Shown one piece after another: positions 1-64,000 of a stretch of 64,000 bases of DNA. Source of the DNA: Bacteriovorax sp. (lineage in GTDB: Bacteria > Bdellovibrionota > Bacteriovoracia > Bacteriovoracales > Bacteriovoracaceae); the NCBI GenBank assembly GCA_014377485.1, contig JACMPM010000091.1:1-64000 (forward strand), in the 5' to 3' direction. Made by a program: the position numbers and the translations under genes. Under the pieces are notes generated by a model. That model saw nothing but the letters and a program-made list of their open reading frames with translations. It did no database searches and was not told the DNA's origin. The number at the start of each line of letters is the position of its first letter. The first letter of the stretch is position 1.

Positions 1-305
1 TTAATACCAAACGAAAAATCCAACTCGAGTTTTTTCTCAAATTCATTTTTTTGATCTTCAGAAAGAATTTGATAAATAAGTCTTTTAGTATCTTCCCCGG
101 TTAACGGTATTGTCTTAACTTTTATAATTTCACCGTGCACTCGAAGGCCTGGAGAAGTTCCGGAAGTTATATGCAAATCGGAAGCATTGCTATCAACCAT
201 CAACTTAAAAAGCTGTTGAATTTTTAAACCTTCATTCCCAAGATTTTGTGACGTCCCAGTATGGGTGTGGCCTGAAGTTTTGTTGTTCGTATCATCACTA
301 CTCAT
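1..305 (-). CDS. pilT: Twitching motility ATPase PilT, N-terminal part (runs off the window)
   Basis: Reading leftwards from the ATG at 303-305, an open frame continues to the edge of the window (about 101 codons). After a polar Thr/Asn/His-rich start of about 25 residues it contains the stretch ASDLHITSGTSPGLRVHGEI. This is the typical N-terminal PAS-like signature of PilT and PilU retraction ATPases. The Walker motifs lie outside the window. It begins only 10 bases after the pilB stop codon, so the extension and retraction motors of the type IV pilus are probably co-transcribed. PilT hydrolyses ATP at the inner membrane to depolymerise the pilus. PilU is the alternative call and cannot be excluded from this fragment. 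Confidence 0.88.
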   Translation of the reverse strand, partial: MSSDDTNNKTSGHTHTGTSQNLGNEGLKIQQLFKLMVDSNASDLHITSGTSPGLRVHGEIIKVKTIPLTGEDTKRLIYQILSEDQKNEFEKKLELDFSFGI

Positions 306-315
306 AATTTTTATC

Positions 316-1989
316 CTACATTTTATCTGAAGCTGAATTAGAAACTGCTTCATCAACCGTTGTTAGACCTTGAGCTACTTTCGTAAGAGCACACATTCGC
401 AATGTCTTCATTCCTTCTTTAATACCTTGGCGCTTTATTTCGTCTGTTGAACCATGACGAAGAAGAATTTCTTTAATCATTGGTGACATTTCTAAAACTT
501 CATAAATAGCTACTCGACCTTTGTAGCCAGTATTGTTACAGTTTTGACAACCCTTGCCTTTGTAAACAGTAATTTTTGCAGCTGACGTAGGTGAGATCCC
601 GCAGGCCACAAGTATCTCTTGAGTCGCACCAGCATCAATTTCCTTGCAGTCTTTACAAATACGTCGACAAAGCCTTTGAGCAACAATTACGTTTACTGCA
701 GCAGCAACCAGGAACGGTTCAATTCCCATATTGATTAAACGTGTAATGGTACTCGGCGCATCGTTAGTATGCAATGTAGATAAAACCAAGTGACCTGTAA
801 GAGCTGCTTCAATCGCGATCTCTCCAACTTCACCATCTCGAATCTCTCCGACCATGATGATATCTGGATCTTGTCGAAGAAAAGATTTAAGGCAAGCTGC
901 AAAAGTTAAACCAATATCTTTTTTTACGTTAACCTGATTGATACCCTCGAGGTTAAACTCTACTGGGTCTTCAGCTGTTGAAATATTTGTATCAATGGTA
1001 TTGAGTTCTGCTATTGCAGAATAGAGCGTCGTTGTTTTACCAGAACCAGTTGGACCAGTTACAAGGCACATTCCATATGGACGATAGATACCTTCCTTGA
1101 AAACCTCTAATTGTTTTTGTTCAAAACCTAACTTCGTCATATCTAATTGTAGGTTTGAAGAATCCAGAAGTCGCAATACAATTTTTTCGCCGAACAAGGT
1201 TGGAAGTGAAGACACTCGATAGTCGATTGGCTTTCCACCAATCTCTAACTTTATACGCCCATCTTGTGGTTTTCTTTTTTCAGAGATATCCATCTGAGCT
1301 AAAATTTTGACTCTTGATATAATCGGCAACATTAAACTGCGAGGTGGTTTTGCAGCTTCTACTAAACTACCATCTTGACGATAACGAATCCGAAAATTAT
1401 TTTCATAGGGTTCGATATGAATATCTGAACATTTTGTAACAAAAGCTTCTGCCAAAATTCTATTAACGTATCTAATTACATCGTCACCAATATCTTCTTC
1501 ATTAATATTTTCTTCTTTCTTGGAATCAGACTTTATTTCTCTGATTGTTTCAAGAACATCTTCAATGCTCTCAGGCACTCGAGCAAACATATCCGCCCAA
1601 GACGAAAGGCTTGTTAAAATGAATTCGATTGGATACTGAAATAGTGACTGTAGCTCTGCTTGCAACTTAATCAGCGAGGGATCATAAATGGCAATACTAA
1701 CAGCCTTTGCATTTTTCTGAATGGGAATAACTCTGTATTTTATAATGTCACTTTTCTTAACTATTTTAAAAATTCTTTCTGGGATTTTGGCTTTTGATAG
1801 ATCGATATAAGTTAGGTTATAATTTTCAGCTAACTGCTTGGCAAACCGGATGTCATCAAAAAATTTAAATTGTAATAATCCAAGTTCAGAAATTACGAGT
1901 GTGTCCTTATCAATAACTAGAGGTCGTAGATCCTTAATTGGAACCATTCCCGTTTTAGTAATTACTTCAACAAACTCTTTTCTAAACAT
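316..1989 (-). CDS. pilB: Type IV pilus assembly ATPase PilB (GspE family)
   Basis: This 557-residue protein has the full GspE/PilB layout. An N-terminal MshEN-like domain covers about residues 1-150. A linker follows, then the ATPase core with Walker A GPTGSGKTTT near residue 315, the Walker B region DPDIIMVGEIRD, a His box around ALTGHLVLSTLHTND, and a zinc-binding tetracysteine segment (CRRICKDC near 440, CQNC near 480). PilB powers pilin polymerisation at the inner membrane base. pilT follows at once, so the pair makes an extension/retraction module. It sits 76 bases after aroE, so it may be read through from the upstream chain or have its own promoter in that gap. GspE of type II secretion is the alternative, but the pilT neighbour favours PilB. 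Confidence 0.95.
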   Translation of the reverse strand: MFRKEFVEVITKTGMVPIKDLRPLVIDKDTLVISELGLLQFKFFDDIRFAKQLAENYNLTYIDLSKAKIPERIFKIVKKSDIIKYRVIPIQKNAKAVSIAIYDPSLIKLQAELQSLFQYPIEFILTSLSSWADMFARVPESIEDVLETIREIKSDSKKEENINEEDIGDDVIRYVNRILAEAFVTKCSDIHIEPYENNFRIRYRQDGSLVEAAKPPRSLMLPIISRVKILAQMDISEKRKPQDGRIKLEIGGKPIDYRVSSLPTLFGEKIVLRLLDSSNLQLDMTKLGFEQKQLEVFKEGIYRPYGMCLVTGPTGSGKTTTLYSAIAELNTIDTNISTAEDPVEFNLEGINQVNVKKDIGLTFAACLKSFLRQDPDIIMVGEIRDGEVGEIAIEAALTGHLVLSTLHTNDAPSTITRLINMGIEPFLVAAAVNVIVAQRLCRRICKDCKEIDAGATQEILVACGISPTSAAKITVYKGKGCQNCNNTGYKGRVAIYEVLEMSPMIKEILLRHGSTDEIKRQGIKEGMKTLRMCALTKVAQGLTTVDEAVSNSASDKM

Positions 1990-2065
1990 ACTGTTATAAA
2001 ATTCCCTAAAATACTTTCGACATTTTAAAGACTTATCGGCACTAAGAATGTTCTTCTTTAAGATT

Positions 2066-2788
2066 TTAGTTATTTAAATCAAATGGTATAATGGACCAAA
2101 ACGCTAGAGCATAGCGAGCTTGAAGTTCAAGCATTTTTATACCGTCGACGTATTGTAGGGTTTTAGTGGCAAGAGATTGAGAATGCTGTTCGAAATTGTA
2201 ATTATAGTCCCAAAAGATTGTTTTTTTATCAATTTGGCCATTAAAAATAAAATTTCTTGAACAAGTGTTTATGACAATTCTTTGTCCTTCGCCCGAAAAT
2301 TTTTTTTCGAAAATTTCAGATATATTTAATCGATCAAAATGGTTAGATATTTTTCGTGAAAGAATTTGATAGTTAGTAATGCTGCATTTGTTTAAAGCAT
2401 GCTGGGTGACAGTAGACATCACTCCATCGCCCAGGATTATAATTTTGAGTTGCTTGAACTCTTCGATCCAATTATCAAGAATGTCGACTATGGCTAAAAA
2501 ATCAGTATTTTCCCCGATAATAATTCCACCTTTAAGCTTTAAACAATTAATGGCTCCAACGAGAGCTGCTTGCTTTGTTAACTCAATCTCTGGAATAAAA
2601 TGTTTTTTGTACGGGCTAGTAATACTTACCCCGCTGTAAGTTGAGAGGAGCTCTTTGGCTGAAGGAATTTGAGAAGCTTCTGAAAAGTCTAAAAGGCTAT
2701 ATTTAATTTCATTGCCAAGTAATCCTCGATATAGATCTGGAGATCTTGTATGTTGAATATTTTTGCCGACAAGAGCTAAGTTTATCAT
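2066..2788 (-). CDS. aroE: Shikimate dehydrogenase
   Basis: AroE reduces 3-dehydroshikimate to shikimate with NADPH in aromatic amino acid synthesis. The substrate-binding half shows the SRSP-like motif HTRSPDLY near residue 13, the catalytic lysine in SITSPYK (K61) and GENTDF with the catalytic aspartate D96. The nucleotide-binding loop reads IILGDGVMSTVTQHAL and departs from the usual GxGGxxxA. At 240 residues the protein is about 30 shorter than typical AroE, so the cofactor domain is compact. The start overlaps the ribF stop by 4 bases (ATGA), which implies coupled translation. Family assignment is firm. The weak dinucleotide loop leaves some doubt about cofactor preference. Confidence 0.85.
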   Translation of the reverse strand: MINLALVGKNIQHTRSPDLYRGLLGNEIKYSLLDFSEASQIPSAKELLSTYSGVSITSPYKKHFIPEIELTKQAALVGAINCLKLKGGIIIGENTDFLAIVDILDNWIEEFKQLKIIILGDGVMSTVTQHALNKCSITNYQILSRKISNHFDRLNISEIFEKKFSGEGQRIVINTCSRNFIFNGQIDKKTIFWDYNYNFEQHSQSLATKTLQYVDGIKMLELQARYALAFWSIIPFDLNN

Positions 2789-3717
2789 GATTTAAAAAAT
2801 AATTTTGCGGATTGAACATCGCTATCAATTTGAGAAATAAGGTCATTAACGCTGGAGAATTTTTTCTCATCGCGAATTTTCTTTAAAAAAGAAACTCTCA
2901 TCTCTTCTCCATAGATATCTCGATTGAAGTCTAGAAGGTGAGTTTCAATATTAATCTCAATTCCCATATTGAAAGTCGGATTGATTCCAATATTAGTTAC
3001 CGAATTATAAGTCATATCGTGAATCGTTGTCTGAGTTATATAAACACCGCGTGCGGGTATAATCAGCTCTTTCCCATAATCGATATTGGCAGTAGGAAAT
3101 CCAATTTGTTTTCCTCTTCCCTGTCCTTTAATTACTCTTCCTGAAAGGAAGTAAGGCCGGCCCAAAAGAGAAATTACTTTTTCCATTTCGCCTTTTGATA
3201 TTGCAGCTCGAGCGACGCTTGAAGATACAGAATGATTATCCAATCTAAATTCATCTTGAAGTATAAGACTTATATTTTCTTTTTCGCATAGGTTTTTAGC
3301 AAGTTTGTAGTCTCCAGACTTGTTGGCGCCGAAGACAAAATCATGTCCGAGATAAATTTTTCGAATCCCAGAAAAAGAAAAAACATATTTCTCTAAAAAC
3401 TCTTCAGGTAAAAGTGTGCTAAAGTCACGAGTGAAATCAACTTCTAATAAATAATCAACCCCACATTGAGCTAACAACTCTCTTCTTTCAATAAAGGTAT
3501 TAATTAAAAAACCGCTTTGAGCCTTTAGGATCTGAATTGGATGAGGTATAAAGGTTATTACAACAAACTTGCATTTACTTTGTCTACAATCTTGAGAAAT
3601 CCGAGAGAGGAATTCTCTATGTCCAATATGTACACCGTCAAAGTTTCCAATAGTGACTTGAATTTTCTCTTCTGAGTAAATGGTTTTTAATTCACTAATT
3701 TTTTTTACGACTATCAT
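2785..3717 (-). CDS. ribF: Bifunctional riboflavin kinase/FAD synthetase
   Basis: RibF phosphorylates riboflavin to FMN and adenylylates FMN to FAD in the cytoplasm. The N-terminal nucleotidyltransferase domain shows VTIGNFDGVHIGH at residues 22-33, with the HxGH-type motif. The C-terminal flavokinase domain shows GRVIKGQGRGKQIGFPTANI at about 190-210. The length of 310 residues is normal for the family. It overlaps batD upstream by 4 bases and aroE downstream by 4 bases, so it is locked into the Bat transcript. No FMN riboswitch is possible here because there is no leader. Confidence 0.95.
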   Translation of the reverse strand: MIVVKKISELKTIYSEEKIQVTIGNFDGVHIGHREFLSRISQDCRQSKCKFVVITFIPHPIQILKAQSGFLINTFIERRELLAQCGVDYLLEVDFTRDFSTLLPEEFLEKYVFSFSGIRKIYLGHDFVFGANKSGDYKLAKNLCEKENISLILQDEFRLDNHSVSSSVARAAISKGEMEKVISLLGRPYFLSGRVIKGQGRGKQIGFPTANIDYGKELIIPARGVYITQTTIHDMTYNSVTNIGINPTFNMGIEINIETHLLDFNRDIYGEEMRVSFLKKIRDEKKFSSVNDLISQIDSDVQSAKLFFKS

Positions 3718-5453
3718 AAATATTTTAATATCTCTTTGAATTGAGTCCCTTCGAAAGCTGTTTTATTTTCTTTTTTATTTATCCCAAAAGTCTTTTCTTC
3801 ACAAACCATAAGTGCATTTTTAAAATAAGACTTGGCTTCTTTGTTCAAAGGACTTTCGTCAATTATTTGAATAATTGAAACTCCGCCATTAGCCATTTTG
3901 TTTTGTTTATCCAAGACCGATACAACTTTATATAGATCAGAATAATTTAGACCTTTGCTCTTCATATGAGCAATAACTTTTTTCATTTCCGTAGCACGAT
4001 CACTTGTTGCAACAATATTCTTACTTTCAAAATACCATTTTCCGAGCGAGCCAATTATGATTGCCCCAAGACCAAAGTTTAAAAGATCAAACCAGCGGTC
4101 AAACCAACTCGTCTCTCCCTTCATCATTGGACCGACGAGACCAATGGTATTTTTATCTATTTTTTTAGAAGAATCATTCGAAGAAAACAATTTAGAAAGA
4201 AAATCATTTTCAGTACCACTCGTTGGTTGATCTTTGTTTTGATTTTGTCCCTGAGGTGACACTCCAGGACTGCTTGACGGTGTAGCTACTCCGCTTACTT
4301 CAATGCCTGGTACAGGCACCTTTTTTTCAATGTAGTGCCCCGAACTAGGATCAAAATAAGCTAGATTTAAATCACGAGCCTTTAAGTTCATTGGACCTCT
4401 CGCTAAATAAGTATATTCAAATACTTTTTTAGCTGCTTGAGTTCCTAATTCTGTCACTTCAGATTTTGTGTCAAATTGTTCAAGACTATTATCAGTATAA
4501 ATAGCAGGCGCATCCATATTCTCTAAAGCGCCTTTACCTTTTGCTTCGAGCTTTACTTCAATCGGTTCATTGACGAGATATTTAGTTTTGGTAATACTCA
4601 AATTAAATTCATGTTCCCCCACCAAGCCAGTAAATCCAGCTGGAACATTTTCAGTTGGTAATGGCAGAACTTCAATTTCGATTCGAGGGCTCGCAAGATC
4701 TTTATTTTTATAATGCTGAGACCCCATACCAAATCCACCGAATGGAGATGAGTAATCATTCTCTATAACTTGCACTGAAATTGTCATTGGATCTAAAACT
4801 GCGCTACCGACCTTTTCAGGGAATAATTTTGCTGAATAAGCCAATATCCTTTTAAAAACCTGGCCTTTATATTGGACAGTTTCAACGGGAGAATTTATAT
4901 GGTGAAAACGCTTAATAAATTTATTGAGCTTTGGAAATTCTTTAACATCGTTTGCTGCGATAGAAGTTTTAAAATACAAGTAATAATTAACATCAATCGC
5001 TTCGCCCAAGTAAACTCTTGTTTTGGAAGCTGTAGCCTCCATGAAAGCGTCAGCAACTTTTCTAGCTTGCGCAAGAACATTTACGTTAACGTCTTTTACG
5101 TTCGTTAACTTTCCGCCAATTTCTACTTTAATATTCCGAAGAATAACTTGCCCTTGGTGTTCAGCAAATAATTCGTATACATAACTTTGTTCACGTGAGG
5201 TAGTAAATTTACCATTTATAACTGTAGTTGATATTGAGACCCCTTGTTCGCTTTTCCCTTGTACAACGGCACCGCTCGGCGTGAAAGAGATGTATGGTTC
5301 AACATTGCCGGTAGTCTTGATTTTAAAAGTCACAAAGAAACTTTCATTCATCAAAGGCTCGGGCGGGCTTACTTCTACTTCAACTTCTTCTGCCCGAAGG
5401 GTCGGAATAATTAAAAACAAAAATGTTATAACGAATAATTTAATTAATTTCAT
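3714..5453 (-). CDS. batD: BatD-like oxygen tolerance protein
   Basis: This 579-residue protein has a signal peptide (LFVITFLFLIIPTLRA, cleavage near residue 21), a long beta-rich periplasmic region and one C-terminal membrane span near residue 460 (FGLGAIIIGSLGKWYF). A cytoplasmic tail of about 100 residues follows. The opening VEVEVSPPEPLMNESFFVTFKI is typical of BatD proteins, whose tandem beta-sandwich domains are thought to bind partners of the Bat complex in the periplasm. Its start codon shares a base with the stop codon of the BatB/C gene (TAATG), and it overlaps ribF by 4 bases. The biochemical role of BatD is not settled. The name rests on architecture and position in a canonical Bat operon. 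Confidence 0.85.
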   Translation of the reverse strand: MKLIKLFVITFLFLIIPTLRAEEVEVEVSPPEPLMNESFFVTFKIKTTGNVEPYISFTPSGAVVQGKSEQGVSISTTVINGKFTTSREQSYVYELFAEHQGQVILRNIKVEIGGKLTNVKDVNVNVLAQARKVADAFMEATASKTRVYLGEAIDVNYYLYFKTSIAANDVKEFPKLNKFIKRFHHINSPVETVQYKGQVFKRILAYSAKLFPEKVGSAVLDPMTISVQVIENDYSSPFGGFGMGSQHYKNKDLASPRIEIEVLPLPTENVPAGFTGLVGEHEFNLSITKTKYLVNEPIEVKLEAKGKGALENMDAPAIYTDNSLEQFDTKSEVTELGTQAAKKVFEYTYLARGPMNLKARDLNLAYFDPSSGHYIEKKVPVPGIEVSGVATPSSSPGVSPQGQNQNKDQPTSGTENDFLSKLFSSNDSSKKIDKNTIGLVGPMMKGETSWFDRWFDLLNFGLGAIIIGSLGKWYFESKNIVATSDRATEMKKVIAHMKSKGLNYSDLYKVVSVLDKQNKMANGGVSIIQIIDESPLNKEAKSYFKNALMVCEEKTFGINKKENKTAFEGTQFKEILKYL

Positions 5454-7345
5454 TACCAGTCTCTCTTGGGTTTTTTCTCACCACGTTCATTGGTGGATGT
5501 ATCCATCATTTTCTTTTGAAGGTCTCGATCATCACTCATAATCTGTTTTATCATTGCAGGCGTTTTTGTCATACGCCGCTTTTGCTCTATTTCTTTTTCT
5601 TTTTCTTCATGGGTACTTGGTCCGGAATTTTGTTTATCTTCTTCCTTCTTACCCTCCTCTTCTTTTCCTTTATCTTTAACTTTATCTTTTCCTTTTTTTT
5701 CTTCTTTTTTATCGTCAGCATTTTCTTGGTTATCTTTATCTGGTTTTTTATTTTGCTGACCGTCTTGCTTTCCTTGCGGCTTCTCTTGTTGCTTACCGTC
5801 TTTCTTTTGATCTTTGCCTTCTTGCTTTTTACTTACATCATCTTTTTTCTGATTGCCTTGCCCTTTGTTTTTCTTATCGTCTTTGTTATCTTTGTTGTCT
5901 TTGTTGTCTTTGTTGTCTTTGCTCTCTTTGTTTTTATCTTCCTCTTTTTTTTCTTTTTCTTGTTTATTTTTTTGCTTAACATGAGTTCGAAGGTTTTTTC
6001 TTAACTTATCTTTTAGATCATCATTCTTAGAGGTCTTCATCAGATCCTGGATTATTGGTAAAGCTTCTTTAAGTTTGTTTGATTTTAAAAGAGAAGTAGC
6101 ATAATTAAAGCGAACTTCTTCTGAATCATTCTTCTTAGCATATTCAGAATAGAGTTCTGTTGCTCTTTTTGCATCTTTTGCTCTAAGCATTTTCTCTGCT
6201 GTTTTTAATACATATTCTCTGTCGGCTTTTCCTTGTTGAATAAATTCCAAGTCTTTTTTAATTTCAGGAGTAGTTAATACCTGAACTCTAGGAGTCGTAT
6301 CTTCAGCTTCCACCATATTTATGGCAAACAGTAGGCCGAATATAAGAATTAAATTTTTGTTAACTTTAAAAATGGCAAAACGGCCAATCAAGACCGATAG
6401 ACAATAGAGGATGATCGCCGGAATTAAAATATAGTGAGAAAAAACCGGACGTATTCTAAGATCACCAGTGCTTTGTTTGTTATTAAAAGCGGCTCTGAAA
6501 AAGTTTGTAATTTCGTCTGTTGGTAGAGAGTAAGAATTGGCAATCCAGTATTTAAAGTTTTTAACGTTAGAGCCTATTTTTCTAATATAGTTTTCATCAA
6601 GCTTAGTAATGACCGGTTCACCTTTAAAAGTTTTGTAACCTCTAAAGCTTCCATCTTCCCATCGCAACGGTATATTAGATCCTTTAAGCGTCCCGACACC
6701 AACAACTGCAAAATTTACGTTTGCAGGTATGTTTACTTTAAAAGCACCTTCGCTTTCTTCTGCATCAGTAAAAACTAACATATTACCTGATTTAGACTTA
6801 TCGTCTTCGTTTGAATCAAATTCAAAATATTGAATTGCCTCCTCAATTGCTTGAGAAATATTTGATCCACCTGCAACTGAGTTGGTTTTTTCCAATGCTG
6901 CCAATCTCGAATCAATCAAATCGATATCATCGGTGAATGGTATTAATCTTTTTTGAATATCAGAAAAAAGAACAATAGATATTTGGTGACCGGCAGAGTT
7001 TTTCACAAAGTGCCTTGCCAACTGAAGCGACTTCACGAAACGGTTAGGTCTTACATCTTCAGCAAGCATACTTGTAGAGCTATCTATTAAAATAAGTGTT
7101 CTTTGATCGGGTATACTGGCTTTAATTTTCTTTTCGGGCCCACGTAAATCCAAGAGTGCTATCATCATTAAAAATAAGCTAATTGTGTATAAAACGGTAG
7201 ATATTCGACTTGCCCAGGTTCTTTCAAAAAACCAGTACGACTTAACCCATTTAAAAAATTTTGAATTCAATCTGTTTAAAAGTATTCCGATGACTACAAT
7301 CGCAACTATTGCGTAAGTAAAGAATTGAGTATTAACAAATTTCAT
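5453..7345 (-). CDS. batB: BatB/BatC fusion: VWA domain, TPRs and a charged lysine-rich tail
   Basis: The protein has 630 residues. Two N-terminal membrane spans are followed by a von Willebrand A domain whose metal site reads LIDSSTSM (DxSxS) near residue 88. Two more spans lie around 305-350. A TPR-like region covers about 385-455 and is normally found in a separate BatC protein. The last 150 residues are almost entirely Lys, Glu, Asp, Gln and Asn, with a run of KDN triplets. BatB and BatC are usually separate genes, so this is a fused form. The metal site would face the periplasm in the usual topology. It overlaps batA by 4 bases. The charged tail sets up a spurious hydrophobic reading frame on the opposite strand. 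Confidence 0.85.
   Translation of the reverse strand: MKFVNTQFFTYAIVAIVVIGILLNRLNSKFFKWVKSYWFFERTWASRISTVLYTISLFLMMIALLDLRGPEKKIKASIPDQRTLILIDSSTSMLAEDVRPNRFVKSLQLARHFVKNSAGHQISIVLFSDIQKRLIPFTDDIDLIDSRLAALEKTNSVAGGSNISQAIEEAIQYFEFDSNEDDKSKSGNMLVFTDAEESEGAFKVNIPANVNFAVVGVGTLKGSNIPLRWEDGSFRGYKTFKGEPVITKLDENYIRKIGSNVKNFKYWIANSYSLPTDEITNFFRAAFNNKQSTGDLRIRPVFSHYILIPAIILYCLSVLIGRFAIFKVNKNLILIFGLLFAINMVEAEDTTPRVQVLTTPEIKKDLEFIQQGKADREYVLKTAEKMLRAKDAKRATELYSEYAKKNDSEEVRFNYATSLLKSNKLKEALPIIQDLMKTSKNDDLKDKLRKNLRTHVKQKNKQEKEKKEEDKNKESKDNKDNKDNKDNKDDKKNKGQGNQKKDDVSKKQEGKDQKKDGKQQEKPQGKQDGQQNKKPDKDNQENADDKKEEKKGKDKVKDKGKEEEGKKEEDKQNSGPSTHEEKEKEIEQKRRMTKTPAMIKQIMSDDRDLQKKMMDTSTNERGEKKPKRDW
5879..5927. repeat. 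Period-9 tandem repeat inside batB
   Basis: Near-identical 9-base units (tttgttgtc on the plus strand) occur about four times in a row and encode successive Lys-Asp-Asn residues in the charged tail. A unit of 9 keeps the reading frame, so copy-number change would alter tail length without breaking the gene. Slippage is an inference; only the repeat itself is visible. Confidence 0.8.
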
Positions 7346-8322
7346 GGTCCCTCCCTTAAAAGAAGTCGCCTTCCAAGCTCAGCACCAAGTAAGAGAATAA
7401 TTCCAGTCAGGAGGTACTTAAAATATAGTTCTTGATAAATAATTCTACCTGAATGTTCTATCTGAGTTCTTTCCATTTTGTTAATTTCATCTAAAACATT
7501 TTTTAGAGCTTTGTTGTTGCTGGCCATATAAGATTTACCATTAGTCATGTCTGCAATTTCTTTTAAACCTTTGGCATCAACGCTTCCACCAGGAATAACT
7601 TGATATCGCTGTACTCCAAACATATTTGGCCCTACAGGAATTCGAGCGTCCTTGTCCCCTCCAATTCCAACAGTGTAAATTTTAATTTTATTAGCCGCTG
7701 CCATTTCTGCAGCTTGCAATGGAGTTAATGTACCAACATTACTAACTCCATCAGTTAAGAGAAGGATAATTTTACTTTTTGCTTGGGATTGAATCAAACG
7801 TCCAACCGCCAAGGCCAGTGCATCTCCAATATTCGTTCCATCGCCAAGCGGGCCTAGTTTTATTTGTTCAACCATTTTTTTGATGAGTTCTAGATCGGTA
7901 GATAGAGGGAGCAAAGTAAAAACTCTTTCTGCAAAAATAATAATACCAATTCGGTCTTTCGGAAATAGTGATACAAAATCTACAACTTTTTGCTTGGCGG
8001 CTTCAACTCTATTTGGCTTTAAGTCTTCTGCCATCATAGAACGCGATAGATCTATAACAATAAAAATATCATTTACATCAATAGTGTTTTTATCCATTCC
8101 CATTGGTCTGCGTGGTCCAGCAAGTGCGAATGAAATATAGAGCCAACCGATAACACCAACAATAAAGATCAGTGTTCGCAGTATAGGAAGATTTGATTTC
8201 CTATACTTTTTGGGAATAAATAGTTGAGGTTTTCGAAACCAATAAAAAAAACTTATTAGCCAAAAAAGTAAGCCAACTAATCCCCAAAGTGCATAAGTGA
8301 CATGCTGGAATTCAAAACTCAT
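7342..8322 (-). CDS. batA: BatA, VWA-domain membrane protein
   Basis: This 326-residue protein has two N-terminal membrane spans (VTYALWGLVGLLFWLISFFY and a second near 50-70). A von Willebrand A domain with an intact metal site, VIDLSRSMMAED, follows near residue 90. A C-terminal span (LLTGIILLLGAELGRRLL) precedes a short tail. This is the standard BatA layout. BatA and BatB are thought to form the membrane core of a complex linked to stress tolerance in Bacteroidetes, spirochaetes and Bdellovibrionota. It overlaps both neighbours by 4 bases. Confidence 0.9.
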   Translation of the reverse strand: MSFEFQHVTYALWGLVGLLFWLISFFYWFRKPQLFIPKKYRKSNLPILRTLIFIVGVIGWLYISFALAGPRRPMGMDKNTIDVNDIFIVIDLSRSMMAEDLKPNRVEAAKQKVVDFVSLFPKDRIGIIIFAERVFTLLPLSTDLELIKKMVEQIKLGPLGDGTNIGDALALAVGRLIQSQAKSKIILLLTDGVSNVGTLTPLQAAEMAAANKIKIYTVGIGGDKDARIPVGPNMFGVQRYQVIPGGSVDAKGLKEIADMTNGKSYMASNNKALKNVLDEINKMERTQIEHSGRIIYQELYFKYLLTGIILLLGAELGRRLLLREGP

Positions 8323-9092
8323 CTGAAGCTCCTACGAATAGCTTCAAAACTATCTTTAACTTCATTTAAATCTTCAATATTCCAAGATTTTTTATATTGA
8401 TGTTGTTCCATTGTTTTAAAAAAATCATTATAGGATGGAGCTTGTTCACTGAGCAGACTTAACCAATCACGACGAAAGGCATAGATCTCTTCATAATCTT
8501 CACGTTGACTTGCTTTCGTAAATTTTTCATCAATTTTCTTCTTAGAGTTTGCGATTGGATCATACTTAAATTTTTGGATTAAACTCTGAATAGCTTTTCT
8601 TTTGAAAAAAAGAAGAATTATTAAAACGATTAACAACAGAACTGTTACTATTTTCACCAAGTTTGAATAAATTAACCCTTGATCCAATACATAATAATCT
8701 TCTGGGTCTTTGTCAGACTGGGCAATTTTCAAAGGTGGAACCTGAATTCTAACTATTCGCCCTTTATAACTTAATTGCTGTTGGTTGTTTTCTGCAGCTC
8801 TCTTTACAATAAATAGTAGCTTGGCTTCAATTACATCTGCATTATTAGCTGAGACTTCAACGCTTTCAACTTCTGTAGTAAAAAGAGCATTTGCTAAAGT
8901 CATATTTTCAATTTTTTTAAACTCATTTAAATCAGCATTTTCCAAAGGCCATACTTTCAGTATTCCCTCAACAATATCGCCTTCTTTAAGAATTGGAGGT
9001 GGAGTTATTAAAATAATTTCGGCTTGAATTTCTTGTGAATATGCACTACCTGTTAAAAATAAATAGACAATTATTAAGAAAAAGAATTTCAT
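8319..9092 (-). CDS. Bat-operon membrane protein of unknown function
   Basis: This 257-residue protein has a signal peptide (MKFFFLIIVYLFLTGSAYS), a beta-rich periplasmic part to about residue 140, one membrane span near 145-163 (LVKIVTVLLLIVLIILLFF) and a charged helical cytoplasmic tail. Its place between the DUF58 gene and batA is where many Bat operons carry a poorly conserved one-span protein, sometimes a DUF4381-like protein. I do not recognise a definite family. The 4-base overlaps on both sides show that it belongs to the operon. Confidence 0.75.
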   Translation of the reverse strand: MKFFFLIIVYLFLTGSAYSQEIQAEIILITPPPILKEGDIVEGILKVWPLENADLNEFKKIENMTLANALFTTEVESVEVSANNADVIEAKLLFIVKRAAENNQQQLSYKGRIVRIQVPPLKIAQSDKDPEDYYVLDQGLIYSNLVKIVTVLLLIVLIILLFFKRKAIQSLIQKFKYDPIANSKKKIDEKFTKASQREDYEEIYAFRRDWLSLLSEQAPSYNDFFKTMEQHQYKKSWNIEDLNEVKDSFEAIRRSFR

Positions 9093-9934
9093 CTCATCTC
9101 CTTAACAAAATTCTCTAAATATTTTTCTTGAATTCGTATTTTTTTAATTTTCTTTCCGAACTCACTGCTCAATTCTTTTTTTCCAGACAAATCATATTTG
9201 CCAATACTTCCCTTATCCGACTTACCAGAAGAAGCAAAAAGCGAATAAGGCAACGTCTTGGCTTCATCCAGGGGTGAGAGTAATTGAAAGCCATGAACAT
9301 TAGATCGAAACAAAATTTTTTTAAGAACAGCGAGATCTATGAAATCATTAAAATCAGACAACAAAACAATTTCACGTTTTCTATTTAGATGTTGCATTAC
9401 AGAGAGATATTTTTGCATTTTATTTGTGTTGTCACTAATCTCACGCTCAAGATTTACGATTCCGTGTTCGGTAAGAATTTTTTTATCTTCAAGTGCTGAA
9501 ATAAAATGAGTAATTCCTGCTTCACCGGACTTTTTTGGGACGTGAATGATTTCATCTGCAATAATGAGAGCATGGACAAAGTCGTTTGTATCTTTAGCCA
9601 AAAGATATAGCAAACAACAGATTTCTATCGCCGCCTGAAGCTTTGAAACGCCATTAAAGCCCGTCAACATAGTTGCACTTGCATCGATAACGACTACGAT
9701 TTCTACGTTTCTTTCTTCGTTAAATGTTTTAACGTATGGGTGACCAGTTTTAGCTAAAATTTTCCAATCAATAAAACGAATATCATCACCAAAGTTATAG
9801 ACCTGATGCTCTTTAAACTGAAGTCCAGTTCCTCTAAAATTAGTTTTAAGCATCCCTACAGAGTGCGAATTCGCATTCTTAAAAAGATTGGCCCTAATTT
9901 TACCTACAACTTTTCGAACTTCAGTAATATTCAT
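9089..9934 (-). CDS. DUF58 domain protein
   Basis: The 281-residue protein contains the DUF58 hallmark around residues 35-70: GTGLQFKEHQVYNFGDDIRF followed by IDWKILAKTG and YVKTFNEERN. Next comes a VWA-like strand with VIDASATM, in which Thr replaces the second Ser of the usual DxSxS metal site. There are no membrane spans, so it is cytoplasmic. DUF58 proteins nearly always sit next to a MoxR ATPase, as here (16-base gap), and are taken to be the partner on which MoxR acts. It overlaps the next gene by 4 bases. Confidence 0.9.
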   Translation of the reverse strand: MNITEVRKVVGKIRANLFKNANSHSVGMLKTNFRGTGLQFKEHQVYNFGDDIRFIDWKILAKTGHPYVKTFNEERNVEIVVVIDASATMLTGFNGVSKLQAAIEICCLLYLLAKDTNDFVHALIIADEIIHVPKKSGEAGITHFISALEDKKILTEHGIVNLEREISDNTNKMQKYLSVMQHLNRKREIVLLSDFNDFIDLAVLKKILFRSNVHGFQLLSPLDEAKTLPYSLFASSGKSDKGSIGKYDLSGKKELSSEFGKKIKKIRIQEKYLENFVKEMR

Positions 9935-9950
9935 AAATAACCAGCCTTAA

Positions 9951-10904
9951 TTAAACTAAGCTCTTTGCTATTTTTAAAGCAACGTCTGCTGCTTTATAAT
10001 TATCAATAGCTGCTTCATAAGACAGAATTAATCTATGCCCCAAAACACTTGGAACAATTTTTAAAACATGATCCGGCGTGACGAACTCTCGTCCCTCCAT
10101 AAATGCCATGAATTTAGAAACGCGATATAGCCAGATCACGGCTCGAGGTGAAGCACCGGAAGTAATAATGCCATTGTATTCTTTTCTGAAATGCTCAGAC
10201 GAAGGTCTAGTTGCATGAACTATCTTAACAATTAGGTCTTTAATTTTTTCGTCTACATAAATGGCTTCTACTATTTCCTGAGCACCCAATAAATCATCGG
10301 TCGACAAAACCGCCTCAACTCTAGAAGAATTCTTTTTTAATTCAAGAATGTTTTTCTCTGCTTTAAAGCTTGGGTAATCAACATTAACTTTCATCATAAA
10401 TCGATCAAGCTGGGCCTCTGGAAGATTATAAGTACCTTCTTGTTCGATGGGATTTTGAGTCGCCATAACAACAAATGGAGAAGAAAGTCGGTGAGTATCG
10501 TCACCGATCGTTACTTGTTTTTCGGCCATGGCCTCAAGTAAAGCGGCTTGAACTTTTGCAGGCGCGCGATTGATCTCATCCGCTAATAATAATTGAGTGA
10601 AAATTGGACCGAACTTGGTATTAAATTCTTCATTCTTTTGGCTATAAATCATAGTCCCAATTAAATCTGAAGGCAGTAAATCAGGCGTGAATTGAATACG
10701 TTTAAAAGAGAGGTCACATAATTTACTAATGGTTGCAACCGATAGCGTCTTTCCAAGACCAGGCATCCCTTCAATAAGTAGATGTCCCTCACAAACCAAG
10801 GCTGCCATTATGGCATCTAATAAATTATCTTGGCCAAAGATAATCCCTTTTGCATGATTGAGTACAATATTGATTTTTTCTCTCGTCTCGGTGCTACTGC
10901 TCAT
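9951..10904 (-). CDS. MoxR family AAA+ ATPase
   Basis: This 317-residue AAA+ ATPase has Walker A in EGMPGLGKT near residue 45, Walker B in LLLADEINRAPAKVQ, sensor 1 in VMATQNPIEQEGTY and the LPEAQLDRFMMK segment characteristic of MoxR. MoxR proteins act as chaperone-like remodelers of VWA-domain partners. Here that means the DUF58, BatA and BatB products encoded just downstream. It starts 2 bases after the stop codon of the rRNA methyltransferase gene, so both are probably on one transcript. Confidence 0.95.
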   Translation of the reverse strand: MSSSTETREKINIVLNHAKGIIFGQDNLLDAIMAALVCEGHLLIEGMPGLGKTLSVATISKLCDLSFKRIQFTPDLLPSDLIGTMIYSQKNEEFNTKFGPIFTQLLLADEINRAPAKVQAALLEAMAEKQVTIGDDTHRLSSPFVVMATQNPIEQEGTYNLPEAQLDRFMMKVNVDYPSFKAEKNILELKKNSSRVEAVLSTDDLLGAQEIVEAIYVDEKIKDLIVKIVHATRPSSEHFRKEYNGIITSGASPRAVIWLYRVSKFMAFMEGREFVTPDHVLKIVPSVLGHRLILSYEAAIDNYKAADVALKIAKSLV

Positions 10905-10906
10905 AA

Positions 10907-12088
10907 TTAACCTCTGCTCACGTAATAAACTAAATATTTAATATAAAAACTTTTGTCTTTAAGTCCAGTCATTGGATGATCAAAACCCTGTCCTCCAAGA
11001 TCTAATAATTGAATCGTTTGCCCATTTCGGAAAGCTGCGTCTTGAACAGTTTTATCAAGTTCTTCATAGTTGGCGTAGTGAGTGCAAGAAGCAACAACCA
11101 TTATACCTTGGTCATTTAAAAGTTTCATTGCTTTCATATGAAGTTTTTCATATCCCTGAAGTGCTGCAACTTTATTCTTTTCTGACTTAGTGAATGCCGG
11201 AGGATCACTTACAATCACATCGAATTTTTTATTTTCTGCCAATGCAATATCCAGGTATTTAAAAACATCGGCCCTTACAATCTGACCTCTACCTGAGAAT
11301 TTATTCAATTCGAGATTTGTTTCAATAGCTGCTTGCATCTGCCCTTGATCGACAAACTCAACTGTGCCAACTCCTGCTGAAAGAAGATGTAGCCCCCAAC
11401 TTCCAACATACGAAAACAAATCCAAGCCTTTGTCTTTTTTAACATTTAATTTCAAAAGAAGTGATTTTAAACGTGATCGATTTTCACGATGGTCATAGTA
11501 GTAACCAATTTTTTGTAAAACATTTTTTGGTATTTTATATTGAAGATCATTTTCTTCGACTTCCAAATCGCCATCAATTTCAATTTTTTCGAAAGTTGGA
11601 AGAATTTCAGCTTTGCGATATTCTACGTTATCATAAAATAGAACTTGATGTGTAACAAAAGACTTTTGCAAAATAGAACGTATTAAATCTCTAAATCGAT
11701 CAATTCCAGCAGTATTAATTTGAACTAATATATATCTTTTATACTTATCAACAATTAATCCAGGTAAAGAATCATTAATGCCAAATACTAATCGTGAACC
11801 ATTACTATAATCACTAAACAAGGTTCTTTTTTTTATAGCTGTCATCAAAAGATCGTTTATATTTTCTTCTGCGATCTTGTTTTCAACTTCATTAGAATTA
11901 AAAGCCCATTCCTTTGTTTTAATTATTTTTATTTTGAAAAATATATCAGCATGAGGATTTACAAAAGAGAGATATTTTTTTTGAGCAGTAATATCTACAA
12001 GGCAAACCCATTCCCCGGGAATGAGGCCCTTTGGTATTTCCTCAACGTCTTTTTCAGAAAGCTCGCGCTCTCCACGAAGTATTTTCAT
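10907..12088 (-). CDS. rlmI: Class I rRNA large-subunit methyltransferase, RlmI-like
   Basis: The 393-residue protein has an N-terminal PUA-like region followed by a SAM-dependent Rossmann fold: GLDLFSYVGSWGLHLLSAG binds SAM, and VSDPPAF is the catalytic loop of the RlmI/RlmK family. RlmI methylates C1962 of 23S rRNA to 5-methylcytosine. The segment DYSNGSRLVFGINDSLPGLI is typical of these proteins. It opens the long minus-strand transcript; its 5' flank contains the hairpin at 12130-12160. Substrate position is inferred from the family. Confidence 0.85.
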   Translation of the reverse strand: MKILRGERELSEKDVEEIPKGLIPGEWVCLVDITAQKKYLSFVNPHADIFFKIKIIKTKEWAFNSNEVENKIAEENINDLLMTAIKKRTLFSDYSNGSRLVFGINDSLPGLIVDKYKRYILVQINTAGIDRFRDLIRSILQKSFVTHQVLFYDNVEYRKAEILPTFEKIEIDGDLEVEENDLQYKIPKNVLQKIGYYYDHRENRSRLKSLLLKLNVKKDKGLDLFSYVGSWGLHLLSAGVGTVEFVDQGQMQAAIETNLELNKFSGRGQIVRADVFKYLDIALAENKKFDVIVSDPPAFTKSEKNKVAALQGYEKLHMKAMKLLNDQGIMVVASCTHYANYEELDKTVQDAAFRNGQTIQLLDLGGQGFDHPMTGLKDKSFYIKYLVYYVSRG

Positions 12089-12129
12089 CGAAGATTTTGG
12101 GAGAATTTGTAACGTTTTCAGATAGGCCT

Positions 12130-12160
12130 CTAAGGAGATAAATTATTGTTATCTCTTTAG
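12130..12160. promoter_or_regulatory. Inverted repeat upstream of the rlmI-like gene
   Basis: CTAAGGAGATAA and TTATCTCTTTAG pair over 12 bases with one G-U, around a 7-base loop. It lies 42-72 bases upstream of the start codon at 12088 and has no T-run on the minus strand, so it is not a simple terminator. It may be an operator or a 5' leader hairpin. Confidence 0.4.
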
Positions 12161-12203
12161 TATAGAACGAGTTTTTTATTCTTCAACCTAGGAATTATTA
12201 TGA

Positions 12204-12240
12204 AAAAATGTCTTAATTGAGTCTTTTACTCAGTTAAGAC
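12204..12240 (-). terminator. Intrinsic terminator of the giant lipoprotein gene
   Basis: On the minus strand GTCTTAACTGAGT and ACTCAATTAAGAC pair over 13 positions (one G-U) around a 5-base loop and are followed by ATTTTTTC. The stop codon of the gene lies inside the ascending arm. Confidence 0.8.
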
Positions 12241-15200
12241 GAAGTGGCGGTCTTACTTCTTTAATCTTAATGCATGGGAGTAGATCATCAATCATTTGTG
12301 AAATCTGATCAAAATTTTCGACAAACATTCTTTGATTCATCAGCATAAAATTACTTTGTCCTGAATCAGATTTTTTATTTAAGAATCTTACAAGATTCGC
12401 TGGTTCATCATAGTGATAGTTATCCCTACAAGTGCGATCGCCGCTCTGACAAATAACATTTTTTGAAGTGAAAGCTAGAAAATCTCTAACTGGAGTAAAA
12501 TCAACTTGAGGTGACTGGGCGATTCTTCTAAAATTTTGCCCCATTGAGGAAAACCATTCTGCATTGTTTTGATGAAAAATATCTAAATAATGATAATCAT
12601 CTCTTGCAACGGTATATGTGTTTGTTACAAGCTTAGAGTCTTTAAACATTTCGAGAAGAAGATCTAAGCCTTGAGTCGTGTTGGCCGGATTAGCTCCAAT
12701 TTGAGGATTAGGCAAATTATCAAATAGTGATGTTTGTAAAATAAGAAACAAATCATTTAAAGCAAGATATGCTGTATTTTTCTTTGGATCAATTTCAGAA
12801 TTAAGTTTAGTGGTTAAAAAATAGAGTGCGGTGTTAACAGGTTTCACTACATCTATTAAACGTACATCTCCTGGGAAATAATTTTTTAATGTCGGCCAGT
12901 AATCAACAATTTTTTCCAATGCCAGAAATACCTGAAATAGATTATTATCAGCATATTTTTGATCTAATAGGCCGTATCCCTCTTTGCTAAAAACTATTTC
13001 GGGAGTTCCCAAATATGAACCCACAACCATGACTCTCGCCAAGGTATCTTCGACCAATCGGGTTTCGTTATAAGAAAGGGAAGCGATCCAGTCTACAGTG
13101 TTACCAAACAGGTTTTGCTTTTCATTGGCCGGAATAATGCTTAATTTTTTGATCAAATGTTCAGCCGATACTGAAGAAACTGGTAGGTCGAATCCATAAA
13201 GCAAAGCACGGTCGACTCTTTTAAATTCTTCGCTCTCTATAAAATTATCAAATTCTTTTCTTGTTCTTCCAACTCTGTCTCTGATAACACGTGCAACGTT
13301 ACTCCACGTGGTCATGACGGTCATATCAGTTAAAATTTTTCCGTTATGCTTTAAAAGAATTTCGTTTTTTAAAGGAAAAAGTTGAACTTTTTGAGCAGCC
13401 ATTGCTGAAGACGCGACTAAAGATGTTTCAAAGGTTTTTAAATATTCACCAAATTGAAGTCGCGAATCAAACCCTCTTCCGTTGTTTACATCCAGCAGAG
13501 AGTCATAAACTTCAAGAGAGTTGAGTGCCATACGAAGATCGCTGTCAGACATTTTACGAGCACAACGAATGCCTGGAATTTTTACGCATTTTTGTAATAA
13601 TTTTTTTCTAACAGCAACATCAGCATTGTAATCATTTCCATGAACTACCGCATTTAAAAAAGCAACACCGAGATAATTATTTTCAAAACGAACTTCACGA
13701 ATTACTGATTCAATTCTTTCAAGCGTTGTCAGATTTTCAACTGAAGAATTTCCAGTATCATTAACAAATTTTACATTAACCTTATTTACATCAAAAGACT
13801 TATCACTAGCATCGTACATATAGTGAAAAGTATCTCTTAAGCTCATGCGAAATTTTTTAGTTTTTTTACCATCAAGTGGAATGTCTAAGCCTTCGCCTTT
13901 TTTGGTTGCCTTCATCAGCATTGCAATAGGTGATCCTTTTTCTGCTTCCCAGGTGTTTTGAAAAACAAAAAGCATATCATTACCATAAAGTTTTACAGTC
14001 TCTTTTGTAGGACAAGGATAGGGTGTAACGACTTGATTGATAACTTTATTACAATCCTGTCTCGGATCATAATCTCCAAGATTTCTATTTTGAGCTTTTA
14101 ATAACTCGCCACTTTTTACCCAATCTCCATAATCTATAAAAAGTTTTCCCAAATTATTAAATACATTTTTTGAATATGTGAAATTATCTTCTCTCGTAAA
14201 AGATTTAACAAGTGCGTTTCGATGAAGAGTATTCTTCTCAGGCATCACGTCAATTAATGAATTCATCCATTGAAGGTTTTTATCTATTAAAGGAGCTGCT
14301 GATTTTTGATTTAAATGATAATTAGCTGAAGATAGCAAATAGTTTATTCCGTTTTTACTTGGAACACTTGAACCCAATGGTCCAAGTAAATTATCCATTA
14401 TCTTAGCCATCCCTAATGATGTGTTAATCATATACGGGCTAAGGATTCCATTTTTATCCAAAAGAGAATCATTGCCATTGGAAGCTTGTTTAAATTTTAA
14501 GTAATTGTCTTCAATTGCGTTTAACCAGCCATAAAGTCTAAATGCAATATTGGCACCTGTTACTTTTGAACAAGCTGTTGGAAGGCTGCGAAGCAGCTGG
14601 TAAAAACCATTTTGGATGTCAGTAAACTTTTGCATACAATCAATGACTTCTTTTGCATCATAATCAACATCTAAGCCAGCATCATAACTAACTTTAAACT
14701 TGTAGCGCTCGCTTCTAGATCGAATAATGTAATTATCAGATTTAATATATTGCAACTCTTCTGCCGCTAGTTTGTTAATACTTTGGCCATTAGAAATTAC
14801 TTCTAGGACCTTAAGGATTTGATCTCTAGAGAAGAATTTTTTAAAATCTAACAGTGTTTCTTTTCCAGCAAATTTAGAGAAAAGCTCCTGCAGTGTAAGA
14901 TAAGACATATCTTCACTTTCAGGTGTCCCCATCCATTTGTTTTTGAAGATAGGCTGAACTTCCTTTAAGTCATCCAGAAACTTAGTGTAAAAATCAAACA
15001 AGAGAACAAAGTTAGTGCCTTTATCAAAATGTCGATCAACAAAATTGAAAACAAAGTTCTTTTCTTCAGGTGTAAAGAAAGTCCAGAAATCCGCGACACC
15101 TTTAAAGCGAGTATCGTTTTCAGGGCGGCCGATTGACTGAACAAGTTGCCCAAGACTAATATATCCTTCCGGTGGAAGACTCTTAACAACGTCGAATACC

Positions 15201-16531
15201 ACTGGATAAAAATTACGCGTACTAGATATTATATTTGAGTTAAGGGCATTACCCGCTGAAAAAATATCTCCTGTGATTAGGTCAAACAGGTAAAGATTTT
15301 CAGCAAAAGTCTTATCCGGGTCACCTTTAGCTGTTGATTGAGAGATTAAAAACTTAACGAGATCATAATATTTTTTCTCGCCTAAAAACTCTGCGAAATG
15401 AGTCAGAAGTTTTATAAAATTAACATTGTAATGATTGGACTCAAGTTCTTTGCAAACTTCTGTCGATAGTTTTAATCCTAAAATATCCGTTGCTGAATAA
15501 TCATAGAAATTTTTATAATCTTTATTTTTAAGAACACCAACGTATTCTGACAAGTGAATTTTAAAATCAAATTCAATTAAGTCATTGGGCGATGCCGTGC
15601 TTTTTATTGAACAGACAAGTCCTCCATTATAGGCTTTTTCAAGGTTTTTAATTTCACCTACGAATTCTGGATTCGCTAATACTGGGTACTCCAAAAGATC
15701 TCGAAATTTCTCTCGATTCATTTTCAAGTCTTGGATCCATTGGTAAATCCACGGTACGTCCCCATTTTGATTTCCAGTTAGAAGAATTTTACTAACGAAC
15801 TCTCGGTCTTCATCAGAAAATCCGGCTCGCACTTTAGCCGCAATTGAATCCACTAATTGTAATCTTGCTGGAACGTATAAAGGAGAAACTCTAAATTTAT
15901 TAATTTCGGTTCTCAAATCTTCTTGATGCCCATCAAGTGCTTTTACAGTAAGTTTTAAAAACTGTGACAGATTATCGATGCTCTCAGGACTTGTATCTAT
16001 TAACTTGATGATATTTTTTAATGATTTTTTTTCAGGTATCCGACCCATGCGAGTTAAACAGATAGGATCCAGTTGGTTATCCACACAAGTGAAAAGAGCT
16101 TTTGTTGAGTCAAAAAAATTGGTTTCGTTTAATGCAACAATCACATAACTAAGGTTGTCTAATCCGCCTTTTGAGTCCAATTCGCGAATATTTTTAAAAA
16201 CTCGATCTCTTCTTTGCTGGTTTTCGATAAAGGACTGGTCAATCGGGGCCATCATATGGTCCCAGGAAGCCGCAGTTATTTTATTCATTGATTGAAACAT
16301 GTTAGGGAATTGTTCGTCCCATTTGGTACAAACAAAAAGTTGAAGCATGTTTTGATAAAGAAGAACGCCTTTATTAAAATTAACTTTTGAGCAAGCTTCG
16401 AGTCTTTGAATTTCTCGTGAACCTTTTACTTCCTCTGAGGCAATTTCGGGGGATTTCTGTTTTGAACAAGAAACAATCAATAAAATTGAAAGAATTAAAA
16501 ATGAATAGAGAGACTGTTTAGTCCATTTCAC
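12230..16531 (-). CDS. Giant lipoprotein of unknown function (1433 residues)
   Basis: The N-terminus is a lipoprotein signal: a hydrophobic stretch (LYSFLILSILLIVSC) with lipobox IVSC and the acylated cysteine at about residue 22. The following KQK gives no inner-membrane retention aspartate at +2, so outer-membrane sorting is plausible. The rest is a long, mostly helical, soluble protein with scattered cysteines (for example CQSGDRTCRDNYHYD near the C-terminus). I recognise no domain, repeat or catalytic motif. Very large lipoproteins of this sort occur in Bdellovibrionota. It lies 12 bases after a secreted-protein gene and ends in its own terminator, so the two form a small operon. Confidence 0.85.
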   Translation of the reverse strand: MKWTKQSLYSFLILSILLIVSCSKQKSPEIASEEVKGSREIQRLEACSKVNFNKGVLLYQNMLQLFVCTKWDEQFPNMFQSMNKITAASWDHMMAPIDQSFIENQQRRDRVFKNIRELDSKGGLDNLSYVIVALNETNFFDSTKALFTCVDNQLDPICLTRMGRIPEKKSLKNIIKLIDTSPESIDNLSQFLKLTVKALDGHQEDLRTEINKFRVSPLYVPARLQLVDSIAAKVRAGFSDEDREFVSKILLTGNQNGDVPWIYQWIQDLKMNREKFRDLLEYPVLANPEFVGEIKNLEKAYNGGLVCSIKSTASPNDLIEFDFKIHLSEYVGVLKNKDYKNFYDYSATDILGLKLSTEVCKELESNHYNVNFIKLLTHFAEFLGEKKYYDLVKFLISQSTAKGDPDKTFAENLYLFDLITGDIFSAGNALNSNIISSTRNFYPVVFDVVKSLPPEGYISLGQLVQSIGRPENDTRFKGVADFWTFFTPEEKNFVFNFVDRHFDKGTNFVLLFDFYTKFLDDLKEVQPIFKNKWMGTPESEDMSYLTLQELFSKFAGKETLLDFKKFFSRDQILKVLEVISNGQSINKLAAEELQYIKSDNYIIRSRSERYKFKVSYDAGLDVDYDAKEVIDCMQKFTDIQNGFYQLLRSLPTACSKVTGANIAFRLYGWLNAIEDNYLKFKQASNGNDSLLDKNGILSPYMINTSLGMAKIMDNLLGPLGSSVPSKNGINYLLSSANYHLNQKSAAPLIDKNLQWMNSLIDVMPEKNTLHRNALVKSFTREDNFTYSKNVFNNLGKLFIDYGDWVKSGELLKAQNRNLGDYDPRQDCNKVINQVVTPYPCPTKETVKLYGNDMLFVFQNTWEAEKGSPIAMLMKATKKGEGLDIPLDGKKTKKFRMSLRDTFHYMYDASDKSFDVNKVNVKFVNDTGNSSVENLTTLERIESVIREVRFENNYLGVAFLNAVVHGNDYNADVAVRKKLLQKCVKIPGIRCARKMSDSDLRMALNSLEVYDSLLDVNNGRGFDSRLQFGEYLKTFETSLVASSAMAAQKVQLFPLKNEILLKHNGKILTDMTVMTTWSNVARVIRDRVGRTRKEFDNFIESEEFKRVDRALLYGFDLPVSSVSAEHLIKKLSIIPANEKQNLFGNTVDWIASLSYNETRLVEDTLARVMVVGSYLGTPEIVFSKEGYGLLDQKYADNNLFQVFLALEKIVDYWPTLKNYFPGDVRLIDVVKPVNTALYFLTTKLNSEIDPKKNTAYLALNDLFLILQTSLFDNLPNPQIGANPANTTQGLDLLLEMFKDSKLVTNTYTVARDDYHYLDIFHQNNAEWFSSMGQNFRRIAQSPQVDFTPVRDFLAFTSKNVICQSGDRTCRDNYHYDEPANLVRFLNKKSDSGQSNFMLMNQRMFVENFDQISQMIDDLLPCIKIKEVRPPLRLN

Positions 16532-16543
16532 TAATAATAACCC

Positions 16544-17365
16544 TTATTTTTTTGTACCCGAATTAATATATCTCTGAGCTTTGCCAGTATTCACTTCATA
16601 CTTAGTAAATCGTATCGTGGATCCTGTTTCATTCTTAACTTTCTTTTCTTTCTCTTTTTCTGTTTTAGGGATGGTGATTTCCGAAATATTTTTTATCGTA
16701 ATTTTCGAAGGAAATCCAACTCCATTTACGCTGACGTAATCTAGATCATTAACGCTGGTAAGGAGAGCAGCCCCCTGTCTAGATGTTAGAGTGATCTTGT
16801 CTAAAACCAATTTATTATTACTCCAGGATTTTGGAGAATGATTAAATTCTGTTTTTACAGCCGACATTGGAGCTCTGGTTTCAACTGTTTTCAATTGACC
16901 TGATTTATCAATGACAATATCTACTTCCGGCACGGCCATTGTATAAGTTGCGTCTATGGCACGTATAAGTTTTCCATCAGCAATGGGTTCAGCTTTCAAA
17001 GTATATCCTTTGAATTTATCAGAAAACTTCTCAGGCAATACAAACTCCAACTTCCCTTTAATTAAAGAAATTAAATCAGCTTTAACTTCTTCAAATCCTT
17101 TTGGAAGTCCCTGGACTTCAATTAAGTATTGAGAGGGGGACATCCAGTAAATTTTGAACGAGACATCTACTAATTTACCTAACACTAAATTCTTAGATAA
17201 CATCTCTGTTAAATTGTCTATGCGAGCTTCAAAAACTAAATCGCTAACTCCACTTTTTTGAGGAGCATAGCTTCTAATTTCAAATTGTTCGAGTTCTTCA
17301 ATTTTTTCTTGTGCCCAAGTAACACTTGTTGCAGCCAATAGTATAAATAGTAAAAGTTGTTTCAT
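16544..17365 (-). CDS. Secreted protein of unknown function
   Basis: I place the start at the ATG at 17363-17365, 19 codons inside the longest open frame. It is preceded by AAGGTGG on the minus strand and gives a clean signal peptide, MKQLLLFILLAATSVTWA, with cleavage after residue 18. The mature part (about 255 residues) is beta-rich and ends in a lysine-rich tail (KTEKEKEKKVKNETGS). No family is recognised. It precedes the giant lipoprotein gene by 12 bases, so the two envelope proteins are probably made together. Confidence 0.8.
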   Translation of the reverse strand: MKQLLLFILLAATSVTWAQEKIEELEQFEIRSYAPQKSGVSDLVFEARIDNLTEMLSKNLVLGKLVDVSFKIYWMSPSQYLIEVQGLPKGFEEVKADLISLIKGKLEFVLPEKFSDKFKGYTLKAEPIADGKLIRAIDATYTMAVPEVDIVIDKSGQLKTVETRAPMSAVKTEFNHSPKSWSNNKLVLDKITLTSRQGAALLTSVNDLDYVSVNGVGFPSKITIKNISEITIPKTEKEKEKKVKNETGSTIRFTKYEVNTGKAQRYINSGTKK

Positions 17366-17428
17366 TAACGTTTCCACCTTATTAATCTCTTTTATTGTAT
17401 AGATAGGACGCATAGCAATCAAACTATG

Positions 17429-18736
17429 CTACAAAATGGAAATTATTTCTTTCCAATTGCTATATAGGCACCTTAAATGTTTTGGTTTTTTTACAGTAAC
17501 CGCACCTTTGATTCCCTTAACTCCTTTTATGTTCTTTACCTGAGTGTATATAACGGGTATTTCCAAAATTTCTAACTTTGAAAAATCACGAAGCATGGAT
17601 GCAATAGCTCCTAAATCATCAAATGATAACTTTGTAAAATCATCGGTTTTTATTATGCAATGAGAGCCGGTGTAATTTTCAACATGAAACCAATAATGGT
17701 CTTTGGATGCTTGCGCCCGAATCCAATCATTGCTACTTGCATCCAGCCCCATAACTCCAGATAGATTTTTTAATTTGAAATTCTTGATATTGAAATTGTT
17801 ATTTTGAGACTTGCTAAGTTTTTGATGAGTAATCCATAAAGGTTGGATTACTTTTTCCTTTGTCACTTCAAAGTCAAATTCTCCTCGTTTAACATTTTCA
17901 AATTCAATTTGCGACTCTTCCAGGCGATTCGTTAAGATCTCTTCTGCTTTTTTGAGTTTTTTAATTTTTTTAAAAACAACATCACGTTTATGCCAGGGCG
18001 AAGTAAGACCAAATAATTTAATTTTTTGTCCATATATTTTTAATTCATCTGAATCCAGGTCAATACGATTTTCTTTTAAATCATCTTGCAATAAATTCCA
18101 GTTTTTTACGACCTCAAGATCTTCTGAAATATTATTAATTTTCCTCGTTAGGAATTTTTCTTTTTTGCGCTGAATAGGTTGACCGCTAATTTTCTTTTCT
18201 TCATCTTTTAAATAATCGGCAATACTCCATATTTTCTGACTAGGTGTATTGGCAATTCTATCCGGTCCAAAGGGATCAACTAATGAAAGTAAATCTTTTG
18301 ACTCTAGAGTTTCACCACTCCAGCTTAAGTAAACTTCTTCCTTTGATTGCTTGGCAAAAAAAAGCTGCCTTTCTTTATAACCAAACAAGAAGGCATTGTC
18401 CGAATGGTCGTTTTTAAAATGAAAAAGACTTACCATGCTTTTATCGTCTACTTCCATTTTACCAAGCCTAGCACCAACTAAATATTTTCTTAAATAATCT
18501 AATAAACGGTCTTGAACCCTCAAAAATGAAGGTGGAAGTTTATCCGCTAGAAAGATCCCCTGATACTGATTTCCCCTGCCAATGTAGATAGCTACAGACT
18601 TACCAGGAAAGCGGACACCTAAAACTAAAAAGTGAGGCGTCGTATAGGCTTTCTGGAGAGGATAAAATTCATTTTTTGAGAATAAACTGTTATATTCTTC
18701 ACTGATCATTTTTAATTGCTGGTGAGTCTGTAACAT
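17429..18736 (-). CDS. rqcH: NFACT (RqcH/Tae2-like) ribosome quality control protein
   Basis: The protein has 435 residues: an NFACT-N-like part (1-160), a short coiled coil (about 220-300) and an NFACT-R domain with GLDASSNDWIRAQASKDHYW and FHVENYTGSHCIIKT. NFACT-R is the most diagnostic part. RqcH binds stalled 50S-peptidyl-tRNA complexes and adds C-terminal alanine tails. It is about 130 residues shorter than Bacillus RqcH, mainly in the middle. The first ATG overlaps the mutS2 ATG on the other strand. An internal ATG at 18707-18709 (MISEEY) is the alternative start. Where family members have the DR motif needed for tailing I see DK (EVDDKSMV), judged by eye. The name is by family, not proven activity. 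Confidence 0.75.
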   Translation of the reverse strand: MLQTHQQLKMISEEYNSLFSKNEFYPLQKAYTTPHFLVLGVRFPGKSVAIYIGRGNQYQGIFLADKLPPSFLRVQDRLLDYLRKYLVGARLGKMEVDDKSMVSLFHFKNDHSDNAFLFGYKERQLFFAKQSKEEVYLSWSGETLESKDLLSLVDPFGPDRIANTPSQKIWSIADYLKDEEKKISGQPIQRKKEKFLTRKINNISEDLEVVKNWNLLQDDLKENRIDLDSDELKIYGQKIKLFGLTSPWHKRDVVFKKIKKLKKAEEILTNRLEESQIEFENVKRGEFDFEVTKEKVIQPLWITHQKLSKSQNNNFNIKNFKLKNLSGVMGLDASSNDWIRAQASKDHYWFHVENYTGSHCIIKTDDFTKLSFDDLGAIASMLRDFSKLEILEIPVIYTQVKNIKGVKGIKGAVTVKKPKHLRCLYSNWKEIISIL

Positions 18737-21113
18737 GTCTTTAAATCTTCTTAATGGTAATAACGAAGCCCTAGAGCTCCTTGATTGGTTTCAATTAACC
18801 GATGACATGTCCAGTTTATCACACTTTGAGGTTACTAAAAGCAGATTGACCTCCCCGCCTCATTTTAAAAGTTCGGACTTTATTCAGCGTGACCTGGATC
18901 GACTGGATCTCTTTTTACAAAACTTTGATGATTTCTCAATTCTTTTTAATTCAAGATTGCGCATGCTTCCTGATAACGGCGAATTCTTCTCATTGATACC
19001 GGATCTATTTAAAGGTAAATTTTTTGAAGCTAAAGAATTAAATTTTTTCGCGCTCTTGATAGAAGCCTATATTCAAAATTATGCCTCTTTTAGCGACCTA
19101 GTTTTCGAAAAAGATTTTCAGCTGAAAGGCGATATTTCTCAAAAAATGAAGCGTCTTTTCGTAAATCCTCTTAGAGAATTTGTTGATTTTTCAGGCAATG
19201 CTTCTTACGAGCGACATCCCGTTTTGAAAAAGCTTTATGCAGAAGTGTTATCCCTAGAGGCAGATCTTCGAATTACTATTCAAAAAGCATCTAAGAATGA
19301 ACTTTATTCATCTCGCATGCAAATGGAAAATTACGATATTATCAATGACCGTTATGTATTGGCGATTCGCTCAGACTCATATAATTCAGAACTAGGCCCT
19401 ATAGTTTCGAGGTCACAGTCCGGCATGACCCTTTTTGTTGAACCATTTGAAGTCAGAGAAAAAGGCAATCGCCGAATTTTTTTACTCTCTGAAATTGAAG
19501 CTACCATTCTTAGGCTTACGATTGAGCTCTCAAAGGTTATTCATAGTTTTTCTGAAGAATCGAAGTCTATTTCTGAATGGGTTCTAGAGTTGGATTGGTT
19601 AAATACTAAGGCTACCTATTCATTAAAACTTGGACTAACAAAACCGACCCTGACTGATCAATTTTATTTTGAAATCAATGGACTTTTTCATCCACTAATT
19701 AAAAACCCTGTACGTAATAATTTATTTTTGGATAGAAGCCACAAGGGCTTAATAATTTCTGGTCCAAACACCGGCGGAAAAACGGTTGCTCTTAAGTCAC
19801 TTTGTTTATCTGTCTTATTTGTTCACTTGGGACTTTTTGTTCCGGCCAGCTCTGCGGAAATCTGTCCAGTTCAAGATCTTTTTTATTTCAGCCATGATCA
19901 TCAAAATTTATCAGAAGGTTTAAGCTCTTTTGCTTCTGAAGCTAAATACTATTTGGAACTTTTACAAATACTTGGCAAAAAGAACTTAATCGTTATTGAT
20001 GAGATTTTCAATTCTACATCTTCTGAAGAAGCTTCCGCTCTAGCGATCGCTTTTTTGGAAGAAGTTCATAACCGCTCATCTTCTAAAATTATAATATCGA
20101 CTCACCATCAGGTTTTAAAAACATTTATGCACGCTCGTGGTGATTATGTTTCTGCTCACGTTGGATTTGATTTTGAAACCAACCGTCCAACTTATAAACT
20201 AATCATTGGTGAGCCTGGTAGTTCGTTGGCTTTTAAAATTTTCGATAATCTTTCCGAAAAATTTGGTTTAAAAACTCAAATAAGCGCAATAGCAAAAACT
20301 CTCCTCGACGAAAAACATATAACCTATGAATCACTCCTGCAGGAGCTTTCACAAAAGAAAATTGATCTCGACAAACTTCTTGCCAACAATCGTAATTTGC
20401 AAATTGAACTAAAAAATCAAAAAGCCTCGATGGAAGGGATTCTCTTTCTAGAAAGAGAAAAAATATTAAATGATTATACCAAAAAAATTCGTTCCTATTT
20501 TGACCAAGCAGAGACACTCTTAGCTGAAGTTAAAAAAGGTGAAGTAACAAATCGCCGAAGTCTTACCAATGAAATTGGCACCATTTTGTCTGGCTTAAAT
20601 AAAGAAACCCCCAACAAGATTGTTAACTTCGATGTTGACCAGAAGTATTCACACTTTCGTCCTATATCATTTGATGATGTTCAAATGAATATGTCTGTTT
20701 TCTCTGTAAATATTAAAAAGAACGTCAAAGTGGTTCAACTTAATCCGCGAAGAAAAGAAATTCAGATTCAGCATGGCGCGCTCTCTGTTTGGGTAACGAC
20801 TGACAGCCTTCGCTGGCCTTCTGGAGTAAAGCCGACAACACCAAATGTCCGAATCAATGTAGAAAGAACTGTCAAAGGTGATATTGAAATTGATTGCCGC
20901 GGTATGCGGCTAGACGAATTTCAAAAAAGTTGTGAACTGGCCATAGATGAAGTTTTCAATGGCGAAATTCCATTTGTCACTATTATTCATGGCCATGGTA
21001 ACGGAGTTCTAAAAAATTGGCTGAGAAATTATTTAAAAAAAGAATACAAAGAACTGCACTTCGAAAACATTGAAGGTAACGATGGCTGCACTAAAATCAC
21101 TTTTCCTACTTAG
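18735..21113 (+). CDS. mutS2: MutS2 / RqcU ATPase with Smr endonuclease domain
   Basis: This 792-residue protein begins with the family signature EALELLDW at about residue 11. Walker A GPNTGGKT lies near 343 and Walker B LIVIDEIFNSTSSEEA near 420, with STHH following. Next come a coiled coil (about 530-600), a KOW-like segment (640-690) and a C-terminal Smr domain with DCRGMRLDEF and IIHGHGNGVL. Compared with consensus Smr, DLRG is DCRG and HGxGTG is HGHGNG. In Bacillus, MutS2 splits collided ribosomes and feeds 50S complexes to RqcH. GGTGAG eight bases before the ATG supports the start. The divergent neighbour is the NFACT gene. Confidence 0.95.
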   Translation: MSLNLLNGNNEALELLDWFQLTDDMSSLSHFEVTKSRLTSPPHFKSSDFIQRDLDRLDLFLQNFDDFSILFNSRLRMLPDNGEFFSLIPDLFKGKFFEAKELNFFALLIEAYIQNYASFSDLVFEKDFQLKGDISQKMKRLFVNPLREFVDFSGNASYERHPVLKKLYAEVLSLEADLRITIQKASKNELYSSRMQMENYDIINDRYVLAIRSDSYNSELGPIVSRSQSGMTLFVEPFEVREKGNRRIFLLSEIEATILRLTIELSKVIHSFSEESKSISEWVLELDWLNTKATYSLKLGLTKPTLTDQFYFEINGLFHPLIKNPVRNNLFLDRSHKGLIISGPNTGGKTVALKSLCLSVLFVHLGLFVPASSAEICPVQDLFYFSHDHQNLSEGLSSFASEAKYYLELLQILGKKNLIVIDEIFNSTSSEEASALAIAFLEEVHNRSSSKIIISTHHQVLKTFMHARGDYVSAHVGFDFETNRPTYKLIIGEPGSSLAFKIFDNLSEKFGLKTQISAIAKTLLDEKHITYESLLQELSQKKIDLDKLLANNRNLQIELKNQKASMEGILFLEREKILNDYTKKIRSYFDQAETLLAEVKKGEVTNRRSLTNEIGTILSGLNKETPNKIVNFDVDQKYSHFRPISFDDVQMNMSVFSVNIKKNVKVVQLNPRRKEIQIQHGALSVWVTTDSLRWPSGVKPTTPNVRINVERTVKGDIEIDCRGMRLDEFQKSCELAIDEVFNGEIPFVTIIHGHGNGVLKNWLRNYLKKEYKELHFENIEGNDGCTKITFPT

Positions 21114-22134
21114 TTTAATAGTATTCATTTTTACATCTTGTTCTCTATTGAAAAGCTATAATCATTCCATAGTAGATGATTTAATTGTCAATCCGGCTTC
21201 TAAGGGACATCAAAAAATTATCGATGGTATCCTTAGTTCCAAAAAATCTGTTTGGATGAAAATGTATCATCTCACCAACCCAGATGTAATCGACGCCCTC
21301 ATTTTTGCCCATAATAAAAAAGTAGATTTAAAAATCATTTTGGATTCAAGCAGTCTCTTGGAACCTAAATTTAAAAAAACCTTTGAAATTCTAAAAAATT
21401 CCGGCATAGAAGTCAGAGGTAGTTCTAACTGTTTTTCTGTTACTCACGAAAAAAGTATAATCATAGATTCGGAAACTGCCTTCATTACCAGCATCAATCT
21501 GACACGATCTTATGCTGAAACTCGAGACTTTGGAGTTGTTACCTCCAATCAAGAAATCGTAAAAGAAATGAACAGCGTCTTTATCTCGGACTGGCAAAAT
21601 GCTATTAGTAACACTTGCCAGACACCATCTCTGACGGCAAAAAACCTCATCTGGAGTCCCGTAAATGCTGAAGATAAATTAGTTGATCTCATCCATACTG
21701 CTCATACTTCAATTTTCACGACAGTTGAAAATTTAGGTAATAAAAAAATTGAACAGGCCCTAACCGAGATGGCATCTCAGGGAATAGAAATTAAGATGAT
21801 TGTTCCTCAGTGTGATAAGAACAAAAATCCCCTTTTTAATTATCCTTTTATTAACAGACTCTCACAGGGAAATGTAGATGTGAGAGTGATGCCTCATCCT
21901 TCCAGCAAAGATCGACCTTATATGCACTCTAAAATGATTTTAATCGATGAAAGACGTGCCTATATCGGTTCTATAAATTTTTCAAATAATTCAATTTTAA
22001 GAGCAAGAGAATTGGGAATTGTTTTTAATGATGAGGATGCAATTCAAAAAATTGATGAAGAATTCACGCGGGACTGGCGAGTTTCAATCGCACCAGTCCC
22101 ATTAAAACAAGGATTTTGTCCCGAACTTAATTGA
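21082..22134 (+). CDS. Phospholipase D-like lipoprotein with two HKD motifs
   Basis: The start is set at the ATG at 21082, with AAGG six bases upstream. It gives a lipoprotein signal MAALKSLFLLSLIVFIFTSC with lipobox FTSC. Two PLD half-sites are intact: HEKSIIIDSETAFITSINLT and HSKMILIDERRAYIGSINFS, each followed by the Ser-Asn pair. The size, 350 residues, fits bacterial PLD-fold phosphodiesterases that may act on phospholipid or nucleic acid in the envelope. It overlaps the end of mutS2 by 32 bases and converges on lepB with an 8-base overlap. Substrate is unknown. A lipid-anchored PLD would be in position to act on prey or self membranes, which is inference. Confidence 0.88.
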   Translation: MAALKSLFLLSLIVFIFTSCSLLKSYNHSIVDDLIVNPASKGHQKIIDGILSSKKSVWMKMYHLTNPDVIDALIFAHNKKVDLKIILDSSSLLEPKFKKTFEILKNSGIEVRGSSNCFSVTHEKSIIIDSETAFITSINLTRSYAETRDFGVVTSNQEIVKEMNSVFISDWQNAISNTCQTPSLTAKNLIWSPVNAEDKLVDLIHTAHTSIFTTVENLGNKKIEQALTEMASQGIEIKMIVPQCDKNKNPLFNYPFINRLSQGNVDVRVMPHPSSKDRPYMHSKMILIDERRAYIGSINFSNNSILRARELGIVFNDEDAIQKIDEEFTRDWRVSIAPVPLKQGFCPELN

Positions 22135-22909
22135 TTGGCGTTCCAATCCTTCCCGGACGGAACTTCATTGGATTCTCTCCAAATGGAAAAATAAATGAGA
22201 ACCACACAAACATTGCTCTTCCTTTAATCTGCTCATGATTAATAAATCCCCAATAACGAGAATCGTAAGAGAAATCGCGGTTATCACCCATCATGAAAAA
22301 CTTTCCTGCGGGGATAGTGATTTTATCGAAATCAACTTTAAAATAATTATCATTATCTTGCTGAATAACATGTTCGTGTTCGCCAGTTTTAACTTTATAA
22401 AATTTTAAATTATAACCTTTAAACTTATCATCCATATCCGCCATAGTCGCTTTGCCATCAATCTCATGGGGCTCAATTGCTTTATCATTGATATAAACAA
22501 CTTTGTTTCTAATTTCCAAAGTATCACCAGGAAGCCCAATAACTCGCTTAATATAGTTCACCGATAAATCTTTTGGATATTTAAAGACTACGACGTCGCC
22601 ACGTTTAGGATCGCTTTTTCCGGCAACATAAATCGGGTTAAAGCTAGTTTCGCCAAGTACGAAATCAGTAAAAGGAACTTTTAAACCGTAAGCAAACTTA
22701 TTAACAAGAATAAAATCCCCAATCATTAGTGTGGGAATCATTGACCCGGAAGGAATCCGAAATGGTTCAAAAAAAACAGATCTAAAAGTTAGGACTGCTA
22801 TAATGATTAAGATGATCGATTTAACTTCACTTATAAGCTTCTGTCTGCTGTTCATACCGTTAGTGCTTTTTGGCTTGAACATCTGGAGAAATAAACCGGA
22901 AAATCTCAT
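22127..22909 (-). CDS. lepB: Signal peptidase I
   Basis: LepB cleaves signal peptides of exported proteins at the periplasmic face of the inner membrane. One membrane span (about 30-47) precedes box B, RIPSGSM, with nucleophile S56. KRVIGLPGD follows with the general-base lysine K121, and box E is GDNRDFSYDSR. The 260-residue length is normal for a form with a single N-terminal anchor. TAGGT upstream of the ATG at 22907-22909 supports the first start. The gene follows the penicillin-binding protein gene by 7 bases. Confidence 0.95.
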   Translation of the reverse strand: MRFSGLFLQMFKPKSTNGMNSRQKLISEVKSIILIIIAVLTFRSVFFEPFRIPSGSMIPTLMIGDFILVNKFAYGLKVPFTDFVLGETSFNPIYVAGKSDPKRGDVVVFKYPKDLSVNYIKRVIGLPGDTLEIRNKVVYINDKAIEPHEIDGKATMADMDDKFKGYNLKFYKVKTGEHEHVIQQDNDNYFKVDFDKITIPAGKFFMMGDNRDFSYDSRYWGFINHEQIKGRAMFVWFSFIFPFGENPMKFRPGRIGTPIN

Positions 22910-22916
22910 ATCTTAC

Positions 22917-24320
22917 CTATACATTTTTTGCGCGGTGATGATGTCGTCTTCTTTTTGCTGGACGAGATTCACTTGGTGCACGTTTTGAATCGCTGCTTGT
23001 ATTCAAGGCGATTGGATTAATATTTTTATAATAGTATTCAATAATATTCTTTGCGAGCATAGAAGATTTTACATGCCACTTCTTAACGTTTACGTTCATA
23101 ACACTGATTGAAATTCCTTTTCCCTTGCTTTTTTCTCTAGGCATTGCGAAAGCTGCGAACCAATCTCGTTTTCCATATGGTGTACCACCTGTGATACTTC
23201 CTGTCTTCCCACCAATATCTAAAACATCCCGGTAGCTATTATTCATCTTTCTAAACGATTTTCTAGCCGTTCCATCATCAACGGTCATGCCCATCATCTC
23301 GTGCATTTCTTTAGAAGTTTCTAAAGATATAGCCCGTCTATCGTTCGATTGCTCCGGCCAGATATTTTCGCCAGTCTTTGGATCTACGATTTTTGAAATA
23401 AGTTTCGGTGTTCTGAAAACTCCATCATTGGCCACTACTGAAGCCATGGCTGCAGCGTGAATAGGTGAGATGACGGTATCAACATTATACCCAGACGCTA
23501 ATTCAGCTAATGAAAAGTCATCTTTAACTTGGTGAATCTCTGATTTTAAAAATCCAAATTCTTTCATGAGAGGTTGATTAAAGCCAAAACCCTCGGCCAT
23601 TTTCACTATTCCCTGACTTGTTGTATTTTTAATCGCAGCTTTTCCAAAAATAACGTTGTTCGATTTTGCGAAGGCCGTTTCAAAATTTTGAGTTTTATCC
23701 CAACGATTACTTTTTGATTCATTCAACTGATATTTGAATAGAGTTGTACTTCTTCCTCTGAAATCAAACATCGTTTCTTTTTTAACTTGAGAATTTTGTA
23801 AAAGTTCAGCTGTCGTGACCATCTTTATTAAGCTTGCAGATGGATGGGTGCTAGTCATAATTAAGTTTTTATTAAAACTATTTGCTTTTCCTTCATATCC
23901 AACCGCAGCCAAGACTCTTCCTGTCTCATTATCAATAACCGCAATGGTTGTGTAATCTGAACGATACTGCTTTAAAAGATTTTTAGCGTAATTTGTGAGG
24001 TTTTCGTTAAAATTGTATTCAACTTTCATCGAAATATTATTTAAAACAACTTTGTCCGGCCATTCAGCACCTTGCTGGAATGAACGTTCCATTGCCTCTT
24101 TAAATCCAACTGGCAATGGTGTTGCCGGACCTTCTTTTATTCCAGGTACCAGAGGTGCAACTGTCCCATCTTTTTGTTCAGCTGCATTTAATCTATTATT
24201 AAATTTACCCTGACAAATATTGAAGACTGTTCCGCCAAAGAATAACCCTAGGCTTAAAGTAGTAGTAATGAAGACAAACTTTCTGTTTGTTTTCGCTTTT
24301 TTGTTTTTCAACTTATCCAT
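22917..24320 (-). CDS. Penicillin-binding transpeptidase
   Basis: The 467-residue protein has one N-terminal membrane span (about 15-36) and a periplasmic transpeptidase domain with all three active-site motifs: SLIK (S163, K166), SNN (S220-N222) and KTG (372-374). There is no glycosyltransferase domain and little of the usual class B N-terminal domain. It is therefore a small D,D-transpeptidase-like enzyme in peptidoglycan synthesis or modification. The Lys/Arg/His-rich tail (RPAKRRRHHHRAKNV) is unusual and could bind nucleic acid or polyphosphate. lepB follows after 7 bases. The exact subtype is not clear. Confidence 0.88.
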   Translation of the reverse strand: MDKLKNKKAKTNRKFVFITTTLSLGLFFGGTVFNICQGKFNNRLNAAEQKDGTVAPLVPGIKEGPATPLPVGFKEAMERSFQQGAEWPDKVVLNNISMKVEYNFNENLTNYAKNLLKQYRSDYTTIAVIDNETGRVLAAVGYEGKANSFNKNLIMTSTHPSASLIKMVTTAELLQNSQVKKETMFDFRGRSTTLFKYQLNESKSNRWDKTQNFETAFAKSNNVIFGKAAIKNTTSQGIVKMAEGFGFNQPLMKEFGFLKSEIHQVKDDFSLAELASGYNVDTVISPIHAAAMASVVANDGVFRTPKLISKIVDPKTGENIWPEQSNDRRAISLETSKEMHEMMGMTVDDGTARKSFRKMNNSYRDVLDIGGKTGSITGGTPYGKRDWFAAFAMPREKSKGKGISISVMNVNVKKWHVKSSMLAKNIIEYYYKNINPIALNTSSDSKRAPSESRPAKRRRHHHRAKNV

Positions 24321-24360
24321 GTTTTATTAACCATCATGTTTTACTTCATGTAAGTTAATA

Positions 24361-24957
24361 TTATGGCCTGAAATTCTTCCCTATGACAAAATATTCTTTG
24401 CTAACTGACCGAACTGATTTTGGTCGGAGATTGTGAAAATCCTCAAAATGCTTTCTTTGAGTTTTTAAAAATACCTGAGCATCATTACTTTCAAAGACTT
24501 TTATGACTAAGTGTCCGCCAGGTTTTAAGAAGCGAGGCAAGAGTGAAAAAACCATTTCGACTAGATTAAGCGAGCGAATTTGATCAACGGACTGGATGCC
24601 AGTAGTGTTTGGTGCCATGTCAGATAATACTACATCAAATTGATCAGAGACTCCGAGTTCTGCCATAGTCTCAATTGTGAAAACATCTTTTTGAAAAAGT
24701 CGCACATTCGATAGATTTAAAAGTTTATTGTTTATTTCTTTGATATCCGAGCCGATTACAATCCCATCTTTGCCGATTTTTTCAGCGGTATATTGGATCC
24801 AAGAGCCTGGATGATAACCAAGATCTATAATCTGATCGCCTTTTTTTATGATTTTAAATCTTTCATCGATCTCTTCTAGCTTATAAACACTTCTGGCCAA
24901 GAAGTTTTCTTTTTTAGCTTTGTGGAAAAAGTGATCTTTTACTTTAAAATTTGACAT
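24361..24957 (-). CDS. rlmE: 23S rRNA 2'-O-ribose methyltransferase RlmE
   Basis: RlmE (RrmJ/FtsJ) methylates the 2'-OH of U2552 in 23S rRNA on the 50S particle. The four catalytic residues of the K-D-K-E type are present: K26 (SVYKLEEID), D113 (LSDMAPNTTG), K153 (VIKVFESND) and E188 (SKEYFVIG). SAM binding is by IDLGYHPGSWIQY. The length of 198 residues is normal. It follows the barstar-like gene by 6 bases. Confidence 0.95.
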   Translation of the reverse strand: MSNFKVKDHFFHKAKKENFLARSVYKLEEIDERFKIIKKGDQIIDLGYHPGSWIQYTAEKIGKDGIVIGSDIKEINNKLLNLSNVRLFQKDVFTIETMAELGVSDQFDVVLSDMAPNTTGIQSVDQIRSLNLVEMVFSLLPRFLKPGGHLVIKVFESNDAQVFLKTQRKHFEDFHNLRPKSVRSVSKEYFVIGKNFRP

Positions 24958-24963
24958 CGGAAA

Positions 24964-25299
24964 TTACTCTAAAACCAAAATTACGCGAGGGTTATCTTCG
25001 GCAGCGTCCATTATTGCCTGAATCATTGCGTCTATATATTCAGTTCCGAGTTTAGCCTTTAACAAGTTTACATGTTTGATTTTGATAATACTTTCGCTGG
25101 AAAAATCCGAGCTAAGATTGTCATATAATGAATCGAGATTTTTTGCGTAGAAGTGTGGGAAATTTAGTTGCTTGGCAAAAATAGCGTGAAGTTGTTCGCG
25201 GTTTTTAATTTCTTTTCCATTAATTAAAACTGAGCCTGAAGCCATTACTTGGAGTGAAAGAATCATCCCGCCCAACGCCAAAAGCGCTTTTTTTAACAT
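24964..25299 (-). CDS. Barstar-like protein with a signal peptide
   Basis: This small protein (111 residues) starts with a Sec signal, MLKKALLALGGMILSLQVMA, with cleavage expected after residue 20. The mature part follows the barstar fold: VLINGKEIKNREQLHAIFAK, FYAKNLDSLYDNLS, VNLLKAKLGTEYI and PRVILVLE. D56 and D60 match the two barstar aspartates (D35, D39) that plug the barnase active site. Classical barstar is cytoplasmic and guards the producer against its own RNase. Export is unusual, and no barnase gene is visible nearby. It is transcribed with rlmE. Fold assignment is strong by eye; target RNase and location are inference. Confidence 0.85.
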   Translation of the reverse strand: MLKKALLALGGMILSLQVMASGSVLINGKEIKNREQLHAIFAKQLNFPHFYAKNLDSLYDNLSSDFSSESIIKIKHVNLLKAKLGTEYIDAMIQAIMDAAEDNPRVILVLE

Positions 25300-25392
25300 A
25301 AAAAAACCCCATCACTAGAAAAGACTATTTGAGATGCTTTCTGCTCTTCTTTCATAGGAAAGTCAATCTAGTCCAGCTTTCATTTGTAATTT

Positions 25393-26370
25393 TTACGCAG
25401 CTAAACGAGTTTCTTTTTGAGCGCTGGCACGAGCCCTTATTTGCAAGGTATTGATCTGATATTTTTTTGCTTTATTAATCAACGTAGTTTTACTCATTCC
25501 CAACAATCTTGATGTTTCATTCACCCGGCCTTCAAAGCGCTCAAACATTGCTTTTAGGTACCACTCTTCAAAACTCTCTATTGCTTGATTAAAGTCTTGA
25601 GGGAAATGCGAAATAAAATCGATTTCAGATTGGGCCTGATTTGGTTTTAAATCACTCAAAAACCATTCTGGAAAATCTTCTTTTTTTAACTCTAGGCCAT
25701 CGCTGACTACTACCATGTATTCCAGACAGTTTTTGAGTTCTCGAAAATTTCCTTTCCAAACAGCATTTAGCATTAAGCTTTCTATCTCAACTCCCAATTT
25801 TAAATGGTTCTTCTGGTAAAGAATTTTCATCGCTTCAAATTGACGACGAAGCTCTGATAATAATATTTCTTTATTTTTATGAATTGGATCCAACTCAAGG
25901 TGAAAGACACTCAGACGAAAAAATAAATCTTCACGAAAACTTCCGGCCGCTACCATGGCCTTCAAGTCCTTATTGGTAGCCACAATCAAGCGTCCCTGGA
26001 AATCAAACGCGGCGGTAGAACCAATAGGCGTAAACTTTTTTTCCTCCAAAACATAAAGTAGTTTTTTTTGAGATTCAAGCGACAGTTCACCGATCTCATC
26101 TAAAAAAAGAGTACCTTTTCCTACCTCTTGAAAATAACCTAACTTATTTTCACTTGCCCCCGTAAAAGATCCTTTCCTGTGGCCAAAGAGTTCACTCTCT
26201 AAAAGGTCTTCTTTAATACTTGCCAAGTGCAAAACTAGAAACTGATCGCGGTTAATTCGAGATCGTTTAAATATTTTTTGAGCCATTTGAGACTTGCCGG
26301 TACCTGATGGCCCCGTAATTAAAATGGGTGAATTAATATTGATAATTTTTGATAATTGAGACAGATTCAT
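25393..26370 (-). CDS. Sigma-54-dependent transcriptional activator without a sensory domain
   Basis: The start is placed at the ATG at 26368-26370, preceded by GAGGT. A GTG 12 bases upstream is less likely. The 325-residue protein goes almost directly into the AAA+ domain: Walker A GPSGTGKS near residue 19, the sigma-54 contact loop as GSFTGA (usual GAFTGA), and Walker B GTLFLDEIGEL. A Fis-type helix-turn-helix lies near the end (NETSRLLGMSKTTLINKAKK). There is no receiver, GAF or PAS domain, so activity is probably set by level or by a partner, as in PspF. Targets are unknown. Confidence 0.92.
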   Translation of the reverse strand: MNLSQLSKIININSPILITGPSGTGKSQMAQKIFKRSRINRDQFLVLHLASIKEDLLESELFGHRKGSFTGASENKLGYFQEVGKGTLFLDEIGELSLESQKKLLYVLEEKKFTPIGSTAAFDFQGRLIVATNKDLKAMVAAGSFREDLFFRLSVFHLELDPIHKNKEILLSELRRQFEAMKILYQKNHLKLGVEIESLMLNAVWKGNFRELKNCLEYMVVVSDGLELKKEDFPEWFLSDLKPNQAQSEIDFISHFPQDFNQAIESFEEWYLKAMFERFEGRVNETSRLLGMSKTTLINKAKKYQINTLQIRARASAQKETRLAA

Positions 26371-26419
26371 GTTTGACCTCACTGAAAGATTATTCTGCTA
26401 AGGTCAACATAGTTCATCA

Positions 26420-26453
26420 GTTCAAGTTTTGAGCTTTATTCCAAACTTTGAAC
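26420..26453. promoter_or_regulatory. Inverted repeat at the end of the monophosphatase gene
   Basis: GTTCAAGTTT and AAACTTTGAAC pair (one bulge) around a 13-base loop just downstream of the stop codon at 26453 and about 50 bases upstream of the sigma-54 activator. There is no clear T-run. It could be a 3' stabilising hairpin or an operator. Confidence 0.35.
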
Positions 26454-27229
26454 TATTCTTTTTCATTTTCGAATTCGCTTTCAAAAGCCTTCAAAATAAT
26501 CGGAGCCAAAGAATCTGGCGCCCAAATCAATGCTCCTTTATAATTTTGGCGATCAAGCGTCGTCACTCTTTTGCCATTCTCATAGAAATGAAAACCTCTT
26601 TGAGCGCATAGAATTGTTCCAGCAGCGATATCCCAAACATTTTTTGGGGCGAGACTTATTATAAAATCACAAGCGCCAGAAGCTAATAAACCAAGTTTAA
26701 AAGCAATGCTTCCCCTGGGAGTAATGTCTATTTGTGGATTATCTAAGTATTTATCAAAATGCCCTTTGTGAAACTCAGAACGTGACACAAAAGTTAAAAT
26801 TTTTTGAATTGATTTATCGGTCGTTGGAACAAAAGGCATTTCAGTGTCGAGCGTAAAGCCGCTAAAAGGGTTGTAGAGCCATGCAAAATTGCTCGGATCA
26901 TCAATTACCGGAGTCTTCATTAACGCCAATGAAACAGCACATTCCGGACGTCCTTTAACCAATTCGCGGGTTCCATCGATTGGATCGAGAATGGCACAGG
27001 GAAAAACATATTCTTGAAAGTCTTCTTCACAAAAAAATGCATATTGGGAGTACTTGGGATGCTCTAAAAGTTTTTGCTTTACAAGGTTTGAGACAAAAAG
27101 ATCAATTTCTGTCACAAAACTTTTATCGTCTTTAAGGTCGACTTGAATATTACTCGAAGCATTTGGACCGAAAAGTTTGCTAAGCTTTTTTGTCAACTCA
27201 AGTATAACTTCATTTTGCATATTTTTCAT
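26453..27229 (-). CDS. Inositol monophosphatase-family phosphatase (CysQ/SuhB type)
   Basis: The 258-residue protein shows the metal-binding motifs of the IMPase superfamily: CEEDFQ (the GEE motif position), AILDPIDGTRELVKGRPECA (DPxDGT) and NVWDIAAGTILCAQRG (WDxAAG). The family includes inositol monophosphatase, 3'-phosphoadenosine 5'-phosphate phosphatase (CysQ), fructose-bisphosphatase and histidinol-phosphatase. REL after DPIDGT leans towards CysQ-like enzymes, but the substrate cannot be read from sequence alone. It is a single gene, downstream of a long structured intergenic stretch. Confidence 0.85.
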   Translation of the reverse strand: MKNMQNEVILELTKKLSKLFGPNASSNIQVDLKDDKSFVTEIDLFVSNLVKQKLLEHPKYSQYAFFCEEDFQEYVFPCAILDPIDGTRELVKGRPECAVSLALMKTPVIDDPSNFAWLYNPFSGFTLDTEMPFVPTTDKSIQKILTFVSRSEFHKGHFDKYLDNPQIDITPRGSIAFKLGLLASGACDFIISLAPKNVWDIAAGTILCAQRGFHFYENGKRVTTLDRQNYKGALIWAPDSLAPIILKAFESEFENEKE

Positions 27230-27316
27230 GTTTTTACGTCCCGCGATATTAAAAATTCTTACAAATTTACATTTAAATTAGTTGACTTGAGTATTTTATC
27301 AACAAAAAAGCCCGAG

Positions 27317-27325
27317 TTATCCACA
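27317..27325 (+). promoter_or_regulatory. DnaA box match (TTATCCACA)
   Basis: This is an exact copy of the high-affinity DnaA 9-mer. A second match to TTWTNCACA, TTATTCACA, is at 27465-27473 and a one-mismatch copy is at 27296-27304. Binding is inferred from the motif only. Confidence 0.5.
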
Positions 27326-27538
27326 AAATGATTTTATCAATCTATATTTTTTGTTAATTCTCTGCAAAATTTCTATTTATCATTTTCACTAGTTAGGATT
27401 GATATTAACAATCATTTTCTACTTGCTATTTATATAGTGCTGTTTTGAGACTGAACTGACGAAGTTATTCACATTAAGTCAAAAAATTGTCACTCGGGTA
27501 TTATTAGCAGATAGATGTTGTAAGAACCAATTTTTAGA

Positions 27539-27617
27539 GGGTAAAGCACACTAAAAGTGCCTAAACACTTTACCGATAGAAATCATGTATAAACCGAAGC
27601 TTTATGAAAGCTGGTTT
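27539..27617. ncRNA. Pair of hairpins, possible small RNA or 3' structure
   Basis: GGTAAAG pairs with CTTTACC (27539-27575), enclosing an inner GCAC/GTGC hairpin. A second hairpin has arms AAACC..AGCTTT and AAAGCT..GGTTT around ATG (27591-27617), immediately after the stop codon of the 88-residue gene on the minus strand. No T-run follows on either strand, so this is structure without a clear role. Confidence 0.3.
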
Positions 27618-27622
27618 AAATC

Positions 27623-27889
27623 TTAATGATTCTCTGTTGAGAGAACTTCTACGTTTCCGCCCGAAGCAATCGAGACAGCATAAATTTCTGATCCTACTTC
27701 TTTGGTGCTCATGAGTGATGTAAGGAATTTCACTTGGCCTGAGTCTAAGTCTACGTAGATAAATGGAGTGATTTCTAGTTCAGATCGGTTCAATTGGTAA
27801 GAGCTCAGAAAACTTTTGTAAATCGCTTTAGTCAATCCTGATCTAAACATCGTTACTCCGTATTCAAACGAAAACCTCATTGTCTTCAT
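27623..27889 (-). CDS. Small protein of unknown function
   Basis: The 88-residue product has no signal peptide or membrane span. Its sequence (ELEITPFIYVDLDSGQVKFL, then SEIYAVSIASGGNVEVLS) suggests a small beta-rich fold. I do not recognise it. A second in-frame ATG three codons in is an equal candidate start. It lies downstream of a polytopic membrane protein gene (34-base gap), so both may be on one transcript. Confidence 0.6.
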   Translation of the reverse strand: MKTMRFSFEYGVTMFRSGLTKAIYKSFLSSYQLNRSELEITPFIYVDLDSGQVKFLTSLMSTKEVGSEIYAVSIASGGNVEVLSTENH

Positions 27890-27923
27890 TCTCTATGGAT
27901 AAATTGTAACATATATAAAAAAA

Positions 27924-29426
27924 TTAACTGTTAAATATTTTCAAGAAGACCTTAACACGTCCTTCAAAATGCGAATCTAAAAGACAGATTAAAATGTATA
28001 TTAAATAGATCATATTTCGACTAGAGCGAACACGACTAAGCGACTGAAATAATAATTCAACTGGAATAAGGCTGAGAAAAGCAAGCGGCCACATCATCCC
28101 AAAACCAATGGTTAATGAGTCATCCCAAAATAGTGAAAATAGTACATAGATAGAAATTGAAACAAGAAATATGGTCATGCTTTCTCTTTCAATTTGAAAA
28201 TCTTTAAGAATTAAAACTTTTGGTTTGCAGTACTTGATAATTACGATAATTAAACCAAATACACTCAAAATATAAAAACCTTTTCTGTCTATCTCCTGGA
28301 AGACTTGCTTCAGAAATCCCAAATCAAGTGAGTGCAGTGGATCTAATAAATCTGAGTGAGATAATAATCTTAGTATGGTGAGTATTATGCCAAATAAAGC
28401 ATATTTTAAGAGCTGCCGCTTAAACCACAGAGTGCGGTCTCTTAAAAAAACTAAAATCAAAAAACCTACCTGAAAAAAAACCAAAACGGCAAAGCCCGGA
28501 TTCAATAATGTTCCCCAGAAACTCACCAGACCCATAAATAAGCCAGCTCGATAAGTAGAACTTTTGGTGACCCATAAAAGAGTCCACACCCATATCAGCG
28601 AATAAGTAGTGAGCATTGAGAATTCAACATTGGTTGAAAGTGTTTTACTGAATGACCAAGATGAAACAAGTGCAAAAACACCCAATAAAGAAAGTCTACG
28701 GGTCACAAAGAATCGCAAGAAAGCATAGAATACGAGCAAGAATAATCCCATCCCTACGATATAAAAATGCAAACTCCAGGCGAGGCGGAATAATTCAGGA
28801 TAACTTTTAAAAGGATAGTAATTTATCAAGAGGAAATTCCACATAGGATTTCCAACTTTCTCGAGTGGGTCAAAATAAAGTTTAAGCATCTCGATATTCA
28901 CGAGCGGTGGAAGATCGGGCAACGAAAAAACAAACATGATGAGAATTAAACCAACTAATGTTTTTTCAAAATTATCCAGAAAGCGAAATTCACCAAAATT
29001 AGAAGAGACTGATTCTTGAATAATTTTCCCACGCGTAGGCCATGAGTAAAATAAACCCAAAATCACCCAGGTTATCCAATAACTATTATAAATCCACTTG
29101 GAGTCGAGCAAATTAATCAAGTTAAATAACAAAATGAAAAAAAACATCCCCAAGAATAGTCGGTAGACCACTCTGTCGATGGAGGAATTCACTCGGAAAT
29201 AGATTTTTAAACGGTGGTCGATCTCTTTACCTAAGAGAAACCACTGGGCCACTATGAAGAGTATATAGAGAGTCATCATTCCGGCCAAAACAGGAGGACT
29301 GACGTGAAGATCTTTTTGAACATAGACCGGTATTAATAAAAATGAGAAGTAGCTAACCACACGAAAAGTGAAGAACTTCCATTTTAATTTAAAGATGTTT
29401 GAACTATTTACTAAAGTATTTTCCAT
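27924..29426 (-). CDS. Polytopic membrane protein of unknown function
   Basis: The 500-residue product has about ten to twelve hydrophobic spans along its whole length and no soluble domain. The spacing of spans and the long loop around residues 150-215 resemble GT-C-type or O-antigen-ligase-like membrane enzymes. I see no diagnostic DxD or equivalent motif, so I do not assign a function. It is divergent from fliD, 265 bases away, with a strong bidirectional terminator in between. Confidence 0.75.
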   Translation of the reverse strand: MENTLVNSSNIFKLKWKFFTFRVVSYFSFLLIPVYVQKDLHVSPPVLAGMMTLYILFIVAQWFLLGKEIDHRLKIYFRVNSSIDRVVYRLFLGMFFFILLFNLINLLDSKWIYNSYWITWVILGLFYSWPTRGKIIQESVSSNFGEFRFLDNFEKTLVGLILIMFVFSLPDLPPLVNIEMLKLYFDPLEKVGNPMWNFLLINYYPFKSYPELFRLAWSLHFYIVGMGLFLLVFYAFLRFFVTRRLSLLGVFALVSSWSFSKTLSTNVEFSMLTTYSLIWVWTLLWVTKSSTYRAGLFMGLVSFWGTLLNPGFAVLVFFQVGFLILVFLRDRTLWFKRQLLKYALFGIILTILRLLSHSDLLDPLHSLDLGFLKQVFQEIDRKGFYILSVFGLIIVIIKYCKPKVLILKDFQIERESMTIFLVSISIYVLFSLFWDDSLTIGFGMMWPLAFLSLIPVELLFQSLSRVRSSRNMIYLIYILICLLDSHFEGRVKVFLKIFNS

Positions 29427-29493
29427 AAATAACCGATTAAATCAGTAATTGAGGTGCAGCCCATACTGTGCTTCTCTTACTTATCTTAGAATC

Positions 29494-29523
29494 AAAAAAG
29501 ACCGGCCCCATCCGGTCTTTTTT
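29494..29523. terminator. Strong bidirectional terminator between divergent genes
   Basis: AAAAAAGACCGG and CCGGTCTTTTTT form a perfect 12-base inverted repeat around a 6-base loop. Both flanking annotated genes point away from it, so it terminates neither. It implies an unannotated transcript or blocks antisense read-through. Confidence 0.85.
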
Positions 29524-29691
29524 ATTTTACGGTGCAGAACCCTGCAGTACAAGAAATTAATAACACATCCTCTTACTCAACTTTATCCAATCCAAAATGA
29601 TGCTATAAGAAAATCCTGCCTAATATAGAATGGTCCTACCGTATGGTAATATGCTCAATGTGTGTGGTCCCATTTAAATCAGGAGGATTTT

Positions 29692-31080
29692 TTGGGTATA
29701 GCGTTCGGATCCATCTCAACTGGATTACCTAAGGATATTGTAAAGCAGCTTATGGCCGCTGAGCAGGTTCCTGTTCAGAATATGGAAAAGCAAAAAAGCA
29801 AAATCAGCGACAAGAAAGGATTGGTCGATCAACTATTAAAACTAGTTGATGAAGTCCGTGGAAATCTTGCGACGAATGCCAATGCTCGAGCACTACGCGA
29901 ATTAAAAGTAGATACCAACAACGACATGATTTCCGTGACAACTGACAAATCACGCGCTGTCCCTGGAAATTACCAATTAGAAGTTACTTCACTTGCTCAA
30001 AAATCTTCGGCGATGTCGACAGGCTTCGAAGACAAAGATGAAAGCTATGTGGGCGTAGGATTTATCCAATACACAATGCCAAATGGTGAGACAAAAGATA
30101 TTTATGTCGACTCAGATAATTCTTCACTAAGCGGTGTTGCTAAACTTATCAATAAAGATTCAGGCCTAGGTGTTACTGCAAATGTAATCAATGACGGTAG
30201 TGGAACTGATACTCCATGGAGACTCGTTTTAAGTCTTAACAAAACGGGCGATGACAGTGCTGCAGACTTTCCATTTTTTTATTTCGTCGATGGCGATCAA
30301 GATTTTCAATTAGAATTTCAACGCGAAGCCCATGATGCCAAAATCAAACTCGATGGTTTCGACATTGAAGCTTCTGAAAATAAGCTCAAAGATATGATCC
30401 CCGGTGTAACTATAGACTTGAAAAAAGCTAAACCCGGCGAAGAATTCTCAATCAATATTTCTGAAGATATTGATGCCGTTGGAGTAAAAGTCAGCGACCT
30501 CGTTACAAAACTAAATGCTGTTTTAAAATTTGTAAAAGATCAAAATGCGATTGATGACAAGACCGACACATCGAGAACACTCGGTGGCGACATTATGCTT
30601 CAATCTCTTGAAGGCCGTATCCACGCCGCTGTCTTTAAAGATGTTATGACCGACACCGGTCTTCACCGCGTTGGTGAATTAGGCTTAAGTTTTAACCGTG
30701 CAGGTACTCTGGAATTCGATCAAAAGAAATTTCAGGCTTTAATTGGTTCAAACTATACCCTCGCTTCACAAATTTTGACTGGAACATTTGAAGCTGAAGG
30801 CGGAAAGACCGAAGGCTTTATGGATAATCTAAATGCAATGGTGGGAACAGCCCTCCGCACGCCAGATGGGATCATTCAAAGTCGCAAAAAAACTCTACAA
30901 AGCAATATCGAACAAATTGATAGAAGAATTAGTCAGAAGCAAAAACAATTAGAAGAAAAAGAAAAAAACTTAAAAGACAAATTTGCACGACTAGAAGGAA
31001 CAATGTCGAAAATTAAATCTCAGGGCGCTGGCCTCGCTGGTATGGGTGGCGGCGGTAGCCCTGTTCAAGAATTAGGATAA
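29692..31080 (+). CDS. fliD: Flagellar filament cap protein FliD
   Basis: I place the start at the TTG at 29692, five bases after AGGAGG, rather than at the GTG 30 bases upstream. It gives 462 residues beginning GIAFGSISTGLPKDIVKQLM, which matches the FliD N-terminal pattern. FliD_N (about 1-110) contains PGNYQLEVTSLAQKS, and FliD_C ends with the coiled coil QSRKKTLQSNIEQIDRRIS characteristic of the family. FliD forms the cap at the distal filament end and directs flagellin folding. fliS follows after 15 bases. Confidence 0.93.
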   Translation: MGIAFGSISTGLPKDIVKQLMAAEQVPVQNMEKQKSKISDKKGLVDQLLKLVDEVRGNLATNANARALRELKVDTNNDMISVTTDKSRAVPGNYQLEVTSLAQKSSAMSTGFEDKDESYVGVGFIQYTMPNGETKDIYVDSDNSSLSGVAKLINKDSGLGVTANVINDGSGTDTPWRLVLSLNKTGDDSAADFPFFYFVDGDQDFQLEFQREAHDAKIKLDGFDIEASENKLKDMIPGVTIDLKKAKPGEEFSINISEDIDAVGVKVSDLVTKLNAVLKFVKDQNAIDDKTDTSRTLGGDIMLQSLEGRIHAAVFKDVMTDTGLHRVGELGLSFNRAGTLEFDQKKFQALIGSNYTLASQILTGTFEAEGGKTEGFMDNLNAMVGTALRTPDGIIQSRKKTLQSNIEQIDRRISQKQKQLEEKEKNLKDKFARLEGTMSKIKSQGAGLAGMGGGGSPVQELG

Positions 31081-31095
31081 TCTCAGGAGGACTTT

Positions 31096-31503
31096 ATGAG
31101 TTACGGTTATGGAGCTTACAAAAAGACAGCGGTTAGTACGGCCAGTAAAGAGCAAATTCTTTTGATGCTTTATCAGGCTGCTATTAAAAATTGCAAAAAG
31201 GCGATTGAAGCCATTCAGAACAAAAAAATTGCAGCCAAAGGTGAATACATCGGCAAACTGCAAGACATTGTTATTGAATTGAACAACAGTCTAGATTTTG
31301 AAGTTGGCGGAGACATTGCTAAAGAATTGTCATCTTTGTATGACTATATTCTTTTTTCAAGTACTCAAGCCAATATTAAAATTGATGCTGAACCTCTCGA
31401 GGGTTGTTTAAATGTTTTAAACACGCTTTATGAAGGTTGGAGTGAAGCTATTAAGGGATTAAAAGCAGCACCGGCTCCTTCGCAAAATGGCGAATTGAAA
31501 TAA
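31096..31503 (+). CDS. fliS: Flagellin export chaperone FliS
   Basis: FliS binds the C-terminus of flagellin in the cytoplasm and keeps it unfolded until export. The 135-residue helical protein opens with YGYGAYKKTAVSTASKEQIL and then LMLYQAAIKNCKKAIEAI, the most conserved part of the family. AGGAGG seven to eight bases before the ATG supports the start. It is the second gene of the fliD operon. Its clients are presumably the three flagellins encoded 12-18 kb to the right. Confidence 0.95.
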   Translation: MSYGYGAYKKTAVSTASKEQILLMLYQAAIKNCKKAIEAIQNKKIAAKGEYIGKLQDIVIELNNSLDFEVGGDIAKELSSLYDYILFSSTQANIKIDAEPLEGCLNVLNTLYEGWSEAIKGLKAAPAPSQNGELK

Positions 31504-31547
31504 TTAAGAACCAGTATTTTATCTAACATTAATAAAGAGGAACTCTT

Positions 31548-31952
31548 ATGATTGAAACACTTTTTGAAAATATTCAGAAACATCTCTCTATGCTCGACTC
31601 AGCCGTTCTGAGTAGTGAAAAAATTAAAAACTTTGCTAAAAATGAGAATCTTAATGGCGTCGTTAGTGAAACCGAAAACCGCGAACGCATAGTGAATATC
31701 GTCACTCAAATTCAAAGAAAAGTTGAAGAGCAAATTAATCTTCTAGACCCGTCTGAAATTTCAAATGATGGACTTCTTATTCTAAAGACTTGGTTTCAGG
31801 ATCTGAATATATTGTCTGAAAGAATGCTTTCTTGTGATCGACAAACAGTTGAGTATCTCGGTCAACAAAAAGAAGATACGACAAAAGAAATTGCTATGAT
31901 CTATAAAAACAAAGAAATTTTTAAAAGCTATAATCACGAAGGAAAAAAGTAA
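31548..31952 (+). CDS. Small helical protein, probable FliT-like chaperone
   Basis: The 134-residue, mostly helical product has no membrane span and low similarity to anything I can name. Its position right after fliS, its size and its helical nature fit FliT, the FliD export chaperone, or a FlgN-like protein. These families diverge too fast for a firm call by eye. GAGG lies at normal distance before the ATG. The function is inferred from context. Confidence 0.6.
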   Translation: MIETLFENIQKHLSMLDSAVLSSEKIKNFAKNENLNGVVSETENRERIVNIVTQIQRKVEEQINLLDPSEISNDGLLILKTWFQDLNILSERMLSCDRQTVEYLGQQKEDTTKEIAMIYKNKEIFKSYNHEGKK

Positions 31953-31966
31953 CGACCTTCTTCTTC

Positions 31967-31998
31967 CCCAGATTATTGTTCATTGACAAAAATCTGGG
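31967..31998. promoter_or_regulatory. Inverted repeat between the fliS unit and the glycosylation genes
   Basis: CCCAGATT and AATCTGGG pair over 8 bases around a 16-base loop. No T-run follows on the plus strand, so it is at best a weak terminator or attenuator before the gene at 32089. Confidence 0.35.
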
Positions 31999-32088
31999 AA
32001 CGTGAGGAAATAGAATTAGTCGAGTTAATGATTAACACGATAGTATTTTAACCTTTTTGAACCTTAAGGATGAGGAACAGGGGTGCAC

Positions 32089-32769
32089 ATGACAATACCT
32101 AAAATCACTTCGTATGAAGTTAAAACATCTAGAACGGAACAAAAAGTTCCGGTCGTAAATGGCGTACACCTTCATTCAATTTACAACCCATTTAAAGAAG
32201 CAGAGTCTCTGGTCCTTGCTCAATTGGATAATCTTAAAAATAAGAATGAAGTTTTAATCTTAGGTTTGGGATTTGCATATCACGTTAACGCTGTCATTGA
32301 GAAGCTAACTCAATTTCACGGAGAAAACTTTAAAGTCATCGTAATTGAACCCAATATTCAAGTCTACGAAGACTGTATTACAGCTGATTTGTTAAACAAA
32401 AATAATGTTTTAATATATTCTGGTTTTAATTCCTCCGAGTTATACAGTGATTTGGATTTTATTCATTTTCTATTAAGAAAACCTGCAATGATCGCTCACC
32501 CGCCATCATTTAATTTATACCAAAATTATTTTAAGAACATTCTTACTTTCGAAGCTCCTCAAAGCATTAATGCCATTATAGGCTTTGTAGGATCCGTTGA
32601 AGTAAAAAAATATCTTAATTCTTTCAATCCAGATTCTACTCTGGAGGAAGTTCTTTATAATGAAATACCAAATAAAACCAACTTCGAACAAGAAGATTTT
32701 TTAGCGATGGCCCTAGTTGAGATGACAAAGAAAAGCCATGAACAAAAACTTGGCTTAGGGGATAATTAA
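32089..32769 (+). CDS. DUF115/Maf-like protein (motility accessory factor family)
   Basis: The start is the ATG at 32089; a GTG two codons upstream is the alternative. The 226-residue protein contains a Rossmann-like core: NEVLILGLGFAYHVNAVIEK followed by FKVIVIEPN. This matches the N-terminal part of DUF115/Maf proteins that transfer pseudaminic- or legionaminic-type sugars to flagellin. It is less than half the length of a full Maf, so it may be a truncated or partner form. Two glycosyltransferases follow at once; the next starts 1 base after its stop. Confidence 0.65.
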   Translation: MTIPKITSYEVKTSRTEQKVPVVNGVHLHSIYNPFKEAESLVLAQLDNLKNKNEVLILGLGFAYHVNAVIEKLTQFHGENFKVIVIEPNIQVYEDCITADLLNKNNVLIYSGFNSSELYSDLDFIHFLLRKPAMIAHPPSFNLYQNYFKNILTFEAPQSINAIIGFVGSVEVKKYLNSFNPDSTLEEVLYNEIPNKTNFEQEDFLAMALVEMTKKSHEQKLGLGDN

Positions 32770-32770
32770 A

Positions 32771-34438
32771 ATGAAAAAAATCTTAATCATCAACTTGCGC
32801 AGAATTGGAGACGTCTATACAACGGGACACCTGATTAACTCTCTTGTCGCGACTTCTGGAAATGCAGTTTCATTGTTGGTTTATAAAGAAAGCGCGAAGG
32901 CTGCTATCAATTTAAAAAACGTAACAAACCTTCACCTAATCGATAGAAAAGAAATTATCACCCTAAAAACAAATAAACTATTCTCTGATGGATTTGCCCT
33001 TGAGCAGTTATTTACCCAACTCCGAGAAATCAAAAACCAAAAATGGGATGAAATTGTTAACTATTCTAATGATATGGTTAGTGCATATATCTGCTCTTAC
33101 CTACGCAACTCAAGTGAAAAAGTCATTGGCGTTCACTTTAATAAAAATAGAAATATTATAACTGACAATGATTGGGAACTGCTCTTTAACGACATACTTC
33201 CCGTTGTGGAATATGCTCCTTTGCATTTTGTAGATTGCTATCATAAAATGCTTGGTATTTCTCACAACCGTGAAGGAGAAAACCTAATCACTAGCTCGAA
33301 CCATAACGCAACTGCCTTTAGCAACATAAGCAGCATTCGTAAAAACTTAGGCACTTCTGAAAGTACAACTAAGATCGTTGGAATCCAGCTAAAGACTTCT
33401 GATTTAGCCAAAGATATTCCGGAAGAAACAATTCTAGAACTTCTCTCGCTTTTTAAGGGAACACCAGAGTTGATTCCAATTCTTCTCATCGCTCCAACCG
33501 AAGAAGAAAGAAAATACGCAGACGAAATTAATGAAAAGTTTAACAATGAAATCGCCGTTGTTGAAGCTGACCTTCAGGCCATTGCTTCAGTACTAATGAA
33601 TATCGATATTTTAATTACTCCCGACACAGCGATCAAGCACATTGCGGACTTAACTGAAACTCCAGTTCTCGAAGTGTCTTTGGGGTATGCGCCTTTCTTA
33701 AAACAAGGAAGCTATTCTTTAGGAAGTTTAATTTTAACAGATATTATTATCGAGAGGAATTTTACAAAAACTGGAAACCCAAAATCAATTAAAACTAATA
33801 TTAAAGCTCAAGACATTATGTCTTCGATTCTTTATTTCTTCACAAAAGCAAAAAACATTCGCCCTAGACTTTCAAACGACGTCACTCTTTACACTTGCTC
33901 GTTTGATCAACTTGGAGCTCGATATACAGTAGTTGCCGGATCTGTTAATGCTCAAGCTGAAATTCAACGTTTAATGTCTCGTCAGTTAATTAATGTGGTT
34001 TATGACCATAACGAATCAGCTGTAATCTATTCTGACATTACCGACTTTGGCTCAAGTGCAGCAACGATATGGTGTAAAAACGAAAAATCTAATCTAACTA
34101 ATGTTATGAAGGATCTTCTAGGGACATTGCGATCATTGATTCAAAGTCAGGAAAACAGAAAAAACTCAAAAGACTTTGTTTTAAACCTGGGAAAACTCAT
34201 TTCTTACTCTGAAAGTAGCACCATTATGCAAATTCCGGTGATGATGTTTAAAACAAAAATAGAATCAATCAATGCAAAAACATTCGAAGAAAACGCCAAA
34301 GAAGTTGAGATACTTCTTTATGAGTTAAAATCTGACATTCAAAAAGTCCTACAGTGTATTAAGCAATTAGAAGACAAGATTGTAATTCAGAAGAAAGATG
34401 ATTTTATGAATCGTACACCTGAACAAGCAAACAATTAA
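32771..34438 (+). CDS. Glycosyltransferase family 9 (heptosyltransferase-like) protein
   Basis: The first 330 residues follow the GT9 fold: KILIINLRRIGDVYTTGHLI at the N-terminus, where heptosyltransferases have RxGDxxLxxP. The C-terminal half of the domain carries NIDILITPDTAIKHIADLTE, the acceptor/nucleotide loop. A C-terminal extension of about 220 residues has no recognised domain. Outer-core lipopolysaccharide enzymes of this family lack such extensions. The location in a flagellar operon suggests flagellin or cap glycosylation, which is inference. Confidence 0.8.
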   Translation: MKKILIINLRRIGDVYTTGHLINSLVATSGNAVSLLVYKESAKAAINLKNVTNLHLIDRKEIITLKTNKLFSDGFALEQLFTQLREIKNQKWDEIVNYSNDMVSAYICSYLRNSSEKVIGVHFNKNRNIITDNDWELLFNDILPVVEYAPLHFVDCYHKMLGISHNREGENLITSSNHNATAFSNISSIRKNLGTSESTTKIVGIQLKTSDLAKDIPEETILELLSLFKGTPELIPILLIAPTEEERKYADEINEKFNNEIAVVEADLQAIASVLMNIDILITPDTAIKHIADLTETPVLEVSLGYAPFLKQGSYSLGSLILTDIIIERNFTKTGNPKSIKTNIKAQDIMSSILYFFTKAKNIRPRLSNDVTLYTCSFDQLGARYTVVAGSVNAQAEIQRLMSRQLINVVYDHNESAVIYSDITDFGSSAATIWCKNEKSNLTNVMKDLLGTLRSLIQSQENRKNSKDFVLNLGKLISYSESSTIMQIPVMMFKTKIESINAKTFEENAKEVEILLYELKSDIQKVLQCIKQLEDKIVIQKKDDFMNRTPEQANN

Positions 34439-34466
34439 AAAAATCTCTCGAACCTAGGATTGGTTT

Positions 34467-34613
34467 ATGGATATTCTCAAAGAAGACATTAATCGCGAAC
34501 TCAATCGGATTAAAGAAAAAATTGATAAAGCAACTGCGCTAAACGAAGAAGATCTGAAGATTGTTCTTTTGAGCATGCTCAATGAGGAGGATCTTCATGA
34601 AAGCAAACAATAG
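34467..34613 (+). CDS. 48-residue ORF overlapping the next glycosyltransferase gene
   Basis: An ATG at 34467, with AGG eight bases before it, opens a 48-codon frame: an acidic/basic helical peptide starting MDILKEDINRELNRIKEKID and ending in the first bases of the next gene (17-base overlap). The codons look like those of the neighbours, and it fills an otherwise empty 158-base gap. It may be a real small protein or a leader whose translation opens the next start site. No homologue is known to me. Confidence 0.5.
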   Translation: MDILKEDINRELNRIKEKIDKATALNEEDLKIVLLSMLNEEDLHESKQ

Positions 34614-36303
34614 CAATCGTATTCCTGTGCCTGAAATTCCAGTCGCAACACTGGCAATAGTTCAACTCGCCCGTTTTGGAGACTTAATACAAACAGCGCA
34701 AGCAGTAGAAGAATTAAAAAGAAATCATCCTGAGTACAGAGTTGTTTTAATTGCTCGTTCACAATTTGCTAAACCATTAGACTTTGTTTTAAAAAAGACC
34801 TTTGATAAAACTTATTATCTGGACACGAAAAAGATTTTTGTAAACACTGAAATTGCCGGTATTAAACCAAGCATTGACGGTTTAAACCAATTCCTAGGTG
34901 AACTTGCAAGTGAATCTATAGAAGTATTAGTAAACCTTTCATTTTCAAAATCTTCTTCATATCTATCATCTCTTATAAAGTCGGTTCATAAAATTGGTCC
35001 CTTCTATGATTTTGACAATAAAATGCAAATTAACGATAAATGGTCGCAGCTTTTATACGCTACTGTTATGCGCGGATCTCTCAACCCATTCGCATTAGTG
35101 GATCTTTTCAAAAACATTATAGGTATTAAATCGACTGATCAAAAAATCACTCCCGTGAATATGAACTCTCGCTCAAATACTGTTGTAATACATCCCTTTG
35201 CATCTCAGGAAAGAAAAGCCTGGAAAGCGGAAAAGTGGGTAGAAGTTATTTATCGCACGCTGAAAGAAAATGAGACTTATACTATTCAAATTGTTGGTGC
35301 GAAAAATGAAGTCATGAAATCGCAAATGATCACTGAAAATCCTTTGCTTAAAACTTTTAGCCATAGAATTCAAAACCTAACAGGTAAAACAACCCTGGCA
35401 GAACTTTCTGATGAATTAAAAAAAGCAAAAATCTTTGTTGGCCATGACTCAATGGTTGGCCACTTAGCTGCTCTTAATAGAACTCCAACCCTAACTGTTT
35501 CTCTTGGTAGTGTTCGTCCTCAAGAAACAACTCCCTACCAAGCTAATGCTTATAACCTGGCCCCACGGACAAAATGTTTTCCATGTTTCCCAACGGATGC
35601 TTGCAGCTTTAATCAATGCCATCACGATATTCCCTACCAAGTTGTCAGTAGCGCTATAAAGCAACTTCTCGATAAGGGACAGATCACTCCTGAATGGATA
35701 AAAGGATCAATTTCGAGTTTTCACATCAGTTCTGTAAATTTCTATCGAACTAGCTTTCACAAGGGTCATATGGGTCTTGATAGCCTCATCGAAAACCATA
35801 TAGATAGCCCAGACATTTTTAGATCGTTTTACAAGATTGCCTGGTCGTTTGTCATCAGTGACACGGAAGAAAATCTTCCATTTCCAAAACTCACTCAAAA
35901 TACACATCGCGATCTGCTAGATGCCCTAACTGGACTTCAGCATTTATATGAACTTTCGGAATTCGGTAAAAAATATTCTCAATATATTTTGGAAGAAATA
36001 TCTTCTCAAACACCAAGTATTTTTAAAATTAAAGATTTTTCTAAAAAAATAGATGAAATCGATCAATTGCAAGGATTGGTATTAAAGACTTCTCCAAACC
36101 TAGCACCGATTGTTGATTATTTTGCCCTAAGAAAGGCTAACCTCCACGGTGATAGTGTTGTTAAATTAACTGAGAGTTCTTATTACGCCTTTCACGAATG
36201 CTCGAGTCTATGTAGTATTTTATTTGAATTAGTTGAAAACACAATTTCTGAACATAAAAACTCTTCGGGGAAATCCACTCCAAGAACTGATGCCAACAAG
36301 TAG
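34597..36303 (+). CDS. Glycosyltransferase family 9 protein with C-terminal extension
   Basis: The start is the ATG at 34597, seven bases after GAGGAGG; an ATG five codons upstream falls inside that ribosome site. The 568-residue protein has the GT9 core: LAIVQLARFGDLIQTAQAVE (RxGDxxQ) and VVIHPFASQERKAW, followed by VGHDSMVGHLAALNRTPTLT. A cysteine cluster follows (TKCFPCFPTDACSFNQCHHD), a feature of some GT9 proteins. The last 200 residues are unassigned helices. It pairs with the preceding GT9 gene, so two sugars may be added in turn. Acceptor unknown. Confidence 0.82.
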   Translation: MKANNSNRIPVPEIPVATLAIVQLARFGDLIQTAQAVEELKRNHPEYRVVLIARSQFAKPLDFVLKKTFDKTYYLDTKKIFVNTEIAGIKPSIDGLNQFLGELASESIEVLVNLSFSKSSSYLSSLIKSVHKIGPFYDFDNKMQINDKWSQLLYATVMRGSLNPFALVDLFKNIIGIKSTDQKITPVNMNSRSNTVVIHPFASQERKAWKAEKWVEVIYRTLKENETYTIQIVGAKNEVMKSQMITENPLLKTFSHRIQNLTGKTTLAELSDELKKAKIFVGHDSMVGHLAALNRTPTLTVSLGSVRPQETTPYQANAYNLAPRTKCFPCFPTDACSFNQCHHDIPYQVVSSAIKQLLDKGQITPEWIKGSISSFHISSVNFYRTSFHKGHMGLDSLIENHIDSPDIFRSFYKIAWSFVISDTEENLPFPKLTQNTHRDLLDALTGLQHLYELSEFGKKYSQYILEEISSQTPSIFKIKDFSKKIDEIDQLQGLVLKTSPNLAPIVDYFALRKANLHGDSVVKLTESSYYAFHECSSLCSILFELVENTISEHKNSSGKSTPRTDANK

Positions 36304-36309
36304 GTAAGC

Positions 36310-36741
36310 ATGACTTCGTTAATTAACAATAAAAAAAATGATTCTCTGGAACTTGCTTTTGAATCAATTGATTCTTGTTTCGGATACGTCGATTATATTA
36401 CATCAAGGATTCAAAAACTAATTGGATTCTATAATACCAATGATCTAGATCAGGCCAACGAGGCGTTTATAGAAGTTGTAGACCTCATGGATTTATACAT
36501 CCAACTCATTTCTAAAGTTTATCGTGTCATCAGAGTTGAGCTTCAAGGAAAATCTTTTAAAGATGAAAGTATCCAAAAACTCGAAATTCACCTCTTGTCT
36601 GTTATCAAGGCCCTTCTACTGGCTAAAGAAAAAGAAGATGTAATCATGCTTTGTGACTTGCTAGAATATGAGCTGGTCGATAACCTTACGCAGTGGAAGA
36701 TCAAAGTCCTGCCAGAATTAAAGAAGTTAAAAAGTTTCTAA
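36310..36741 (+). CDS. Small helical protein of unknown function
   Basis: The 143-residue product is predicted to be almost all helical, acidic in the middle, with no signal peptide or membrane span. It follows the glycosyltransferase gene by 6 bases, and its last 49 bases overlap the histidine kinase frame, so it is embedded in the cluster. The size and helical content again suggest a chaperone or adaptor for flagellar assembly, but no family is recognised. Confidence 0.6.
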   Translation: MTSLINNKKNDSLELAFESIDSCFGYVDYITSRIQKLIGFYNTNDLDQANEAFIEVVDLMDLYIQLISKVYRVIRVELQGKSFKDESIQKLEIHLLSVIKALLLAKEKEDVIMLCDLLEYELVDNLTQWKIKVLPELKKLKSF

Positions 36742-38222
36742 GCTCCGATCCTTCTGAGCTTATATCCTTACCCCTAAAAGTTAAGCCATTGCGCTTTTCT
36801 AAAAGCACTTTTGAAAAAAAAATTTTTAATGCTCTAAAAAACTCAAAAAAAGACCCAGGACTTGAATCAAAGTTTCTATTTAAAGAAGAGCTTCGAAAAC
36901 TTTTACTTTCAACCAACGAAATAAAAGAACTACCCAGTGCTATTTTAAAACTAACCGCTTTAAACTCTTTTGAATCTTGCCATGTTTTAGTGCATGAAAA
37001 AGGGAAGCCGGTTGGACAAAATTATTTTTATAATCACTCTAACTACGAAGAAACGAGATTGATAAGCATCCAAAGCTTTAACTCGCTTTTTAATTTAGTT
37101 AAGAAAAGTAAAAATAAAATTTTTAATCAATCGCTCAACTTAAAAAACGACCTGGATGTCGTTGGGAACTTTCTAGCGAAAGAAATTGATTTGAAAAACT
37201 ACTCTGTCATTTATCTTATTTCTCGCAATTCCTTCTTGCCCCCAAGCGATGAAGAACAAGAGCTATTCCAAAGTCTCTCTGGTCATTTACAACCTCTTTT
37301 AATGAAGATTCTAGATAAAGAAAAAAATGATTTAAAAAAAGAAGTTATCAAAAAATCTTTAGAAAATTTTCCAGAAAAAATATTTGTTAAAAGAAACTCT
37401 CATGTTTTATTCACTAATCATATGAACGAAGAGCCGGTTGAGAAATCACATTTGATGGTATTTCCACTTGATGGAATAGAAAACACAGTTATGGAACTTT
37501 CTAACATCAGTAAAGACGCCATCTCAACCGAGCTTTATCACTCACAAAGAGTTTCCCTTTTGGGTGAACTTTTAAATACCCTTCAACATGAATTATCTAA
37601 TCCTCTTTTTGGATTAAATTTAACAGGATCACTTTTGGCAGGTGATGCTGAAAATCTTGAAACCAAAGAAGTTCTTCTGGATATTTGCCTAAACGCCAAT
37701 CGCTCTCAAACCATTATTAAAAATTTCTCAAACCTCTATAACGACCAGCAAGAGTATAAAAAAATTCAATTGTATAAATTTATCGAAGAAGTCATCACTT
37801 TGACCAAGAGTGAAACTAAAGAGATTCGGAAGATTATTGAGTGTGTTGGCTTTGAACCAAATGATCCCATCGAGCTGGAAACAAATTCGACCTGTTTAAC
37901 CCAAATTATTTTCAACTTAATAATTAATGCCGCTCAGGCCATTAAAAGTGCCAACGAAAGGGTTAATAAAAATAGTATCATTATCAAACTGATACAAAAT
38001 GACAAAACCGTGACTATTGCTGTAATGGATGATGGGCCTGGCGTTAAATCAGAGTTTGCCGGGAATATTTTTGAGCCTTTTTTCACAACTAAAGATTCCG
38101 GAACAGGCCTTGGCCTTTCTATCTGTCAAAACCTGGCAAGGCAATTAGGAAGTAAAATTCAATTTCAAAACAATTCCCCTTTCGCAGGCGCAACTTTCTC
38201 GATAAACTTACCTCTAATTTAG
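36693..38222 (+). CDS. Soluble histidine kinase
   Basis: The 509-residue protein has no membrane span. An N-terminal region of about 280 residues, possibly GAF-like around 85-210, is followed by a phospho-acceptor box LLNTLQHELSNPLFGLNLTG with H299. An ATPase domain comes next: N box NLIINAAQAIKSAN, G1 DDGPGVKSEFAGNIFEPFF and G2 GTGLGLSICQNLARQLG. The GTG start overlaps the previous gene by 49 bases; a later start is possible because the ribosome site is weak. The next gene encodes a receiver domain, the probable partner. Confidence 0.88.
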   Translation: MEDQSPARIKEVKKFLSSDPSELISLPLKVKPLRFSKSTFEKKIFNALKNSKKDPGLESKFLFKEELRKLLLSTNEIKELPSAILKLTALNSFESCHVLVHEKGKPVGQNYFYNHSNYEETRLISIQSFNSLFNLVKKSKNKIFNQSLNLKNDLDVVGNFLAKEIDLKNYSVIYLISRNSFLPPSDEEQELFQSLSGHLQPLLMKILDKEKNDLKKEVIKKSLENFPEKIFVKRNSHVLFTNHMNEEPVEKSHLMVFPLDGIENTVMELSNISKDAISTELYHSQRVSLLGELLNTLQHELSNPLFGLNLTGSLLAGDAENLETKEVLLDICLNANRSQTIIKNFSNLYNDQQEYKKIQLYKFIEEVITLTKSETKEIRKIIECVGFEPNDPIELETNSTCLTQIIFNLIINAAQAIKSANERVNKNSIIIKLIQNDKTVTIAVMDDGPGVKSEFAGNIFEPFFTTKDSGTGLGLSICQNLARQLGSKIQFQNNSPFAGATFSINLPLI

Positions 38223-38232
38223 GGAGTTTACT

Positions 38233-38616
38233 TTGATCAAAATTCTTCTCATCGAGGATGAGCCACTCATCCAAAAATCACTCAAAAAGCTTCTAGAAAA
38301 AAGAGGCGCTGAAGTCGTAGTCGAAAGTCGAGGACGTGAAGCCATTCAACTCATACTCAATCAAAAGTTTGACCGCATTATTTGCGACTTAATGTTGCAA
38401 GATATTTCAGGTTTTGATGTTATTGAAGAGGCGAAAGGTCGCTTTACGATGGCTGAAATTAGCAAACTTTTCATTATTATTACTGCTTATAGCTCTCCAC
38501 ATGTAATAGAGAAAGCTACTCAATACGGCTGTCTATTAATTTCTAAACCTTTTGAAAACATTGATGAAGTGTTGACTATTTTTTTATCGGAAGGAGCTCC
38601 TCATGGCCCTGCTTAA
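38233..38616 (+). CDS. Single-domain response regulator
   Basis: The start is a TTG at 38233, preceded by GGGAG. The 127 residues form one receiver domain: acidic pair E8-D9, phospho-acceptor D52 (IICDLMLQD), T84 and K105 (ISKPF). There is no output domain, as in CheY and SpoIIAA-type relays. It follows the kinase gene by 10 bases and lies in a flagellar cluster, so an action on motility is plausible. It overlaps the nadK start by 14 bases. Confidence 0.92.
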   Translation: MIKILLIEDEPLIQKSLKKLLEKRGAEVVVESRGREAIQLILNQKFDRIICDLMLQDISGFDVIEEAKGRFTMAEISKLFIIITAYSSPHVIEKATQYGCLLISKPFENIDEVLTIFLSEGAPHGPA

Positions 38617-39511
38617 AAACATCAGTATCATTTTAAAACCAAAGGTCAATTCAGAATTTGAAAGCATTCTTCCCAATCTTGCTTCCTGGCTTTTGAGAAG
38701 AAAAAAAACCATTTCTTTTTTAGATAAAGAAAAAGAACGTATTTTTAAAATCTTTAAAGGTGATATCAAAAATTTAAATTTTATTGCAGAAAATGATCTT
38801 CACTCTGCCTCAGATCTCATTATTACAATGGGTGGCGATGGAACATTAATTGGTGTCTGTCGCAATATTAAAAAAAATTCCCCCCCTATTTTTGGGGTGA
38901 ATATGGGGCATTTGGGATTTATTACTGAATTTGCTAAAGCTGAATTTTTTGACCAGCTTGAGGCAACTCTAAAAGGGGATTATCAAATTACACAGCTTTG
39001 TTTATATCAAGTCGAAGTTTTCTCTCAAAAGAAAGAGAAGCCTACTTTTAAGGGATATTTTTTGAACGACGTTGTTGTTAACAATAATCAAATATCAAGA
39101 ATGCTGACACTTTCGGTAGAATCAGAAGGCGAGCATATTTATAATCTGGCCGGCGATGGATTAATTATTAGTTCACCAATTGGATCAACGGCTTATTCTC
39201 TGGCAGCGGGTGGACCTATTATTCATCCGCGTGTAAATGCGATTACCTTGACTCCAATATGTGCACACAGTTTGACTCACAGGCCTTTGGTTATTCCCGA
39301 CAGCTCTAACGTGGTAATTAAAGCGTCAAGAGCAGATGAATCCATAAAGCTTACGCTAGATGGACAACAACAGGTAACTCTGGGGTCAAATGACACCATA
39401 AAAGTAACCAAGAAAAAGACCAAAATCGTTCGCTTAATTAAGAATCCAAGTAGAACATATTTTAGAACACTTAAAGATAAATTCACACACGGCGCTCGGG
39501 AGATAAAATGA
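38603..39511 (+). CDS. nadK: NAD kinase
   Basis: NadK phosphorylates NAD to NADP. The 302-residue protein has GGDGT (77-81) in TMGGDGTLIGVC, LNDVVVNN, and SPIGSTAYSLAAGGPIIHP, the three family signatures. It is translationally linked to both sides: a 14-base overlap with the receiver gene and a 4-base overlap with recN. The nadK-recN pairing is common in bacteria. AGGAG lies eight bases before the ATG. Confidence 0.96.
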   Translation: MALLKNISIILKPKVNSEFESILPNLASWLLRRKKTISFLDKEKERIFKIFKGDIKNLNFIAENDLHSASDLIITMGGDGTLIGVCRNIKKNSPPIFGVNMGHLGFITEFAKAEFFDQLEATLKGDYQITQLCLYQVEVFSQKKEKPTFKGYFLNDVVVNNNQISRMLTLSVESEGEHIYNLAGDGLIISSPIGSTAYSLAAGGPIIHPRVNAITLTPICAHSLTHRPLVIPDSSNVVIKASRADESIKLTLDGQQQVTLGSNDTIKVTKKKTKIVRLIKNPSRTYFRTLKDKFTHGAREIK

Positions 39512-41139
39512 AAACAAATGAAACTCTTTATTTGAAATCATTAAATTTGCAAAACTTCGCAACTTTTGAAAATCAAGAAATAAAATTCGACATTAAATTT
39601 AATGCTATCGTCGGTGAAACTGGCTCTGGAAAAAGTTTAATTTTAGATGCACTTCAAATCATTTTTGGAGCAAGAGCAGATAAAAAACTTATTCGGAAAA
39701 ATGCTGAGTTTTCAACGATTGAAGCTGTTTTCTCTTCAAATGATCCAAAAATTAAAAATTATTTTAATGAAATCGGACATCCATTTAATGGATCTGAAAT
39801 TGTTGTCAAAAGAGTGATCTTTGCCAATGAATCTTCTAAATCTTATTTGAATTTTCAGTCTTGCTCAGCTTCTCTATTGACTGCTTTTTCAAAACGCTTT
39901 GTCGATTTAGTTGGTCAATTTGAAAACCAAAAACTTTTAAGCGAAGATTATCAACTTATACTTTTAGACTCGTATGCTGGACTTAATAGTGATATTTCTG
40001 ACTACCAAAATCTTTATAATCAACTAAGCGGTTATAAAAAAGATTTTACTGACCTTCTTACGGAAAAAAACATACGTGCTCAACGCGAAGACTATATTCG
40101 TTTTCAAATTGAAGAATTGGAAAAACTTACTCCAAGTATTGAAGACGAGTTAGATTTGTTAAAAAAGAAAGACATGATTTTAAATGTTGAGAAACGTCAG
40201 CAGACACTTGGGTCTCTTGCTTCAGCTATTTCTGATGACGATGTAAATCTTTTGGGTCTTTTGAAAAACTGCTTAAATAGAGCTGAGAAAAATCCAGGTA
40301 TTGTTGCCGAAGAAATAATAACCAAGCTTTACGATGTAAAATCAATTTTAGAAGATGTTTCTTATGATCTTTCTAAAGACCTCAACGCCAATCTAGATGA
40401 AGAAAACATCGAGGACATCATTGATCGCATCGACTTCTACCAAAGGCTTAAGAGAAAGTTTGGGGGATCAACCGAAGAGATGATTAAGACATTTAGCGAA
40501 TTCAGAGCTGAACTTAATTCATTTTCACAAGTGGATGATAAGATTGCACTTATCTCTAATAAAATAAATGACCTTGAAATTCGCTGTGCTTCGTTTGCTC
40601 AAGAACTTCACAACGTGCGCTTAATTAAATGCGAAGAACTTTCAGTCGAATTAACTTCTAAAGTTCAAGAATTAAAAATGAACGGTGCGTCGTTGAAAAT
40701 CATGGTCCATAAATCTGAAAACCTCGGTCCAAAAGGATTTTCACGTATTGATTTCATCGCTGAAACTAATCCGGGAGAAGGATTCTTTAAGGTGCGTGAA
40801 ATTGCTTCAGGTGGAGAACTTTCAAGGATTCTTTTATCAGTCAGACAAATTCTTTCTTCAAACGACACCATTTCTGTTTTCCTATTCGATGAAATCGACA
40901 CTGGAATTGGAGGAGAAACAGCAATTAGTATCGGAAAATCTCTTCAATCAGTATCCGAATACTCCCAAGTTTTAGCGATTACCCATCTTCCTCAAATTGC
41001 ATCTTTTGCTACTCAATTAATCAATGTTTCAAAGAGCACTAAGGTTATTGACGATCAACCTCGCACTATATCTATTATCAATCAAGTCATCGGTGAAAAG
41101 AAGTCTGATATTGTTAAGGCAATGAATCCGATTCACTAA
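39508..41139 (+). CDS. recN: DNA repair protein RecN
   Basis: RecN is an SMC-like ATPase in double-strand break repair. Walker A GETGSGKS is near residue 36. The signature EIASGGELSRILLSVRQIL and Walker B FLFDEIDTGIGGETAISIG lie near the C-terminus, with a coiled-coil arm between (about 160-370). Its 543 residues are normal for the family. The 3' end converges on the metallophosphoesterase gene with a 26-base overlap. Confidence 0.95.
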   Translation: MKTNETLYLKSLNLQNFATFENQEIKFDIKFNAIVGETGSGKSLILDALQIIFGARADKKLIRKNAEFSTIEAVFSSNDPKIKNYFNEIGHPFNGSEIVVKRVIFANESSKSYLNFQSCSASLLTAFSKRFVDLVGQFENQKLLSEDYQLILLDSYAGLNSDISDYQNLYNQLSGYKKDFTDLLTEKNIRAQREDYIRFQIEELEKLTPSIEDELDLLKKKDMILNVEKRQQTLGSLASAISDDDVNLLGLLKNCLNRAEKNPGIVAEEIITKLYDVKSILEDVSYDLSKDLNANLDEENIEDIIDRIDFYQRLKRKFGGSTEEMIKTFSEFRAELNSFSQVDDKIALISNKINDLEIRCASFAQELHNVRLIKCEELSVELTSKVQELKMNGASLKIMVHKSENLGPKGFSRIDFIAETNPGEGFFKVREIASGGELSRILLSVRQILSSNDTISVFLFDEIDTGIGGETAISIGKSLQSVSEYSQVLAITHLPQIASFATQLINVSKSTKVIDDQPRTISIINQVIGEKKSDIVKAMNPIH

Positions 41140-41896
41140 ATACTGGCTTAAAGCTTATATTTCCATTTTCGATGGAGATATAAGTTTTCGAGTTTTGAGC
41201 ATATCCGTTATTAACATATTCAAATCCATTAGAAGAAACATAGTAGTCTTTGACGTGACTATGTCCGCAAACAATAACTTGAACCGGATGATTTTTAAAA
41301 AATACTTCGGCTGACATTCTAAAATTATCACGGACGGGAGTGAGATCTGACTCTGTTGTGTAACGCTTTTTATTTCGGTTTCTTGATTTTTCGGCTGAAT
41401 ATTCACCAAAGCTTTTAATTAGAAAATGCGGCATTAGATTATTGGCATAATAAGTTAGAGGAATACTCGTAACTATGGCTTTATAGAATTTGTAAGTTGG
41501 ATTATTGAGTTCAATATTATCACCATGACAAAAATATATTTTCTTATTCGCATCAAATAGTTCAAACGAAGGAGCCATTGAAAATAAAGCGGGGTCTAGA
41601 TCTTTATGCACTTGAAAAAACCTTGAGTAAAGGTTTCGAATATGGAAGTCATGATTTCCTTCAACATAACAAATTTTTTTTCCCTTTAGTAATAGGTTTC
41701 GTATTTCTGCAAAATAGTTTTGAAAACGTGCAAAATATTGCGAATGAGGGCCAATCATTAAATCGAAGATATCCCCTAATAAAAAAATAACATCGCTTGA
41801 TTGTACATCAGGATTTTTAAGGAAAGTTAAAAGCAGAACTTCGGCCTGGTCGCCGGAACTTTTAACATGAACATCTGATATTGCTGAAAACTTCAT
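41114..41896 (-). CDS. Metallophosphoesterase, LpxH-like
   Basis: The 260-residue protein carries the calcineurin-type motifs in order: ISDVH (D-x-H), LLGDIFD (GDxxD), VEGNHDFHIR (GNHD), FCHGDNIEL and VICGHSHVKDYYV (GHxH). The arrangement and length fit UDP-2,3-diacylglucosamine hydrolase (LpxH), which makes lipid X in lipid A synthesis. LpxH relatives with other roles exist, so I leave out the symbol. It overlaps recN tail-to-tail. Confidence 0.82.
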   Translation of the reverse strand: MKFSAISDVHVKSSGDQAEVLLLTFLKNPDVQSSDVIFLLGDIFDLMIGPHSQYFARFQNYFAEIRNLLLKGKKICYVEGNHDFHIRNLYSRFFQVHKDLDPALFSMAPSFELFDANKKIYFCHGDNIELNNPTYKFYKAIVTSIPLTYYANNLMPHFLIKSFGEYSAEKSRNRNKKRYTTESDLTPVRDNFRMSAEVFFKNHPVQVIVCGHSHVKDYYVSSNGFEYVNNGYAQNSKTYISIENGNISFKPVFSESDSLP

Positions 41897-41936
41897 GGCT
41901 CATTATGATTCAGACAATCCAATCTGTAAAATGCTG

Positions 41937-42656
41937 TTAATTGGCTTTTTTTTGAATTTGCTGCATAAGCATTTCTTGGGTGATAAAATCAGCTAAAAAT
42001 GCTTTGTCTTCTTTTGAAATCTCTGTAAAGCGAAAAGCTAATTTAAATCCTCCATAAGGAAGATTATCAAACTTAAAGCGGTCAATAGAAAATGAATTTA
42101 TGCACTCTGCTTTAACTTTTATTTTTCGAAGTCCAATGTCCAAAACAAAAACAGCAAATGCTTTACCTTTAGAGATAATTACTTTATCTGATTTGGGTAA
42201 AATTACTGCAATCCCACCTAGACTAAAATCAAAAATTGATTTTTTGATCATCATCTTATTGTGTTCGAAACTTACAAAACACGTTTTAGATGGTTGAACT
42301 CTTTCGTGCTTTCTTCGTTCGTAAAAAGCATAATCGGAAGGCGGATATAACTTAACTTTTTGGTCCACCGTCACTGATTTTAGTTCTGAAGAAAATGAAA
42401 CTGAAAGCTCTGGTACATAAATATTTAAAATTCGGTTTCCAGAAATTACCTTAGCCAGTTTATCTTCCTGGCCCGCACATAACTCAAGTTCAATTTCATT
42501 ATAATCTTTGCGGTAAGCTTTAATCTTTAGTTCACACTTTTCAACAATTCCGCCAATTGACTGCCAAGCAAAAAAGGACAAGTTTTCTTGAACCGCCTCT
42601 ACAATCATTCTGTCAAAATCTTTGCTTCTTTTTTGCTCTTTCATTTTATTATCCAA
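41937..42656 (-). CDS. PilZ-domain protein
   Basis: The 239-residue protein ends in a PilZ domain with both c-di-GMP motifs: RRKHERVQP (RxxxR) near residue 113 and FDFSLGGIAVILP (DxSxxG). The N-terminal half resembles a YcgR-like flagellar brake domain in size and beta-rich pattern. PilZ proteins of this kind slow flagellar rotation or switch pili when c-di-GMP rises. Its place next to the flagellin genes supports a motility role. No signal peptide or membrane span is present. Confidence 0.88.
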   Translation of the reverse strand: MDNKMKEQKRSKDFDRMIVEAVQENLSFFAWQSIGGIVEKCELKIKAYRKDYNEIELELCAGQEDKLAKVISGNRILNIYVPELSVSFSSELKSVTVDQKVKLYPPSDYAFYERRKHERVQPSKTCFVSFEHNKMMIKKSIFDFSLGGIAVILPKSDKVIISKGKAFAVFVLDIGLRKIKVKAECINSFSIDRFKFDNLPYGGFKLAFRFTEISKEDKAFLADFITQEMLMQQIQKKAN

Positions 42657-42722
42657 ACTCCCCTTAAACCCCTCTGCCTTTCAAACAAAGAGGTGGGTAT
42701 TAAAAACAGAGTTACTAATTCA

Positions 42723-42745
42723 AAAGAGGGGACGTATCCCCTCTT
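42723..42745 (-). terminator. Terminator of the first flagellin gene
   Basis: On the minus strand AAGAGGGG and CCCCTCTT pair around a 6-base loop, followed by TTGAATT. The T-run is poor, so termination may be partial. A second GC-rich hairpin (about 42669-42698) lies further along. Confidence 0.6.
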
Positions 42746-42760
42746 AAAAATTTTATTTTA

Positions 42761-43594
42761 TTACGATATCAATCTAAGTGCAGAGTTAGGAATCTGGTTA
42801 GCTTGTGCTAATGTTGATACCGCTGCGTTTTTCACTACGTTGTTTGAAGCAAGTGCTGCTGAAGCTTCTGCAACATCCACATCTTGAATAACTGATCTTG
42901 CACTATCTTGGTTGATCGTTTGTGTTTCAAGGTTCTTCACAGTTGATCCAAGTCTTGATTGAATCGATCCCAAGTTTGCTCTTTGTCCTGAAACTTTTGT
43001 AATAGCAGAGTCCACAGTAGAAATTGCACTTAAAGCATCATCTTTATTTCCAATTCCTGTTCCGTTGATTCCGATTGATGAAGCGGATGAATCAGTTTCA
43101 TTTGAATCAAAAGTAATCTTATTTTGTTCGCCGGCAAATGCTCCAACCTGGAAGTCCATTTGCCCTTTACCTTTACCGTTTAATAACTGAGAACCGTTAA
43201 AAGTTGTTGAATCAGAAATACGATCAACTTCTTTTGTTAACTGTTGATATTCTTTATCTAGAAAACCTCTCTCTTGCTCACCCACAGTGTCTGATGCTGC
43301 TTGAACTGTTAATTCTCTCAAGCGCACTAGAATGTTTGAAGTTTCATTCAATCCACCTTCTGCCGTTTGAACAAGCGAGATACCGTCGTTTGCGTTTCGT
43401 GTGGCCTGTCTTAAACCTTTTGTCTGTGCTTCTAAATTCGTAGCGATTGCGAGGCCTGCCGCATCGTCTGAAGCTTTTGTGATTCTTTTACCTGAAGATA
43501 GTTTTTCCAACTGAGAGTTCCCAGCGTTTGAAACTTCTTTCAAGTTTTTCTGAACCGATTGTGAAGCGATGTTTGTTGCAATTCTTAAACCCAT
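42761..43594 (-). CDS. fliC: Flagellin 1
   Basis: This 277-residue flagellin has the conserved N-terminal D0/D1 helices (GLRIATNIASQSVQKNLKEV, then SSGKRITKASDDAAGLAIAT) and C-terminal helices ending in ASALASNNVVKNAAVSTLAQ-type sequence. The central domain is minimal, so the filament surface is thin. It differs from flagellin 2 at about 17 positions, most in residues 165-205. A sigma-28-type promoter lies 68-94 bases upstream. The filament is probably a mix of the three flagellins in this window. Confidence 0.95.
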   Translation of the reverse strand: MGLRIATNIASQSVQKNLKEVSNAGNSQLEKLSSGKRITKASDDAAGLAIATNLEAQTKGLRQATRNANDGISLVQTAEGGLNETSNILVRLRELTVQAASDTVGEQERGFLDKEYQQLTKEVDRISDSTTFNGSQLLNGKGKGQMDFQVGAFAGEQNKITFDSNETDSSASSIGINGTGIGNKDDALSAISTVDSAITKVSGQRANLGSIQSRLGSTVKNLETQTINQDSARSVIQDVDVAEASAALASNNVVKNAAVSTLAQANQIPNSALRLIS

Positions 43595-43661
43595 TAGTAA
43601 CTCCTGTTTTTTAGAGAGTCCCCACTCTCTTGTTATTGACTGCTTTTGTCAGTCAAACAAC

Positions 43662-43689
43662 CTATCGAACAGGTCGGAGAAATACTTAA
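43662..43689 (-). promoter_or_regulatory. Sigma-28-type promoter of flagellin 1
   Basis: On the minus strand TAAG, 15 bases, then TTCGATAG matches TAAA-N15-GCCGATAA in the core CGATA. The same block recurs upstream of flagellin 2. Confidence 0.75.
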
Positions 43690-43867
43690 GTGAAATGATA
43701 TGCTCGGGGATATATTAAATTAAAAATTGAAAGAAATTGGGTAGTTAGTTGTGAAAATAATTTGATTAAAAAGGTTCTATCGGGCTTTAAAACTAATTAA
43801 CCTTAGCTAAATAGTCCTTTCTGTTCTCGGCCCGTGCCTCCGCATAAATACTAAACATACTGTTTAT

Positions 43868-43956
43868 AAAAAAATCCCCCCGCCAAATTGCGGGGAAGCG
43901 AGGGGATTCGGGCTTAAGTATAAAGAGAATAACCATTGCTATAACTATTCTCTCTT
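43868..43956 (-). ncRNA. Candidate small RNA with its own terminator
   Basis: Reading the minus strand, AGAGAATA..TATTCTCT makes a hairpin (43924-43953). About 30 bases further, CCCCGC..GCGGGG makes a second (43878-43895) followed by GGATTTTTTT. The second is a classical intrinsic terminator. The flagellin 2 gene already has its own terminator at 44036-44072, so this one would end a separate short transcript. No promoter stands out in the AT-rich DNA before it. An alternative is a back-up terminator for flagellin 2. Confidence 0.45.
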
Positions 43957-44035
43957 GGAGATTACTTAAAATATAAATTTAAAAACTAATTTTTTAATTT
44001 TAAAAAAGCTCTCTATTCAGAGTAACTTTTTTTTA

Positions 44036-44072
44036 TAAAAAAGAGAGTGCTTCTCTAAGGGATTGCACTCTT
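44036..44072 (-). terminator. Terminator of the second flagellin gene
   Basis: On the minus strand AGAGTGC and GCACTCT pair around a 14-base loop, followed by CTTTTTTATAAAAAAAAG. It lies 11 bases after the stop codon. Confidence 0.85.
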
Positions 44073-44082
44073 CTTATATATA

Positions 44083-44916
44083 TCAACCAATCAATCTTAG
44101 TGCTGACATCGGGATCTGGTTAGCTTGCGCTAATGTTGATACCGCTGCGTTCTTCACCACGTTGTTTGAAGCAAGGCTTGCAGAAGCTTCAGCTACATCT
44201 ACATCTTGGATTACAGAGCGTGCACTATCTTGGTTAATCGTTTGTGTTTCAAGGTTTTTCACAGTTGATCCAAGTCTTGATTGGATTGAACCTAAATCCG
44301 CTCTTTGACCTGATACTTTTGAAATTGCTGCATCTACGTTTGAGATAGCATCAAGTGCATCACTCTTTTCAGCAATTCCTGTTCCGCTAATTCCGATAGA
44401 AGAAGCAGATGAATCTGTAGCTCCTGCATCGAACGTAATTTTGTTTTGTTCGCCGGCAAATGCTCCAACCTGGAAGTCCATTTGCCCTTTACCTTTACCA
44501 TTTAATAACTGAGAACCGTTAAAAGTTGTTGATTCTGAAATACGATCAACTTCTTTTGTTAATTGTTTATACTCTTTATCTAGAAAACCTCTTTCTTGCT
44601 CACCTACAGTGTCTGATGCTGCCTGAACTGTTAATTCCCTCAAGCGCACTAGAATGTTTGAAGTCTCATTCAATCCACCTTCTGCCGTTTGAACAAGCGA
44701 GATACCGTCGTTTGCGTTTCGTGTGGCCTGTCTTAAACCTTTGGTCTGAGCTTCTAAGTTCGTAGCGATGGCGAGGCCCGCGGCATCGTCTGAAGCTTTA
44801 GTGATTCGTTTACCTGAAGAGAGTTTTTCCAATTGAGAATTCCCAGCGTTTGAAACTTCTTTCAAGTTTTTCTGTACCGATTGTGAAGCGATGTTCGTAG
44901 CAATTCTTAAACCCAT
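44083..44916 (-). CDS. fliC: Flagellin 2
   Basis: This 277-residue flagellin is about 94% identical to flagellin 1 by eye. N- and C-terminal helices are the same apart from a few conservative changes; the differences gather in the central segment around TDSSASSIGISGTGIAEKSD. It has a sigma-28-type promoter 72-99 bases upstream and its own terminator. The pair clearly arose by tandem duplication. Confidence 0.95.
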   Translation of the reverse strand: MGLRIATNIASQSVQKNLKEVSNAGNSQLEKLSSGKRITKASDDAAGLAIATNLEAQTKGLRQATRNANDGISLVQTAEGGLNETSNILVRLRELTVQAASDTVGEQERGFLDKEYKQLTKEVDRISESTTFNGSQLLNGKGKGQMDFQVGAFAGEQNKITFDAGATDSSASSIGISGTGIAEKSDALDAISNVDAAISKVSGQRADLGSIQSRLGSTVKNLETQTINQDSARSVIQDVDVAEASASLASNNVVKNAAVSTLAQANQIPMSALRLIG

Positions 44917-44987
44917 GAAATTCTCCTTGATGAAAACGCCCCCGCGCTTTCTTGATTAAATCCGACGTAAATTGTCAGACAAATAAC

Positions 44988-45015
44988 CAATCGGAACAGT
45001 CGGAGAAGAACTTTA
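44988..45015 (-). promoter_or_regulatory. Sigma-28-type promoter of flagellin 2
   Basis: On the minus strand TAAA, 16 bases, then TCCGATTG fits the flagellar consensus (core CCGAT). The surrounding block TTCTCCGACTGTTCCGAT is shared with the flagellin 1 promoter. Confidence 0.75.
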
Positions 45016-45073
45016 GTAAAATAGTCGGGCATATATTGAATTGCTAATATTTTTAGTAAGTTAATATAATAAA

Positions 45074-45778
45074 TTAGTATTTTGTTTGCTCTAAGATTTT
45101 TATAAGATTTTTGATCACAAGCTTTTTACCATGATAATTAATGATTTCATCCTTGACCATTTCCGACATTAATCGAATCACCGTCTCATCGGCCACAAGT
45201 AAAAGCTGAGCGATTTCACGTTTGGTGATCACTGTTTTTATTACGTACTCGTTTTCATGAGTTTTCTCTGAATACTCGAGAGCTAGATTATAAATTAAAA
45301 GGGCCAAGCGACTTCGAACCGTTTTTTCTTTTGTCGCCATTTTGTCTTCTTCTGAGCGATTTAATTCAGTCGAAATTTTAATGATTAGATTTTTGGAAAA
45401 TGATGAATTTTTTGTTAGTAAAAATAAAATATCAGACGTAGGAATAAAGCAAACTTCAACTGTTTCCGAAAGCCCAACCTGAGTTCCTTGATAATTCTTT
45501 TCGATAAACAAACTACGGTGGCCAGAAGTATCTCCTGGAAACACAAGACGTGAAAATCGTATTTTATTATTCAAATCTTTTTGAACCACCTTTGATAATC
45601 CAGACGAGTGACAATAGATTCCCTCTACAATTTGACCTTGTCTGAAAAGAATTTCTCCTTTTTTTATTATTGTTTCATTTTTTTTAACAGCTAGCCAATC
45701 AACTAACTCAGAATCAAAATCTTTAAAAAGACTTTTATTCCAAACGGGACATTTAAAACAACTTACAGGACAACTCAT
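45074..45778 (-). CDS. Crp/Fnr-family regulator with an Fnr-like cysteine set
   Basis: The start is the ATG at 45776-45778; a GTG nine codons upstream is less likely. The 234-residue protein has an N-terminal cysteine patch (MSCPVSCFKCPVW: C3, C7, C10), a cyclic-nucleotide-type beta barrel, a dimer helix and a winged helix (TKREIAQLLLVADETVIRLM). C110, in VEVCFIP, aligns with the fourth cluster ligand of E. coli Fnr. It may therefore hold a 4Fe-4S oxygen sensor, although the spacing C-x3-C-x2-C differs from Fnr. In the recognition helix ETVIR keeps Glu and Arg. It is divergent from the MFS gene; a palindrome lies between. Confidence 0.88.
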   Translation of the reverse strand: MSCPVSCFKCPVWNKSLFKDFDSELVDWLAVKKNETIIKKGEILFRQGQIVEGIYCHSSGLSKVVQKDLNNKIRFSRLVFPGDTSGHRSLFIEKNYQGTQVGLSETVEVCFIPTSDILFLLTKNSSFSKNLIIKISTELNRSEEDKMATKEKTVRSRLALLIYNLALEYSEKTHENEYVIKTVITKREIAQLLLVADETVIRLMSEMVKDEIINYHGKKLVIKNLIKILEQTKY

Positions 45779-45819
45779 TTCGTCTTCTCTAATAGTTAAA
45801 ACCACTCTGATCTAGATCA

Positions 45820-45833
45820 TGTTGTGATCAACA
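45820..45833. promoter_or_regulatory. Candidate Crp/Fnr-type operator
   Basis: TGTTG-TGAT-CAACA is a 14-base dyad with the geometry of an Fnr site (5-4-5; consensus TTGAT-N4-ATCAA). It lies between the divergent regulator and MFS genes, 42 bases before the regulator start and 26 before the MFS start. GATC-TA-GATC next to it adds further symmetry. Binding is inferred. Confidence 0.5.
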
Positions 45834-45858
45834 ATAGCCTCACTTACACTCTTAATAT

Positions 45859-47124
45859 ATGGAAAAACTTAAAAATCGATGGATACAGCTTGCACTCACC
45901 TTCGCAGTCTTTATCATTATCAGTGGACCTCAATATCAATGGGCCTTGTTTGTTAAGCCATTGCTGGCTAAATTTCAAAAACCTTTAAGTGAAGTGCAAA
46001 TTGTTTTTTCACTTGTGATTGTATGCATGACATTCATCACACCTTTAGCTGGGTATTTTCACGATCGTTTTAACTCAAAAGTAATAATAGGTCTTGGCTT
46101 AATGATGAGTAGTGGTAGCTGGTTATTGGCCAGCCAAGCAAACTCTCTCATTGAATTTTATATTTATTATGGAGTGATTGGCGGCCTTGGGGCCGGAATT
46201 GCTTTTATTGGGTGTACTGGTTTAATACAAAAATGTTTTCCTGATATCCGAGGTTTTGCAACGGGAATTCTTAGTTCAGGTTATGCTCTTGGTCCTATTC
46301 TAACAACTTATTCAATTGCCCATTCAATTGATACAAAGGGAATTGAATCTACCTTGCAATGTTTCGGAATTATTTTTTTTATTGCTAGTTTAATTGTTAT
46401 CAGTGGATTAAGAAATTCGAAAGAAATTATTCCTAATAACAATATCACCCGGCCAGTGCATGAAGGATTGAATTCAATTACGATGTTGAAATCTAAAGTT
46501 TTCTGGTTAATGTTTTTTATGATGTGTATGATAGCCACATGTGGAATGATGATTACATCTAACATTGCAATCATAGCAAAAGAATCTGGCATTGGTTCAG
46601 AAATCATAATGCTTGGAATGGCCGCTCTACCCCTTGCTTTATTAATTGATAGAATTACCAATGGGTTCAGTCGCATTTTATTTGGCATGATCTCAGATAA
46701 AATAGGCAGAGAATACACTTTAGGTATTGCTTTTGTTCTTGAAGCTCTTTTTATGTATTTATGGTTTACCCAACTCCAAAACCCCATCATGTTTATACTT
46801 CTTTCAGGAATGGTGTTTTTGGCATGGGGTGAAATATTTTCAATTTTTCCTGCTCTTTGCACTGATACTTTTGGTGAAAAAAACGCAAGTGTTAATTTCG
46901 GATTCCTCTATACCTCGGTTGGTATTGGCTCAATTTTTGGTGGTCCATTGGCGGCCCTTCTACGAGAAAAACTTGGAAATTGGAATCTTGCTTTTTATAT
47001 AATTATATGCCTTGATCTGCTAACTGCTTTTTTGGCAATCTTTGTTTTAAAAAGAATGAGGCTACATTTTAAGGAAACAATACGTGAAAGATTGGACATA
47101 CAAACTTCTTCCCAGCTTACCTAA
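45859..47124 (+). CDS. MFS transporter, oxalate/formate antiporter (OFA) family
   Basis: The 421-residue protein has twelve membrane spans and opens with NRWIQLALTFAVFIIISGPQ, the OFA family N-terminus. GYFHDRFNSK in the loop after span 2 and MISDKIGREYTLG after span 8 are the MFS motif A copies. OFA members exchange small organic acids, oxalate and formate being the known cases. The start has no clear ribosome site and the TAATAT just before it suggests a short or leaderless mRNA. The stop overlaps the next gene by 41 bases. Confidence 0.85.
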   Translation: MEKLKNRWIQLALTFAVFIIISGPQYQWALFVKPLLAKFQKPLSEVQIVFSLVIVCMTFITPLAGYFHDRFNSKVIIGLGLMMSSGSWLLASQANSLIEFYIYYGVIGGLGAGIAFIGCTGLIQKCFPDIRGFATGILSSGYALGPILTTYSIAHSIDTKGIESTLQCFGIIFFIASLIVISGLRNSKEIIPNNNITRPVHEGLNSITMLKSKVFWLMFFMMCMIATCGMMITSNIAIIAKESGIGSEIIMLGMAALPLALLIDRITNGFSRILFGMISDKIGREYTLGIAFVLEALFMYLWFTQLQNPIMFILLSGMVFLAWGEIFSIFPALCTDTFGEKNASVNFGFLYTSVGIGSIFGGPLAALLREKLGNWNLAFYIIICLDLLTAFLAIFVLKRMRLHFKETIRERLDIQTSSQLT

Positions 47125-47686
47125 ACCACCAATTTCGTTAATTGGAAAAATAGATAATCTGTACAGACCATCACTTAATAGATTTTCACCTTATGATGAA
47201 AACTTTCTTGGCATAGATAAAAATAGTGATTGGAAAAAACAAACTTATGAGTGGATACAACCCATGGCGTCTAATAAAAACTTACGCCATCACTTCAACG
47301 ATGAGTTTATCAAATGGATTCAAGAAAATATTTTATCTGAATTTCAAGAAAGCAATTCTGGTGTCATGTTTTTTGATGAACCTCAGCTTCCCCACACTGA
47401 CTTAACTAGAGATTTCGTTCTTATATATAACGTGGAAACCGGCGGAGCAGAATCCACTTTATGTTTTTGGCAGGAAGAAGGGGAAAAAATTTTAAGAGAA
47501 AGAATGATAACTTCAGAACGTGGTCCGCATTTAAAGTTAATCGATAGTGTAAAAGGACCATTTGATTGTTGGTATATTATGAATACCAAAATTCTTCATT
47601 CAGTAGAAAAAGTAGAAAGTCTCCGCCTAAACCTACAAATAAGTTTTGACACCAATATGCCTGAATTTTTATTAAAAAATATCTAA
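47084..47686 (+). CDS. Putative 2-oxoglutarate/Fe(II)-dependent oxygenase
   Basis: The start is a GTG with AAGGA seven to eight bases before it, inside the MFS gene. In the 200-residue product the facial triad pattern is visible: H104 and D106 (PHTDLTRDFVLIYNVETGG), H172 (NTKILHSVEKVE) and R181 for the 2-oxoglutarate carboxylate. Strand spacing fits a compact double-stranded beta helix, like prolyl-hydroxylase or phytanoyl-type enzymes. The substrate is unknown. It lies between an organic-acid carrier and a TRAP-like receptor, which suggests a small-acid substrate. The call rests on motif spacing only. Confidence 0.6.
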   Translation: MKDWTYKLLPSLPKPPISLIGKIDNLYRPSLNRFSPYDENFLGIDKNSDWKKQTYEWIQPMASNKNLRHHFNDEFIKWIQENILSEFQESNSGVMFFDEPQLPHTDLTRDFVLIYNVETGGAESTLCFWQEEGEKILRERMITSERGPHLKLIDSVKGPFDCWYIMNTKILHSVEKVESLRLNLQISFDTNMPEFLLKNI

Positions 47687-47697
47687 AAGGAGAAAAA

Positions 47698-48645
47698 ATG
47701 AATACTTTAAAAATCCGTTGGGTTATCGCACATGAACCACTTAGTTTATTTCTTCGTGCAGCTGCATCTTTTGCCAAAGCAATTAATTCAAAATCATTGA
47801 AGCAAAAAATTGAAGTGGAAATAATGACACTGAGTGAGTATTCTGAAAGATACAATGAAGGCAATCTGATTACCAAACATGACCTTCTTGATTTAATGAA
47901 TACTGGAAAAATTGAAATGAGCCAAATGTATACTACATGGCTTGCTGAAAAATATAATTCTGACATGCATGTTTTAGATATGCCTTTTCTTTTTAGAGAT
48001 CATGCTCATGCAGAACAAATACTTGAGGGTCCTATCGGTCAACAACTCCTCGCTGGTTTATCTGAGAAATCAAATGTACGAGGATTAGCGTTTACTTATT
48101 CGGGTGGATTTAGAATGATTCCAGCTAACAAAGCCATTAGAACTTTGGAAGACTTTAAAGGACTTCGGATACGCTCAAATAAAAATCCATTTGCAATAGA
48201 AACTTTTATCTCAATAGGTGCCATTCCTGTTCCTTGCGAATTAGAAGAGATAAATGAAGGTGTTGCTGATGGTATATTTATTGGTGGCGAAAGTGCATGG
48301 CCTCGAGTTTATCCTTTAGAGCAAAACAAATTTTCAATCGCCATGAATGATACTAAACACAGTCTTTTTTTGACATCAATGATTATACAAAAAGATTTTT
48401 GGAAATCTCTTGCTCCAGAATTGCAAGAACTGATGAAAATATCTGCCATTGAAGCAGCAAGAGAAGAAAGATCTGAATCTATACAAGACGGAGAACTGGC
48501 AAAAATCAAAGCGAAGCAAGAAGGAATTGAAATTGTAGAGCTGTCTTCAAATGATATGGCGAATTTTGCAGAAGCAACAAAGTCGGTATACATAAAATTT
48601 GAAAACTACTTTAGTCCTGGCCTCATAAATAAAATTAAACAATAA
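47698..48645 (+). CDS. TRAP-type DctP-like solute receptor lacking a signal peptide
   Basis: The 315-residue protein follows the DctP fold from its first residues: NTLKIRWVIAHEPLSLFLRA, DMPFLFRDHAHAEQILEGPI and LEDFKGLRIRSNKNPFAIET (with the conserved Arg that binds carboxylate), then GVADGIFIGG. The ATG has AAAGGAG five bases before it and there is no upstream hydrophobic segment, so the protein starts where a mature DctP would. No DctQ or DctM gene is nearby. It may act in the cytoplasm as a ligand-binding partner or a sensor, or use another export route. Third gene of the divergent unit. Confidence 0.78.
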   Translation: MNTLKIRWVIAHEPLSLFLRAAASFAKAINSKSLKQKIEVEIMTLSEYSERYNEGNLITKHDLLDLMNTGKIEMSQMYTTWLAEKYNSDMHVLDMPFLFRDHAHAEQILEGPIGQQLLAGLSEKSNVRGLAFTYSGGFRMIPANKAIRTLEDFKGLRIRSNKNPFAIETFISIGAIPVPCELEEINEGVADGIFIGGESAWPRVYPLEQNKFSIAMNDTKHSLFLTSMIIQKDFWKSLAPELQELMKISAIEAAREERSESIQDGELAKIKAKQEGIEIVELSSNDMANFAEATKSVYIKFENYFSPGLINKIKQ

Positions 48646-48666
48646 AAAAAGCCTCCCGAAGGAGGC
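48644..48666 (-). terminator. Terminator of the third flagellin gene
   Basis: On the minus strand GCCTCC-TTCG-GGAGGC is followed by seven T. The loop is the very stable UUCG tetraloop. It abuts the stop codon of the DctP-like gene on the opposite strand, for which it has no T-run. Confidence 0.9.
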
Positions 48667-48695
48667 CTTGTAGTTCATAGAATTTTTGTTACAAA

Positions 48696-49529
48696 TTATC
48701 CAATCAATTTCAGAGCACCAGATCCTGAGTTGTTGGCCTGAGATAAAACCGAAGTCGCAGCTGCAGATAGAATGTTCGACTTAGTCATTTCAGCAGACTC
48801 TACTGCAATATCAGTGTCTCTAATTCGAGAGTTTGCAGCTGACAAGTTCTCTGTTCTTACATCTAAGTTCGAGATTGTCGATTGCAGTCTGTTTTGTAGA
48901 GCACCAAGTGAAGCTCGGTTAGCGTTAACCCCGTTAATTGCGCTATCGATCTTTTCAAGATTTTCCTGAGCGTCTGTTTTAGTTAATACTCCAAGACCTT
49001 CAACGCCTAAGTCTTTAACTCTGGCACTTGACTCTTGTGGTTTATAAGAAAGTCTATCGTTCTTCTCGTCGTTCATTATACCAATTTGAAAATCAAGTTT
49101 GTCACCTTCACCGCTTAACAGGTTTTTTCCGTTAAACTGAGTAGAAGTTGCAATTCTTTCCATCTCGCTTGTTAGTTGTTGGAACTCTAGATTAGAAAAT
49201 TTTCTTTCCTGGTCACCAATAGTATCTGAAGCTGACTGTACCGAGAGTTCTCTTAATCTAATTAAGATATTTGAACTTTCGTTTAATCCCCCTTCAGCTG
49301 TCTGAATCATTGAAATACCATCTCCGGCGTTTCTACTAGCTTGTTGAGTTCCACGAATATTAGCTTTTAACTTTTCAGAAATTGCTAATCCTGCTGCATC
49401 GTCACCGGCTTTATTAATTCTTGAACCAGATGATAATTTCTCGAGTGTGCTCGCTTTGTTTTCCTCAACTTTCGATAGTGAATTTTGTGCTCTTAATGAT
49501 TGAACGTTTGTGTTAATTCTTAATCCCAT
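48696..49529 (-). CDS. fliC: Flagellin 3 (divergent)
   Basis: This flagellin also has 277 residues, but is clearly different in sequence from the other two. It opens with GLRINTNVQSLRAQNSLSKV and SSGSRINKAGDDAAGLAISE and ends NILSAAATSVLSQANNSGSG plus ALKLIG. The central part (FQIGIMNDEKNDRLSYKPQE) is unique. It has the best sigma-28 promoter match of the three and a strong terminator. It could be the hook-proximal or major flagellin; the sequence does not say. Confidence 0.95.
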   Translation of the reverse strand: MGLRINTNVQSLRAQNSLSKVEENKASTLEKLSSGSRINKAGDDAAGLAISEKLKANIRGTQQASRNAGDGISMIQTAEGGLNESSNILIRLRELSVQSASDTIGDQERKFSNLEFQQLTSEMERIATSTQFNGKNLLSGEGDKLDFQIGIMNDEKNDRLSYKPQESSARVKDLGVEGLGVLTKTDAQENLEKIDSAINGVNANRASLGALQNRLQSTISNLDVRTENLSAANSRIRDTDIAVESAEMTKSNILSAAATSVLSQANNSGSGALKLIG

Positions 49530-49632
49530 ACTAATCTCCTAGAATCATGCCTTCCTCCTTAAAATTTAAGATTAAACAACCTTGTTTGAATCTTTGTTAG
49601 TTTCGCAACAGTCCCATCCGTTGCTGAATAAT

Positions 49633-49659
49633 TTATCGGAGTGCAATAAGTATACTTAA
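49633..49659 (-). promoter_or_regulatory. Sigma-28 promoter of flagellin 3
   Basis: On the minus strand TTAA, 15 bases, then TCCGATAA matches TAAA-N15-GCCGATAA at all but two positions. It lies about 104 bases before the ATG. Confidence 0.85.
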
Positions 49660-49689
49660 GTACTTTCTTTCAATTTTAAGAAGTTTTCA

Positions 49690-49842
49690 TTGGAGAAAGT
49701 TAGTCGGATATTAATTGATTTTTTTTATGTAATAGGGCAATGCTTACCGTATCTCTTTAAAACTCTTCGCTTTAAGTAGATTAAAGATTGATAATAATTC
49801 CTTATTGAATAATTCAAGAATTATAATAGATAATTTAATAAA
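49690..49842. other. AT-rich spacer downstream of the heptose adenylyltransferase gene
   Basis: Together with the flagellin 3 leader this makes a 313-base gene-free stretch. Apart from the promoter I see only weak AT-rich dyads, for example TTGAA-TTA-TTCAA on the minus strand near 49810. No gene or clear terminator. Confidence 0.5.
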
Positions 49843-50304
49843 TTATTTTTTGCCTTGAACGGCTTGAATAAGGTTGCTCGTTGAGTAACCATTCTTAAAA
49901 AGTAGGCTTCTCACGCTTCCGCCATGAGCTAATACAAAATCAGAACCTACTATTTGTTCTACTTTCCAGTCTCCACCTTTAACTAGAACATCAGGCTTAA
50001 TCAGCTTTATAATTTCTAATGGTGTTTCATCTGTAAAGATTTGAACACAGTCAACTGCTCTCAAATTTAGAAGCATTGCTTTACGATCATGCTCATTATT
50101 TATTGGGCGATCAATACCTTTTAAATTTTTTACGCTTTGATCAGAATTAACCCCAATAATGAGAACATCACCTTGAGCTTTTGCTTCATTTAAATATTCA
50201 ACATGGCCAAGATGAAGAATATCAAAACATCCATTTGTGAAGACTATTTTTTTGCCTTCATTTTTCTTTAAAAAGTTTATAGTGTCTGCTGAAAGAACTT
50301 CCAC
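49843..50304 (-). CDS. rfaE2: D-glycero-beta-D-manno-heptose 1-phosphate adenylyltransferase
   Basis: RfaE2 (the C-terminal half of HldE in E. coli) makes ADP-heptose for lipopolysaccharide core. The 153-residue protein has TNGCFDILHLGHVEYL (HxGH) near residue 20 and PDVLVKGGDWK with VRSLLFKNGYSTSNLI near the end. Here it is a separate gene, so the kinase part must be elsewhere. It lies 1 base after the RDD gene. ADP-heptose may also serve the GT9 enzymes of the motility cluster, which is inference. Confidence 0.93.
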   Translation of the reverse strand: MEVLSADTINFLKKNEGKKIVFTNGCFDILHLGHVEYLNEAKAQGDVLIIGVNSDQSVKNLKGIDRPINNEHDRKAMLLNLRAVDCVQIFTDETPLEIIKLIKPDVLVKGGDWKVEQIVGSDFVLAHGGSVRSLLFKNGYSTSNLIQAVQGKK

Positions 50305-51090
50305 TTATTTCACCAATTTTGTGTCTGATAGACGCCCTTGAAAATCAAGAAGCATCGGAAGAAAAAGTGCGATACTGGAAAGCAGTGAAACAAGAGCTCT
50401 CGTAAAAGTATTTTTCACCGTGACATTTTTATTATCAGTTCTCAATAACCGAATTCCCATAATTGTTTTACCCGGGCTTGCACTAAGGTCGAGAATTGTA
50501 AAATAGAGAAGGTAATAGATTGAAAATATTGCGGTGTTGAAAACTATTAAGTCTTGAGTTGAAATGAGACGTGCGAACATTTGAAACTGGATACCTGAAG
50601 CAAATACTAAAAGTGCGCCAGTTACAGCAACAAAACTAATCACCACCAAAAGATCAATGGCCCATGCAAAAAACTGAGTTCCACCTGAAGCTGTTTTATA
50701 AGTAATTTTGGGTTCTGTTTTTTCTTCGTTTAAGTCTAATTTAGACTCAAGAATATTTTGATTGTTAATTTGATTTTGATTTCCGGGATTTCCTTTAGCG
50801 CCATAAAAAGCCTCAAGTCCTGTCGGCATATGTTGGGCAGATGACTTGGCTGCTTGACCACCGGCCAAAGAGCTAAGGACTGTTGATGCTTTTGGCTGAG
50901 TACGAGCAGTTCCAAATGGCTTCACTTCTTTTGGAGAAGGCTTGAATGAAGCTCTTTTTTGATCTTGGTGAAAACCCAAACCTTTAGTCATTGGCTTAAA
51001 ACTATCTTCACTAATATTAAATTCATCAAGATTAACTTTAATCGGAGCCATCGGTTTTGGAGATGATAATGAATGAGTATCTTGATTCAT
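50305..51090 (-). CDS. RDD family membrane protein
   Basis: The start is the ATG at 51088-51090 with AAGGAAG before it; a longer frame has no such site. The 261-residue protein has a disordered N-terminal half rich in Pro, Lys and Asn (1-130), then an RDD domain with FFAWAIDLLVVISFVAVTGA (A-D pair) and DLSASPGKTIMGIRLL, three to four membrane spans. RDD proteins are small membrane proteins, some acting as Na+/H+ antiporters. Function here is not known. Confidence 0.85.
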   Translation of the reverse strand: MNQDTHSLSSPKPMAPIKVNLDEFNISEDSFKPMTKGLGFHQDQKRASFKPSPKEVKPFGTARTQPKASTVLSSLAGGQAAKSSAQHMPTGLEAFYGAKGNPGNQNQINNQNILESKLDLNEEKTEPKITYKTASGGTQFFAWAIDLLVVISFVAVTGALLVFASGIQFQMFARLISTQDLIVFNTAIFSIYYLLYFTILDLSASPGKTIMGIRLLRTDNKNVTVKNTFTRALVSLLSSIALFLPMLLDFQGRLSDTKLVK

Positions 51091-51176
51091 AATCTTCCTT
51101 TGTAAGAGATTTATTGAAGTGTGCCAGAATAGATTCTCACATGCATCACAAAGCATCAATCATATTTTAATTCAAA

Positions 51177-51863
51177 TTAACGAGGTGAAAGCAAATAACC
51201 TATCGAAGATGCGACGGCAGTTGGCGCTCTGAGGATGGGAGTCGGTAAATGGATAGAAAAAACATTGTTTTTTTTCAAAATATTGGCTTCTTCGACATGA
51301 GAAAAACCACCTTCTGGCCCAATTAAAATAGTCTTTTCTCCAGATATTTTTTCATCTTTTCCAGAATCTAATGGTCTAGAATTAAAAAAATAAAGAGGTG
51401 TATTCAACTTATCTAAAAAAATATTCAACTCAATTTGAGGATGTATTATTGGCAAGAAAGGATTATTCGACTGAATTAAAGCACTTTCTAAGATACGTTG
51501 AACTCGATCACTCACAAGATATTCATATTGTGAAAATTCAGAATTTAATGGGTAAATATCCCGCACACCAAGTTCGACGGCTATTTTTAGAATATCTTCA
51601 AATGCATCTTTTTTGGGAGTCGCAATTGCCAGGCTTATTTGATGAGTGGCTACAGATTCTTCAATCGAATTAACGAGGAGCTCTATTTGATTTTTAGAAA
51701 TTAATCCAACCCTTGTCAGCGCTTTTAATCCTTTTCCATTTAAAACTAAAATTTCGTCTTCAGATTTTATACGCACGACATGTAAATGTTTGACGGCTTC
51801 ATCTGACACTAAAATATTCTTTGAAGCATTCTCTTTTAAAAAGGGGAAATAGATCGCTCTCAT
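51177..51863 (-). CDS. rsmE: 16S rRNA m3U1498 methyltransferase RsmE
   Basis: RsmE methylates N3 of U1498 in 16S rRNA. I place the start at the ATG at 51861-51863 (MRAIYFPFLK), one base after the prmA stop; the longer frame runs back into prmA. The 228-residue protein has an N-terminal PUA-like domain (EAVKHLHVVRIKSEDEIL) and a SPOUT knot with ILIGPEGGFSHVEEANIL and LRAPTAVASSIGYLL, the family signatures. The prmA-rsmE pairing is common. Confidence 0.93.
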   Translation of the reverse strand: MRAIYFPFLKENASKNILVSDEAVKHLHVVRIKSEDEILVLNGKGLKALTRVGLISKNQIELLVNSIEESVATHQISLAIATPKKDAFEDILKIAVELGVRDIYPLNSEFSQYEYLVSDRVQRILESALIQSNNPFLPIIHPQIELNIFLDKLNTPLYFFNSRPLDSGKDEKISGEKTILIGPEGGFSHVEEANILKKNNVFSIHLPTPILRAPTAVASSIGYLLSPR

Positions 51864-51864
51864 A

Positions 51865-52854
51865 TTAAGAATGCCTTTTAAAAAGGATTGCGCTCCAATC
51901 ATTTTTCGAAACAACAGCTACTTTTTCCAAAGAATTATATTCGGAGACAATTTTATCAACTTGATGATTAAGAAGTCCTGAAACAATTAAAAATCCCGAC
52001 TTGTTCAGAGAAGAAAGAATCACTTTTTTTTCTAAAATTAAAACATTTTCTAAAATATTTGCGAAAACTAAATCATTTAAGACCGGTGAGTAACGATCAC
52101 GAATAATCAACTTTGACCCTTCAAGCATTTCACCTTCAAAATTGAGCACAAGGTTTTGCATACAATTGTTAAGGGCACTCTTATCGATATCACAAAACAC
52201 TGTGGGCATGCTTTTAATCTTTAGGGCAGTTATCCCTAAAATGCCTGAGCCACATCCAAAATCTAGACAATGAGAAGCAGGTTTTAAAAGATCAGAAATT
52301 TTATCAAATAAACTTAAACATAAATACGTTGTCTCATGAGTTCCTGTTCCGAATCCCATTCCAGGATAAATATAAACTTTTTGAGCCGGTGAATTCTCAT
52401 GAGATTCTTTTAACCACTCCGGGATTATTTCCAATCTCTCAGAAACAATAATGGGAGTATAAAACTTTTTCCATTCAGCATTCCAATCTTCAAAGTTTTT
52501 TTGAGCGGTAAAAAGTGGAAGTTCGGGATAATTTTCTTTGATAAAAAAAACAAAGTCCGATGAGTTAACTTCAAAATCTTCCTGGTAAAAAAAATATTTA
52601 TAAGTAAATGAATCCTGATCAATTGTTGCAGCTTGAATTTCATCTATTAAACTCTCTGGAATATCACCGCCAGAATAAGCTCTTTCTCCAAGAATTTCAT
52701 CTACTCGCGCTTCTTCTAAAGAAAATTCTTCAACACCATCGCATCCAAAATCTTCAAGTGCGTAAGCGTTGATCCCGTCAGCAAAATTAACATTTTCTCT
52801 GCTGTATTGAATAAGTACAAAGTTAAATTTTTTATTTTCCACATACACCTTCAT
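51865..52854 (-). CDS. prmA: Ribosomal protein L11 methyltransferase
   Basis: PrmA trimethylates ribosomal protein L11. The 329-residue protein has YPGMGFGTGTHETTYLCL followed by CLDFGCGSGILGITALKI (SAM site) and LVFANILENVLIL (NxLxxxL, catalytic loop). The N-terminal substrate-recognition domain is longer than usual by about 30 residues. It overlaps the peptide-binding protein gene by 23 bases upstream. Confidence 0.93.
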   Translation of the reverse strand: MKVYVENKKFNFVLIQYSRENVNFADGINAYALEDFGCDGVEEFSLEEARVDEILGERAYSGGDIPESLIDEIQAATIDQDSFTYKYFFYQEDFEVNSSDFVFFIKENYPELPLFTAQKNFEDWNAEWKKFYTPIIVSERLEIIPEWLKESHENSPAQKVYIYPGMGFGTGTHETTYLCLSLFDKISDLLKPASHCLDFGCGSGILGITALKIKSMPTVFCDIDKSALNNCMQNLVLNFEGEMLEGSKLIIRDRYSPVLNDLVFANILENVLILEKKVILSSLNKSGFLIVSGLLNHQVDKIVSEYNSLEKVAVVSKNDWSAILFKRHS

Positions 52855-54370
52855 GGCTTTTTTCGATTTTAAGCAAGGGATAAAATCCCCCCGTAGGCTC
52901 TAGCTCAATATTTTTTAAGCAGTTGCTTCCAATCCAAATAATGTTCGGGTGCCATAAATTAACATAAGCATAATCGCGGTTAACAATTTCAAGAGCTTTT
53001 TTATAAAGCAGGGTTCTTTTAATGCTATCTGTTTCAATAGTTGCAGCGTCAATCATTTTATCAAATTCTGGATTATTATAACTAGTTCGATTTCCGCCAT
53101 CAGGAGGTATGCTTTTCGAATGGTAAACAAATTTCATCATGTCGGGGCCAGTAAAACCTATCCATTGCCCAATGACAACATCGAAATTACCGCTCTTAAA
53201 CGCACTCATATAGGTTCCCCATTCTTGAATGCTCATATTAATTTTGAAGCCTTCCTTTTCTAAAAAATGCTGTATAACTTCTACAACTTCAATACTGGCC
53301 TTGTTGTTATTAACTTTCCAATCAAGTTCTAGTTCTTTGCCATCTTTTTCCAAAATGCCTTTCGAGTTCTTTTTGTAACCTGCCTCGCTAATAAACTTGC
53401 GAGCAAGATTTACATCGTAGACTTCTACTGCTTTTGCTTCATGCATATCTGCAAAGGCAGGAGAAAACATTCCAACTGATAGGACTGCAGTATCTTTTAA
53501 TTTATATTTTAAAATATCGTTTCTTGGAATAAGCAATGAAATAGCTTGTCTTAATTTAACATTTTTAAAAATTTCTCTTTTATGGTTTAGACCCATAAAT
53601 AAAAAATTCCCACTGGGCATTTCCCAAACTTTCAAATTAGGACTCTTGGTCTTAAGCCAGTAAATTTTCCGGGGAGACATGTTTGCAACTGACAAATCAA
53701 TTTCTTTATTAATTAACTTAAGAGCTAAAGTTGTTTCATCTTTTACGACTTTAAAAACAAGAGTCAATTTAGACTTATCTTTTGGCGAGACCGTAATTTC
53801 CAAAGGCTGAATATTTGTTAACAGGTAATCACCACAACCGATAATGTCGGTTGCCTCCATCGCAGCATTAATAGGTTCTTTTAATTTAACAATTTTCAGC
53901 AGGGCGAGGTTAGATAAATTTTCCAATGAAAAACTTGAAAACGTAATGACCAGATTGTATTTGTCTGTTGCTACAACGCTCTCAATGGTTTCAAAAGCAC
54001 CCATGTGAGTAGATCTGATCTTTTCATTTTTAGCGAAGTACTCCCACGATCTTTTAACATCTTCAGCCGTGACAGGGGTTCCGTCGGCAAATGTTAAATT
54101 CTCACGAAGTTTGAAATTTAAGATTTGTTTTTTTCCGACAATTTTCTCTTCAAATGTTGAACAGGCCTTACATTCGAACTGCATTTTTTGGTTAAAATCA
54201 ATTAAGGCCATATGAACTAGTCGATTAATGTTTTGTGAATTTGCATCTGTGGAAAAAAATGGATTGAGATTATTAGGCGCTGCGGAGATAGCAATATTGA
54301 TTTTTTCAGTGGCTAAAATGGTAAATGATGCAGATAAAAATAGTCCAACGAATAGAGTGATAAACTTCAA
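52832..54370 (-). CDS. Periplasmic peptide-binding protein (SBP_bac_5 / OppA-like)
   Basis: The 512-residue protein has a Sec signal peptide (ITLFVGLFLSASFTILA) and the family-5 solute-binding layout: AISAAPNNLNPFFSTDANSQ, FKLRENLTFADGTPVTAEDV and MFSPAF.. near residue 310. The C-terminal half has NPEFDKMIDAATIETDS. Such receptors bring oligopeptides or dipeptides to an ABC permease. No permease or ATPase gene is adjacent, so the partner is elsewhere. Fits a peptide-eating predator, which is inference. Confidence 0.9.
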   Translation of the reverse strand: MKFITLFVGLFLSASFTILATEKINIAISAAPNNLNPFFSTDANSQNINRLVHMALIDFNQKMQFECKACSTFEEKIVGKKQILNFKLRENLTFADGTPVTAEDVKRSWEYFAKNEKIRSTHMGAFETIESVVATDKYNLVITFSSFSLENLSNLALLKIVKLKEPINAAMEATDIIGCGDYLLTNIQPLEITVSPKDKSKLTLVFKVVKDETTLALKLINKEIDLSVANMSPRKIYWLKTKSPNLKVWEMPSGNFLFMGLNHKREIFKNVKLRQAISLLIPRNDILKYKLKDTAVLSVGMFSPAFADMHEAKAVEVYDVNLARKFISEAGYKKNSKGILEKDGKELELDWKVNNNKASIEVVEVIQHFLEKEGFKINMSIQEWGTYMSAFKSGNFDVVIGQWIGFTGPDMMKFVYHSKSIPPDGGNRTSYNNPEFDKMIDAATIETDSIKRTLLYKKALEIVNRDYAYVNLWHPNIIWIGSNCLKNIELEPTGGFYPLLKIEKSHEGVCGK

Positions 54371-54449
54371 GACGCGCCCCTTCCTTCTTTCTTTTATAAC
54401 CTCTTTAATCTATCATTTTAATCATAAAATACCAATCGAGGAGACGCTA

Positions 54450-55082
54450 GTGTACATCATTTCTATCTGTGGTGGTTCTGGATCAGGAAAGACAACTTTC
54501 ACTGATAAAGTTCGCCTTGTAGTGAACGAAGAAATATCTGTAGTACACATGGATTCATACTATCTCCCGAAACTTCCCAAAGAGCTTCAAACCAGTAACG
54601 GTCAGCCAAATTTTGATCATCCTGATGCGTTTGATTGGAAACTTCTCGCTACTCACCTGGGAGCCTTAAAAAAAGGAAAATCGGTAGAGTCACCAATGTA
54701 CGATTTTAAAAAGAATTCGCGCTTAAAAAAATGTAAAATTATAAAACCTTCAAAAGTTGTTTTGTTTGAAGGAATATTTAGCCTCTACGATGAAGAAATA
54801 AGAAAACTTTCTGACATCACTGCTTTTTTAAATGTTGAAGCTGACATTCGTTTTATTAGACGACTTCACCGCGATGTTGAAGAGCGAGGTCGTTCACTTG
54901 ATTCAGTAATTACTCAATATTATGAGACGGTCAGACCGATGTATCGAAAGTATCTGGATCCCCAGAGGCAGTTTGCAGACTTTATTGTTGGAGAAGAATC
55001 GGATATCGCAGCTGGAATTTTAGGCGCAAAAATAAATGAATTACTTAGTACTGACTTTAAAAAATCTAAAGTAAAAACTTAA
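54450..55082 (+). CDS. udk: Uridine kinase
   Basis: Udk phosphorylates uridine and cytidine in pyrimidine salvage. I place the start at the GTG at 54450, six bases after GAGGAG; the longer open frame overlaps the divergent gene and has no homology. The 210-residue protein shows GGSGSGKT (P-loop, 8-15), VHMDSYYLPKL, FDHPDAFDW, MYDFKKNSR and RRLHRDVEERGRSLDSVI, all typical. RNase J follows after 7 bases. Confidence 0.93.
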   Translation: MYIISICGGSGSGKTTFTDKVRLVVNEEISVVHMDSYYLPKLPKELQTSNGQPNFDHPDAFDWKLLATHLGALKKGKSVESPMYDFKKNSRLKKCKIIKPSKVVLFEGIFSLYDEEIRKLSDITAFLNVEADIRFIRRLHRDVEERGRSLDSVITQYYETVRPMYRKYLDPQRQFADFIVGEESDIAAGILGAKINELLSTDFKKSKVKT

Positions 55083-55089
55083 GGAACAA

Positions 55090-56718
55090 ATGAGAAATCA
55101 ATATTTAAAAATTGAACCCGTTGGTGGAATCGGACAAATTGGATCAAATATGACCTTGATTCAAGGGGCTAATGACACTATTCTTATCGATGCTGGAATT
55201 CTTTTTCCCTATGAAGATTTTTTCGATATTAATTATCTCATTCCAGATCTTTCTACAATTCCAGTACCAAGCCATTTGGTCATCACGCACGGCCACGAAG
55301 ATCATATTGGTGCAGTTCTTCATGTTATTAAGCAGTTTCCAAATATTAAAGTACTAGCTTCACCATTTACAGCCGCACTCATTAGAAAAAAATTAGAATT
55401 TAACAATACTCCATATCCCATTACCGAATATCGAAACGTCGATCAGTTGGGATTTATTGACTTCAACATAGATCCTATTCATGTTAATCATTCAATCCCT
55501 GAAACACATGGTCTTTTAATAAGAGATCACAAGGAAGAGTTTGGACTCTTTTTTATATCCGACTTTAAAATAGACTATAAAACTATCTACGAACGTCCAT
55601 TTGATTTTGAAAAACTTATAAAGCTGTCACAAAACCTAAAGCGTAAAGTGTTGCTTGTCGACAGTACAAACATTACTAGCAATACATTACAAACTCCTTC
55701 TGAAGCCGATATTATTCCGGTCATGGATGAAATTTTTGCAAGTACTGAAAAGAGAATTTTTATTACTTGTTTCTCTTCTAACATTCATCGTCTAATGACT
55801 TTTATAAGTCTTGCTAAAAAACATGGTCGAAGAGTTATTCCACACGGTCGCTCAATGATAAGTTATCTAAATACTGCTAACGAACTCGGCATGATTCCCG
55901 ACTTCGATTCAGTTATAAAGCCGGCCGATTCAGTGACTCCCAACCAAGACAACTTGGTTGTTTTACTCTCTGGCTGTCAGGGAGATTTTAGAGGAACATT
56001 TAGACGGTTTTGTATGGGTGAAGACTCAACCTTTAAACCTAGAAGCGACGACTTGGTTCTTTTAAGTTCTAAGGCGATTCCCGGGAACGAGAAAAAGATA
56101 TCTCTTTTAATGAATAAGCTAGCTGAATTAGGAATTAAAATAATTACTTCTCAAGAAAAGCTTATACATGTATCCGGACATCCCGGAAGAGATGATCTCA
56201 CGCATCTTTACGAAAAATTTAAACCAACCGATATCGTGCCTATCCATGGAGAAACTTCTTTTATTCGCGCACATATAGAACATATAAAAAAAACTTTTCC
56301 AAGCGCAACACCTCATTATTTTTTAAATTTTGACTCAATGATTGTTAGCGACGATTTAAAATTAACAATTAATCTTGGCAAAAAACACGATCCGGTTATC
56401 ATTCACGGAAAACAGCTTGTTCTTGAAAAAGAAAAAATTAGTGAACGAAGAAAGCTCGCCTGTAATGGCTCAGTTTTTATTTCGTTAAAAGTTTCAAAAA
56501 GTCTAACTGATGTCGAGAAAATATCTTTCACTTTTCAAGGTCTGCCAAATCTAGTAACTAAAGGAGATGATAAGTTTAAAAGATTTTTAGAAAATTATTT
56601 TGTCCAAATTAGTTTTAAAGATATGGATAAAACAACTGAAGAGTTAAGGATCGCTGTTAGAAGATATTTTGACCAAACATTAGGATATAAACCTCAAACC
56701 TTTATACATATTTTATGA
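55090..56718 (+). CDS. rnj: Ribonuclease J
   Basis: RNase J is a 5'-3' exonuclease and endonuclease of the metallo-beta-lactamase/beta-CASP group. The 542-residue protein has ITHGHEDHIGAV (HxHxDH, 67-72), a beta-CASP region with FITCFSSNIHRL, and motif C HVSGHPGRDDL with PTDIVPIHGETSFI near the C-terminus. It is not preceded by a dapA-like partner; udk is upstream. It overlaps the next gene by 4 bases. Confidence 0.93.
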   Translation: MRNQYLKIEPVGGIGQIGSNMTLIQGANDTILIDAGILFPYEDFFDINYLIPDLSTIPVPSHLVITHGHEDHIGAVLHVIKQFPNIKVLASPFTAALIRKKLEFNNTPYPITEYRNVDQLGFIDFNIDPIHVNHSIPETHGLLIRDHKEEFGLFFISDFKIDYKTIYERPFDFEKLIKLSQNLKRKVLLVDSTNITSNTLQTPSEADIIPVMDEIFASTEKRIFITCFSSNIHRLMTFISLAKKHGRRVIPHGRSMISYLNTANELGMIPDFDSVIKPADSVTPNQDNLVVLLSGCQGDFRGTFRRFCMGEDSTFKPRSDDLVLLSSKAIPGNEKKISLLMNKLAELGIKIITSQEKLIHVSGHPGRDDLTHLYEKFKPTDIVPIHGETSFIRAHIEHIKKTFPSATPHYFLNFDSMIVSDDLKLTINLGKKHDPVIIHGKQLVLEKEKISERRKLACNGSVFISLKVSKSLTDVEKISFTFQGLPNLVTKGDDKFKRFLENYFVQISFKDMDKTTEELRIAVRRYFDQTLGYKPQTFIHIL

Positions 56719-57299
56719 ACCAATTTTTACAAAACTATCTAATTGCTATAGTCGTCTTTCTATTAATGCTTATATTTCTCTTAATGGGCGCGATGATTTT
56801 TATACTCTTTAAGCTTCTTAACAAGCCCAAGAATGAAGTTGTGGCAGAAATTCCCACAGAGAAACCGGTTCTCAAAGTTTCACCTGAAAAGTTAAAATTA
56901 GTCGAAGAGCCAATTGTGGAAAAATACTATTGTATTCACCACAAAGAAGCACCCTCGGTAGGTTCTTGTTTAATTTGTGAGGAAGTTTTTTGTGTTGATT
57001 GTTTGGTAGATCACGAGAGCATGCATTTTTGCAAAGAACATTTTAGAACATATGCCAATTTCAAATGGAAACAAATTACTGACACTCGAACGACTCCAGA
57101 TACGCCAGAAGATGGGCTATATATTTATAACTTTAAACGAGATTTGTGGCTTAATAAAACCATACCAAGCTTTGTCATGACTCATTATAAGATTAATATT
57201 GAAAATGATTATATAGAGTCTTTTATTCAACTAAATGTTCGTGAAGATGATGTTGATAAACTTATTTTAGAGCTTGAAAAATATAAGGCCCTGGATTAA
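56715..57299 (+). CDS. Membrane-anchored protein with a B-box-like zinc finger
   Basis: The 194-residue product has one N-terminal membrane span (YLIAIVVFLLMLIFLLMG). At about 74-112 it has CIHH, CLIC, CVDC, then DHESMHFCKEH. The ligand order C-x2-H, C-x2-C, C-x2-C, H-x3-H is that of a B-box zinc finger. The C-terminal 80 residues have no known motif. B-boxes are common in eukaryotic TRIM proteins and scattered in myxobacteria and Bdellovibrionota. The 4-base overlap with RNase J suggests an RNA-turnover partner at the membrane, which is inference. Confidence 0.75.
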   Translation: MNQFLQNYLIAIVVFLLMLIFLLMGAMIFILFKLLNKPKNEVVAEIPTEKPVLKVSPEKLKLVEEPIVEKYYCIHHKEAPSVGSCLICEEVFCVDCLVDHESMHFCKEHFRTYANFKWKQITDTRTTPDTPEDGLYIYNFKRDLWLNKTIPSFVMTHYKINIENDYIESFIQLNVREDDVDKLILELEKYKALD

Positions 57300-57312
57300 C
57301 CAAGGCCTTATA
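57277..57312 (-). terminator. Terminator of ftsZ
   Basis: TATAAGGCC and GGCCTTATA pair over 9 bases around a 13-base loop. On the minus strand the stem is followed by TTTTTC, so it ends ftsZ transcription. It overlaps the end of the opposite gene. Confidence 0.82.
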
Positions 57313-57335
57313 GATAAAAACGAAACGATTATAAA

Positions 57336-58913
57336 TTAAAGATCAATGTTTTTAAAATCTCGAGTTACCGGCTTTGCTTGCTCGGTCTTTTCTTCTTTTC
57401 TTAAGTAAGATGGAGTATCAAATTCATCTTCATCAAAATTAATAAAACCTAATTTTTCTGCAATCGATTTTGCTCTATTGTTAGTTTCAGATTCTACTTT
57501 ATTTGTAACAACTGTCTGTTGAGGACGAGCTGCTGTTTCGTAACGATTAGCTGCATCTCTAATAGATTGAATTAATCGAGAAGGCTGCTTTGGCTCTTCG
57601 GTTTGATTGTTGTGAGTTACAGCATCTTCATTCGAATTAGACTGTTGAGCGTTGTAAGCATTTCTATCATTCATAAAACGATCGAAATCTGAACGATCTT
57701 CTACTGTTTCAACAGGTGCTGTTGCGACAGGAGCTGCTCTTCTCGGTGCAAAAATGTCACGAGAATCTTGTTGAGCTGGCTGCACTTGAACCGGCGTTTG
57801 AGCTGGTTGTTGTACTGCTTGATAAACTGGTTGAGCGTAAACTTCTTGATGAGTTTGAACTGGTTGAGAATATACAATTGGTTCTACAGGCGCCACAACC
57901 GACACTTGTTGAGTTTGCACAACTGGAGCAACTGAATGTGCTCGTATTTGTCCGCCTAATCCAGTTGCAATAACTGTAACCATAACATTCTCGCCACAGT
58001 TATTATCAATAACTGTTCCGAAAATGATTTCTGCATTTTCATCAGCAGCTTCCATAATAAGCGTAACAGCTTCATTCGTTTCATGCATAGTAAGAGAATC
58101 AGAACCTGTAATGTTAATTATGATTCCAGTTGCACCGTTAATTGAAATATCTTCAAGAAGTGGTGAACTGATTGCATCTGTTGCTGCTTTAATTGCGCGC
58201 CCCGGACCTGCTGCAGAACCTGTTCCCATTAGAGCAAGACCTTTGTTTGCCATAACAGTTGAGACGTCAGCAAAGTCAGCGTTGATGTGACCAGTGTTAT
58301 TGATCAAGTCAGAAATACCGCGAACTGCATTTAATAATACTTCGTCAGCTTTTTTGAATGTCTCTACTAGAGATAAGTTTTCTCCAGCAAGATATAGAAG
58401 TCTTTGGTTAGGAATAGTGATAAGTGAATCTACACTTTCTTCAAGATTTCTAATCCCTTCTTCTGCTTGTTTAAATCTTTTCTTTCCTTCGAATACGAAA
58501 GGTTTAGTCACTACACCAACTGTAAGTGCGCCAAGCTCTTTTGCTAATTTCGCAATTACTGGAGCAGCTCCAGTTCCTGTTCCACCCCCCATACCGGCCG
58601 TGATGAAAACCATGTCTGCACCCTTAAGGACTTCAGATATTTTTTCATAATCTTCTAGTGCAGCTTTTTTCCCAATTTCAGGATTTGCTCCAGCTCCTAG
58701 ACCTTTAGTTACATTTCCACCCAATTGAATTTTGGTTTGTGCCAATGAGATACTTAATGCTTGAGCATCAGTGTTAGCAACAATATATTCAACTCCCGAT
58801 AGCCCTGCGCGGATCATCGTGTTTACAGCATTGCAACCGCCGCCACCAACTCCAACAACTTTTATACGTGCGCCGTTCACTTTTGTATTTTCTGAATCTG
58901 TAATTTCGAACAT
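57336..58913 (-). CDS. ftsZ: Cell division GTPase FtsZ
   Basis: FtsZ polymerises into the Z-ring. The 525-residue protein has [11 protein letters not shown] (21-31), [13 protein letters not shown] (107-119, tubulin signature) and the usual T7 loop GADFAD-type segment ([17 protein letters not shown]). The linker (about 325-490) is long and rich in Gln, Pro and Val. The conserved C-terminal peptide is modified ([14 protein letters not shown]) and followed by 20 extra residues ending in KNIDL. It is last in the dcw operon, 25 bases after ftsA. Confidence 0.97.
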
Positions 58914-58938
58914 GAGACCTCCCGAGCAAAAACTATAA

Positions 58939-60222
58939 TTAAAATATTTCTTTAAACACAGACTTTAATGATTCACTCAATTTACTAATCAGGTCTGAAT
59001 TTGAATGATTCGAGTCCTTATCTTTACCATTAAACATTACGCGATGATTGTTAGCGCTTTTGTTTTGTGTCGGAGTGTATGGTTTTCTTTTTGAAGCTTC
59101 AATAAGAAGTCCCAACACCGTAGAGTACTTTGGATTTTGCATAATATTTGTCATTCCACCAAATGGAATTGGAAAACCAATTTTGCAAGATCTCATAAGT
59201 ATATATTCGCCAAGTTCAGGCAATCCCTTTATCAGGGCGCCACCGCCAGTTAAAACAAATCCACCGGCAACCTGGTCATGAAGTTTTTTGTCTTCAATCA
59301 TATACCTAACAACATCAAATAATTCTTCTGCGCGGGCCCCTAGAACTTCTGCGACAACACTTAGTTGAACTTCGCATGGCTTCGATCCAGATAAACCCTG
59401 AACTGTGATATGTGCCGATTGATTTAATTGCTCAGCAAGCACACTTCCATGATTAATTTTAATTCTTTCTGCTTCATTATTAGGAATTTTTAAAGCAACG
59501 GCCAAGTCGTTGGTAAAATGATTTCCACCAATTGGAATAATTTGAGAATGAATCAAACTTCCATCTTTCCACACGGCGATGTCTGTCGTTCCACCACCAA
59601 TATCAACTAATACTACTCCAAGTTCTTTTTCTTCGTATGAAAGAACTGCTTCAGAAGAAGCTAGAGGTTGTAATGTAATATGCTCAGCTTCAATACCTGT
59701 CTGCTCAACACATTTAACAAGATTTTGAATAAGCGGAATTGACCCTGTAACAATATGTACGTGAGCTTCTAATCTCACACCACACATACCAATTGGATTT
59801 TTAATTCCAGTTGTATTATCAACTCTAAACTCTTGCGGGATAACATGAAGGATATCTCTATCCGAAGGAATGACGACGGCTCTAGCTGCCTCAAGAACGC
59901 GGTCAACATCGTCTTGGGTAATTTCTTTTCCCTTAATGGCAACAACACCCGAGCTATTAAAGCTGTAAATGTGACTTCCAGCGATCCCAATGGTGGCACC
60001 AGTGATATTCACTCCGGCCATCAGTCTCGCTTCTTCAAGCGAAGCTTGAATAGAGCGAACTGTTTTATCAATATTAACAACTGAACCTTTCTTTAGTCCG
60101 TAAGAAGGGTGTGTACCAATACCGATAATTTCTAATTCTTGATTGGGATGTTGAAGTCCAACGATTGTGCAAACTTTCGTTGTTCCTACATCGAGACCTA
60201 CGATGATATTTTTTTCGTTCAT
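58939..60222 (-). CDS. ftsA: Cell division protein FtsA
   Basis: FtsA is an actin-like ATPase that tethers FtsZ to the membrane. The start is the ATG at 60220-60222 ([20 protein letters not shown]), with AAAGGA before it; the longer frame adds 14 residues without a site. The 427-residue protein has phosphate loops GLDVGTTK and [13 protein letters not shown], then [15 protein letters not shown]. The C-terminal amphipathic helix is [10 protein letters not shown]. Order ftsQ-ftsA-ftsZ is standard. Confidence 0.96.
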
Positions 60223-60281
60223 TTTGAGAATCCTTTCTCTATTACACGATTGTGACAGAATCATTCAGTCACATAAAAATG

Positions 60282-61073
60282 TTAGAATTTGTCCTTAAAC
60301 TTGACAACAACTTTTTTGCTATTTGTAAGATTTATAATAGCTGGAATTTTTTCTTTTAATTCCATATAGTTCACAATCTTATCTAGCTTAACCATTTTTT
60401 CCCCCCATTCGTCGGGTCCCATAAAGACACTAGAAGGATGGCCGTTAATCGACAGTATAATGGTAAGTTCTTTGTTTTCGTTCAAAATGACTTCAGAAAG
60501 TTTATGACGAAGGGCCGGTCTCATCTCTTTTACAAGAGTCGTAACATCGCTTTGGACCTTATCTTCCATTTCTCCAACGGGTAATGCCAGATAGGGAAGA
60601 TCATGGGTAAGCTTTTTTTCACTTCTTAGAAGTGCTTCATAAGTAGGATCATACAACTGGCCGTTATCCACCAGAATGGCTTCATATGAATCTGCACCAT
60701 TGTTTTTATAAATTTGAACCTTCATTAAGGGTTCGGGACAATTAAAATTCAAATCGAGAACCTTGCTATAAGGATCGTATTGAATTTTATAATCTGAAAC
60801 GAAATATTTATCGGCCCATTTTTCATTGATTATTTTTAATTTAACATCACGAAGTGAATGAGATTGCTCGAAAGTTTTTACAACTAACAAAGCCATTGTC
60901 CCAGCTGGACGAGTGGGGCATTTCCCAAGATTAGATCGATAAGAAAGTTCTTCACTGAATTTTGAAGCTTCACCCGCTGTAGGGCCAAGAGAAGAAGTAA
61001 CTATATTAGTGACAACTAGAATCGCAATGACGATTGCGCAGATAATAAATTTTTTAGACTTAAAAAACGTCAT
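60282..61073 (-). CDS. ftsQ: Cell division protein FtsQ (DivIB family)
   Basis: The 263-residue protein has one N-terminal membrane span (FIICAIVIAILVVTNIVTSS), then a periplasmic region of POTRA-plus-beta-domain size. FtsQ sequences are poorly conserved. The call rests mainly on topology, length and the place between murB and ftsA. LPYLALPVGEMEDKV and the FMGPDEWGEKMVKLDKIV segment fit the beta domain. It connects FtsK to FtsL/FtsB in the divisome. Confidence 0.85.
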   Translation of the reverse strand: MTFFKSKKFIICAIVIAILVVTNIVTSSLGPTAGEASKFSEELSYRSNLGKCPTRPAGTMALLVVKTFEQSHSLRDVKLKIINEKWADKYFVSDYKIQYDPYSKVLDLNFNCPEPLMKVQIYKNNGADSYEAILVDNGQLYDPTYEALLRSEKKLTHDLPYLALPVGEMEDKVQSDVTTLVKEMRPALRHKLSEVILNENKELTIILSINGHPSSVFMGPDEWGEKMVKLDKIVNYMELKEKIPAIINLTNSKKVVVKFKDKF

Positions 61074-61101
61074 CCTGACTTTTTCCTTTTAACAACTCTA
61101 A

Positions 61102-62010
61102 CTAATACTCAACTTCTGTTTCGAAAGAGACTCCAGTTTGGAGTTTTAATTCTTTTTGAAGCACAGTGATCATCTCCATCACATCTTCGTAAGAACTCTC
61201 TCCACGATTTTCCATGAAGTTTGCGTGCTTAGGACTAATCTGTAAATTTTTAATCGATAGTCCTTTCAAGCCCATTATATCTATAAAAAGTCCGGCTCGA
61301 CAAGTTACACTTCGAACAAGATCCTGATGATTCTTAAAAACACACCCACAGGTCCATTCCTTGAGAGGCTGAGTCCGATTTCTCATCTCTAAATACTCGC
61401 GAATTTTTCTACTTATGGCCTCATCAATACCAAAGTGAATTAGTCGAGCTTCATAAATAACATCTCCAGGCTCCACAAAGTGATTATGACGGTAGGTGAA
61501 AGATTGCCGATCTATTTTGATCAACTTTTCCTCACCATTTTTTGTTACAAGTTTTACTTCCTTTATAATGGTTCCGATTTCACCCAGGTTAGTTCCAGCA
61601 TTCATAAAGATTGCGCCACCAAGACTTGCTGGAATTCCAGTAAAGACTTCCCATCCTTTTAATCCGAATTTATTTGCATGAGACGTAAGGGTCGCAAGAG
61701 AGACTGAAGCAGGAAGTATGTATTCATCTCGGGGTTTTTCAAAAACAGATCTATCAAAGTCAAAATCTAATTGAAGATAGGGAATTGTAGCCGTGGCGGG
61801 AAGAAGAATGTTAGCGCCCCATCCAATAACACGATAATTACTATTATTTTTAGTGAGTGTTTTAGTCACGGACTTTAGTGCATCAACATTCTTAACTGTG
61901 ATTAAATCACCAACAGCATCTAAATGCATGGTAGAGAATTTCTTGAGATCTTTTGCAATCTCAACCTCAACACCTTCGATAGAATTTAAATTTAACAACT
62001 TTTCATTCAT
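61102..62010 (-). CDS. murB: UDP-N-acetylenolpyruvoylglucosamine reductase
   Basis: MurB reduces the enolpyruvyl group to lactyl with NADPH and FAD, giving UDP-MurNAc. The 302-residue protein shows FTGIPASLGGAIFMNAGTNL (FAD site), SFTYRHNHF, and CGCVFKN, where most MurB enzymes have GSxFKNP. Cys replaces the proton-donor Ser (known E. coli Ser229). The final motif VSFETEVEY has the conserved Glu. No Tyr-loop insertion is seen, which suits type II MurB. Confidence 0.93.
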   Translation of the reverse strand: MNEKLLNLNSIEGVEVEIAKDLKKFSTMHLDAVGDLITVKNVDALKSVTKTLTKNNSNYRVIGWGANILLPATATIPYLQLDFDFDRSVFEKPRDEYILPASVSLATLTSHANKFGLKGWEVFTGIPASLGGAIFMNAGTNLGEIGTIIKEVKLVTKNGEEKLIKIDRQSFTYRHNHFVEPGDVIYEARLIHFGIDEAISRKIREYLEMRNRTQPLKEWTCGCVFKNHQDLVRSVTCRAGLFIDIMGLKGLSIKNLQISPKHANFMENRGESSYEDVMEMITVLQKELKLQTGVSFETEVEY

Positions 62011-62055
62011 ACAAAATTTTCTACTTTAAGAATTAAATAATGAGTTCTGAGCAGG

Positions 62056-63444
62056 CTATTCCATGCCTGCCCATTTTCTAGCGGCCTTACCAATCGATCC
62101 TGCCCCCAAAGTCATAATAATAGTATTGTCATTTTTATGAGATTCAATCACTTGTCCCAGATCATCGATGCTTTCAATTTTGCGAGCAAATTGTGGATGT
62201 AGGCGATTAATGTCTTCAATAAGCCTATCAGTCGTAATGCCATCTATCGGTGTCTCGCTGGCAGCGTAGATTGGTAAAAGATAAAGTTCATCAGCATCAT
62301 TAAAGCAATGCAGGAATTGATCCCAACAGTCTCTCGTACGTGTAAAGCGATGTGGTTCGAATATAACAATTTTTTTAAAATCGGGACGAGTATCTTTAAC
62401 AATTTTTAAAGTCGAAGCAATCTCAGTAGGATGATGTCCGTAATCATCTACTACTTCAAAACCGGCCTCTTTATATAATAATTGAAAACGTCTTCCGACT
62501 CCTTCTAATTTATTTGCGGCAGCTGCAATGTTTTTAAATTTTAATCCCATATGGAATGCGAGCACAGAAGCTCCAAGGCAATTTAAAACATTATGTCGAC
62601 CAGGAAGATTGATTTCAAATCCAACTTGCAATTCACCCTTATAGTATAAATCAAATGTCGTAGCAAAATGTCCGTATTTTACGTTTCTTGCTATAAAGTC
62701 TGCCGGTATATCAATCCCAAAAGTAACTGCTGGGCGTTTCATCTCTGACTTTAACAGCACTAATTTATCGTCGTGTGCATTAAGCGCAACCACACCATAA
62801 AAAGGAATTTTATTGGCAAATTCTACGAATGCTTTAAAAAGATTTTCTTCTGTTCCATAATGATCCATGTGATCGTTATCAATATTAGTGATGACAGACA
62901 TAACTGGAGTTAATAATAAAAAAGTTCCATCTGACTCATCTGCTTCAGCAACTAAAAAATCACCCTTACCAACCTTGGCGTGACCATCTAGGTTTTTAAC
63001 AATTCCACCGATAATATAAGTTGGATCTAAATTACATTCTTGTAAAATGGTGGCAAGAAATGATGTGGTGGTAGTTTTGCCGTGAGTGCCTGCAACCGCC
63101 AAGCCGTATTTTAGTCTCATTAGTTCAGCTAGCATTTCAGCACGTCTAATAACTGGAATACCTTCGCGTTTTGCACGAACAACTTCTGGATTTGAATCAT
63201 TAACTGCAGAGCTATAAACGATAACGGTAACGTTGTTTAAATTTTCTTCTTTATGACCAATATAAATTTCTGCACCAAGTTTTTTTAATTTTTTAACATT
63301 TGCAGACTCTGATACATCCGAACCGGAAACACTATATCCAGAGGCAATTAGAACTTCTGCAATACCAGACATTCCAATTCCACCTATTCCGATGAAGTGA
63401 ATTTTAACGTAATTGTTTTCTAGAGCTGTATTATTTCGAAACAT
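62056..63444 (-). CDS. murC: UDP-N-acetylmuramate-L-alanine ligase
   Basis: MurC adds L-Ala to UDP-MurNAc with ATP. The 462-residue protein begins with HFIGIGGIGMSGIAEVL (UDP site), then GTHGKTTTTSFLATIL (P-loop near 120) and VAEADESDGTFL, with DDYGHHPTEIASTL and IIVIFEPHRFTRTRDCW-type sequence in the C-terminal domain. It follows ftsW by 24 bases. The usual murG between ftsW and murC is missing. Confidence 0.97.
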   Translation of the reverse strand: MFRNNTALENNYVKIHFIGIGGIGMSGIAEVLIASGYSVSGSDVSESANVKKLKKLGAEIYIGHKEENLNNVTVIVYSSAVNDSNPEVVRAKREGIPVIRRAEMLAELMRLKYGLAVAGTHGKTTTTSFLATILQECNLDPTYIIGGIVKNLDGHAKVGKGDFLVAEADESDGTFLLLTPVMSVITNIDNDHMDHYGTEENLFKAFVEFANKIPFYGVVALNAHDDKLVLLKSEMKRPAVTFGIDIPADFIARNVKYGHFATTFDLYYKGELQVGFEINLPGRHNVLNCLGASVLAFHMGLKFKNIAAAANKLEGVGRRFQLLYKEAGFEVVDDYGHHPTEIASTLKIVKDTRPDFKKIVIFEPHRFTRTRDCWDQFLHCFNDADELYLLPIYAASETPIDGITTDRLIEDINRLHPQFARKIESIDDLGQVIESHKNDNTIIMTLGAGSIGKAARKWAGME

Positions 63445-63468
63445 TTTTTCTCCATCTAATGCAGGAGT

Positions 63469-64000
63469 TTAAACGTAGACTTCCTCATCCGTTTCTTCAA
63501 CTTCACTTTGAGTTTTGCGCCCAGAACGTGCAACGTAATTGAGGTTCCCCTGTAGCTGATCACGATAACCTTTAACCACCGAAAGGAGAAGTCCAATGCC
63601 GAAAAAATTACAAATTAGGGACGAGCCGCCATAACTAATGAAGGGAAGATTGAGCCCCTTTGTTGGAAGAAGTCCCAAAACAACGCCCATATTTAGGAGT
63701 GCCTGAAGACCAAGAACAAATATAATTGCGGAACCAAGAATTATTCCAATACGATCTTTCACTTGCAGCACAAGTTTGAATCCAAAATAGATAAAAGCTA
63801 TGAATAAGCATATTATTAGAAAGACTCCAACAAAGCCTAACTCTTCACCAATGACGGAAAAAATAAAATCGTTGTGTGCTTCTGGAAGATAAAATAGTTT
63901 TTCGTTACTATTTCCAAGGCCCTGGCCAAACGCCGAACCTTTGGCAAAGGCCATATAAGATTGAATAATTTGAAATCCTGATCCTTGTGAGTTTTTCCAA
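63469..64000 (-). CDS. ftsW: Lipid II polymerase FtsW, C-terminal part (5' end outside window)
   Basis: The open frame reaches the right edge of the window without a start. The visible residues include SQGSGFQIIQSYMAFAKGSA, FGQGLGNSNEKLFYLPEAHN and DFIFSVIGEELGFVGVFLII, the SEDS-family signature. Three to four further membrane spans and a short charged tail follow. FtsW polymerises septal glycan strands with a class B PBP. RodA is excluded by the dcw context. An internal ATG at 63952 is not the start, because the family sequence continues upstream of it. Confidence 0.93.
   Translation of the reverse strand, partial: WKNSQGSGFQIIQSYMAFAKGSAFGQGLGNSNEKLFYLPEAHNDFIFSVIGEELGFVGVFLIICLFIAFIYFGFKLVLQVKDRIGIILGSAIIFVLGLQALLNMGVVLGLLPTKGLNLPFISYGGSSLICNFFGIGLLLSVVKGYRDQLQGNLNYVARSGRKTQSEVEETDEEVYV

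Follow-up and report, generated by a model that had tools for sequence, protein, structure and literature searches.

Two genes for predicted ribosome-rescue proteins lie head to head in the window, by which we mean the whole 64,000-nucleotide stretch of Bacteriovorax sp. DNA that was analysed. The rqcH-like gene occupies positions 17429 to 18736 of the minus strand (435 aa), and the gene for MutS2, also called rqcU, occupies positions 18735 to 21113 of the plus strand (792 aa). The first-pass annotation had described the minus-strand ATG (18736 to 18734) and the plus-strand ATG (18735 to 18737) as overlapping in a single CATG (18734 to 18737), and this is borne out by the window sequence, in which the junction reads gtaaCATGtcttta with its C at position 18734. 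Inspection of the open reading frames showed that each ATG is the 5'-most ATG, GTG or TTG of its own frame. An alternative rqcH start at 18709, which the annotation had proposed to examine by conservation, was rejected as unconserved: only the two nearest relatives share it with the window, and the remaining genomes of the genus do not have it.

In most of the loci read across Bacteriovoracia, a class of predatory bacteria, rlmE, a PBP gene and lepB lie on the minus strand, followed by mutS2 on the plus strand and then by rqcH and its downstream chain on the minus strand again. The window contains lepB, encoding signal peptidase I (22127 to 22909, minus strand; Peptidase_S26, 3.9e-53), convergent to mutS2, and an rlmE/ftsJ-like rRNA methyltransferase gene (24361 to 24957, minus strand; FtsJ, 7.4e-46) within the conserved neighbourhood. 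A phospholipase-D-like lipoprotein gene (21070 to 22134) separates mutS2 from lepB here and in one further genome (G015), but is not found there in most other class loci. Downstream of rqcH, at distances within 6 and 12 bp, lie genes for a conserved, probably exported protein of 292 aa and a probable lipoprotein of 1433 aa (together 12230 to 17422), an order retained in much of the class; a Pfam search with the 1433-aa protein returned no significant match.

Identity of the two proteins

MutS2 scores 408.8 bits against the NCBIfam equivalog TIGR01069 (cut-off 400), matches the MutS_V ATPase (5.5e-23) and C-terminal Smr (5e-12) domains of Pfam, and conserves the P-loop GPNTGGKT, while a match to the KOW/SH3 domain (MSSS) falls below the cut-off at E 0.25. 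Judged by its sequence, the protein is full length with an ATPase plus Smr architecture, and ribosome splitting is its predicted role by analogy.

For the partner, Pfam reports NFACT-R_1 over the cut-off (5.5e-8) and NFACT_N below it, and a search against PDB sequences returned a match to RqcH (1.7e-6). A Pfam NFACT_N search of the window's own genome gave a weak match elsewhere (C106; 19 bits, below the cut-off), and the window protein was not among its hits. An AlphaFold model built from an alignment of 31 class sequences (mean pLDDT 88) found B. subtilis RqcH as its best PDB match with Foldseek (8s1u, E 4e-15), and also matched full-length RqcH and NFACT-N structures (6pon, 5h3x). In this model, NFACT-N spans residues 1–145, a coiled coil spans 172–221 and 247–283 with a middle hairpin at 231–240, and NFACT-R spans 317–435. 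NFACT-N is thus present by the model as an N-terminal beta-rich domain, though Pfam places it below the cut-off, and the W-x-H motif of NFACT-R aligns as HYWFH. No viral relatives of the protein were found. By its modelled fold it is a relative within the NFACT/RqcH group, and we name it RqcH-like rather than RqcH in view of the absences described below. The gene identities proposed in the first-pass annotation hold in outline, with MutS2 over its equivalog cut-off and its partner recognised by an NFACT/RqcH fold.

In Bacillus subtilis, MutS2 splits collided ribosomes upstream of RqcH, which extends the nascent chain with alanine (PMC10897456). HhH is among the defining domains of RqcH, and its 97DR98 motif is needed for the selection of tRNA-Ala (PMC8373112). 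No HhH domain was found in the 435-aa model, where NFACT-N (to approximately residue 145) passes into the coiled coil (from residue 172) with no space for one. The position of the 97DR98 motif reads SM in the window protein, and motif alignment showed DR to be absent from 14 of 14 genomes of the genus while 22 of the 31 class rows keep it. This genus-wide loss suggests, at the level of sequence, a lineage-specific shift in RqcH function. No short S4-domain protein resembling RqcP/Hsp15 was detected at E ≤ 0.001 in 13 genomes (G000, the window's own, and 12 relatives including G042 and G104); their S4 frames are all at least 210 aa long, and most of these genomes encode both the RqcH-like protein and MutS2. 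SmpB is present, so trans-translation is probably available.

The predicted system resembles the RQC pathway of B. subtilis (MutS2/RqcU, RqcH and RqcP) in pairing a homologous splitting factor with an NFACT protein that binds the 50S subunit, in the same predicted order (PMC10897456, PMC8373112). It differs in that the genes here are adjacent and share start bases, and in that HhH and, within this genus, DR are missing from the RqcH-like protein, with RqcP not found. Because of these three absences, alanine tailing is doubtful: its ordinary form is unlikely in this genus, and the first-pass annotation's transfer of that step to this organism is unsupported. The role of the variant on the 50S subunit may instead be one of binding or release.

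Conservation of the shared start

The comparison covered 129 genomes, the window's own and 128 relatives, from one family and class and 48 genera. The RqcH-like gene was found in 119 and MutS2 in 112 of these genomes, and the two are divergent neighbours in 37 of the 48 genera. The CATG is shared exactly in 27 genera, which amounts to 27 of the 36 with an unbroken divergent junction. In one genus the two starts abut as CATATG, in eight the pair is divergent at another spacing and in one it is fragmentary but divergent; among the rest, the genes are separated in three genera, rqcH occurs alone with mutS2 undetected in three, and neither gene, or only fragments, was found in five. Counted by locus, both starts share the CATG in 51 of the 61 inspected, a figure in which a few genomes are counted twice. 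The gene order around mutS2, which the annotation had proposed to compare among relatives, accordingly shows the pairing to be conserved, and the pairing survives the refutation that the annotation itself had set for it.

The named relatives obtained in a single-protein search are four Bacteriovorax or Bacteriovoracaceae MAGs at 55–88% protein identity, and within the CATG set identity to the window drops to approximately 25% for RqcH and 31% for MutS2. The relatives that carry the CATG are not statistically independent: on a quick MutS2 tree, whose weakly supported branches and long tips make the count inexact, the CATG lies on deep branches and its distribution needs approximately 11 changes. 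A nominal binomial value for the shared CATG therefore does not serve as a p-value. The tree would fit an early origin followed by repeated loss, and the best explanation of the sequence comparisons is that the fusion dates to the base of Bacteriovoracia or near it and has mostly been retained since. A chance overlap is rejected on its class-wide conservation. As a measure of background, a simple ORF caller applied to approximately 0.4 Mb of G042 and 0.3 Mb from the genome of the window itself gave 98 divergent pairs, with a single further candidate for a shared CATG among them, mazG/ybeY, whose ybeY start is doubtful. The genera with another spacing, separate genes or rqcH only indicate that the overlap is dispensable and not essential.

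Outside the class, three families of the same phylum (f17, f20 and f24) carry rqcH and mutS2 as a divergent pair with gaps of 6–95 bp, with the locus of one f17 genome split at contig ends. The genes lie apart in the Bdellovibrio-like family f6 and in f11, f18 and f23. By these comparisons, the pairing is deeper and wider than a local oddity, being class-wide and recurring in looser form in at least three other families of the phylum.

Control signals and competing explanations

Within the genus, synonymous identity across rqcH codons 2–31 (18644 to 18733) is 0.73 vs 0.51 for the rest of the gene, the second-largest excess among the genes tested, and falls from 0.80 through 0.76 to 0.67 over the first three ten-codon blocks. 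It is therefore likely that approximately 90 bp upstream of mutS2 carry a DNA-level signal, and this segment is the putative mutS2 control region. On the other side, mutS2 codons 2–11 (18738 to 18767), which may hold part of the rqcH control region, reach 0.66–0.69 vs 0.46 overall, and the mutS2-side excess of 0.57 vs 0.46 likewise lies within the range of control genes; a DNA-level signal for rqcH inside mutS2 is only possible.

A Shine-Dalgarno-like 4-mer precedes mutS2 in none of the 33 CATG lineages and rqcH in 6 of them, compared with approximately half of the transcription-unit starts in these genomes. At such starts the motif TANNNT peaks exactly at −12 (16/115 and 7/72 in stretches of the two genomes, G042 and G000), which suggests a class of leaderless genes in Bacteriovoracia. 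At the junction itself, 12 of the 33 lineages have TANNNT at −12 from mutS2 and 13 have it at −13 from rqcH. Since reshuffling of synonymous codons already predicts 10.1 (p 0.22) and 8.5 (p 0.05), respectively, the −10-like box is mostly explained by the encoded amino acids, and its conservation was rejected as proof of a promoter. Asn-Tyr/Trp is encoded at this position also in families without the overlap. The window has the degenerate TGAGTC at −12 to −7 of mutS2 (18723 to 18728, plus strand), and its genus carries this or a close variant. A scan of the window found no sigma-70-like promoter, and the junction gave no hits when scanned for terminators and against Rfam. The first-pass annotation had placed each promoter inside the other gene. 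The geometry and the synonymous constraint uphold this for a mutS2 control region within rqcH, the reverse direction being weaker, while its further proposal of one divergent promoter region serving both genes is unsupported given the outcome of the promoter scan.

The explanation that we favour, at about even odds, is an ancient divergent pair encoding two successive steps of ribosome rescue, with starts fused in the CATG and control sequences embedded in the coding regions. MutS2 would split the ribosome, after which the RqcH-type NFACT protein would bind the obstructed 50S subunit, provided that the two are linked as a pathway in this organism. As the two genes leave no intergenic DNA between them, the control regions would lie inside the partner genes, with the sequence that starts mutS2 expression in the opening ∼30 codons of rqcH and probably some of the rqcH start signal within mutS2. 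Both genes would mostly be translated without a Shine-Dalgarno sequence, in many genera probably on mRNAs with a very short 5' leader or none, and firing of the two promoters may be coordinated or mutually exclusive. Co-control of the two genes is plausible but unproven.

The main rival to co-control is that the arrangement is neutral and locked in, in that once the starts overlap, any indel or base change harms a start or an N-terminus and the overlap persists without any benefit of joint control. We consider this a serious but distinctly less probable explanation. The overlap indeed has no free bases, the codons used at the −10-like box show no bias beyond expectation, and the pair often survives loss of the CATG with a new spacing, as in genus g7, where the former site is CATA and the mutS2 start has moved a few bases downstream. 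What this does not account for is that other families keep the divergent pair despite free intergenic bases, and that synonymous constraint reaches ∼90 bp into rqcH, beyond the needs of a start overlap.

Two further proposals are each improbable. The first elaborates the favoured pair: two leaderless mRNAs would begin at the same CATG, so that polymerase fires one way at a time and sets the ratio of splitter to 50S factor there, with the Bacteriovorax 50S factor serving a tail-free RQC without alanine selection. The second holds that rqcH is expressed mainly by read-through from the upstream rlmE-PBP-lepB operon, antisense through mutS2, and that the sole local promoter is the one for mutS2, inside rqcH. 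The shared strand of rlmE, PBP, lepB and rqcH, with mutS2 reversed between the last two, fits such read-through, as does the weak constraint on the mutS2 side. It is also favoured by genera g13 and g14 (two loci each), where mutS2 is absent from the site and rqcH directly follows lepB, the lepB stop and rqcH start overlapping as TAATG in g13. An antisense leader of 2.4 kb would be costly, however, and f17 and f24 have rlmE after mutS2 on the mutS2 strand, so that the link to lepB probably does not go back as far as the pair. Least probable of all is an excludon-like arrangement with promoters tens of bases inside the partner gene and mutual repression through overlapping mRNA 5' ends, which the geometry would force unless both mRNAs are leaderless and which fits the ∼90 bp of constraint in rqcH, but for which the scan found no promoter and repression of one of two successive steps offers no obvious gain.

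Significance of the pairing

Examples of overlapping divergent starts, and of leaderless mRNAs, are known from bacteria. A literature search, mainly of open-access work, returned no report of a class-wide shared start CATG for two steps of one pathway. A survey of RqcH and MutS2 found MutS2 encoded in 97% of genomes with RqcH, and both proteins in five of six Bdellovibrionota; its available text concerns co-occurrence only and describes neither gene adjacency nor shared starts (PMC11633108).

The shared start offers a ready site at which to test the expression of overlapping divergent genes, and an RqcH variant without HhH, DR or a detectable RqcP raises the question of whether RQC is possible without alanine tails. 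The link between RqcH and MutS2 has so far been one of phenotype and co-occurrence, and their physical pairing across a whole class provides independent genomic evidence for the two as a single module outside Firmicutes.
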